From Paludibacteraceae bacterium (GTDB taxonomy: Bacteria; Bacteroidota; Bacteroidia; Bacteroidales; Paludibacteraceae): DNA of 37,077 nucleotides. Shown one piece after another: positions 1 through 37,077 of the stretch. Each line of letters opens with the position of its first letter. Within the stretch, counting starts at the first letter, position 1. The translations under genes were made by a program, and so were the position numbers. Where the stretch lies: assembly GCA_017962085.1 (NCBI GenBank), contig JAGCWA010000026.1:1-37077 (forward strand), read 5' to 3'. The notes below the pieces were generated by a model that saw only the letters and a program-made list of their open reading frames with translations, had not been told where the DNA came from and made no database searches.

Positions 1-4
1 ACTT

Positions 5-77
<73 letters not shown>

Positions 78-91
78 CAAATCAAAACAGG

Positions 92-119
92 CAGAACTAA
101 CGGTTCTGTCGCTTTTTTT
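92..119 (+). terminator. Hairpin plus T-run between the two tRNA genes
   Basis: CAGAAC (92-97) pairs with GTTCTG (103-108) around a 5-nt loop, and a run of seven T follows at 113-119. The T-run touches the first base of tRNA-Leu. It could terminate the tRNA-Gly transcript weakly, or simply be a spacer hairpin within a joint tRNA precursor. The stem is short and set back from the T-run, so termination is uncertain. Confidence 0.3.
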
Positions 120-206
120 GCCCAGGTGGTGGAATTGGTAGACACGCTACTTTGAGGGGGTAGTGCCGGTTTCGGCGTGTGAGTTCGAATCTCATCTTGG
201 GCACCA
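120..206 (+). tRNA. tRNA-Leu (anticodon GAG), CCA encoded
   Basis: This is a class II tRNA with a long variable arm. The acceptor GCCCAGG (120-126) pairs with CTTGGGC (196-202) with one G-U, the discriminator is A203, and CCA is encoded at 204-206. The anticodon stem CTACT/GGTAG encloses loop TTGAGGG, so the anticodon is GAG (leucine, CUC/CUU). The variable arm reads TGCCGGTTTCGGCG, and the T arm carries GTTCGAATC. Confidence 0.95.
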
Positions 207-298
207 CGAGAATCAAGCAAGATTCAGAAACAAAGCAATTCGGTTGTCTAGATCTACAATCATATTGATGTGATATAAACAAATAGGGGGACAAATAC

Positions 299-946
299 AT
301 GAAAACATTACTTTCAAAGAGGAACATTCTATTCCTTGCATTAGCAAGCACATTATTCTTTTCTTGTAAGAAAAACGACGATACAAACGACGGACGTCCT
401 GAAGAGTTGATCGACAAAGAGCACGTAGTCTTAAATGACATGTATGGTATAACAGCCACATTCCCTGTGGATCAATGGACGAACACCTACATGGACACCA
501 TGCCAACCGACCCCAGCAACTACTTCGACGGGTTCAGATACAACGCCATCTGCGCCTCATTGCTCAGCGACAACCAACAAGAAGGAGATAAGACCCCTCT
601 TTACGCCACGACCATATACTTCATGAGGTTCCACCAAACATTGGATGACAAAGAAGCTGCAGGCAACTTCATAAAGAGCTTCAAGAAGAGGATGTACGAT
701 GATTTGAAGAATTACTACTACACCGAAATCACCGAACCTGCGGACACCACCATAGGGAAAGGCAACTACACCGCCACCCACTTCACCGCACATAGAGGCA
801 ACGAAGTCAAGGAAGGTTCCGAGGATATATACCTCATATACAAGAGTCCACGGATGTACGGAGTAATCATTAAAATAGACGATGAAATGAAGGAGGCAAG
901 CACAAAGAAATGCCAAGAAATCCTTCCTACAGTAACAATCAAATAA
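299..946 (+). CDS. Small lipoprotein of unknown function
   Basis: This 215-residue protein begins with a lipoprotein signal peptide: basic start, hydrophobic core and LFFSC, with lipidated Cys23. The cysteine is followed by KKNDD, a basic/acidic run like the export signal that sends Bacteroidota lipoproteins to the cell surface; surface display is an inference. The rest is soluble, with no membrane segment and no domain I recognise. An AGGGGG tract about 9 nt before the ATG may act as a ribosome site. It stands alone downstream of the tRNAs and faces the convergent EamA gene, with a shared terminator between them. Confidence 0.8.
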   Translation: MKTLLSKRNILFLALASTLFFSCKKNDDTNDGRPEELIDKEHVVLNDMYGITATFPVDQWTNTYMDTMPTDPSNYFDGFRYNAICASLLSDNQQEGDKTPLYATTIYFMRFHQTLDDKEAAGNFIKSFKKRMYDDLKNYYYTEITEPADTTIGKGNYTATHFTAHRGNEVKEGSEDIYLIYKSPRMYGVIIKIDDEMKEASTKKCQEILPTVTIK

Positions 947-1000
947 ATAGTTCGGAAAATTAAACAACGAGCATGTCTCCCTGAGAAGGAACATGCTGTG

Positions 1001-1036
1001 AAAACGGGTGGTTCCCCTCACGGAATCGCCCGTTTT
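1001..1036. terminator. Bidirectional intrinsic terminator between convergent genes
   Basis: AAAACGGG (1001-1008) pairs with CCCGTTTT (1029-1036), and inside it TTCC (1012-1015) pairs with GGAA (1022-1025). The A-tract on one side and T-tract on the other make it usable in both directions, which fits its place between the lipoprotein gene (+) and the EamA gene (-). A second hairpin lies just upstream: AGCATGT (970-976) with ACATGCT (991-997). Confidence 0.75.
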
Positions 1037-1122
1037 ACATATTAGGCAAGGAAAGACCCGTGTCGCCAACTAACAACGTAGGACGAACAAACCTCAACGC
1101 TAAACTCTAAACTCTTAATTAT

Positions 1123-2088
1123 TCAACTCGCCTTACTCCTACTAGCGTTCACGACCGCCACGCCCACGAAGACCAGCAATGCGGCGCAGACCTTCTGCCA
1201 CGTCATCACATCCATACCCCAATAGACACCCAAACAAGCCGCCACAATAGGTTGCACGTAGGAATAGAGGCTCACAAGCGTCGGACGGATCAGACGCTGG
1301 GCGAAAGAGATGGAGAGGTATGCCAAGAATGTGGCGAAGATGACCACATAGAGGATCGAGAGCACCAAGCTCGTGGAGAACTCGCCATAGTCCAACGTGG
1401 CCAAATCCATCAGGTCGAAAGGCAAGGAGACCAGAAGGGAGAAGAGGAACATCCACTTCATGTAAGTCACCACACTATACTTATTAATGACCGGCTTAGA
1501 GATACTCAGATAGATGGAGAAGAAAAGACCGTTCAGCACCATCAGGAAGATACCCAACGGAGAAGAGGTCTCCACCCCGGAGGAGACGTTGACGGAGTTA
1601 AAAATCAGCCAAAGCACCCCCGTGAAACTCAGGGCCACACCCAAAGCCTTCTTCCAGGTGATAGGCTCCTTCAGGTAGATCGAGGCGAAGAACATCGTGA
1701 AGATAGGCGTCAGGGAAGCCACCACAGAGACGTCAAAAGGCGTGGTGATCTTAATCGCCACGAGGAAAGTGATCTGCGTAAGGAAAAGCCCCAACATAGA
1801 GGCGATGAATATGCGCAAGAGATCCTTGCGTTCCACCCGCTCCTTAGGCAAAAACAGGGAGAGCATGGAGAAGAGGATCACCGCCCCAAAGGCACGGAAA
1901 GTGAACAAACAGATCGGAGGCACCAATCCCGACTGGGCGATCAGTTTACAAGCCAATATATTAAAGCCAAAGATCAAATAGGAGGCGAAGGCGGTGGCAT
2001 GACCACACAAAACGTTCCGCATCCGACCGTCATCCGAAGAAGAAACCATAGACTGAGTGAAAAGAAGAGGGGGAGAAACGTTCTTCAC
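1123..2088 (-). CDS. EamA/DMT-superfamily inner-membrane transporter
   Basis: The protein has about ten hydrophobic segments in two five-helix halves, the EamA (drug/metabolite transporter, RhaT/YdcZ-like) fold. Typical signs are the early stretch FGFNILACKLI, SLTPIFTMFFASIYLKEPITW at the end of the first half, and YVQPIVAACLGVYWGMDVMTWQK in the second. These carriers move small organic solutes, often amino acids or nucleosides, out of or into the cell; the substrate cannot be read from sequence. The longest frame begins with GTG at 2088. ATG codons at 2049 or 2022 are also plausible, and the first helix starts only after the 2022 codon. It may be co-transcribed with the aspartate kinase gene upstream on the same strand, 56 nt away. 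Confidence 0.85.
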   Translation of the reverse strand: MKNVSPPLLFTQSMVSSSDDGRMRNVLCGHATAFASYLIFGFNILACKLIAQSGLVPPICLFTFRAFGAVILFSMLSLFLPKERVERKDLLRIFIASMLGLFLTQITFLVAIKITTPFDVSVVASLTPIFTMFFASIYLKEPITWKKALGVALSFTGVLWLIFNSVNVSSGVETSSPLGIFLMVLNGLFFSIYLSISKPVINKYSVVTYMKWMFLFSLLVSLPFDLMDLATLDYGEFSTSLVLSILYVVIFATFLAYLSISFAQRLIRPTLVSLYSYVQPIVAACLGVYWGMDVMTWQKVCAALLVFVGVAVVNASRSKAS

Positions 2089-2144
2089 CTCTCCCCCATC
2101 CTATAAGACATGTTATAAAAACTCACTGATTAAAGAGCAGATCA

Positions 2145-3536
2145 TCAACCGATCTTCTGCACGCAAAGCGCATCGTTCAGAGCGCAGATGGCAGCGGAAT
2201 AGTCCTCACGCTTCAGCACGAACTGCATGTTCACCTGGCGCAAAGACTGAGCAAAGCACTCAATGTTGATGTTATTGTCGCACAACGCCTTGGCAGCCCT
2301 GTAGAGGAAGCCCGGGTGAGCGATGTTCGTACCCATGCAGCAAACCAAGGAAACCTCCTTGACCGTCACCTGATAGAAGAGACGTTGCAACTCGTCCACC
2401 AAAGGCATGGAGCTAGGCTTGTCCCAAATCACCATCGTGATGCTGTTAGCGTTCGTCGATTTCAGGATATAGCTGACATGATGTTTCTCGAACACCTGCA
2501 TGATACGAAGGTCGAAACCAACCTCACCCACCATCATAGGATCATGGATCTCAACAGCGAGCACCTTATCCGTACCTGAGACGATCTCGATACGAGACTG
2601 CTGCGCCACATAATCCTTGGAAATCAGCGTACCCGGGTGTTCTGGCTCGAAAGTATTTTTGATACGGATATTAATGCCAGCCAACTCCAACGGTTTGGAA
2701 GCCTTCGGATGGATCGCCTCCATGCCGACGTCCGCCAATTGGTCCGCCACCATGAAGTTCGTATGACCGACAGGGATAGACTTGTCCTTACCAACCAGCT
2801 TAGGATCAGCCGAAGACAAGTGGAATTCCTTATGGATAACCGCCTCGTCCGCCTTCACCTCGACAGCGATCTTCGAGAAAGTCACCTCAGAGTAGCCACG
2901 GTCGAAGGCACGCATGATACCCTCCACACCCTTCGTGTAGCCTGTAGCCACGCAAAGCGTCTTAGAGAAATCGACACCGATAAAAGCCTTATGGATACGC
3001 TCATCGATGGTAAGCGCCTCCGAATCATCGAAACCGCAGAGGTCGATGAAGGTAGCGTCGATGCCATGATTACGAATGATATTGACCGAGTTGAAGGCAG
3101 AATGCGCCTCACCGATGGAAGAGAGGATCTCACGGGCGGCGAGGAACAAATCACGTTTGTTGACATATCCGGAAGCCACCACGCTATGCATAGCGGCGAG
3201 GTAAGACTTAGCCTTAGCGATTCTATTGATGATGAATTCGTCAGCCACCTTCTGGTCCAGTTTAATCTCCTCGTACTTACGGTTCAGAGCGATCAGCTTG
3301 CCGCAAAGTTCGTCGAGAGCCTCATTGTAGTTCTCGTCACGAAGGAATTTCACATAAATACCAGGTTCGCCCGTCTTCTTGTGCTCCAACAACCAATTCG
3401 TCACATTGTTATACGCGGAGACAACAAAGATACGATTATAAAACTCCGCGCCGGAACGCTTTCCAATGATGATGTTGTTCAAGACGTCCTTGAACTCGGA
3501 CATAGACGTTCCGCCAATTTTTTCTACCGTCAACAT
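2145..3536 (-). CDS. Aspartate kinase, ectoine-type (AskEct-like) lineage
   Basis: Aspartokinase phosphorylates L-aspartate to aspartyl-4-phosphate, the first step towards lysine, threonine, methionine and diaminopimelate. The 463-residue protein opens with VEKIGGTSMS, the amino-acid-kinase nucleotide loop. It continues with RIFVVSAYNNVTNWLLEHKK, which resembles the aspartokinases of ectoine clusters more than LysC, ThrA or MetL. The kinase domain spans roughly residues 1-310. Two ACT domains follow (about 325-385 and 395-460), suggesting amino-acid feedback control. No ectABC genes lie nearby, so a general role in the aspartate pathway is likelier than ectoine synthesis. A good Bacteroides-type promoter lies just upstream at 3561-3594. 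The assignment to the AskEct lineage is from memory of the motif, not an alignment. Confidence 0.85.
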   Translation of the reverse strand: MLTVEKIGGTSMSEFKDVLNNIIIGKRSGAEFYNRIFVVSAYNNVTNWLLEHKKTGEPGIYVKFLRDENYNEALDELCGKLIALNRKYEEIKLDQKVADEFIINRIAKAKSYLAAMHSVVASGYVNKRDLFLAAREILSSIGEAHSAFNSVNIIRNHGIDATFIDLCGFDDSEALTIDERIHKAFIGVDFSKTLCVATGYTKGVEGIMRAFDRGYSEVTFSKIAVEVKADEAVIHKEFHLSSADPKLVGKDKSIPVGHTNFMVADQLADVGMEAIHPKASKPLELAGINIRIKNTFEPEHPGTLISKDYVAQQSRIEIVSGTDKVLAVEIHDPMMVGEVGFDLRIMQVFEKHHVSYILKSTNANSITMVIWDKPSSMPLVDELQRLFYQVTVKEVSLVCCMGTNIAHPGFLYRAAKALCDNNINIECFAQSLRQVNMQFVLKREDYSAAICALNDALCVQKIG

Positions 3537-3560
3537 ATTTTAGTCATTAATTGTTTTTCG

Positions 3561-3594
3561 CAAAGATAACGAAAACTCACCATACTTATTTAAA
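3561..3594 (-). promoter_or_regulatory. Predicted promoter of the aspartate kinase gene
   Basis: On the minus strand a perfect Bacteroides -7 box TATCTTTG (3568 down to 3561) lies about 25 nt before the ATG. A TTTA (3594-3591) sits 22 nt upstream of it in place of the -33 TTTG, one mismatch and slightly long spacing. Confidence 0.55.
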
Positions 3595-3725
3595 GTAAGT
3601 TCTAAAAAATTCACCATTCACGTAAAAAAAATAGGCGATGGAAGAAAAAAGGGGAAGAACGCACCGCCACCGCAGGAAAAAAAACGCGCCTTGTGGAAAA
3701 CTTTCTAAATGCATACTAACGAATG

Positions 3726-3845
3726 CGCAAAACTTTCAATTTGTCACAAAACAGACATTCAAACACGCAAAAGGGCAAAAAACGAGGTCCATTTTCGCAC
3801 ATTCAAGCGAAAAGACTTTCAAATTGTCAAAAAACCATAAAAAAA
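3726..3845. repeat. Two imperfect direct repeats upstream of the nuo leader promoter
   Basis: ACTTTCAATTTGTCA (3732-3746) and ACTTTCAAATTGTCA (3825-3839) match at 14 of 15 positions, 93 bp apart. Similarity extends to both sides (GCGCAAAA/GCGAAAAG before, CACAAAAC/AAAAAACC after). The second copy ends about 20 bp before the -33 box at 3859, the right place for an activator or repressor site. The rest of 3595-3858 is A-rich; I see no convincing gene in it. Confidence 0.45.
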
Positions 3846-3858
3846 ACGTGGGGAATTA

Positions 3859-3890
3859 TTTGTCCAAATCAAATAACTTTTCCAATTTTG
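3859..3890 (+). promoter_or_regulatory. Predicted promoter of the nuo leader / small RNA
   Basis: TTTG (3859-3862), then exactly 20 nt, then CAATTTTG (3883-3890). This matches the Bacteroides primary-sigma pattern TTTG-N19-21-TAnnTTTG with one mismatch. Transcription should begin near 3897, just ahead of the structured element. No equally good promoter lies between the terminator at 4019-4051 and nuoA. Confidence 0.65.
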
Positions 3891-3934
3891 CGTACGTAAA
3901 ATTACGATTATACATAACAAGAAAATTCAGTGTG

Positions 3935-4042
3935 ATGAAAGCACAAGTAATCCTAAGGAAATGCTTGAAAAGCAAATCATTGGAAGCAATGGTTTGTGGA
4001 AGGTCACACTACCATGCGAAACTATACCCCCAAAAGGTATAG
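3935..4042 (+). CDS. Possible 35-residue leader peptide or small protein
   Basis: An ATG at 3935 opens a 35-codon frame (MKAQVILRKC...HAKLYPQKV) that is basic, has two cysteines and ends in a TAG inside the terminator hairpin. The promoter 45 nt upstream and the terminator at its end would suit a tiny gene or a leader peptide. Against this, there is no clear ribosome site, the ATG lies in the predicted closing stem, and the codons are not noticeably gene-like. I rate a non-coding leader as more likely. The same frame is open back to 3638, but that part has no support as coding sequence. Confidence 0.25.
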   Translation: MKAQVILRKCLKSKSLEAMVCGRSHYHAKLYPQKV

Positions 4043-4051
4043 TTTTTTTTT
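4019..4051 (+). terminator. Strong intrinsic terminator 36 nt before nuoA
   Basis: AAACTATACC (4019-4028) pairs with GGTATAGTTT (4036-4045) around a 7-nt loop, with an uninterrupted T-run to 4051. By stem quality and T-run it is among the best terminators in the window. Its position just ahead of a ten-gene operon with no obvious promoter of its own raises the question of regulated read-through. Confidence 0.85.
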
Positions 4052-4087
4052 GTCATAGAATATCAATAACAAAAACAGTTTATAACA

Positions 4088-4441
4088 ATGAGTTCAGGTG
4101 AAATTTTTATCGTCGTATTGGTGACGGCCATCATCATGGTGGTAGCCGCGCTGATCATAGGCAAGCTTTTAGCGCCTAAGTCGACCAATGCGCAAAAAGG
4201 AGAGCCGTACGAATGTGGTATCCCGACGAGAGGCACGTCGTGGATGCAGTTCAAGGTGGGCTACTACCTATTCGCCATCCTGTTCTTGATGTTCGACGTG
4301 GAGACAGTGTTGCTGTTCCCTTGGGCGACCATCATGAAATCATTGGGGACGATGGGACTAGTCAGTGTGGCGTTCTTCCTTCTCGTTCTTGTTCTCGGAT
4401 TAGCCTACGCATGGAAGAAAGGAGCATTGGAATGGAAGTAA
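4088..4441 (+). CDS. nuoA: NADH-quinone oxidoreductase subunit A
   Basis: NuoA is a small three-helix subunit of the complex I membrane arm, next to the quinone site. The 117-residue protein has its helices at about 5-29, 59-79 and 86-108. It shows the family signature [20 protein letters not shown] in the loop (Cys at the quinone-site loop) and [11 protein letters not shown] in helix 2. It is the first gene of a ten-gene operon that ends with nuoN. Its last codons overlap the start of nuoB by 10 nt. The start ATG lies 36 nt after a strong terminator. Confidence 0.97.
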
Positions 4442-5049
4442 AGAACATCAAAATAAAAAACATGAAGACGGAGGACTTCAACGACAACGAATACTTAGAG
4501 CAGTATGTTGAAGAACTCCGCGCGGGTGGTGTGAATGTGGTGGTCGGCGTATTGGACGACATCATCAATTGGGGACGGTCCAACTCCGTATGGCCGTTGA
4601 CCTTCGCCACCAGCTGTTGCGGTATCGAGTTCATGTGCGTCGGTGCCGCCCGTACCGACTTCGCCCGTTTCGGGTGGGAGGTTACGCGTAACTCACCACG
4701 TCAGGCCGACGTCATCTTCGTGGCAGGAACGATCGTGCACAAGATGGCTCCCGTGCTCAAGCGTCTATACGACCAGATGGCTGAGCCTAAGTACGTCATC
4801 GCTGTCGGCGGTTGCGCCATCAGCGGCGGACCTTTCAAGGACACCTACCATGTCGTAAACGGAGTGAACGAGATCATCCCTGTGGACGTATACGTGCCGG
4901 GATGCCCGCCAAGACCAGACGCCATGCTCTACGGCATGATGCAACTACAAAGGAAAATCAAGTTGGAGAACTTCTTCAAGCTGCCTAACAAGGGCAATGC
5001 GGAGAAGAAATCCGACGAATCAGAAAACAATACAGCAGAAAACGAGTAG
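4432..5049 (+). CDS. nuoB: NADH-quinone oxidoreductase subunit B
   Basis: NuoB carries iron-sulfur cluster N2, which passes electrons to quinone. The 205-residue protein has the tandem Cys62-Cys63 (SCCGIEF), Cys128 (GGCAISGG) and Cys158 (PGCPPRP), the four expected ligands. I chose the ATG at 4432, which overlaps the end of nuoA. The frame is open further back, but that part is the shadow of nuoA. The C-terminal tail of about 25 residues is charged and low-complexity ([10 protein letters not shown]), longer than the core fold needs. nuoCD follows after 3 nt. Confidence 0.97.
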
Positions 5050-5052
5050 GAT

Positions 5053-6681
5053 ATGAAAAAGATAAAAGACATAGTTTTGTCAGTAGACTCCAGTCTCACT
5101 ATCGAAGAGCAACAATACCCTACCATCTGCGTTTCCCCTAACCAATTGAGGAAATTGGCGGAGAAATTGAAAGAGAATGGGTTCGATGTCCTGTTGAACC
5201 TGACAGGAATGGACTACAAGGAGTATTTCGGAGTGATTTACCACTTCACCTCCACCCAAGACAAGAAGGCGATGGTCGTCGTAAAGGTGAATACGCCGGA
5301 CAGGGAGAACCTCGCCATTCCGACGGTGAGCGACCTTTGGGCATCCGCCAACCTCTACGAGCGTGAGGCATACGACTTCTTCGGACTGCAATTCGTCAAC
5401 CACCCAGACCTGCGCCGCCTCTTCTTGCGGGCAGACTGGAACGGCTTCCCTTTCAGGAAAGACTACGATGCGGATCCTAAGTTGAACCCAGTTCCGCTTG
5501 TCAACCAAACAGCGGATGCGATGGAAGACCTTCCATCCATCCGATTCGACAAGGAGGGCAAACTCATTACTGAACACAAAGCGCTATTCGACAAGAACGA
5601 ATACGTGGTGAACATAGGACCTCAACACCCAGCCACCCACGGTGTGCTTCACCTGAGGGTATCGCTGGACGGTGAGATCATCAAGAAGGTGGACCCGAAC
5701 TTCGGCTACATCCACCGAGGCATCGAGAAGATGTGCGAGAGCAAGACCTACCCACAGATCCTCCAGTTGACGGAACGTCTCGACTATCTGTCAGGAACGA
5801 TGAACCGCCACGCCTTCTGCCTCTGCGTAGAAAAAGCCCTTGGCATCGAGGTGCCGAAAAGGGCGCAGGTGGTCCGCGTCATCTTCGACGAGTTGACCCG
5901 TATCGCCTCCCACTTGTTGGGATGGGGATGTATGTGCATGGATATGGGTTCCATCACCGCCTTCATCTACGGAATGCGCGACCGTGAAAAGATCATGGAC
6001 ATCTTCGAAGAGACCGGCGGCGGCCGCCTCATGGTGGGCTACAACGTCATCGGAGGATTGGCCAACGAGGTGAGTCCTAAGTTCGTGGACCAAGTCAAGG
6101 AGTTCATCCCTTACATGCGTAAGATGATCAAAGAGTACCATATCCTCTTCACCAACAACCCGATCGCGAAGGGTCGTATGGAGAACATCGGATTCCTCAC
6201 CAAGGAGACCGCCGCTTCATTGGGCGTGACGGGACCTACGGGTAGAGCCTCCGGATGGTCATGCGACGTGCGTAAGATCGAGCCATATGCGGTGTACGAC
6301 CAAGTGGACTTCCAAGAGATGCTCCGCCAAGACGGTGGCACATTCGACCGATACCTCATCCGTTTGGACGAGATCGAGCAATCCCTCCGCATCATCGAGC
6401 AACTCATCGACAATCTGCCGGACGGAGAGTTCAAGGCCAAGACCCCGGCTATCATCAAGTTGCCTGAGGGAGAGTACTACCAGCGGGTGGAGAACGCGAG
6501 GGGAGACTTCGGCGTCTACATCAACAGCAAGGGAGACAAGAACCCTTACCGCGTGAAGTTCCGCTCACCATGCATGACGCTCATCTCCGCATTGGATCCA
6601 CTCTGCAGAAACGAGAAGATCGCCGACCTCATCATGATCGGAGCTTCCTTGGACTACGTAATCCCATGTGCGGACAGATAA
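5053..6681 (+). CDS. nuoCD: Fused NADH-quinone oxidoreductase subunits C/D
   Basis: This single 542-residue protein joins NuoC (30-kDa, about 1-150) and NuoD (49-kDa, about 180-542). The NuoC half carries YEREAYDFFGLQF near residue 102 and HPDLRRLFL. The NuoD half starts at NIGPQHPATHGVLH (188-200), the quinone-pocket loop, followed by YIHRGIEKMCESKTY. The end, DLIMIGASLDYVIPCADR, keeps the family's Asp-Arg C-terminus. The C-D fusion is common in Bacteroidota and enterobacteria. With NuoB and NuoI it forms the hydrophilic connecting module; no NuoE, NuoF or NuoG accompanies it here. Confidence 0.96.
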   Translation: MKKIKDIVLSVDSSLTIEEQQYPTICVSPNQLRKLAEKLKENGFDVLLNLTGMDYKEYFGVIYHFTSTQDKKAMVVVKVNTPDRENLAIPTVSDLWASANLYEREAYDFFGLQFVNHPDLRRLFLRADWNGFPFRKDYDADPKLNPVPLVNQTADAMEDLPSIRFDKEGKLITEHKALFDKNEYVVNIGPQHPATHGVLHLRVSLDGEIIKKVDPNFGYIHRGIEKMCESKTYPQILQLTERLDYLSGTMNRHAFCLCVEKALGIEVPKRAQVVRVIFDELTRIASHLLGWGCMCMDMGSITAFIYGMRDREKIMDIFEETGGGRLMVGYNVIGGLANEVSPKFVDQVKEFIPYMRKMIKEYHILFTNNPIAKGRMENIGFLTKETAASLGVTGPTGRASGWSCDVRKIEPYAVYDQVDFQEMLRQDGGTFDRYLIRLDEIEQSLRIIEQLIDNLPDGEFKAKTPAIIKLPEGEYYQRVENARGDFGVYINSKGDKNPYRVKFRSPCMTLISALDPLCRNEKIADLIMIGASLDYVIPCADR

Positions 6682-6714
6682 TTCTTTTCACAGACAAAAT
6701 AAAGAATAAAGGAT

Positions 6715-7806
6715 ATGTTAACATTTAGTGAAATAATAAGTACAATACACGAGGGACTCACGGACGCCCTACCCGGATGGCTGGCGACGACAATCGAATA
6801 CGTCATCATAGGCGCCGCCCTGTTGGGTCTCTATTGTGTGCTTGCATTGATCCTCATCCTTTTGGAGAGAAAGATATGCGCCCGGTTCCAATGCCGAATC
6901 GGCCCTAACCGAGTAGGTCCTTGGGGATTGCTGCAGAGTGTGGCCGACATGGTCAAGATCCTTTTGAAGGAGATCATTTCGATCAAGAACACGGACAACA
7001 TCCTATTCAAGACAGCGTTGTTCCTCGCCATCGCAGGTTCGTTCTGCACATTCGGCGCATTACAGTTCGGCGACGGATTAGCCTGCATCGACTTCAACGT
7101 CGGAGTCTTCTACATCCTGGCGATCTCCTCGCTAGGCGTAGTCGGCATCCTCTTGGCGGGATGGTCCAGCAACAACAAGTACACCTTGATCGGTGCGATG
7201 CGAAGCGGTGCCCAACTCATCAGCTACGAGTTGTCGGCAGGCCTCTCCCTCATGACGATGGTCATCCTCGCAGGATCACTGAGCATCTCAGACATCATCG
7301 CCGGGCAAGGCGGTATGAACGCGGAAGGCGGATACAACACCTGGTACATCTTCCAGGCGCCAACCGCCATCATCGCCTTCATCATCTATTTGATCGCAGG
7401 ACATGCGGAGACCAACCGTGGCCCATTCGACCTTCCGGAGGCCGAGTCTGAGTTGACGGCCGGATACCACACGGAGTACTCCGGTATCCAGTTCGGATTC
7501 TTCTACTTGGCGGAATACCTGAACATGTTCATCATCGCGGGTATCGCGGCGACCGTCTTCCTCGGAGGATGGCAACCATTGCAGATCAATGCGGGATGGG
7601 CTTCCGGGTTCAACGAACTTATGGGACAGATTCCATCCTGGATCTGGTTCATGGGCAAGACCTTCGCCCTCGTGCTTCTCAGCTTATGGGTGAGATGGAC
7701 ATTCCCAAGGCTTAGGATCGACCAACTGCTCAAGCTGGAGTGGAAGATCCTCATGCCGATCAGTATATTGAACCTGCTCATCATGGCAGTGTGGGTTATA
7801 ATTTAA
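6715..7806 (+). CDS. nuoH: NADH-quinone oxidoreductase subunit H
   Basis: NuoH is the membrane subunit that forms most of the quinone chamber and links redox chemistry to the proton pumps. It has 363 residues and about eight to nine helices. Visible signatures are [20 protein letters not shown] near the first matrix loop and [20 protein letters not shown] followed by [10 protein letters not shown], the acidic quinone-site loop. The start ATG lies 33 nt after nuoCD, and nuoI follows 18 nt after its stop. Confidence 0.97.
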
Positions 7807-7824
7807 ATCTAAAGGGAAGAAAAG

Positions 7825-8307
7825 ATGATACAGTATATCAAAGATCTATTTTCCGGGATATGGAACCTGTTACAGGGTATGCGCATCACGATGATCAACT
7901 TCATCAGGAAGCCAATCACGGAACAATACCCGGAGAACCGTGGGGTGAAGGAATACGCTGAACGGTTCAGGGGAGAGCTGACGATGCCGCACAACGCGAA
8001 CAACGAGCACAAGTGCACAGCGTGCGGAATCTGCCAGATGAACTGCCCGAACGGGACCATCAAGATAGTGACGAAACAAATCACCACAGAGGACGGCAAG
8101 ACCAAGAAAGCATTGGACAAGTACCTGTATGACTTGGGAAGCTGCACCTTCTGCGGGCTCTGCACGATGGGTTGTCCTCAAAAGGCAATCGTTTGGAGCA
8201 ACAACTTCGAACACTCGGTATTCAGAAGAGAGACGTTAGTTAAGCAACTGAACAAAGAGGGTTCCAAGACAGAGGAGAAGAAACCAGTAACAACCCCACA
8301 ACAATAA
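7825..8307 (+). CDS. nuoI: NADH-quinone oxidoreductase subunit I (2x[4Fe-4S])
   Basis: NuoI holds clusters N6a and N6b, which carry electrons to N2. The 160-residue protein has two ferredoxin motifs: Cys64, 67, 70 and 74 (CTACGICQMNCP) and Cys107, 110, 113 and 117 (CTFCGLCTMGCP). An amphipathic N-terminal stretch should lie on the membrane. In a complex without NuoEFG, this subunit is the exposed electron entry point and the most likely docking face for ferredoxin or another donor; that is inference from the gene set. nuoJ begins 5 nt after its stop. Confidence 0.97.
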   Translation: MIQYIKDLFSGIWNLLQGMRITMINFIRKPITEQYPENRGVKEYAERFRGELTMPHNANNEHKCTACGICQMNCPNGTIKIVTKQITTEDGKTKKALDKYLYDLGSCTFCGLCTMGCPQKAIVWSNNFEHSVFRRETLVKQLNKEGSKTEEKKPVTTPQQ

Positions 8308-8312
8308 CGACC

Positions 8313-8852
8313 ATGGAATTATTAACAGCAAGCAACATCATATTTTTCATACTTGCGGCGGCCATATTGCTCTTCGGCATCCTGACGGTCACATCGACCA
8401 AGATCCTCAGGGCGGCCACCTACTTGTTCTTCACGTTGTTCTGCATAGCGGGTCTCTACCTCCAGCTCAACTACGAGTTTCTGGCGGCGGTACAACTCTC
8501 CGTGTATGCGGGAGGCATCGTGATACTCATCGTCTTCGCCATCCTGTTGATCAAGGGACTGGGAGAAGACAAGGAGATTAACATCGGACAAAGGCGCATC
8601 ATGGGACTCGTGGCGGCCATCGTCGGTTCGATCACTTGCGCATGCGTCATCGCCAAGTACGGATTCTTGCCAGACTACGACACGGCGGCTGAGCTGACCC
8701 AGGCGGTGGACATGCAGATGATCGGACAGACATTGATGGGCACGAAGCAGTACGAATATCTGTTACCATTCGAGGCGGTGAGCGTTCTCTTGCTCGCATG
8801 CATCATCGGAAGTATCGCAATAGCAACAAAGGATAAGGAGGTCAACAAATGA
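8313..8852 (+). CDS. nuoJ: NADH-quinone oxidoreductase subunit J
   Basis: NuoJ is a membrane subunit with five helices; helix 3 has the conserved pi-bulge linked to proton-channel opening. The 179-residue protein shows the matching segment AVQLSVYAGGIVILIVFAILL at about residues 59-79. The C-terminus (ATKDKEVNK) overlaps the start of nuoK by 4 nt (ATGA), pointing to translational coupling. Confidence 0.95.
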   Translation: MELLTASNIIFFILAAAILLFGILTVTSTKILRAATYLFFTLFCIAGLYLQLNYEFLAAVQLSVYAGGIVILIVFAILLIKGLGEDKEINIGQRRIMGLVAAIVGSITCACVIAKYGFLPDYDTAAELTQAVDMQMIGQTLMGTKQYEYLLPFEAVSVLLLACIIGSIAIATKDKEVNK

Positions 8853-9160
8853 ATATACCAGTAGAATCATATTTTATTTTAAGCACGCTCCTATTCTTCA
8901 TAGGCGTGTATGGATTCGTGGCACGCAAGAACCTCATCAGCATACTGATGTCGGTCGAGCTCATCCTCAACGCCGCAAACATCAACTTCGTAGTGGCGAA
9001 CAGATTCCTCTTCCCAGAACTTCTGGAGGGACACATCTATAGTCTCTTCGTCATCGCGATAGCGGCGGCGGAAACAGCGGTAGCCATCTCAATCATCATC
9101 AATGTCTATCGCCAGAAGAAGAACATCGACGCCAAGAGTATTAACGAATTAAAGTATTAA
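8849..9160 (+). CDS. nuoK: NADH-quinone oxidoreductase subunit K
   Basis: NuoK has three helices and two buried glutamates of the proton path. The 103-residue protein shows them in SVELILNAANINFV (Glu in helix 2) and AAAETAVAISIIINVYR (Glu in helix 3). The start overlaps nuoJ by 4 nt, and nuoL begins 4 nt after its stop. Confidence 0.96.
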   Translation: MNIPVESYFILSTLLFFIGVYGFVARKNLISILMSVELILNAANINFVVANRFLFPELLEGHIYSLFVIAIAAAETAVAISIIINVYRQKKNIDAKSINELKY

Positions 9161-9164
9161 TGAT

Positions 9165-11123
9165 ATGGAACAGTTAGCGAGTTTAGCACCTTATGTTTTA
9201 ATATTACCGCTCTGCATGTTCCTTATCTTGGGACTATTCGGTAAAAAAATGTGTCCGAAAGTGTCAGGTCTCTTGGGTACGACCGTCTTTGGCGTCGTCT
9301 CCGTGATCTGCTACTACATCGCACTCAAATATTTCTTCAGTGGCGATTATCAAATCGGGGAGACTTACCAACAGGTGACCCTCTTCAACATGGAGTGGTT
9401 GCGGATGAACGAAGACCTGGTGATCAGCATCGGCTTCCTCTTGGATCCGCTCTCCGCCATCATGCTGATTGTCATCTCGACCGTATCCCTGATGGTCCAC
9501 ATCTACAGCATGGGTTACATGCACGGAGAAGGAGGATTCCAGCGTTTCTACGCCATCCTTTCGCTCTTCTCCTTCGCCATGCTCGGATTGGTTGTGGCGA
9601 CCAACATCTTCCAGATGTACATCTTCTGGGAGTTGGTGGGCGTATCCTCCTTCCTGTTGATCAGTTTCTACTACTTCAAGCATTCCGCAGTGCGCGCGGC
9701 GAAGAAAGCCTTCATCGTCACGAGGTTCGCGGATATGTTCTTCCTCATCGGAATCCTGATCCTCTCCTACTACACGAGGACATTCGACTTCGATAAGCTC
9801 ACCTTCATCACCGACGGCCATGTGGACGCGATCGTCAACTCAGACTTGAGGACGATGACCTTCCTCGGGTTCCCAGTGATTTCGATAGCCATGTTCCTCA
9901 TCTTCTTGGGAGGTGCGGGTAAATCGGCCATGTTCCCGTTGCACATTTGGTTGCCGGACGCCATGGAAGGTCCAACCCCTGCTTCAGCGTTGATCCATGC
10001 GGCCACGATGGTCGTAGCGGGTGTATACTTGGTGGCAAGGCTCTTCCCTATCTACACGTTCGAGGCACCGCACGTATTGGAGATCATCTCCTACATCGGA
10101 GCATTCACCAGTATCTTCGCGGCGATCATCGCCTGCGCGCAGACCGATATCAAGCGAGTGCTCGCCTTCTCCACGATCTCACAGATCGCCTACATGATGG
10201 TAGCCTTGGGTGTTTCCGGCTACGGAGGAGTCAACGGACTCGGTTACACGGCCTCCATGTGGCACCTCTTCACACACGCCATGTTCAAGGCATTGCTCTT
10301 CATGGCGGCAGGAGCCATCATCCACGCCGTACACAGCAACGAGATGGATGCGATGGGCAACCTCAGAAAGAAATTGCCTATCACCCACATCACGTTCCTC
10401 ATCGCCTGCTTGGCGATAGCCGGTATACCTCCATTCTCAGGCTTCTTCTCGAAGGACGAGATCTTGGTGGCAGCGTTCGAGACCAACAAATGGGTCTTCG
10501 CTGTAGAGTACTTCGTGGCAGGTTTGACCGCCTTCTACATGTTCCGTCTCTACTACCGCATCTTCTGGTTCGGCGAGCCTGAGGGCGGATACGAGCACGA
10601 GCCGCATGAGGCACCATTGAACATGACCTTCCCGCTCATGTTCTTAGCCGCGGTGACGGTCATCACCGGTATCAGCTGGGCATTCGGCAAACTCTCATTC
10701 ACGGAACTGATTTCGAGCGACTTCACCGGTTACGAGATTCACACCCATTGGAACATCGCCCTGCCAAGCATCGGCGCAGGCGTGGTAGGTATACTCATCG
10801 CGACCTTCCTCTACCTGGAAAGGACAGGAAGACCGAACAAGGCGGTATCCTACATCAAGAAGCCTTACCTTTGGGCGTATAACAAATTCTATATCGATGA
10901 GATATATCTCTTTGTGACGAACAATATCATCTTCCAACGGATATGCCAACCTATCGCATGGTTCGACCGTCATATCATCGACGGATTCATGAACCTGCTC
11001 TCATGGGTCACGAACAAGACCTCGCAAGAGACGAAGGAGATCCAGAGCGGATATGTGCAACAGTACGCTTGGGTGTTCATCATGGGTGTTATCACTATCG
11101 TGTTACTATCCATTAATCTCTAA
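9165..11123 (+). CDS. nuoL: NADH-quinone oxidoreductase subunit L
   Basis: NuoL is the distal antiporter-like proton pump with the long lateral helix. It has 652 residues. The key charged residues are in place: the helix-5 Glu in MYIFWELVGVSSFLLI, the helix-7 Lys in GGAGKSAMFPLHIWLPDAM, and the helix-8 HAATMVVAGVYLVARLFP stretch. The C-terminal region (about 560-652) holds the lateral helix and anchor. It sits in the usual order L-M-N at the end of the operon. Confidence 0.97.
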   Translation: MEQLASLAPYVLILPLCMFLILGLFGKKMCPKVSGLLGTTVFGVVSVICYYIALKYFFSGDYQIGETYQQVTLFNMEWLRMNEDLVISIGFLLDPLSAIMLIVISTVSLMVHIYSMGYMHGEGGFQRFYAILSLFSFAMLGLVVATNIFQMYIFWELVGVSSFLLISFYYFKHSAVRAAKKAFIVTRFADMFFLIGILILSYYTRTFDFDKLTFITDGHVDAIVNSDLRTMTFLGFPVISIAMFLIFLGGAGKSAMFPLHIWLPDAMEGPTPASALIHAATMVVAGVYLVARLFPIYTFEAPHVLEIISYIGAFTSIFAAIIACAQTDIKRVLAFSTISQIAYMMVALGVSGYGGVNGLGYTASMWHLFTHAMFKALLFMAAGAIIHAVHSNEMDAMGNLRKKLPITHITFLIACLAIAGIPPFSGFFSKDEILVAAFETNKWVFAVEYFVAGLTAFYMFRLYYRIFWFGEPEGGYEHEPHEAPLNMTFPLMFLAAVTVITGISWAFGKLSFTELISSDFTGYEIHTHWNIALPSIGAGVVGILIATFLYLERTGRPNKAVSYIKKPYLWAYNKFYIDEIYLFVTNNIIFQRICQPIAWFDRHIIDGFMNLLSWVTNKTSQETKEIQSGYVQQYAWVFIMGVITIVLLSINL

Positions 11124-11141
11124 CCGATAAAAAGTACTACA

Positions 11142-12668
11142 ATGAATATATTATCATTATTTGTAATCATCCCGCTCGTCATGATGGCAGTGATATTCTG
11201 CATCAACGGCGAGAAAAAGAGTCTGATACGGACGATCATGTCCATCGGAGGATTCGCATTGCTCTGCACCTCCACCTATCTGACGATTCAATTCCTGGAG
11301 TTACGGCAAATCGACACCACCTCGGAGTTCCTTTTCACGGAATCCGCCATGTGGTATGAGCGATTCAACATCCACTACTCTGTCGGTGTGGACGGAATAT
11401 CCGTAGCCATGTTACTGCTCTCCTCCATCGTGGTGATCACCGGCGTGTTCGTATCCTACGCCATGGAAGAGAAAGTGAAGGAGTACTTCCTCTGGTTCCT
11501 GATGTTGAGCATCGGAGTGTACGGGTTCTTCATTTCGTTGGACCTCTTCACGATGTTCCTCTTCTACGAGGTGGCATTGATTCCAATGTACCTGCTCATC
11601 GGATTGTGGGGAAGCGGCAAGAAAGAATATTCAGCCATGAAGTTGACGCTGATGTTGATGGGAGGTTCAGCCTTCCTGATGGTCGGCATCTTCGGCATCT
11701 ACTACAACTCCATCCCTGAGGGCGGCGAAGGCACCTTCAACATCCAAGAGATCGCAGCGAACGTGCAAGCCTTGAAGGCGAACGGAGGTGACATCAGCTG
11801 GGAATACATCTTCTTCCCGCTCACCTTCGTGGGATTCGGCGTGTTGGGAGCCATGTTCCCATTCCACACATGGTCGCCTGACGGTCACGCATCCGCGCCG
11901 ACAGCCGTTTCAATGCTCCACGCGGGTGTGTTGATGAAGTTGGGAGGATACGGATGTTTCCGAATCGCCATGTATCTGATGCCAGATGCGGCGCAGGAGC
12001 AAGCATGGATCTTCATCATCCTGACCGGTATCAGCGTCGTGTACGGAGCCTTCAGCGCCTGCGTGCAGAACGACTTGAAGTACATCAACGCCTACTCATC
12101 CGTGAGCCACTGCGGCTTGGTTCTCTTCGCCCTTTTGATGATGAACAAGACCGCCATGACGGGAGCCATCCTACAGATGGTATCACACGGACTCATGACA
12201 GCACTCTTCTTCGCCCTGATCGGTATGATTTACGGAAGGACACACACGCGTGACATCCGTGAGATGGGAGGTCTGATGAAGATCATGCCAATCCTCTGCG
12301 TATGCTACGTGATCGCGGGACTCGCCTCTCTCGGTCTGCCGGGACTCAGCGGATTCGTTGCGGAGATGACCATCTTCGTCGGAGCGTTCGAGCACACGGA
12401 CTTCTTCCATAGGACATTCGTCATCCTCGGTTGCAGCTCCATCGTGATCACAGCAGTCTACATCCTGAGAGTGGTCGGCAAGATCCTCATGGGACCAGTG
12501 CAGGACAAGCACCACGAGACGCTCACCGACGCAGTGTGGTATGAGAAAGTAGCAGCGTTCGGACTCATCGCCGCAATCGCCGCAATAGGTATGGCACCGC
12601 TCTGGTTGTCGAACATGATCGGCGGCGGAATTGAAAACATCGCAAAATTATTCACTTATGGACTATAG
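11142..12668 (+). CDS. nuoM: NADH-quinone oxidoreductase subunit M
   Basis: NuoM is the middle antiporter-like proton pump. The 508-residue protein has the helix-5 Glu143 (FYEVALIPMYLLIG), the helix-8 Lys266 (GVLMKLGGYG) and the helix-12 Glu (GFVAEMTIF). By eye, the helix-7 lysine of E. coli NuoM (Lys234, in VKMP before PLHGW) aligns with Leu235 here (GFGVLGAMFPFHTW). Loss of that lysine is notable because it is part of the pump's charge chain; it may be a group-wide feature of Bacteroidota NuoM. The stop overlaps the start of nuoN by 11 nt. Confidence 0.96.
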   Translation: MNILSLFVIIPLVMMAVIFCINGEKKSLIRTIMSIGGFALLCTSTYLTIQFLELRQIDTTSEFLFTESAMWYERFNIHYSVGVDGISVAMLLLSSIVVITGVFVSYAMEEKVKEYFLWFLMLSIGVYGFFISLDLFTMFLFYEVALIPMYLLIGLWGSGKKEYSAMKLTLMLMGGSAFLMVGIFGIYYNSIPEGGEGTFNIQEIAANVQALKANGGDISWEYIFFPLTFVGFGVLGAMFPFHTWSPDGHASAPTAVSMLHAGVLMKLGGYGCFRIAMYLMPDAAQEQAWIFIILTGISVVYGAFSACVQNDLKYINAYSSVSHCGLVLFALLMMNKTAMTGAILQMVSHGLMTALFFALIGMIYGRTHTRDIREMGGLMKIMPILCVCYVIAGLASLGLPGLSGFVAEMTIFVGAFEHTDFFHRTFVILGCSSIVITAVYILRVVGKILMGPVQDKHHETLTDAVWYEKVAAFGLIAAIAAIGMAPLWLSNMIGGGIENIAKLFTYGL

Positions 12669-14085
12669 TAATTTCTTATCGATGAACCACGAAATATCAT
12701 TAGTAGTGGTTATGATATTGGTTCTGTTGACCGATTTAGTCATCGGCGACAAGAACAAAAAGGCAAGCCAGATCATGGCAATTGGGCTATTCATCGCCCA
12801 CACCGTCTTGTGTTTCCAATGGTCTAACAGCTACAGTCCGACCGAAGCATTCTCCGGGATGTACCTCACATCAGAGATCCACATGTTCGTCAAGAATATG
12901 CTGAACATAGGCACCGTGCTCGTCTTCTTGTACGCATACTACTGGAACACGCACGAGAACGAGAGCCACGCCGGGGAGTTCTACTTCCTGACCCTCTCCA
13001 CCCTATTGGGTATGTACTTGATGATCTCGTCGGGTAACTTCCTCCTCTTCTACATCGGATTGGAGACCGCCTCCATCCCAATGGCCACATTGGTGGCGAT
13101 GAACAAGAAGAGGGAAGAGTCGGCCGAAGCGGCAGCCAAGTATGTGCTCACCGCAGCCTTCTCGTCTGGTGTGATGATCTTCGGTATCTCCCTGATCTAC
13201 GCAACCTGCGGCACGCTCTACTTCGACGGAATCTCAGCCAACTTCTCCGATTTCAACCTCTCCATCATGGGATTGGTCTTCTTCATCGCGGGTATCGGCT
13301 TCAAGATCTCCCTCGTTCCGTTCCACTTGTGGACAGCGGACACTTACCAAGGCGCGCCTACTTCAGTGACCGCCTACCTCTCCGTCATCTCCAAGGGAGC
13401 CGCAGCCTTCGCCTTCATGTGCATCTTGATGAAGGCATTCAGCAACTACCCGGACGTATGGAAGGAGATCATGTGGTGGATCATCGTTGTCACCATCACC
13501 GTGGGTAACCTATTCGCCATCAGGCAGAAGAACCTGAAGAGATTCCTCGCCTTCTCCTCCATCTCACAAGCCGGCTACATCATGCTCGGTGTGATCGCAG
13601 GAAGCGAGCAAGGTATGGCATCCCTCGTGTTCTACACGTTGATCTACATGTTCACCAACCTCGCCGCCTTCGGAATCATCTCCAGCATCGAGGACCAGAC
13701 CGGCAAGGTATCGATGGACGACTACGACGGACTCTACGACACCAACCCGAAACTGGCAGTGGTCATGATGCTCGCCATGTTCTCGTTGGGAGGTATCCCT
13801 CCGTTCGCCGGATTCTTCAGCAAGTTCTTCATCTTCATGGCGGCCGCCGAGCAGGGACAGTACTTACTGGTATTCCTCGCCTTGTTGAACACCATCATCT
13901 CACTCTACTACTATTTGCTGGTAGTGAAAGCCATGTTCATCAAGAAGTCGGACAATCCGATCCCGACCATCAAGATCGACAACATGGCCAAGGTCGGACT
14001 CATCATCTGTACGATCTGCATCTTGGCATTAGGATTCATCAGCCCACTCTACACATTCATCTCAGAGAGGAGCTTCGGATTCTAA
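12658..14085 (+). CDS. nuoN: NADH-quinone oxidoreductase subunit N
   Basis: NuoN is the proximal antiporter-like proton pump. The frame is open from 12631, but the ATG at 12658 gives a normal start (MDYSNFLSMNHEIS) and a short overlap with nuoM, so I prefer it; the product has 475 residues. The helix-5 Glu (FYIGLETASIPMATLVA), helix-7 Lys (GIGFKISLVPFHLWTAD) and helix-8 Lys (LSVISKGAAAF) are all present. It closes the operon; a terminator follows at 14135-14173. Confidence 0.95.
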   Translation: MDYSNFLSMNHEISLVVVMILVLLTDLVIGDKNKKASQIMAIGLFIAHTVLCFQWSNSYSPTEAFSGMYLTSEIHMFVKNMLNIGTVLVFLYAYYWNTHENESHAGEFYFLTLSTLLGMYLMISSGNFLLFYIGLETASIPMATLVAMNKKREESAEAAAKYVLTAAFSSGVMIFGISLIYATCGTLYFDGISANFSDFNLSIMGLVFFIAGIGFKISLVPFHLWTADTYQGAPTSVTAYLSVISKGAAAFAFMCILMKAFSNYPDVWKEIMWWIIVVTITVGNLFAIRQKNLKRFLAFSSISQAGYIMLGVIAGSEQGMASLVFYTLIYMFTNLAAFGIISSIEDQTGKVSMDDYDGLYDTNPKLAVVMMLAMFSLGGIPPFAGFFSKFFIFMAAAEQGQYLLVFLALLNTIISLYYYLLVVKAMFIKKSDNPIPTIKIDNMAKVGLIICTICILALGFISPLYTFISERSFGF

Positions 14086-14134
14086 AAATGAATAACCTTA
14101 GGGAGGGAATCAAACCAACCTTCCAAGGCACCAT

Positions 14135-14173
14135 AAAAGAAGAGGGTATATCGAAAAGATATGCCCTCTTTTC
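14135..14173 (+). terminator. Terminator of the nuo operon
   Basis: AGAGGGTATATC (14141-14152) pairs with GATATGCCCTCT (14158-14169) with one G-U, around loop GAAAA. It is flanked by AAAAGA before and TTTTCG after. It lies 50 nt after the nuoN stop. Confidence 0.8.
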
Positions 14174-14256
14174 GTATAGTCAGGAGCCTGCATAAGCAGC
14201 AGAGAAATGATAGAAAACAGAAAAAATTCGAACCAATCTCAGTTTTAAGGAAAAAC

Positions 14257-14289
14257 AATGATTATGAAATAAAAAAATTATTAACTTTG
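14257..14289 (+). promoter_or_regulatory. Predicted promoter of the pseudoprotease gene
   Basis: TAACTTTG (14282-14289) matches the Bacteroides -7 box perfectly, 40 nt before the ATG at 14330. The -33 is poor: AATG at 14257-14260 has the right spacing (21 nt), while TTAT at 14262 is closer in sequence. The surrounding DNA is very A/T-rich. Confidence 0.5.
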
Positions 14290-14329
14290 GGAAACGCATG
14301 TAAAACTAACAAACCAAAAACATCATAAT

Positions 14330-16093
14330 ATGAAGAGACTGGCGATCATAATACAAGTTATTATTTCCACATTTGTGTTGACGCTCCCCACACATGCGGG
14401 GGCGCCGGAAAGCATCAAAAGCCAAGTGGCCATAGTCAAGCCTAACATCTCGGATGCGCACAAGGCATACGCCAAGGAGATGAAGGCCGTCTTAAACGAG
14501 ATGGACTACCAATCCGCCGCCAACACCTACAAGAAATACGAGAACGGGTGGTACGGTTCAGGATTCGCCGTCAAAGGGAAGGACGGGAAGTGTTACCTCA
14601 TCACCAACAAAAGTGTGACGAAGGGAATCGACAAAGTATCCGTCGAATTCGCGGGGAACGGGAAACCCGTCATCTACCAGGAGTGCCCTGTCCTATCGGA
14701 AAATGTGAAGATGGACCTCGCCATAATCGAGTTACCCCAAGGACACCCGGCCGATATGACCCTTGAATTCAGCCAAGAGGCGATGAAAGACGGAAGAGAG
14801 ATATGGTCGGCAGGATACGCAGAGGCAGGAGGCAAAGCGGAGTGGAAACTCAGCATGGGAATCATATCCAACGCCCAAGTGAAAAACGCGGAGCTCGGAG
14901 GAGCAGGAATCAAACACTCCGCGAACATAGGCGCAGGCAACGCAGGCGGGCCATTACTCATCCTCAGCAAAGGGAAGACTCCTAGCTTCACTGTCGCAGG
15001 CATCAACACCCAGCAGGAGGATAGCACGGGAAGCACTGCCTACTCCATACCGGCGAAGCACATCACCGAGTTCATCGACCAAGTAGCGAGCAAGAAGAGT
15101 GAAGGAAAAGAGAAGGAGATCGAACAAGTAGCCCAAGAATTTCAGGGGGCAATACTTGCAGGATACGAGGATGTGATACCATACATATCCGACGAATACC
15201 TATACAGCATCAGCAGTAACAATTTCCAAGCCTTATTCACAGACGCAAGCTCAGCCGCGCGAATTGATGTAAAGGGATACCTCAATGACGATGAGGGAGA
15301 CAAAGCGGCAAGGACGCTCATCGCAGACCATTTCAACAAAAGCATACAGGATGGGAAAGAGACATTGACCCTGCAAAGCACAGAAAAGAGCGCCGACGGG
15401 ACAGAAGCGACAACCGTATTCAACATCCACAAAAAACAAATGGATTTCAATTGGAAAAAAGAAGACGGGGAATGGAAAATCACTTCCAGCTCGATCGCGA
15501 ACTTATCCGCAAAGACATCAACCATTAAACCGAAGAGAAAAGTGCGGTATATTAAACAAGAAGATATCGCATTTAATGAGCAAGGAATACAATTCAGCTA
15601 CCAACGGGGAGTGCACGCATTGGAAGAAACCTCACTATACAACGTAGAGTTAGGATACCACAATTACATCTCCAATATCCTGATGATCGGAGCCTTTCTT
15701 AGCGGAGGAAAAGAAAGGGAAGCACGGGTGGAAGAGTATCTCATATACGACGAAGAACCCTGGGATTATCATTACGAATACGAATATTACATCCAAGACG
15801 TCACCAAGATATTGGCCACGATCGGCGTCGGAATAATATTCCCCTTCGGGATCGGCAAGAAATTCGTCATCACCCCTTACTACTTCTTCGGATTTGGCAT
15901 GTATCTTAAGCCAATCAAAGACTTTCTCGTAGACAACCGAGGGGGAATACGCTTGGGTTGGAGATACGACGATCACCACCAGATATACGTGGGAGCCAAT
16001 TACATGCCCAGAACCGTCATATTGGTGGAAGACGGTGGCAATTACACAAGCGGAAGAAGATTGTTAGGATTTAACATAGGATGGGATTTCTAG
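14330..16093 (+). CDS. Secreted trypsin-fold pseudoprotease with barrel-like C-terminus
   Basis: This 587-residue protein has a signal peptide (cleavage after about residue 23). A trypsin/DegP-like domain spans about 28-255. It keeps the fold signatures GWYGSGFAV (73-81), DLAIIELP (129-136) and AYSIPAKHITEFI. The catalytic His position reads TNKSV (92-96, normally TNxHV), and the catalytic Ser position reads GNAGGPL (203-209, normally GNSGGPL) with Ala205. Only the Asp (129) remains, so it should not cleave peptide bonds. Residues 260-390 form a soluble middle part. Residues 420-587 are rich in alternating aromatic strands and end in GFNIGWDF, resembling an outer-membrane barrel or barrel-like tail. 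It may be a binding or sensing protein at the cell envelope. The barrel reading is less certain than the loss of catalysis. Confidence 0.75.
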   Translation: MKRLAIIIQVIISTFVLTLPTHAGAPESIKSQVAIVKPNISDAHKAYAKEMKAVLNEMDYQSAANTYKKYENGWYGSGFAVKGKDGKCYLITNKSVTKGIDKVSVEFAGNGKPVIYQECPVLSENVKMDLAIIELPQGHPADMTLEFSQEAMKDGREIWSAGYAEAGGKAEWKLSMGIISNAQVKNAELGGAGIKHSANIGAGNAGGPLLILSKGKTPSFTVAGINTQQEDSTGSTAYSIPAKHITEFIDQVASKKSEGKEKEIEQVAQEFQGAILAGYEDVIPYISDEYLYSISSNNFQALFTDASSAARIDVKGYLNDDEGDKAARTLIADHFNKSIQDGKETLTLQSTEKSADGTEATTVFNIHKKQMDFNWKKEDGEWKITSSSIANLSAKTSTIKPKRKVRYIKQEDIAFNEQGIQFSYQRGVHALEETSLYNVELGYHNYISNILMIGAFLSGGKEREARVEEYLIYDEEPWDYHYEYEYYIQDVTKILATIGVGIIFPFGIGKKFVITPYYFFGFGMYLKPIKDFLVDNRGGIRLGWRYDDHHQIYVGANYMPRTVILVEDGGNYTSGRRLLGFNIGWDF

Positions 16094-16109
16094 AAAAGGC
16101 ACCAAAGAA

Positions 16110-16141
16110 TTTGGAGAGCAAGAAATAATAGCATATCTTTA
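16110..16141 (+). promoter_or_regulatory. Predicted promoter of the His-rich lipoprotein / HD gene pair
   Basis: TTTG (16110-16113), then exactly 20 nt, then TATCTTTA (16134-16141), which has one mismatch to TAnnTTTG. The ATG follows 32 nt later. It suggests that the lipoprotein and HD genes form a unit separate from the pseudoprotease gene upstream. Confidence 0.65.
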
Positions 16142-16173
16142 CGTATGCAATATATAAATTAAACTATAAGAAA

Positions 16174-16653
16174 ATGGAGCATAAGATTTCAGCATTTGTT
16201 TCGACATGCATATTCGCGATCATGATGGCGTCATGCACGGTTTCGACGCACACAACGACGCGTCCTACGCCACCGCCACCACCGCCGGCACATTACGGAC
16301 ATCCGCACCCACATCATCATCATGGGCCTGGTCCGAAGAGATATCCGATCGACCAGTTCAGAAGAGGTCCGCAAGCGCCTCAGCATCAGCACAAGGGTCC
16401 GCAAGCGCCACCGCCACCATCGAAAAGCAGCAGCGTACGTGATGTGGAGAAGAACAGAATCCGCACCAGTGGCACACCTGTACCTCAGCAGAGAAATCCA
16501 CAGGAGACGAAGAGCGGAAGCGTTCAGCAGCAAAACACGTCACCGAGGTCATCCTCTTCATCCAGCTCATCCAGCACAAGGAGTCAGCGGAGCGAAAGGA
16601 GCAGCAATAATGGTTCAGCTTCTTCCAGCAGATCAGGCGGAGGCAGAAGATAA
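16174..16653 (+). CDS. Low-complexity His/Pro/Ser-rich lipoprotein
   Basis: The 159-residue product has a lipoprotein signal with Cys21 (MMASCTVS). The mature part has no recognisable fold. It starts with a Pro run and a histidine-rich stretch (HYGHPHPHHHHGPGP), then has two GPQAP repeats, and ends in Ser/Arg runs (a nine-Ser block near 131-139, then RSGGGRR). The His cluster could bind Ni, Zn or Cu; that is inference only. Its stop is followed after 5 nt by the GTG of the HD-domain gene, so the two are probably translated together. Confidence 0.65.
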   Translation: MEHKISAFVSTCIFAIMMASCTVSTHTTTRPTPPPPPPAHYGHPHPHHHHGPGPKRYPIDQFRRGPQAPQHQHKGPQAPPPPSKSSSVRDVEKNRIRTSGTPVPQQRNPQETKSGSVQQQNTSPRSSSSSSSSSTRSQRSERSSNNGSASSSRSGGGRR

Positions 16654-16658
16654 TCGAC

Positions 16659-17282
16659 GTGGAGTACGCAGCCATACAAGCGTTCGTCAAGCGAGAGTTG
16701 TCGCAAGACCACAGCGGACATAACCATCAGCATGCGGAGAGGGTTGTCCGAAACGCCCGAAAGATCATTCAGGGGGAAGGCGGAGACGAGAAAATCATCC
16801 TCACCGCGGCGTGGTTGCACGACTGCATCGACAAGAAGCTATTCGCAGACATCGAGGGGCAGATTGGCAAAGTCAGGCGCTTCCTAGAGGAGCAGCGCTT
16901 CCGTCCAGGCGAGGTGGAGGAGGTGATGTACATCATCCAAAACATCTCCTACAACAAAGGGGAGAATAGGCCGCTGTCAAACCTCAACGCCATGATAGTC
17001 CGGGATGCGGACAGACTCGACGCCATCGGAGCGATAGGCATCATCCGCACCATCGAGTACGGAGCGAGCCAAGGCAGGCTGTTCTACGACGATGAAAACA
17101 TCAAGAGAGAGGAAGGTAGAGTCGGTTGGAATCATCCGACCGACACCTCCCTCTCCCATTTTTATGACAAGCTCCTCAAACTGGAGTCACTGATGCACAC
17201 CTCGACCGCCAAAGAGATGGCCAAGGAACGCACCGAATTCCTGAAAAAATTCCTAGAGGAGTTCTACCATGAAATGGAATAG
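16659..17282 (+). CDS. HD-domain metal-dependent phosphohydrolase (YedJ-like)
   Basis: HD proteins hydrolyse phosphoester bonds, often of nucleotides, using bound metal. The 207-residue protein has the metal ligands in order: His24/His26 (SGHNHQHAERV), His54-Asp55 (WLHDCID) and Asp116 (VRDADRLDAIG). It resembles the stand-alone YedJ-type group, whose substrates are poorly known. The start is a GTG at 16659, 5 nt after the lipoprotein stop, with GGCGGAGG about 15 nt upstream; no ATG gives the complete domain. The end of the operon is not marked by a clear hairpin. Confidence 0.85.
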   Translation: MEYAAIQAFVKRELSQDHSGHNHQHAERVVRNARKIIQGEGGDEKIILTAAWLHDCIDKKLFADIEGQIGKVRRFLEEQRFRPGEVEEVMYIIQNISYNKGENRPLSNLNAMIVRDADRLDAIGAIGIIRTIEYGASQGRLFYDDENIKREEGRVGWNHPTDTSLSHFYDKLLKLESLMHTSTAKEMAKERTEFLKKFLEEFYHEME

Positions 17283-17388
17283 AAAACGATTGTGAAAAGT
17301 GGTTAATTTCAAAATATCTATAAATTACAACATTTCCTTTCCACCATTAGTTGAAAACGGAGATACAAAAAGGTCCATTTCAGGGCAC

Positions 17389-17451
17389 TTTTCTTGGATT
17401 TTCTTGGATAATAACAAAACTTAGCATAATTTAGCATAAAATTTAGGTTTG
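17389..17451 (+). promoter_or_regulatory. Promoter region with two pairs of 10-bp-phased direct repeats
   Basis: TTTTCTTGGAT occurs at 17389-17399 and again at 17399-17409. TTAGCATAA occurs at 17421-17429 and again at 17431-17439. Both pairs repeat every 10 bp, one helical turn. Directly after comes TAGGTTTG (17444-17451), a perfect -7 box; the -33 is weak. The second pair lies within the expected core promoter, where a bound repressor would block transcription. It controls the CotH/Fur-family gene pair. Nothing coding is seen in 17283-17485. Confidence 0.5.
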
Positions 17452-17485
17452 GGTCCGACACTCCCTCACCATCAGGGCTAATAAC

Positions 17486-20400
17486 ATGGAAAAAACATTT
17501 TCGATAAGGGTAATAACGATAGCAATTATGCTATCAACTTGTTTCTTCTCTCGCGCAGACGTTATCATCTCAGAGATAATGCCAGGTAATATCAGCACCT
17601 ACATGAACAAAGAAAGTGAATTCACAGGATGGGTGGAATTTTACAATGACGGGGAAGAAGATGTAAATATAAAAGGATGGACCATAATCAACAAAGTCAA
17701 AAATTCAAAAAAAAATGCGGGAGACGAAAAGGAAAAATGGAGTTGGACGATCGACTTTGATGTCATAGTACCAGCAGGGAAGTATAAGGTTGTCTCATTT
17801 GACGACTATCAACCACTCCCCCACACTTCCGCCAAGGAAAAACATGCGCCATACAAAGTGGACCCAGATGGAGGAAGCTTGTGTTTGAAACCAGCTAAAA
17901 ACGCCCAACAAAAAGCTGAAATAGATGTAGCATATAAGAAATCGATACCTCATCTGTCATTTGGAGCATTTGGTGAGAACTACAACAATTATGGATACAT
18001 GGTGCCATCAGCCCAAAAGAAGAACAACGAGGGATATGAAACGTTGACGCAATGTGCCAAGCCAGAATTCACAGGTCTACAACCGCAAATGTTCGTCGAA
18101 GGCAGCAGGCCTAACAAACTGATAACGCTAAGCTGCAAAACAAGCAATGCCAAGATACGATACACGTTAAATGGTTCCATACCGACGGATGATAGTCCGA
18201 GATACAAACCGGACACCACCCAGCTATCCATTGACACCATCAAGATCTTTCGCGCACGCGCATTCAAGGAAGGCTACCTGCCAAGCGACATTCTGACAGG
18301 TTCGTTCATCACCTACGACAAAGACAGAGACAATTGTGAGGGTGAGAATCCGCCGGTAGTATCCATCGTAACAGACAAAAGCTACTTGAGCGACAGCAAG
18401 ATAGGCATACACTGCGTAGGAGAAGAGGGCATCGCCGGCACCAAAGGATGCATCGGAGAGAGAGCCAACTACAACCAAGCGTGGAAACGTGCCGTGAACT
18501 TCGAATATTTCGTCAACGGAGAACAAAAGTTGTCGCAGGAAGCCATGATAGGCATCATAGGCGGATGTTCCCGCAAATACGATGTCAAGTCGCTGAAGAT
18601 CAGCACCAGCAAGCGAATGGGTGCAGAAGTGTTCGACTACGCCTTCTTCAACGACAGCGACAAGAAAGGGCAGAAATATTCCAGCCTACAACTTAGAAAC
18701 GGAGGAAATGGCTACGAGTCCTTGCGCTTCCGTGACGGATTCATCCAATCCTTAGCCAAGAGCATGGGCAACATCGACTACCAAGCCTACCAACCCGTCA
18801 GCTACTACCTGAACGGCAAGTACAAAGGCCTCATGGGATTGAGAGAGCGCACCAACGGATCCTACATAGAGGCGAACTACGGAATCGAAGAAGACAAAAT
18901 CGACCTCATAGAGATGACGGAGAACAAGATAGAGGCATCCCTGGGAGATTTGAACGCATACAATGAGATGATAGCGTTCGCCACGGACAGCAACAACTAC
19001 AAAAAACCCACCTACGTGGCAGAGCTCAGCAACTACATGGACGTGGACGAATACATCAACTACATGATATTCGAGCAGTTCATCGTCAACACCGACTGGC
19101 CGGGCAACAACCAAAAATGCTGGAGGAAACACATCGGAGGCAAGTTCAGATGGATATTATACGACACCGACTTCGGATTCGGACTATACGGATGGAACGA
19201 CAACAACTACTGCGACGCCAGCCTAAACACAATCAAATGGTGCACAGGCGAGGGAGAGCACAACTGGGCGAACGCCTCATCAACCGGTAGCGGGTATGAA
19301 CTGACGGAGGAGAGCAAGTGGAAGACCATCCTCTTCAAGAGCCTGATGAAAAACAAAGGATTCAGGAACATGTTCGCCACGAAAGCGCTCCAACATCTAT
19401 CCACCACCTTCGACAAGGAAGTCATCAAGAACAAAGCGGATTCATTCAAGCAACTCGTCAGAAGAGAGCACTGCGCCACGAAACAAGCGGGCATGCCGGG
19501 CTGGGATTCCACAACAGACGGAATCAACGGAATGTGCGATTTCGCCTACTCCAGACGGACCAAATACAAAGAAGACTTGGCCAGCTACTGTAAATTCAAC
19601 AAGGATGAGATGTCCACCCTGAAAATCTCCTGCGAGGGTGATTTCTCCCAGAAAGTCAAGGGATATTACGTGAACGACGTGGCCATGAACGGAAAATCAG
19701 TCAAGATCAAGTTGTTCAAGGGCATGGACGTCAACATCAAACCAATCCTTCCGAACGGTTACATCGTGAAGGAATGGAAAGTGGACACAATAAAATACAC
19801 CACATACAATTGCGGCGTAACGCTCAAGAAGGACACCGTGAAAGTTGTGCTCAACATCCAAGAAGAGAGCTACGACAAACCGGCAATCGTCATCAACGAG
19901 GTATGCTCCAAGTCGACCATCTTCATCGACCCGGAATCCAATGCGGGAGAAGACTGGATAGAGTTATACAACGCTGGAAAAACAGCGGTTGACGTGGCCG
20001 GATTCTATCTGAAAGACAAAGACACGACCGTCATGATAGCAAGAGGATACGAGATGACCAACATACCACCGAAAGGACATCTGCTCCTTTGGGCAGACGG
20101 CAGGGGTAAGAGCGGTGCGCAACACCTCGGCTTCAAGCTGTCCACTTCAGGAGAGAAACTCACGTTGTTCAAAGACGTCAGGGATTCCATCATCCTAGTA
20201 GACGAGATAGAGTTCGGCACAATCGGACAAGACTGCAGTTATGGACGTGTAACGGATGGTGCGGCCAAATTCAAAGTATTCCCCGCATGTGAGGAATATG
20301 AAACGTTTCAGTTCTCCGAAGCGTCACCAGGTGAGGCGAACGGCATGTACAACTGTGAGAACGTCATCGACATGCGCACATATCCTGTCAAGATCGACTG

Positions 20401-21424
20401 CGACATCGCCAACATGCGCTATAAATACAATGGAAGCACGAAGAACAACCCTGTCGAGGAGCGAGTACTGAAAGGACAATCCGTGACCATCTCCCCGGTA
20501 CTGCCAAAGTGGTTCGGATTCATCGCATGGGAACTCTCCACCCTCGTGGAATCGACCGAAGAGATCCTAAACAACCAATCGAATTGGAAATATTACTACA
20601 AGGGCTCCGCTCCAAGCGGGGATTGGAAAGGAATGGAATACGATTACACAGAGGATTGGGAGGATGGGCACGGTTACATGGGCTATGATGAAGCTGGGAA
20701 AGAGCGCAAATTCAAGCAATACGACAAAAAAATAGATTTCGTAACAGGAGATAGCGCCAAGTACATTACAGGCTACTTCAGGCATGAGTTCGATATCGAC
20801 GACACAACCGGCATAAAGAGTTTCACTGCCGATGTGACCTACGACGATGGTGTGGCGATCTACCTCAACGGGAAAGAACTCGGGCGCTACAACCTGCCGA
20901 ACGACTCGGTGTTGTCATACAGTGACACCACGCTGAACTACTACGACGACCAGATAGCGCAAATAGAGATCAATCCATCCAAGCTCAGAATAGGTAAAAA
21001 CGTCATCGCCGCGGAGGTGCACCAGATCAACAGCGCCACATCCGACATGACATTCGCCATGAACGCAAAGGCGAAGTATATCTCCCACATCTGCAAGGAG
21101 GAGACCTTCACAGTCACACCTAAGGGAGAATTCACGGCGAGACTCATCGTCAGTGGACATACAGACACGGAAGAGACAAAAGGCGACGATTCAACACCTG
21201 AGATCACCCTCTACCCTAACCCGACGGAGAACCTTGTATACCTGCACGGGTGTAAGGGCAAGGCTTTCGTAACCGTAAGCAACCAACTCGGTGGCATGGT
21301 CATCATGCAATACGTATCGGGCGACGATGATCCAATCGACCTACAGAATATGGCAGACGGCACGTACATCTTCAACATCACGACAAGCACGCAGCATTCA
21401 GTAGGCAAGATCATAAAGAAATAG
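17486..21424 (+). CDS. Secreted CotH-kinase / lamin-tail multidomain protein with T9SS tail
   Basis: This 1312-residue protein has a signal peptide (1 to about 24). A lamin-tail (LTD) domain starts at DVIISEIMPG. A chitobiase-type domain lies at about 205-275 (IRYTLNGSIPTDDSPRY). The CotH domain at about 285-700 shows SSLQLRNGGNGYESLRFRDG (399-418), MGLRERTNGSYI and, near its active site, RWILYDTDFGFGL with the DTD at 560-562. A second LTD runs from about 801 to 925 (VINEVCSKS...DWIELYNAG). A Gly/lectin-like region around 1100-1200 has DDGVAIYLNGKELGRY. A type IX secretion domain begins at YPNPTENLVYL (about 1240). CotH proteins are atypical secreted kinases in spore formers; the role of the many Bacteroidota versions is not established. 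It is co-transcribed with the Fur-family gene. Confidence 0.85.
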   Translation: MEKTFSIRVITIAIMLSTCFFSRADVIISEIMPGNISTYMNKESEFTGWVEFYNDGEEDVNIKGWTIINKVKNSKKNAGDEKEKWSWTIDFDVIVPAGKYKVVSFDDYQPLPHTSAKEKHAPYKVDPDGGSLCLKPAKNAQQKAEIDVAYKKSIPHLSFGAFGENYNNYGYMVPSAQKKNNEGYETLTQCAKPEFTGLQPQMFVEGSRPNKLITLSCKTSNAKIRYTLNGSIPTDDSPRYKPDTTQLSIDTIKIFRARAFKEGYLPSDILTGSFITYDKDRDNCEGENPPVVSIVTDKSYLSDSKIGIHCVGEEGIAGTKGCIGERANYNQAWKRAVNFEYFVNGEQKLSQEAMIGIIGGCSRKYDVKSLKISTSKRMGAEVFDYAFFNDSDKKGQKYSSLQLRNGGNGYESLRFRDGFIQSLAKSMGNIDYQAYQPVSYYLNGKYKGLMGLRERTNGSYIEANYGIEEDKIDLIEMTENKIEASLGDLNAYNEMIAFATDSNNYKKPTYVAELSNYMDVDEYINYMIFEQFIVNTDWPGNNQKCWRKHIGGKFRWILYDTDFGFGLYGWNDNNYCDASLNTIKWCTGEGEHNWANASSTGSGYELTEESKWKTILFKSLMKNKGFRNMFATKALQHLSTTFDKEVIKNKADSFKQLVRREHCATKQAGMPGWDSTTDGINGMCDFAYSRRTKYKEDLASYCKFNKDEMSTLKISCEGDFSQKVKGYYVNDVAMNGKSVKIKLFKGMDVNIKPILPNGYIVKEWKVDTIKYTTYNCGVTLKKDTVKVVLNIQEESYDKPAIVINEVCSKSTIFIDPESNAGEDWIELYNAGKTAVDVAGFYLKDKDTTVMIARGYEMTNIPPKGHLLLWADGRGKSGAQHLGFKLSTSGEKLTLFKDVRDSIILVDEIEFGTIGQDCSYGRVTDGAAKFKVFPACEEYETFQFSEASPGEANGMYNCENVIDMRTYPVKIDCDIANMRYKYNGSTKNNPVEERVLKGQSVTISPVLPKWFGFIAWELSTLVESTEEILNNQSNWKYYYKGSAPSGDWKGMEYDYTEDWEDGHGYMGYDEAGKERKFKQYDKKIDFVTGDSAKYITGYFRHEFDIDDTTGIKSFTADVTYDDGVAIYLNGKELGRYNLPNDSVLSYSDTTLNYYDDQIAQIEINPSKLRIGKNVIAAEVHQINSATSDMTFAMNAKAKYISHICKEETFTVTPKGEFTARLIVSGHTDTEETKGDDSTPEITLYPNPTENLVYLHGCKGKAFVTVSNQLGGMVIMQYVSGDDDPIDLQNMADGTYIFNITTSTQHSVGKIIKK

Positions 21425-21427
21425 GCG

Positions 21428-21844
21428 ATGAAGCAGGCGGAAGAGATACTCTCCATCAAAGGAGTGAAACCCACGGCCAACCGTGTGCTCGTGTTGCGCA
21501 CGCTCATGAGCATAGACCATCCCGTCTCGCTCTCCGAATTGGAGGAGGAATTGCCCTATATGGACAAGTCCAGCATATTCCGCACGCTCACCCTATTCAA
21601 GGAGCACCACGTCACCCATGAAATAGACGACGGCACCACCCTCAAATATGAGGCGTGCCACAGCGAGCACGAGTGCAGCGTGTCGGACATGCACACCCAC
21701 TTTCACTGCGAGGTATGCCAACAAACCATTTGCCTGCATGACATACAGATACCCACCGTCCATCTACCGGAGGGCTACGAGACACAATCCATCAACTACA
21801 TGATCAAGGGCATATGCCCACAATGCGCCAAGAAGAGAGGTTGA
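21428..21844 (+). CDS. Fur-family metal-responsive transcriptional regulator
   Basis: The 138-residue protein has the Fur winged helix (about 1-80; SLSELEEELPYMDKSSIFRTL is the recognition part) and a metal/dimer domain with the zinc cysteines CEVC and CPQC. HSEHE and HTHFHC supply further ligands. It could be Fur, Zur or PerR-like; the metal cannot be assigned. Its ATG lies 3 nt after the CotH stop, so it is likely read from the CotH promoter. That is an unusual partner for a Fur gene, and the phased repeats at 17421-17439 might be its own operator. Confidence 0.85.
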   Translation: MKQAEEILSIKGVKPTANRVLVLRTLMSIDHPVSLSELEEELPYMDKSSIFRTLTLFKEHHVTHEIDDGTTLKYEACHSEHECSVSDMHTHFHCEVCQQTICLHDIQIPTVHLPEGYETQSINYMIKGICPQCAKKRG

Positions 21845-22000
21845 TTGATGCGCTACAACCCATAGACAATCAACGATCGAAAAATCATACCGACACCCTA
21901 CGCAGGGAACGAAACAAGACGAAAAACTCACACAAAAAGAGTCTCGTATCGAAAAAAAAGCCTCATCACAAACATTTTTATAAAATTTTTTCCCGATTAA

Positions 22001-22030
22001 ATTGTTATGTCGAATTTAATTCGTATCTTG
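22001..22030 (+). promoter_or_regulatory. Predicted promoter of the xylanase gene
   Basis: ATTG (22001-22004), 19 nt, then TATCTTG (22024-22030), a near match to TTTG-N19-21-TAnnTTTG. Transcription would start near 22037, leaving a leader of about 107 nt. The gap 21845-22143 holds this promoter and the hairpin below, and no gene I can support. Confidence 0.5.
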
Positions 22031-22033
22031 CCC

Positions 22034-22060
22034 GCGTTTGCTAAGGTTTTCTAGCAACGC
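22034..22060 (+). other. Hairpin at the predicted 5' end of the xylanase mRNA
   Basis: GCGTTTGCTA (22034-22043) pairs with TAGCAACGC (22052-22060) over nine base pairs with one bulged T, around an 8-nt loop. It begins at the predicted start site and is followed by a T-rich run (TAATTTTTC). It could stabilise the mRNA 5' end or be a two-fold operator for a regulator. Confidence 0.4.
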
Positions 22061-22143
22061 TCATAATTTTTCTGACAACGACTGATTTTTTTCAGCAAAC
22101 ACAACATTGAAAACACGAATAACAACCATAAAATTAAAAAAAT

Positions 22144-24216
22144 ATGAATAAAAAATTAATTACACTGGTAGCAGCCTCGCTTTTCGGCGTAGGCATAGCG
22201 AACGCACAATTGAACAAAAACACGTGTAAGTTTTTGGGTAACATCACCACGAGGGGAAATATCCAGCCAAACGCTGGTAGCTTGAGGTATGAGGCTCTGT
22301 GGGATCAGCTCACATGCGAGAACGAATCCAAATGGGGATCCATTGTTAACTGTAAGGTAAGCAGTGCACAAGAGGGAATTCAGAAATGGAATTGGAGATC
22401 CAGCGACGCCCATTACAAATGGTGCAAGGAAAACGGTGTGCTGTTTAAATTCCACTGCCTTGTTTGGACCAGCCAGTTCCCTACATGCTTAAACGGTGTG
22501 ACGGGAAATGAACTGAAGCAACAAGTCGGATATTGGATGGACGCTGTCGCCATGAAGTATCCGGACTTGGCTGTAATCGATGTGGTCAACGAAGCCATAA
22601 AGGGACATGCCGAAGGTGAAAGCGGTGCCATGTCCTTGAAAAACGCCCTAAGTCAGGCTTTGGGCAATAGTAGTAACCCATACGACTACAAATGGATCGC
22701 CGAAGCATTCAGAATGGCTCGGGAAAGGTTCCCGAATGCTGTTTTGATCTACAACGATTATAACTCTCTTACTCATCAGAAGAGTGAGTTCATCGACCTT
22801 GTTTCCTCTTTGGTACAACAAGGAGCTCCAATCGATGCTTACGGACACCAAACCCACGATTTGGACGATTATTACCAGGGACACAGCAACAGCATGTCTG
22901 GTTTCGAGAACAATTTGAAGGACATCCACGACCAAATCACAAGAAAAGGTGGCAGGGAGTTGCAATGTTACATCACAGAGTATGATATCAACCAGGCCAA
23001 TGACAACACTCAATTGGCCATCATGCAAGGTTCCTTCCCTGCCATGTGGGAGGCCGATTACGTCTCTGGTATTACTATCTGGGGATTTGTGAATGGTGCC
23101 ACTTGGAGAGCTAACACGGGTTTGGTGAATGGCCAAGGTCAGGACCGTGCCAGCATGAAGTGGTTGCGCGAATACATGGCATCCGACAAAGCCAAGAACG
23201 CAACGGCAAAGTTCTGCGGCAAGGAAGCAGGTGGTCCTGCCGGTCCATCAGCAAGCGTTGAGGTAAGCAAATCAACTATTGTCCTTGGCAAGAGCGTGGA
23301 TTTCTCGGTTACATTGAAGAATTCGGATAGCGGCATTAAGAGCGTAACCTACTACGCTGGTGACACTAAGATCGGTGAGGGCGAGTCATTCACTTGGACT
23401 CCTGAAGAGGCTGGAAACTACTCCATCAAGGTTATAGTCATCACGAACAGCAATGATGAGGTAAAAGGATCTTCTTCTGTTAAGGTGGTTGAACCTAACA
23501 AGCCTTATGGCGGATCCGCCGCAGTTATCCCTGGCAAGATCGAGGCTGAGAATTATGACGAGGGGGCTTCCGGCATGGCCTATTTCGATCAATCGGATGG
23601 TAACAAATGCGACGACTACACCAACCACTATCGTAAGGATGATGTTGACCTCAAAGAGATCTCTGGCGGTGTGGCAGTCGGTTCGTTCGAAGGTGACGAG
23701 TGGATGTCTTATACCGTTGACGTGAAAAAGGATGGTGACTACGACGTGACACTGCACTTGGGTGAAGGCAATGATTCAGGTTCATTGTCAGTGGAGTTCG
23801 ACGAATCAAATGTGTCCTTCAATGTAAGTGTTAAGAAATTAGGTAGCTGGGGAACATTTGACGATGTGAAGGTGAGCAAAAAAGTTTCGCTTAAGAAAGG
23901 CGTTCAGAACATGGTCATCAAGAACACAGGAAGCTGGATTGATGTAGATTGGATCCAATTCGATTTGGATGGTTACGTAAGTTCTGTGGAGGACGTTAAC
24001 GCACCAGTCGCTATCGGACCAAACCCTGCATCCACAGAGGTGAAGGTTTACGGCGTCGATCCAATCAGTGTGGAGATCATCTCCACGGAAGGTATTGTAG
24101 TGAAGAAGAGCAGTGAAGACATCATCTCCGTTGCAGATTTGCAGGAGGGCAACTACATGGTTCGCATCATCACGGAAAATGGTGTGACGGTAAAGAAACT
24201 TGTCGTAGTGAAATAA
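22144..24216 (+). CDS. GH10 endo-1,4-beta-xylanase with CBM6-like domain and T9SS tail
   Basis: The enzyme cuts internal beta-1,4 links of xylan. Signal peptide 1-21 (ANA/Q). The GH10 barrel spans about 25-350 with the acid/base Glu150 (DVVNEAI), the nucleophile Glu279 (YITEYDI), the WGSIVNCKV strand and ITIWGFVNG. An Ig-like domain lies at about 370-450 (VTYYAGDTKIGEG). A CBM6-like carbohydrate-binding module spans about 463-610 (IEAENYDEG...WIDVDWIQFDL). A type IX secretion domain runs from about 620 to 690 (IGPNPASTEVKVYG...LVVVK), so it should reach the surface or medium. It is a single-gene unit, with its own promoter and terminator and no SusC/SusD genes in view. It uses more T-ending codons (GCT, GGT, TCT) than its neighbours, as a highly expressed or recently acquired gene might. 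Confidence 0.93.
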   Translation: MNKKLITLVAASLFGVGIANAQLNKNTCKFLGNITTRGNIQPNAGSLRYEALWDQLTCENESKWGSIVNCKVSSAQEGIQKWNWRSSDAHYKWCKENGVLFKFHCLVWTSQFPTCLNGVTGNELKQQVGYWMDAVAMKYPDLAVIDVVNEAIKGHAEGESGAMSLKNALSQALGNSSNPYDYKWIAEAFRMARERFPNAVLIYNDYNSLTHQKSEFIDLVSSLVQQGAPIDAYGHQTHDLDDYYQGHSNSMSGFENNLKDIHDQITRKGGRELQCYITEYDINQANDNTQLAIMQGSFPAMWEADYVSGITIWGFVNGATWRANTGLVNGQGQDRASMKWLREYMASDKAKNATAKFCGKEAGGPAGPSASVEVSKSTIVLGKSVDFSVTLKNSDSGIKSVTYYAGDTKIGEGESFTWTPEEAGNYSIKVIVITNSNDEVKGSSSVKVVEPNKPYGGSAAVIPGKIEAENYDEGASGMAYFDQSDGNKCDDYTNHYRKDDVDLKEISGGVAVGSFEGDEWMSYTVDVKKDGDYDVTLHLGEGNDSGSLSVEFDESNVSFNVSVKKLGSWGTFDDVKVSKKVSLKKGVQNMVIKNTGSWIDVDWIQFDLDGYVSSVEDVNAPVAIGPNPASTEVKVYGVDPISVEIISTEGIVVKKSSEDIISVADLQEGNYMVRIITENGVTVKKLVVVK

Positions 24217-24262
24217 CATAATCCGTTTTTCCACAACACTTTACTTATATTTTTACATTTCA

Positions 24263-24303
24263 AAAGCGGCTGCGGTCTTGTGCTACAGCCGCTTTGTTTA
24301 TTG
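24263..24303 (+). terminator. Terminator of the xylanase gene
   Basis: AAAGCGGCTG (24263-24272) pairs with CAGCCGCTTT (24286-24295) over ten base pairs, 13-nt loop, followed by GTTTATTGT. It lies 47 nt after the stop. Confidence 0.8.
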
Positions 24304-24352
24304 TAGCATCCCGCTTAAGGGGCAAGCGACATCCGCCCCATCACATTAATCG

Positions 24353-24383
24353 TTTTCAGATCACAAAAAAAATCATATATTTG
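24353..24383 (+). promoter_or_regulatory. Predicted promoter of the first CY/MF-repeat gene
   Basis: TATATTTG (24376-24383) is a perfect -7 box 27 nt before the ATG. TTTTC (24353-24357) stands at the -33 position with suitable spacing (about 19 nt). Confidence 0.6.
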
Positions 24384-24409
24384 TGTTATAACACAACAGT
24401 AGTACAAAC

Positions 24410-25801
24410 ATGAAAAGAAACAGACTAATTCATCTTCTGACACTTGCGGCGGTCGAATGCCTACTACTTATTCTGATGCCGCAATGCACCACAGAAATTC
24501 CGAAGGATGCCAACTACCTCACCTTCAAAGCGGAGGCGGACAACTCCACGTTCCGCATCAATAAACCCTCATACTACGAATACAAGAGGAGGAATAAGAT
24601 CAAGAAACGGCTCAAGAAGAAAATGGCAGAATCCACCCCTTACATTCAATACTCGATAAACGGAGGAAAGACATGGAGACCCCTCAGGGACAAAGAGACG
24701 GTCACCCTGCAACACAAAGGAGACAGTGTGTTGTTGAGAGGGGAAAATCCCAACGGATTCACGACCAGCTACAACTCGACATACTTCACCATGACAGGAC
24801 GCATCGCCGCCAGCGGTAGCGTGATGAGCCTGATCGACGGAATAGGAAAAACGAAGGTCATTCCATGCGAGGACTGCTTCAGAGAACTGTTCGTCGACTG
24901 CGCCAGCCTGACCCAAGCGCCGCAGCTACCCGCCACAGACCTGAAAGATAGATGCTACATGTCCATGTTCAAGAACTGCATCCGCCTGAAGAATGCACCC
25001 CAACTACCCGCCACACAATTGGCCGAAGCATGCTACAAGGAGATGTTCATGAAGTGCGCCAGCCTAAGACAAGCGCCCGAGCTATCCGCCACAGCCCTAA
25101 AGGGAAGCTGTTACTCGGGAATGTTCATGGAGTGCGACAAACTGGTTCAAGCGCCCGAGCTACCCGCCACCATCTTGGCGGATTACTGCTACCAGGCGAT
25201 GTTCGAAGACTGCGCCCTACTCACGCAAGCGCCCGAACAACTACCCGCCAACAAGTTAACGGAGGAATGTTACAACAGCATGTTCCAAGGCTGCTCCAGT
25301 CTGAAAAAAGCGCCTCAACTACCCGCCACCAAACTAAGCAGCAAGTGCTACCGCTCCATGTTCAAGGAGTGCATTGCCCTGGAAGAGGCACCCGAACTGC
25401 CCGCCATACATCTGGCAGAAAACTGCTACGAAGAGATGTTCAAGGATTGTGACTCGCTCAGACAAGCATCAGAATTACCAGCCCCTAAGCTGAAGAACAA
25501 TTGCTACACAAGGATGTTCGCCGGCTGCATCCTCCTAGAGAAAGCGCCTGAACTGCCCGCCTCGACCATGGCCTTCAATTGCTATAAAGAGATGTTCGCC
25601 GACTGCCACCACATCTCCGAAATCAAGGTCGGACTGACAAAATGGGGCGAGAAACGAGGAACGAAGGAGAACGAATACTGGGACAACAGCCTATGGCTCG
25701 ACAACGTCGCCCCCACCGGCACCTTCATCTGCCCGAAAGCTCTGCCCAAGGAGTTCGGCGTAAGCAAAATCCCTTACGATTGGACGGTGAAGCATCCGTA
25801 A
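24410..25801 (+). CDS. Secreted CY/MF-repeat protein (9 repeats), paralogue 1
   Basis: This 463-residue protein begins with an export signal ending in LMPQC; Cys26 may be lipidated although the -1 Gln is unusual. Residues 34-140 form the family's N-terminal domain (NYLTFKAEADNSTF, YSINGGKTW, GDSVLLRGENPNGF, TGRIAASGSVMSLIDG). About nine copies of a 26-residue repeat follow, consensus C-S-L-x-x-AP-x-LPAT-x-L-x-x-x-CY-x-x-MF-x-x. Repeat 5 has one extra residue (APEQLPANK). A cap ends the protein: HISEIKVGLTKWG, WLDNVAPTGTFICPK, IPYDWTV. The repeats resemble BspA/TpLRR and DUF285-type solenoids. No enzyme motif or T9SS tail is visible. The function is unknown; adhesion or host contact is a guess from related LRR surface proteins. 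Confidence 0.8.
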   Translation: MKRNRLIHLLTLAAVECLLLILMPQCTTEIPKDANYLTFKAEADNSTFRINKPSYYEYKRRNKIKKRLKKKMAESTPYIQYSINGGKTWRPLRDKETVTLQHKGDSVLLRGENPNGFTTSYNSTYFTMTGRIAASGSVMSLIDGIGKTKVIPCEDCFRELFVDCASLTQAPQLPATDLKDRCYMSMFKNCIRLKNAPQLPATQLAEACYKEMFMKCASLRQAPELSATALKGSCYSGMFMECDKLVQAPELPATILADYCYQAMFEDCALLTQAPEQLPANKLTEECYNSMFQGCSSLKKAPQLPATKLSSKCYRSMFKECIALEEAPELPAIHLAENCYEEMFKDCDSLRQASELPAPKLKNNCYTRMFAGCILLEKAPELPASTMAFNCYKEMFADCHHISEIKVGLTKWGEKRGTKENEYWDNSLWLDNVAPTGTFICPKALPKEFGVSKIPYDWTVKHP

Positions 25802-25924
25802 CGTCGCGCTTCTCTTCCCGTCTCATACGATTCCGCACATCAAAAAAGATACCTAAATCCGCACGCACCTATCCGTAGAGGTTTCATTTTAATAGGATGC
25901 GACCCCCATTTTATTCGGACCAAT

Positions 25925-25945
25925 ACCCCATAGGGGTTTTCTTTT
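25925..25945 (+). terminator. Short intrinsic terminator after paralogue 1
   Basis: ACCCC (25925-25929) pairs with GGGGT (25933-25937) around ATA, followed by TTTCTTTT. The stem is short but GC-rich. It lies about 125 nt after the stop of the repeat protein. Confidence 0.5.
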
Positions 25946-25982
25946 AAATTAGGTTTATTTTTTTCTATAAATTATTCATATA

Positions 25983-26048
25983 TTCGCATAAATAGATTCA
26001 TCAACACAAAAAATATGCGAAGAACCATCAAACGGCAAAAGGGTTCTT
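25983..26048 (+). other. Two hairpins in the leader of the small membrane-protein genes
   Basis: TTCGCATA (25983-25990) pairs with TATGCGAA (26014-26021), and AAGAACC (26020-26026) pairs with GGTTCTT (26042-26048). The two stems share AA 26020-26021, so they abut or compete. TATATTCG (25979-25986) just ahead could be a -7 box with one mismatch. The remainder of 25802-26105 is A/T-rich with no gene visible. Confidence 0.35.
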
Positions 26049-26105
26049 TATCGTAAACTAAACAATATAAACAAATAAAACTCAACAACTTACAAAACAA
26101 TCGCA

Positions 26106-26456
26106 ATGATCTCTCGCGAAAATCTAATAGTAAATCTGATATTAATCGTTATCGGCCTCCTATTGTTGGCGGCCATCTACTTCGCGTCGAGGTGGAATCT
26201 CATCGCAGGCGCATTGGTGCTCGGCGTAAGCCTTTTCCTATGGCTGTTCATAACCCCTAAGAACTACAATAGCGATCCTGCGGGTGACGGCATGGAGGCG
26301 GGTTTCGACATGATTCTCAACATCATCAAGGCAATCGTGCTGCCGATCGTATTCTACATTTCCATAAAGAATAACGAGCCCGACTCTGCTCTGCGGACCG
26401 CCATGATCGTGCTTATCCTCTACTTCACCAAACGGCTCATTTGGACGAAGTTATAA
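26106..26456 (+). CDS. Small four-helix membrane protein, unknown function
   Basis: The 116-residue protein has four hydrophobic segments (about 6-27, 31-49, 68-86 and 95-107) and a hydrophilic acidic loop between helices 2 and 3 (PKNYNSDPAGDGMEAG). I recognise no domain. The next gene, 25 nt downstream, has the same size and layout, so they probably arose by duplication and are made together. No ribosome site stands out. Confidence 0.6.
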   Translation: MISRENLIVNLILIVIGLLLLAAIYFASRWNLIAGALVLGVSLFLWLFITPKNYNSDPAGDGMEAGFDMILNIIKAIVLPIVFYISIKNNEPDSALRTAMIVLILYFTKRLIWTKL

Positions 26457-26481
26457 CCCCACCATCAAATTCCCTATAGTA

Positions 26482-26823
26482 ATGTATTTTAAAGAGAAGA
26501 GCATGCTAAACATCATCCTACTGTTGGTTGTCGCTGTCAGCCTGTTCGTGGTTGGACATAGGATCGACAACCCATGGCTATCGTTCTTCTGCTCGGTAGG
26601 CTTGATCGCCGTAGTCTGGGTGACAAGCTCCAACTACCTCCCACTGGAGGAAGAGGTGGGTCCGGGCAACCCTGAGAACAGCGCCATCTTCTGGAAACTG
26701 ATACTGACCGCAATCATCCAACTACTGGCCATCTACTTCACCTCCAAGGGATTTCCCTTCTTAGGGGCCTTGATGCTGGGTTTCTGCCTCTATGGCTGGA
26801 TGGACGCCGAACCGTTGGGCTAG
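26482..26823 (+). CDS. Small four-helix membrane protein, likely relative of its neighbour
   Basis: The protein has 113 residues, or 106 if the ATG at 26503 (MLNIILLL) is used; that start puts the first helix at the N-terminus and is equally plausible. It has four hydrophobic segments, with an acidic loop between helices 2 and 3 (NYLPLEEEVGPGNPEN) matching the place of the loop in the gene upstream. No known domain. Its stop codon TAG lies at the first bases of an intergenic repeat (26821-26876), so the repeat may have set the present C-terminus. Confidence 0.6.
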   Translation: MYFKEKSMLNIILLLVVAVSLFVVGHRIDNPWLSFFCSVGLIAVVWVTSSNYLPLEEEVGPGNPENSAIFWKLILTAIIQLLAIYFTSKGFPFLGALMLGFCLYGWMDAEPLG

Positions 26824-26876
26824 ATAATGTGTTGCCCCTACGGGGCGGACATTGAACCGGATGGCCATTCAAAATT
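26821..26876. repeat. Dispersed intergenic repeat, copy 1
   Basis: The copy starts TAGATAATGTGTTGCCCC. GCCCC (26834-26838) pairs with GGGGC (26842-26846). It continues into GGCGGACA and then TTGAACCGGATGGCCATTC plus AAAATT (26852-26876). Both halves recur after the BspA-like gene: GGTAATGATATGCCC...GGGCGGACA near 31431-31459, and TTGAACCGGATGACCATTC plus AAAATT (24 of 25 identical) at 31330-31354. The first bases form the stop of the preceding gene. Confidence 0.65.
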
Positions 26877-26934
26877 CCCACGCCATCACATTTATCAACA
26901 ACCAAGCCGTAAAATAAAATTTATACACCAATAT

Positions 26935-26966
26935 TTTGCAATCATATTGGAATAATGATATATTTG
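26935..26966 (+). promoter_or_regulatory. Near-perfect Bacteroides promoter of the BspA-like gene
   Basis: TTTG (26935-26938), 20 nt, TATATTTG (26959-26966): every consensus base is matched. The expected start near 26973 leaves a leader of about 140 nt before the ATG at 27114. Confidence 0.75.
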
Positions 26967-27113
26967 TCGAGTCGATTCAATATATGGACGGATTTCGGCA
27001 ATGGGCATGTAGGTTCCAGCGGTTGCCGGGAAGGATAAAAATTCAGGGCCTGTCAAAAAACGAATGGTATGAGACATTTTTTCACAATCACATGGTTCGA
27101 TAGGAAGGATATA

Positions 27114-30100
27114 ATGACAAGAACTACAATGCGCCACCTATTCCGATGGCTAATGTGTCTTGCATTTACAATGCTACCAACATTGGCGAACGCATTTGAA
27201 ATTGGCGAGTATATCTACACGGTGACAGACTCCGTGAAACGCACTGTCTCCTTGAACACAAAACACCCAAGTTACTTGACAACAAATGTGAATATAACGG
27301 GCAATGTTAATATTCCAAGCAAAGTAGAATATGATGGGGTGGAATATACGGTCACAGCCATTGAGAATGATGCATTCTGCTATTTTAAGAGAGTGACTTC
27401 TGTTACTATTCCCAACACGGTCACTTCTATTGGAGATAATTCATTCGCCTACTGTGAAAATTTAGTTGACATCACTATACCCAACTCCGTTATTTCCATA
27501 GGGGAAAATGCTTTTGCTCATTGTACAGGTTTGTCGTCCATCACTATACCTAACTCTGTCACAACTATTGGAATCAACGCATTCTTTAATTGTTATTCAC
27601 TGACTGAGGTCAACATCCCTAACTCTGTCAAAACAATTGGAAACGGTGCATTCCAGAGATGTATGGGACTGACATCCGTCACCATTCCCAATTCTATTAC
27701 TTCTTTGGAAGGAGTGTTTATAGATTGTACGGGACTGACATCCGTCACCATTCCCAATTCCGTCACTTCTATGAATAGAACGTTTAGTGGTTGTACGGGA
27801 CTATCCTCTGTGGTCATCCCTAATTCCGTCACTTCAATGGATGAAACATTTGTAAGGTGTACGAAACTGACTAGCATTACCATTCCCAACTCCGTCACTT
27901 CTATGGATGGAACGTTTAGTGGTTGTACAGGACTGACCTCTGTGGTCATCCCTAATTCCGTCACCTCTATGAACGGAACGTTTTTTAATTGTACAGGACT
28001 GACCTCTGTGGTCATCCCTAATTCCGTCACTTCTATGAATGGAACGTTTAGTGGTTGTACGGGGCTAACATCTGCCAACATTCCTGATTCTGTAACTACT
28101 ATTAATAGCGCATTTCGTGAGTGTACGAAACTGACTAACATTACTATTCCTAGCTCTGTCACCTCTATGGAATATGCATTTTATGGTTGCTCAAGTTTGA
28201 CCTCCATCGAAATTCCTAACAACGTCACCTCTATCAAAGCCGCATTTTGTGGTTGTACCGGTTTGACCTCTGTTATTATTCCTAAATCCGTCACCTCTAT
28301 TGGAGATTTCACATTCGAAGGCTGTTCACAATTAACCTCTGTAGAAATTCCCGAATCTGTCACCTCTATTGAAAGTTCCGCATTCAATGGTTGTTCTCAA
28401 TTAGCCTCCATCGAAATTCCTGAGGCTGTTTCTCTCATCGGTTATAACGCTTTTACGAATTGCAAAAGTTTGCCCGAACTCATTATTCCCGACAGCGTTG
28501 CCACAATCAGGGATTATGCATTTTCCGGCACAGAGTGCACAGTCTATTATGGCGGAAAAGCCACAGGTAGCCCGTGGGGTGCGAAAAAACTCATTCGGGG
28601 AAGTGTTATTGACGGCGATTTTGTATATGCCGACAAGCAGAAGACAAAATTAGTTGCTTATTTAGGATCAGACTCTGTGATTACCATTCCTGACAATGTG
28701 AAAACCATTGCAGAGAAAATATTCTACAATAATACAGGACTGACATCTGTTGTCATTCCAGAATCCGTTACATCTATTGAAAAGCAGGCATTTTATGGAT
28801 GTACTGGACTAAAATCCATCGTTATTCCAGACTCTGTCTCTACAATCGGCGATGAGGCATTCTATAGTGTAAAACGCATCTACTACGGAGGCGCAGCGAC
28901 AAGAAGTCCTTGGGGGGCGAACTTTCATGTACGAGGTTCTGTTTTCTGTGGAGATTTCGTGTATGCCGATGAACAAAAAACAAAATTAGTCTTTTACAAT
29001 GGAACTGATAGTGTAGTCACTATTCCAGATCACGTGAGAATCATAGGAGAGCGTGCGTTTATTGGTAATATAGGAATAACATCTGTCTCTATTCCTGATT
29101 CTGTCACTACCATAGAAACAAGTGCATTTTATGGATGCGAGAATTTAACATCTGTCAACATGCCAAGTGCCCTTACTACTATAGGAGACTATGCTTTTGA
29201 AACATGCCAAAACTGCAGAACTTTTTCGGACATCATCCTTCCTAACTCTGTCACTTCGATTGGCAGAAGCGCATTCTCTAGAGTGGAAAGACTCTATTAT
29301 GCGGGAACTGCCACAGGAAGTTCATGGGGAGCGGAATGGCATATTCGTGGAAATGTTTTCGATGGAGACTTTGTTTATGCTGACGAACAAAAAACGATAC
29401 TAGCCGGATATATTGGATCGGATTCCATTGTCGATATCCCTAATCAAGTGAAAACAATTGGGATTGGGGCATTTCTGCAGAATCAAAAGTTATACTCTGT
29501 CAACATGTCAAATTCGGTTGTTTCCATAGAAGAAGAAGCATTTAGGGAATGTCCCAAACTGACTTACATCACATTGTCTGATTCTATAACATCAATCGGA
29601 ACATACGCATTCTTCAACAATAAAAAACTAACATCTGTTACTATCCCAGAATCTGTCACTACCATAGAAACATGTGCATTTGACAATTGCAAAGGACTCT
29701 CTTCTGTTATAGTGCCGAATTCTCTAGCATCTATTGGATCCTCTGCATTCCTTAATATAGATACTATCTATTTTGCAGGGAATTCCCCTGGTAGTCCGTG
29801 GGGGGCGAAAAAATGGGTTCGGGGATCTGTTTTCGATGGTGATTTCGTCTATTCCGATGAACAAAAGGAAAATTTAGTCTTCTACAGAGGAAATGATTCA
29901 GTTGTAATTATCTCCGACCAAGTGAAAGTCATCGGTGAATATGCTTTCTATAACAATAAAAAACTAAGCAATGTCATTTTCCCGGATTCTCTCACTTCCA
30001 TCAAAAACTATGCGTTTGATAATTGTGTACTTCTGTCTTCCGTCTCCGTCCCAAATGACGTCAATACCATCGGTACTTATGCATTTCGTGGTACGGACAC

Positions 30101-31256
30101 CCTCTATTATGGAGGAAGCTCCACAGGTAGCCCATGGGGTGCGAGACGATATGTAAATCCGAACTTCCTGAAGCAGGACGGCGATGGCTTCTACCTCATC
30201 CACAACGGAGCGGAACTGGCACAATTCCGTGATATGGTGAACGAAGGAGCAGTAGCCATCAACGGACGTCTGGCGAACGACATCGACCTCAGCCAAGAAT
30301 GCAAGGATAGCGTTTGGATTCCTATCGGAGTTTATAAAAACAGAGGAGATTATATAGCTTTCGAAGGAGTTTTCGATGGTGCCGGGCATGCGATCGAGCA
30401 TTTATATGACATAACAGATTCACCAGAAGAATGGGTGTCCACCCATTGGCATAGAGGATTGTTCGGGAATACAAAAAATGCCACCATACAGAATGTCGTG
30501 GTGAAGAATTCCCGTATCACTGGTTTCTGCGTTTCCGCCATTGTGGCCTCGGCCGAGAATACAACCATCCTGAACTGCGGAAGTGAAGCGGAACTGTATG
30601 GCTATTCCGATTATGGGGCGGCATCAATGTGCGCAATATCAGAGGGCTGTAGAATATTGAACTGCTACAACATTGGAGATGTAAAATGCGAATACAATGC
30701 AATGGGATTTACTAGTGGAGAAGAGATAATAAACTGCTATACGTCCTGTGTAGTTCTCTCTGAAGGCGGAAGCTATAGTAGATTCGGAGACGGCAGGGTT
30801 GTTTATCGTTGTTTCGCAGATACTGTGTTGTCGTCTGGAAAATATAACTATGAAAATAAGCTGGTTACTATGACCTCGACGGACTACATCAAGTCGGACG
30901 CCTTCCTGGCGGACATGAACGCTTGGGTGGACTCCATGAACGCCGCACAGTCTGAGATCGTCTTCGCCCGTTGGGTGCGCGACGAAGTGGACGGATACCC
31001 TAAACTACAACCTACCCACACGTCGGTCAGCCTTCCAGACGTGCGCCGCACCACACCTGACGGAATCTCCGTCTATGCGGTAGACGGAACCATTTACATC
31101 CGCTCGGCACACGCAGGGAAAGCCACCCTTTACGACATCCACGGCAAGGCGGTCGCAAGCGTCGCCTATGCGGAGGGCATCACCTCAGTGGACGGTCTAC
31201 AGAAAGGGGTGTACATTTTGTGCGGGGCTAAGCTGATCGTACGTAGGGGCAAATGA
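27114..31256 (+). CDS. Large secreted BspA-like leucine-rich repeat protein
   Basis: I place the start at 27114 because AGGAAGG (27102-27108) lies 5 nt before it; the frame is open from 27069. The product has 1380 residues with a signal peptide cleaved after ANA (about 27). Residues about 60-1010 are LRR_5/TpLRR repeats (C-x-x-L-x-x-[IV]-x-IP-x-SV-x-x-I-x-x-x-AF), mostly 23 residues. A block around 27712-28250 uses 22-residue units ending in TF (TSMNGTFSG). Five spacer modules (YYGG..TGSPWGA..RGSV..GDFVY.DEQKT) divide the array near residues 475, 585, 725, 885 and 995. A GLUG-like beta-helix region (about 1015-1290; ELAQFRDMVNEGA, ANDIDLSQ, GVFDGAGHAIEHLYD) and a T9SS-like tail (about 1310-1380) follow. 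BspA relatives bind host matrix or other bacteria; the ligand here is unknown. Confidence 0.85.
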   Translation: MTRTTMRHLFRWLMCLAFTMLPTLANAFEIGEYIYTVTDSVKRTVSLNTKHPSYLTTNVNITGNVNIPSKVEYDGVEYTVTAIENDAFCYFKRVTSVTIPNTVTSIGDNSFAYCENLVDITIPNSVISIGENAFAHCTGLSSITIPNSVTTIGINAFFNCYSLTEVNIPNSVKTIGNGAFQRCMGLTSVTIPNSITSLEGVFIDCTGLTSVTIPNSVTSMNRTFSGCTGLSSVVIPNSVTSMDETFVRCTKLTSITIPNSVTSMDGTFSGCTGLTSVVIPNSVTSMNGTFFNCTGLTSVVIPNSVTSMNGTFSGCTGLTSANIPDSVTTINSAFRECTKLTNITIPSSVTSMEYAFYGCSSLTSIEIPNNVTSIKAAFCGCTGLTSVIIPKSVTSIGDFTFEGCSQLTSVEIPESVTSIESSAFNGCSQLASIEIPEAVSLIGYNAFTNCKSLPELIIPDSVATIRDYAFSGTECTVYYGGKATGSPWGAKKLIRGSVIDGDFVYADKQKTKLVAYLGSDSVITIPDNVKTIAEKIFYNNTGLTSVVIPESVTSIEKQAFYGCTGLKSIVIPDSVSTIGDEAFYSVKRIYYGGAATRSPWGANFHVRGSVFCGDFVYADEQKTKLVFYNGTDSVVTIPDHVRIIGERAFIGNIGITSVSIPDSVTTIETSAFYGCENLTSVNMPSALTTIGDYAFETCQNCRTFSDIILPNSVTSIGRSAFSRVERLYYAGTATGSSWGAEWHIRGNVFDGDFVYADEQKTILAGYIGSDSIVDIPNQVKTIGIGAFLQNQKLYSVNMSNSVVSIEEEAFRECPKLTYITLSDSITSIGTYAFFNNKKLTSVTIPESVTTIETCAFDNCKGLSSVIVPNSLASIGSSAFLNIDTIYFAGNSPGSPWGAKKWVRGSVFDGDFVYSDEQKENLVFYRGNDSVVIISDQVKVIGEYAFYNNKKLSNVIFPDSLTSIKNYAFDNCVLLSSVSVPNDVNTIGTYAFRGTDTLYYGGSSTGSPWGARRYVNPNFLKQDGDGFYLIHNGAELAQFRDMVNEGAVAINGRLANDIDLSQECKDSVWIPIGVYKNRGDYIAFEGVFDGAGHAIEHLYDITDSPEEWVSTHWHRGLFGNTKNATIQNVVVKNSRITGFCVSAIVASAENTTILNCGSEAELYGYSDYGAASMCAISEGCRILNCYNIGDVKCEYNAMGFTSGEEIINCYTSCVVLSEGGSYSRFGDGRVVYRCFADTVLSSGKYNYENKLVTMTSTDYIKSDAFLADMNAWVDSMNAAQSEIVFARWVRDEVDGYPKLQPTHTSVSLPDVRRTTPDGISVYAVDGTIYIRSAHAGKATLYDIHGKAVASVAYAEGITSVDGLQKGVYILCGAKLIVRRGK

Positions 31257-31354
31257 TGAACCGGACGGAAATTCATAAATTCCATAGACGCACGGCCGTT
31301 GTAGAGACGCATAATCATGCGTCTCTACGTTGAACCGGATGACCATTCAAAATT
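31254..31354. repeat. Palindromic repeat cluster after the BspA-like gene
   Basis: TGAACCGGACGGAAATTC (31257-31274) is a diverged copy of the sequence at 31330-31354. Between them lie the 8-bp palindrome ACGGCCGT (31292-31299) and a perfect hairpin: GTAGAGACGCAT (31301-31312) with ATGCGTCTCTAC (31317-31328), loop AATC. The hairpin has no T-run, so it is not a standard terminator, though it could protect the mRNA 3' end. No gene is seen in 31257-31739. Confidence 0.7.
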
Positions 31355-31373
31355 TATAATTCATAATTATCAT

Positions 31374-31455
31374 GCCCCTTCAGGGCGTATTTAACCTCCT
31401 CACATTTTCCCCAGGGCGTTGCCCTGGGCTAGGTAATGATATGCCCTTCCAGGGC
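31374..31455. repeat. Series of GCCC..GGGC hairpin units
   Basis: Three GC-rich hairpins follow each other: GCCC/GGGC at 31374-31386, CCCAGGGC/GCCCTGGG at 31410-31428 (perfect 8 bp, loop GTT) and GCCCT/AGGGC at 31443-31455. They share GGTAATGATATGCCC and GGGCGGACA with the repeat at 26821, so they belong to one small family resembling REP-type palindromes. Confidence 0.65.
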
Positions 31456-31599
31456 GGACAATTAACAACCCGCCTCAATATCCGCACGGACAACGGGACG
31501 CCGCACAAAACGAATGATCCACACGCCCCAAAAATTCTTTAATGGAATGCCCTTCCAGGGCGGACAATTAACAACCCGCCTCAATATCCGTACGGACAA
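31441..31599. repeat. 53-bp direct repeat, two copies
   Basis: The sequence from ATGCCCTTCCAGGGCGGACA to ACGGACAA occurs at 31441-31493 and again at 31547-31599 with a single C/T difference. The copies start 106 bp apart. Each begins with a GCCCT/AGGGC hairpin. Such identity in non-coding DNA suggests recent duplication or ongoing conversion. Confidence 0.8.
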
Positions 31600-31622
31600 T
31601 GGATGCACATTCGTTGGCGGTG

Positions 31623-31644
31623 GAGACAATGTGCACATCGTCTC
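31623..31644. repeat. Interrupted palindrome related to the GAGAC family
   Basis: GAGAC (31623-31627) pairs with GTCTC (31640-31644), enclosing ATGTGCACAT (31629-31638), itself a perfect palindrome, with a single A-C mismatch between. The outer GAGAC/GTCTCTAC arms match those of the hairpin at 31301-31328, so it is probably another member of the same repeat type. Confidence 0.55.
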
Positions 31645-31711
31645 TACGTTGGAACAACACAAAAAACGAATAATCATACCCCCCATTAATATCTATCACA
31701 CAAAAAAAAAT

Positions 31712-31719
31712 TATATTTG
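31712..31719 (+). promoter_or_regulatory. -7 box of paralogue 2, shared with paralogue 3
   Basis: TATATTTG is a perfect -7 box 20 nt before the ATG; no good -33 is visible. From ATTTG onward the next 22 bp (to AATGAATATA) are identical to the leader at 34285-34310, so promoter and gene start were copied together. Confidence 0.5.
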
Positions 31720-31739
31720 TATAACCAACAAATGAATAT

Positions 31740-34241
31740 ATGCTCAAAAAACACCTCACCCTTCTGCTATTCCTGTGCGTCGCCAGCGCCCTCCACGCCG
31801 CCAACTACCTCACCTTCACGGCGGAGGCGGATAGCTCGTCGTTCGGCATCACTAACAAATACGGGAACAACCCCGACATACAATACTCCCTGAACGGAGG
31901 GAAAACATGGACAAAACTCCCGGCTGACACGCTCATCCCCCTCCGCAAAGGAGACAAGGCTTTGCTGAAGGGAAACAATCCGCAAGGCATCTCATCCATG
32001 GAAGAATATAAGGAGAGGAAAAAAGGTAGGTGGAGGACTATATGGAAATACACCGCATTCAACATGACCGGCCGCATCGCCGCCAGCGGTAGCGTGATGA
32101 GCCTCATCGATGGTGTGGGGAAATGCAAGAAGGTACCGAATTCGAATTGCTTCTTGTTTATGTTCCTCAACTGCGTCAGCCTGACGAAAGCCCCGCAACT
32201 GACAGCCACGCAATTAGCAAAAGATTGCTATTGCGGTATGTTCGCCAAGTGTTCCAATCTTACAGAAGCGCCTGAATTACCCGCAAAATCATTAAGGTCA
32301 AGTTGTTACGCAAGAATGTTCGAAGAATGCACCAGCCTAACGAAAGCGCCTAAGCTACCCGCCAAGCAATTGTTCTTCAACTGCTATCACAGCATGTTCA
32401 GAGGGTGCACCAGCCTGAAGGAAGCGCCCAAACTACCCGCCACGAAACTGGCATATGCTTGCTATAGCTACATGTATGAAAATTGCACCAGTCTGAGCCA
32501 AGTCCCCGATCTACACGCCACGGAACTGGCATATGCTTGCTATGACCATATGTTCGCAGGGTGCACCGGCCTAACGAAAGCGCCTAAACTACCCGCCACG
32601 AAACTGGCATATGCTTGCTATGACCATATGTTCGCAGGGTGCACCGGCCTCACACAAGCACCTGTGCTCCCCGCCACCACACTGACCGCAAGATGCTACT
32701 CGTATATGTTTTATGGTTGCACTGGCTTGACGCAAGCGACAGAACTGCCCGCCACGGAATTAGCCAATTCTTGTTACGCATGGATGTTCGCAAAATGCAC
32801 CAGTCTCACGCAAACGCCGCAACTACTGGCAAGACAATTAGCAAACGACTGTTACGAGGGGATGTTTTCGGGCTGCACTAGCCTTACACAGGCACCGGAA
32901 CTGCCCACCACGGAATTAGCCAAATCTTGTTACGCATGGATGTTCGCAGAATGCACCAACCTCACGCAAACGCCGCAACTACTGGCAAGACAATTGGCAA
33001 ACGGCTGTTACGAGGGGATGTTTTCGGGCTGCACTAGCCTTACACAGGCGCCACAACTATCCGCCACACGATTAGAAGAAGGATGCTACCGATATATACT
33101 CGCAAGATGCACCAGCCTTACACAGGCACCGGAATTGCCCGCCCAAAAATTAGCCCCCGCATGTTACAAAGGAATGTTCAGCGGTTGCACCAACCTTACA
33201 CAGGCACCGGAACTGCCCACCACGGAATTAGCGAAAAGTTGCTACGAGAAAATGTTCAGCGGTTGCACCAACCTCTCACAGGCACCGGAATTGCCAGCCA
33301 CAGAATTGGCAGATGAATGTTATTCTAGCATGTTTGAAGGATGCTCAAGTCTGACGCAAACGCCACAATTATCCGCCTCAGAATTAAAATTTTACTGCTA
33401 CAAAGGAATGTTCAGGAAATGCACCAGCCTGACAAAGGCACCAGTTTTGCCTGCCACGAAATTAGCTTGGTCCTGCTACGAGGAAATGTTCGATAGTTGT
33501 ACCAGTCTAGTCCAAGCACCCGAACTGCCCGCCACAGAATTAGCCAGACGTTGCTACGAAAAGATGTTCAGCAAATGCACCGGTCTGACAAAAGCGCCAC
33601 AATTGCCCGCCACGAACCTGAAGTATCGTTGCTATGCTGGAATGTTCGATAGTTGTACCAGTCTAGTCCAAGCGTCCGAGCTACCCGCCACAAAAATGGA
33701 GGAGGAATGTTACCTGAGAATGTTCAGCAAATGCGCCAGCCTGACGAAAGCACCCGAGCTGCCCGCCACAAAAATGGAGGAGGAATGTTACCTGAGAATG
33801 TTCAGCCAATGCGCCAGCCTGACGAAAGCACCCGAGCTGCCCGCCACAGAATTAGCCAGACGTTGCTACGAAGAGATGTTCAGCAAATGCACCGGCCTGA
33901 CAAAAGCGCCCCTATTGCCCGCCACAAAATTGGTCTGGGAATGCTACGCACAGATGTTCTCCGGTTGTACCCAACTGACGAAAGCGCCCGAGCTACCCGC
34001 CAAGCAATTAGCCAAAGGATCCTACAAGGAGATGTTCAAGGGTTGCACCCAACTCTCCGAGATCAAGGTCGGATTCTCAGGCTGGGGAGAGATAAATGAA
34101 TACAATAGAGACTCATACTGGGACACAGACCATTGGCTCGACGGCGTCGCCCCTTCCGGCACCTTCATCTGCCCGAAAGAATTACCGGAGGAATTCGGGG
34201 AGAATAGGATACCGGGAGAATGGAGGGTAATTAAGAATTAA
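31740..34241 (+). CDS. Secreted CY/MF-repeat protein (24 repeats), paralogue 2
   Basis: This 833-residue protein has a classical signal peptide (MLKKHLTLLLFLCVASALHA, then ANYLT). The family N-terminal domain (about 21-135; LTFTAEADSSSFG, YSLNGGKTW, GDKALLKGNNPQG, GRIAASGSVMSLIDG) leads into 24 repeats of 26 residues. The cap SEIKVGFSGWG, WLDGVAPSGTFICPK closes the protein. Nearly every repeat has Cys at positions 1 and 19; repeat 24 has SY in place of CY. The protein thus carries about 50 cysteines, which would line up in two ladders along a solenoid. Repeats 8-11 include a duplication of a two-repeat (156-bp) block, and repeats 20-21 are a one-repeat (78-bp) duplication. No T9SS tail or lipobox is present. 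The function is unknown. Confidence 0.82.
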   Translation: MLKKHLTLLLFLCVASALHAANYLTFTAEADSSSFGITNKYGNNPDIQYSLNGGKTWTKLPADTLIPLRKGDKALLKGNNPQGISSMEEYKERKKGRWRTIWKYTAFNMTGRIAASGSVMSLIDGVGKCKKVPNSNCFLFMFLNCVSLTKAPQLTATQLAKDCYCGMFAKCSNLTEAPELPAKSLRSSCYARMFEECTSLTKAPKLPAKQLFFNCYHSMFRGCTSLKEAPKLPATKLAYACYSYMYENCTSLSQVPDLHATELAYACYDHMFAGCTGLTKAPKLPATKLAYACYDHMFAGCTGLTQAPVLPATTLTARCYSYMFYGCTGLTQATELPATELANSCYAWMFAKCTSLTQTPQLLARQLANDCYEGMFSGCTSLTQAPELPTTELAKSCYAWMFAECTNLTQTPQLLARQLANGCYEGMFSGCTSLTQAPQLSATRLEEGCYRYILARCTSLTQAPELPAQKLAPACYKGMFSGCTNLTQAPELPTTELAKSCYEKMFSGCTNLSQAPELPATELADECYSSMFEGCSSLTQTPQLSASELKFYCYKGMFRKCTSLTKAPVLPATKLAWSCYEEMFDSCTSLVQAPELPATELARRCYEKMFSKCTGLTKAPQLPATNLKYRCYAGMFDSCTSLVQASELPATKMEEECYLRMFSKCASLTKAPELPATKMEEECYLRMFSQCASLTKAPELPATELARRCYEEMFSKCTGLTKAPLLPATKLVWECYAQMFSGCTQLTKAPELPAKQLAKGSYKEMFKGCTQLSEIKVGFSGWGEINEYNRDSYWDTDHWLDGVAPSGTFICPKELPEEFGENRIPGEWRVIKN
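32771..33048 (+). repeat. 156-bp higher-order tandem repeat inside paralogue 2
   Basis: The stretch 32771-32892 recurs nearly unchanged at 32927-33048, exactly 156 bp (two 78-bp units) away. The encoded pair is ...SCYAWMFA.C then LLARQLAN.CYEGMFSG, found only in these two copies. It shows that the array grows by two-unit blocks. Confidence 0.8.
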
Positions 34242-34279
34242 GAAACGTTAGTTCGACGTAGTCAATTAAGAATTAAGAA
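34229..34279. repeat. Short direct repeat between paralogues 2 and 3
   Basis: AATTAAGAATTAAGAA occurs at 34229-34244 and 34264-34279, 35 bp apart. The first copy contains the last codons and TAA of paralogue 2. It may be a slippage product or the scar of the gene duplication. Confidence 0.5.
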
Positions 34280-34281
34280 TT

Positions 34282-34289
34282 TTGATTTG
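34282..34289 (+). promoter_or_regulatory. -7-like box of paralogue 3
   Basis: TTGATTTG has one mismatch to TAnnTTTG and sits at the place of the perfect TATATTTG of paralogue 2, 22 nt before the ATG. The -33 is not recognisable, so this copy may be weaker or be read from the gene upstream. Confidence 0.35.
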
Positions 34290-34311
34290 TATAACCAACA
34301 AATGAATATAT

Positions 34312-37077
34312 ATGCTCAAAAAACACCTCGCCCTTCTGCTATTCCTGTGCGCCACCTGCGCCCTACACGCCGCCAACTACCTCACCTTCACGGCCGAGGA
34401 GGATAGCTCGTCGTTCCGCATCCACCACAAATGTGATTTATCCGAAAAGGGGGAGGAATCATACTTCTCCGAAGGTCTGTTCAAAAGAGACCCATCCTTT
34501 GCAGGGGATCCCGACATACAATACTCCCTGGACGAAGGAAAGACTTGGACGAACCTAAAGCCCAAAGCAAAGATCATTCTAGCAAAGAAAGGAGACAAAG
34601 CCCTATTGAGAGGCAACAATCCCCAAGGCTTCTCCCATACCGTAACTTGTACAGGGATATATATCTACTACTCCCAATTCAGCATGGAAGGCCGTATCGC
34701 CGCCAGCGGTAGCGTGATGAGCCTAGTCGACACCTTGGGCGAGAGGAAAAGAATACCTTCAAGATACTGCTTCATCAGACTCTTCGGCGACTGCAAGGGA
34801 TTGACGCAGGCACCCGAACTACCCGCCGACACACTCAAAGAAGGGTGCTACGCCAACATGTTCGACGGATGCACCAGCCTGACCCAAGCGCCCCGACTAC
34901 ACGTCAACGAGCTAAGCACCAGATGCTACGCATGGATGTTCAGAAATTGCACAGGACTGACGCAGGCACCCGTGCTATCGGCCCAAAAACTAGGCAGGTA
35001 TTGTTATATCGGGATGTTCAGGAATTGCACAGGCCTGACCCAAGCGCCCGATCTACCCGCCACACAATTAGCCGAGAATTGCTACACCGACATGTTCCGA
35101 GGTTGTACAGGACTAACCCAAGGGCCGAAACTGCCCGCCACGGAACTGGCCAAGGGATGCTACAAAAACATGTTTTCAGAGTGCACCGGCCTAACCCAAG
35201 CGCCACAACTGCCCGCCACGGAACTGGCAGAGAGATGTTACGAAAATATGTTCAGCGATTGCGCCAACCTGACGGAAGCGCCACAACTGCCCGCCACGAA
35301 ACTGGCAGAGGGATGTTACGAAAACATGTTCAGTGATTGCGCCAACCTGACGGAAGCGCCACAACTACCCGCCACAAAACTGGCGAAGGAATGTTACCTG
35401 GGAATGTTCTTTCGATGCGCCAAACTGACGAACGGCCCCCAACTATCCGCCACGGAATTGGCCGACGAGTGTTACAAAGAGATGTTCTCAGGATGCGAAA
35501 GCCTATCGAAAGCGCCCAAATTGCCAGCGAAAAACCTGCGCAAATATTGCTATTCAGGAATGTTCTCGAAGTGTGAGAATCTGAAGGAAACACCGCAACT
35601 GCCCGCCACGGAATTGGAGAAAGGATGCTACGAGAGCATGTTCTCAGAGTGTCATAACTTATTGAAGACACCTAAACTGCCAGCCACCACAGCACATAAA
35701 TACTGCTACCAAAACATGTTCTACAAATGCTGTAACTTGATCGAAGCCACCAGGCTACCCGCCACCATACTGCACGAAGGTTGTTATAGCAGGATGTTCT
35801 ACATGTGCTATAGTCTGGCACGCATACCACAATTCCCCGCCAACGTCATCACGACAGGAGATCAATGCTTCGATGAGATGTTCTACGAATGTGGCAGTCT
35901 GAGCAACCAACCCGCACTACCCGTCACCACCCCAAGCACTGCGCAAAACGCTCAGAAGGGCAACACCCGCCTAAGGGTTGACAGATGCCTCACCTTCACG
36001 GCCGAGACGGACAGCTCGTCGTTCGGAATAGAATATTCAAACATGGACGAAGATGCTCCGGAGGTGCAATACTCCCTGGATGGTGGAGAGACATGGATGA
36101 AGCTCAAAGACGACACGCTCATCAGTTTGGGCAAGAAGGGAGACAAAGCCATCTTGAGAGGATTAAATTCCAAAGGATTCTCCAAGGGAGAAGAATCATA
36201 CGCAAGTTTCAACCTGAAAGGCCAGATCGCGGCGAGCGGCAGTGTGATGAGCCTGATTGACCTGACAGGGAAGAAGAAGGAGATTCCGAACGATTATTGT
36301 TTCACCCGTCTATTCTCAAAGTGCGAGGAGTTGACACAAGCACCCGAACTACCCGCCAAACATCTGACGAAAGGATGCTACGCAGCAATGTTCTTTGAAT
36401 GTACGAAGTTGGCAGAAGCGCCAGAACTGCCCGCCAAGGAAATGGCAGACAGCTGCTACAGTGACATGTTCGCAGGATGCGAAAGTCTAACACAAGCGCC
36501 CAAACTAGCCGCCACACAACTGGCCAAGCAGTGCTACTACAATATGTTCTACGGCTGCATAGGCATAACACAAGCGCCACAACTGCCCGCTAAAAAATTA
36601 GCGGAGGAGTGTTACGCCTCGATGTTTGCGGAATGTACCCTTCTGACACGAGCGTCCAAGCTCCACTCAACCCGACTAGCGGAAGGATGCTACAATAGCA
36701 TGTTCGAGGGATGCGCCAAGCTGTCGGAAGCGCCTGAACTGCCCGCCACAAAGATGGAGCAAGAATGTTACAATAGCATGTTCGCCAAATGTACTAGTCT
36801 GACTCACACGCCCCACCTACCCGCCACACAATTAGCGCCCTACTGTTACAGCTACATGTTCTACGGGTGCACCAATTTAACCCAAGCGTCAGAACTGCCG
36901 GTAACACAATTAGCAGAGGGATGTTATAGGGGCATGTTCGAGGAGTGTGATATGCTGACGCAGGCACCCGAATTACCCGCCACACAATTAGCGCCCTACT
37001 GTTACAGCTACATGTTCCAGGGGTGCAAGAATCTCACACAAGCACCCGAACTGCCCGCCACACAATTAGCGCCCTAC
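34312..37077 (+). CDS. CY/MF-repeat protein with two full modules, paralogue 3 (runs off window)
   Basis: The frame is open for 922 codons from the ATG at 34312 to the last base, so the 3' end is missing. The signal peptide (MLKKHLALLLFLCATCALHA) is almost the same as in paralogue 2. Module 1 has the N-terminal domain (LTFTAEEDSSSF, YSLDEGKTW, GRIAASGSVMSLVD) and about 14 repeats. These decay at the end (FPANVITTGDQCFDEMF) into a linker without the usual cap (PALPVTTPSTAQ). At about residue 560 a second N-terminal domain begins (CLTFTAETDSSSFG, YSLDGGETWMK, GQIAASGSVMSLID), followed by at least ten more repeats. The last repeats are nearly identical at DNA level every 78 or 156 bp. The gene looks like two family members joined into one. 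Confidence 0.8.
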   Translation, partial: MLKKHLALLLFLCATCALHAANYLTFTAEEDSSSFRIHHKCDLSEKGEESYFSEGLFKRDPSFAGDPDIQYSLDEGKTWTNLKPKAKIILAKKGDKALLRGNNPQGFSHTVTCTGIYIYYSQFSMEGRIAASGSVMSLVDTLGERKRIPSRYCFIRLFGDCKGLTQAPELPADTLKEGCYANMFDGCTSLTQAPRLHVNELSTRCYAWMFRNCTGLTQAPVLSAQKLGRYCYIGMFRNCTGLTQAPDLPATQLAENCYTDMFRGCTGLTQGPKLPATELAKGCYKNMFSECTGLTQAPQLPATELAERCYENMFSDCANLTEAPQLPATKLAEGCYENMFSDCANLTEAPQLPATKLAKECYLGMFFRCAKLTNGPQLSATELADECYKEMFSGCESLSKAPKLPAKNLRKYCYSGMFSKCENLKETPQLPATELEKGCYESMFSECHNLLKTPKLPATTAHKYCYQNMFYKCCNLIEATRLPATILHEGCYSRMFYMCYSLARIPQFPANVITTGDQCFDEMFYECGSLSNQPALPVTTPSTAQNAQKGNTRLRVDRCLTFTAETDSSSFGIEYSNMDEDAPEVQYSLDGGETWMKLKDDTLISLGKKGDKAILRGLNSKGFSKGEESYASFNLKGQIAASGSVMSLIDLTGKKKEIPNDYCFTRLFSKCEELTQAPELPAKHLTKGCYAAMFFECTKLAEAPELPAKEMADSCYSDMFAGCESLTQAPKLAATQLAKQCYYNMFYGCIGITQAPQLPAKKLAEECYASMFAECTLLTRASKLHSTRLAEGCYNSMFEGCAKLSEAPELPATKMEQECYNSMFAKCTSLTHTPHLPATQLAPYCYSYMFYGCTNLTQASELPVTQLAEGCYRGMFEECDMLTQAPELPATQLAPYCYSYMFQGCKNLTQAPELPATQLAPY

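Follow-up and report, generated by a model that had tools for sequence, protein, structure and literature searches.

The window, by which we mean the whole 37,077-nucleotide stretch of DNA analyzed here, carries a complex I operon on its plus strand. The first gene of this operon is nuoA (4088-4441), followed by nuoB (4432-5049), nuoCD (5053-6681) and the remaining genes (6715-14085), within which nuoH (6715-7806) and nuoL (9165-11123) were recognized by sequence matches, and nuoI, nuoJ, nuoK, nuoM and nuoN were assigned from position and size only. Judged by position and size, no ORF remains within 4088-14085 for nuoE, nuoF or nuoG. An aspartate kinase gene lies upstream on the minus strand (2145-3536), and 551 bases separate it from nuoA. 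A yak-omasum MAG contig, also from Paludibacteraceae, encodes a NuoA identical to that of the window.

Ahead of the operon, a Bacteroidetes-type promoter occupies 3859-3890 of the plus strand, with a -33 TTTG at 3859-3862, a TTTG at 3887-3890 and the -7 box CCAATTTTG; from its position, the transcript would start at about 3892-3897. Boxes resembling this promoter occur in the lineages of genus g1 and at L145 (the prefixes g, L and G mark the genera, loci and genomes compared). Two copies of a motif, CTTTCAAWTTGTCA, stand farther upstream on the same strand, at 3733-3746 and, as a second exact copy, at 3816-3829, the latter 29 nt before the -33 box. With up to two mismatches allowed, the window contains five matches to the motif, compared to 0.76 expected. 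The copy nearer the promoter recurs in 13 of the 14 g1 nuo upstream regions, with one further change in L117, and no match to it was found in any genus besides g1 among the 160 upstream sets scanned. These copies could possibly be an activator site.

Downstream of the promoter, the predicted RNA folds into a helix-closed structure that is followed by an intrinsic terminator. The closing helix, P1, pairs 3929-3936 with 4003-4010 and consists of a 7-bp stem (3929-3935/4004-4010) and an additional U-G pair (3936/4003). An inner hairpin with a GAAG loop spans 3972-3997, combining 10 bp (3973-3996) with an eleventh, G-U pair (3972/3997). The terminator (4018-4051, plus strand) has an 11-bp stem (4018-4028/4036-4046), a 7-nt loop and a run of nine T (4043-4051), and the nuoA ATG at 4088 follows 36 nt beyond. 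The initial annotation of this DNA had proposed the promoter, both helices and the terminator with its 36-nt distance to nuoA, and each was found where that annotation had placed it. Its further claim that no promoter intervenes between terminator and nuoA was also borne out: the spacer has no Bacteroidetes-type promoter pattern, and a scan of the whole window matched only at 3859 and 26935.

The segment 3890-4060 has a predicted folding energy of -42.6 kcal/mol, compared to -28.6 +/- 3.6 kcal/mol for its shuffles (n = 200; z = -3.95), none of which reached as low a value. A mechanical terminator scan over 2.2 kb, which found two terminators where 2.7 are expected, is not significant alone, and the argument therefore rests on the comparison with relatives. 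No Rfam family matched the window at gathering score, nor the region 3840-4100 at E-values up to 10.

A short open reading frame fills the leader

Absent from the initial annotation is a leader ORF of 35 codons, MKAQVILRKCLKSKSLEAMVCGRSHYHAKLYPQKV, at 3935-4042 of the plus strand. It begins within the closing stem, the 5′ strand of P1 overlapping its start codon, and its TAG stop codon (4040-4042) lies within the 3′ arm of the terminator, such that the ORF fills the structured region. An AUG ORF of 26-56 codons likewise precedes the pre-nuoA hairpin in all 32 nuoA-bearing genomes available for five Paludibacteraceae genera: 14 of the 16 genomes of g1 (the other two giving no nuoA match), four of g4, six of g5, one of g6 and seven of g20.

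For a statistical comparison with shuffled sequence, the transcript start was taken from a promoter box chosen by eye and the stem from base pairing (by eye for L139). All 20 representatives, which are not independent and form about 14 groups, contain an AUG ORF of 25 codons or more whose end falls within -45 to +10 nt of the stem, where dinucleotide shuffles lead one to expect 3.07. In 16 of these 20 the ORF opens at the first AUG of the transcript, against 1.10 expected; the four in which it does not all belong to g20, where the placement of the start is least safe.

The frame itself appears to be guarded. Eight pairs of relatives have no in-frame stop between them, compared to 6.9 when the same substitutions are randomly dealt, a result that 0 of 300 trials reached; frame +2 is open too in 12 of 30 leader ORFs. 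Amino acid composition over 20 leaders also sets the frame apart from the two off-frames, with Met counted 36 times versus 7 and 11, Lys 82 times versus 45 and 52, and Trp not once versus 17 and 10. At the amino-acid level purifying selection is weak, with a pooled dN/dS of 0.62 as compared to off-frame ratios of 0.87 and 0.71 (p = 0.053 by permutation); the pair L114/L117 alone gives 2.05. That frame, length and charge are kept, and the sequence far less so, is a better fit to a cis-acting leader than to a protein with a role of its own. We infer that the ORF is translated, and with its presence the likely mechanism shifts to a translation-coupled one.

Distribution of the layout

The hairpin ahead of nuoA carries a T-run of at least five in 29 of the 32 genomes, all except L137, L139 and L145. 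The initial annotation had suggested that the nuo genes are read through the terminator, and the retention of the layout in all 32 nuoA-bearing genomes of the five genera supports such read-through. From the terminator stem to nuoA, most genomes have 37-61 nt, L119 having 112 nt and L145 having 103 nt; in L119 and L120 (G120 and G143), the stretch between stem and nuoA can fold as a long hairpin.

Upstream regions were sampled from other genera as well. Outside the five genera, 105 distinct nuoA upstreams over 400 nt were surveyed, and 31 of them have a hairpin-T site. A promoter-like box lies between this hairpin and nuoA in 24 of the 31 and is absent in seven, among which only L061 and L064 appear leader-like by eye. 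Among the other five, also classified by eye, the hairpin of L033 and L067 overlaps the promoter or lies just beyond it, that of L021 and L150 is inside an upstream frame, and in L037 it sits within a run of short repeats. Both L061 and L064 come from distant Bacteroidales MAGs and combine a promoter box with a hairpin bearing a T-run, with no box between hairpin and nuoA. The former has a 48-codon, GTG-started frame (-324 to -177 before nuoA) that ends inside the hairpin; in the latter a GTG-started frame runs through the hairpin as far as nuoA.

A tree of NuoA and NuoB from 85 loci places the leader-bearing rows in one clade (98/90), far from L061 and L064. This tree includes 16 of the 19 chosen leader rows, L113, L119 and L128 having been filtered out, and leaves out the g5 loci L142-L145, which were too short, as well as eight duplicate loci. 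Taken together, the clade in the tree and the survey outside it point to one family, in a clade of Paludibacteraceae, and possibly to a separate origin of the layout in L061 and L064.

The wider sample yielded two further observations. A frame with the conserved end YY(V/I)FAL..I.V precedes nuoA in Butyricimonas and other Bacteroidales (L021, L034, L037, L070, L149 and L150), ending 98-137 nt before the gene. Also, L069, L073 and L044, labelled Prevotella or Flavobacteriaceae, have NuoAB that groups with Dysgonomonadaceae-type sequences, and these are either mislabelled bins or instances of transfer.

A conserved fold with rapid sequence turnover

Twenty-three leaders were folded, from the transcript start to the base of the terminator only, and all 23 proved more stable than their own shuffles (z from -0.48 to -4.50). 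In 18 of the 23, pairing between the AUG region and the final stretch of the ORF was matched by no more than 9% of shuffles, and in 15 of the 23 by no more than 5%; pairing of start and end beyond that of shuffles is absent in the other five (L119, L127, L142, L144 and L145). Whether the start codon is part of the helix or lies next to it varies between lineages, and in eight of the 23 leaders the AUG is paired no more than in shuffles. The seven closest sequences, from g1, all form the closing helix, with G-U wobble changes only and no two-sided, compensatory change. The initial annotation had made its reading depend on conservation of the stems in relatives, and conserved they are, as the closing helix in the seven closest sequences and as start-end pairing in 18 of 23 leaders.

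That annotation had also suggested a covariance-model search upstream of nuoA. The model R1, built from the seven closest sequences and run over 358 family genomes, gave strong matches only in the seven genomes from which it was made and in two that are near-identical to them, with a single match per genome, each time before nuoA. The best further match, in G187 (E = 3.7e-4), looks like a match to the terminator only. The search result thus speaks for a single copy and rapid sequence turnover, not for conservation. Between lineages, the layout and the fold topology are conserved and the primary sequence is not, having diverged beyond alignment.

These patterns bear on the idea that a microprotein gene, or a trans-acting sRNA, stands before nuo by chance, with nuo itself fed by leaky termination or an unrecognized promoter. 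Such a unit would have its own promoter and terminator, a stable fold and a single genomic copy, as is found here. However, the peptides diverge almost past alignment when nuoA is kept at ~69-100% identity to that of the window, and therefore no protein function and no sRNA target site is visibly conserved. The R1 search of the 358 family genomes detected neither conserved sequence nor copies away from nuoA that would be signs of a trans-acting sRNA; the element always lies in cis to nuoA, and the spacer in the window has no promoter motif. We regard a chance neighbor of this kind as unlikely. The initial annotation had offered a separate small RNA of about 155 nt as its alternative, and of this proposal a by-product RNA may survive, whereas a trans-acting one finds no support in conserved sequence or in additional copies.

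Classical attenuators in the same genome

This genome also has his, leu and trp leaders that are, by their sequences, classical attenuators, and they provide a natural comparison. The trpE leader peptide, MANKVNMNIANSLYWWRPTLFQSRR, contains WW and has a terminator behind it (L198, ~7525-7377, minus strand); no Rfam family matched this leader at gathering score, Trp_leader reaching 26.8 of 41 bits. The hisG leader peptide, MFNTKFHHNHHHYQR (L214), devotes five of its 15 codons to His, with the run HHNHHH, and the leuA leader peptide, MTNYILNIINISIIILLRSLRK (L215), belongs to an Ile/Leu attenuator. The L214 and L215 attenuators are located ~170-40 nt before hisG and leuA. For thrA, no leader was found within 420 nt before the match.

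These leaders share with nuo the succession of promoter, short ORF, terminator and operon, and they differ from it in what connects the ORF to the terminator. Their stop codons lie well ahead of the stem (by 32 nt in trp, 29 nt in his and 26 nt in leu), whereas the stop-to-stem gap in the nuo leaders is -40 to +9 nt in 19 of 19 tested (L139 left out). Antiterminator complementarity, scored as duplexes against shuffles, is evident in his (z = -3.8) and leu (z = -3.7) and was missed in trp, such that the test finds two of three positive controls. The same test, with its miss of trp, detected an antiterminator in none of 19 nuo leaders at 0.05, the lowest value being 0.075 in L145; truncated-transcript folding did not find one in nuo either. 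Nor do the nuo leader peptides contain a regulatory codon run.

A wider scan of this genome took in the window and ~303 kb from elsewhere (9% of the assembly), and reduced 85 hairpin-T sites to 13 rows with a sORF before and a gene behind. Only nuo has the full promoter pattern, and trpE has a good -7 box. A weak box-like string was seen in three rows: L182 at 4246 on the plus strand, where an upstream coding frame ends; L199 at 4768 on the minus strand, a 12-codon ORF; and the window at 2049 on the minus strand. These three and nine boxless rows were judged by eye to be upstream gene ends or chance.

Might nuo, too, have an amino-acid attenuator of the trp/his type, in which stalling at codons of a scarce tRNA favors an antiterminator? 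The genome uses such devices, leader peptide and terminator are both present, and the obvious amino acid to suspect would be Cys (or Met), the former because a Cys codon is present in most leaders: 29 of 30 leader ORFs have at least one, and 20 leaders together contain 42 in-frame, compared to 19.6 expected from base composition. However, Cys is nearly as frequent in the two off-frames (39 and 32), and thus the excess is not frame-specific, for which reason Cys sensing was rejected; L127 has no Cys at all. The missing codon run, the lack of a detectable antiterminator in all 19 leaders tested and the stop codon that abuts the terminator further argue against this scheme, which we consider quite improbable.

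A proposed translation-coupled attenuator ahead of complex I

Two E. coli attenuators offer closer precedents. In that of ampC, ribosome loading between promoter and terminator sets the level of read-through, resulting in growth-rate control; its leader contains a start-stop element, as opposed to the 26-56 codon ORF of nuo. That of pyrBI features a U-rich, UTP-sensitive polymerase pause before the terminator, whereas the window has no T-run of at least five between the leader AUG and the terminator. The nuo ORF further differs from pyrBI in being closed by a start-end helix, and its operon specifies complex I and not pyrimidine synthesis. What the two have in common is a leader ORF (pyrL in pyrBI) that reaches the terminator and, as proposed here for nuo, a close ribosome that blocks the hairpin directly with no antiterminator (general background, together with sections of PMC4824070).

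As the same paper describes for E. coli, the trailing ribosome represses almost completely a terminator placed a few bp past a stop codon, and termination efficiency is near its maximum once the distance exceeds ~30 bp; terminators may still function when they lie less than 100 bp into a coding region, and in amino-acid attenuators stop codon and terminator are more than 20 bp apart, which avoids such repression (PMC4824070). Since the geometry of the nuo leaders is opposite to that of amino-acid attenuators, and their AUG-to-stem distance of 79-135 nt (without L139) is near the 100-bp mark, direct blocking by the ribosome is the most likely mode of action.

We thus favor, with moderate confidence, a reading of the nuo leader as a translation-coupled transcription attenuator of pyrBI- or ampC-like geometry, in which the ribosome finishing the leader would block the terminator. 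This reading draws on the layout, the conservation of the ORF, the abutment of stop codon and terminator, the fold topology, the occurrence in one clade and the contrast with the his, leu and trp leaders. RNA polymerase would start near 3895 and transcribe a leader ORF (26-56 codons across the family) that ends against or inside the terminator. A prompt ribosome would follow the polymerase to the stop codon and clash with the terminator by covering its 5′ arm, the hairpin would not form, and the polymerase would continue into the nuo genes, for which read-through would presumably be the sole route of expression. If instead ~80-135 nt are transcribed before any ribosome arrives, the ORF would fold with its end onto its start as the closing helix and the terminator would then form, leaving only a leader RNA of ~155 nt. 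Transcription of nuo would in this way be proportional to translation of the leader, and the start-end helix could serve as a lock against late initiation. Candidate signals are general translation capacity, or a leader slowed by one particular tRNA, drug or metabolite. We know of no ribosome-polymerase coupling described in Bacteroidota; the his, leu and trp leaders imply that it exists there.

Two other readings were considered. It is very unlikely that the hairpin provides constitutive 5′ insulation, whether by stabilizing the mRNA or as a weak terminator that is not regulated: regulation of nuo is itself a prediction from sequence, which would accommodate this view, but the T-runs persist at 29 of 32 hairpins and the placement of the stop codon is kept despite sequence turnover. 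A riboswitch that senses a respiratory small molecule is hardly credible, because the multibranch, helix-closed fold followed by a terminator matches no Rfam family and has no aptamer sequence conserved between lineages, and the ORF stays open across the would-be aptamer. The initial annotation had spoken of a riboswitch or attenuator; the second half of that proposal is the one that the layout of all 32 genomes upholds.

Relation to known leaders and implications

To our knowledge, most described cases of leader-peptide attenuation concern genes for biosynthesis, resistance or Mg2+. A search of the literature outside subscription journals found no paper on a nuo leader peptide or attenuator. 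Within Bacteroidota, leader-peptide-like ORFs are noted, in sections of the respective reports, for the long 5′ UTRs of Bacteroides thetaiotaomicron (PMC7366714) and of Flavobacterium psychrophilum, the named cases there being at amino-acid operons (PMC9723704); the term "nuo" is absent from the main text of both. The two papers in that search with both "nuo operon" and "leader peptide" apply these terms to separate matters, the topics being long nuo transcripts or an antisense RNA in nuo, and thrL with comparable leaders (PMC11481537; PMC10349824).

A leader-ORF attenuator before complex I, conserved mainly in one clade and probably acting by the mechanism that its geometry suggests, invites a bolder and still tentative idea. 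In this clade of gut Bacteroidales, the leader might constitute a translation checkpoint, at which complex I would be licensed if a ribosome caught the polymerase within about the first hundred nt, with the start-end helix as a one-shot timing lock. If so, the supply of complex I would follow from translational capacity, energy or a specific tRNA, and not from a regulator that responds to electron acceptors. Sensing of Cys tRNA, in view of the Fe-S subunits, would be one version of such a checkpoint, and the leaders of L061 and L064 would have arrived at the same logic separately.

Some 20 diverged leaders that share one geometry, together with three classical attenuators in the same genome, make up a natural series in which ribosome-polymerase coupling in Bacteroidota can be studied. 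For the organisms themselves, anaerobic bacteria of the gut, a conserved attenuator before complex I would couple the capacity for respiration to translation.
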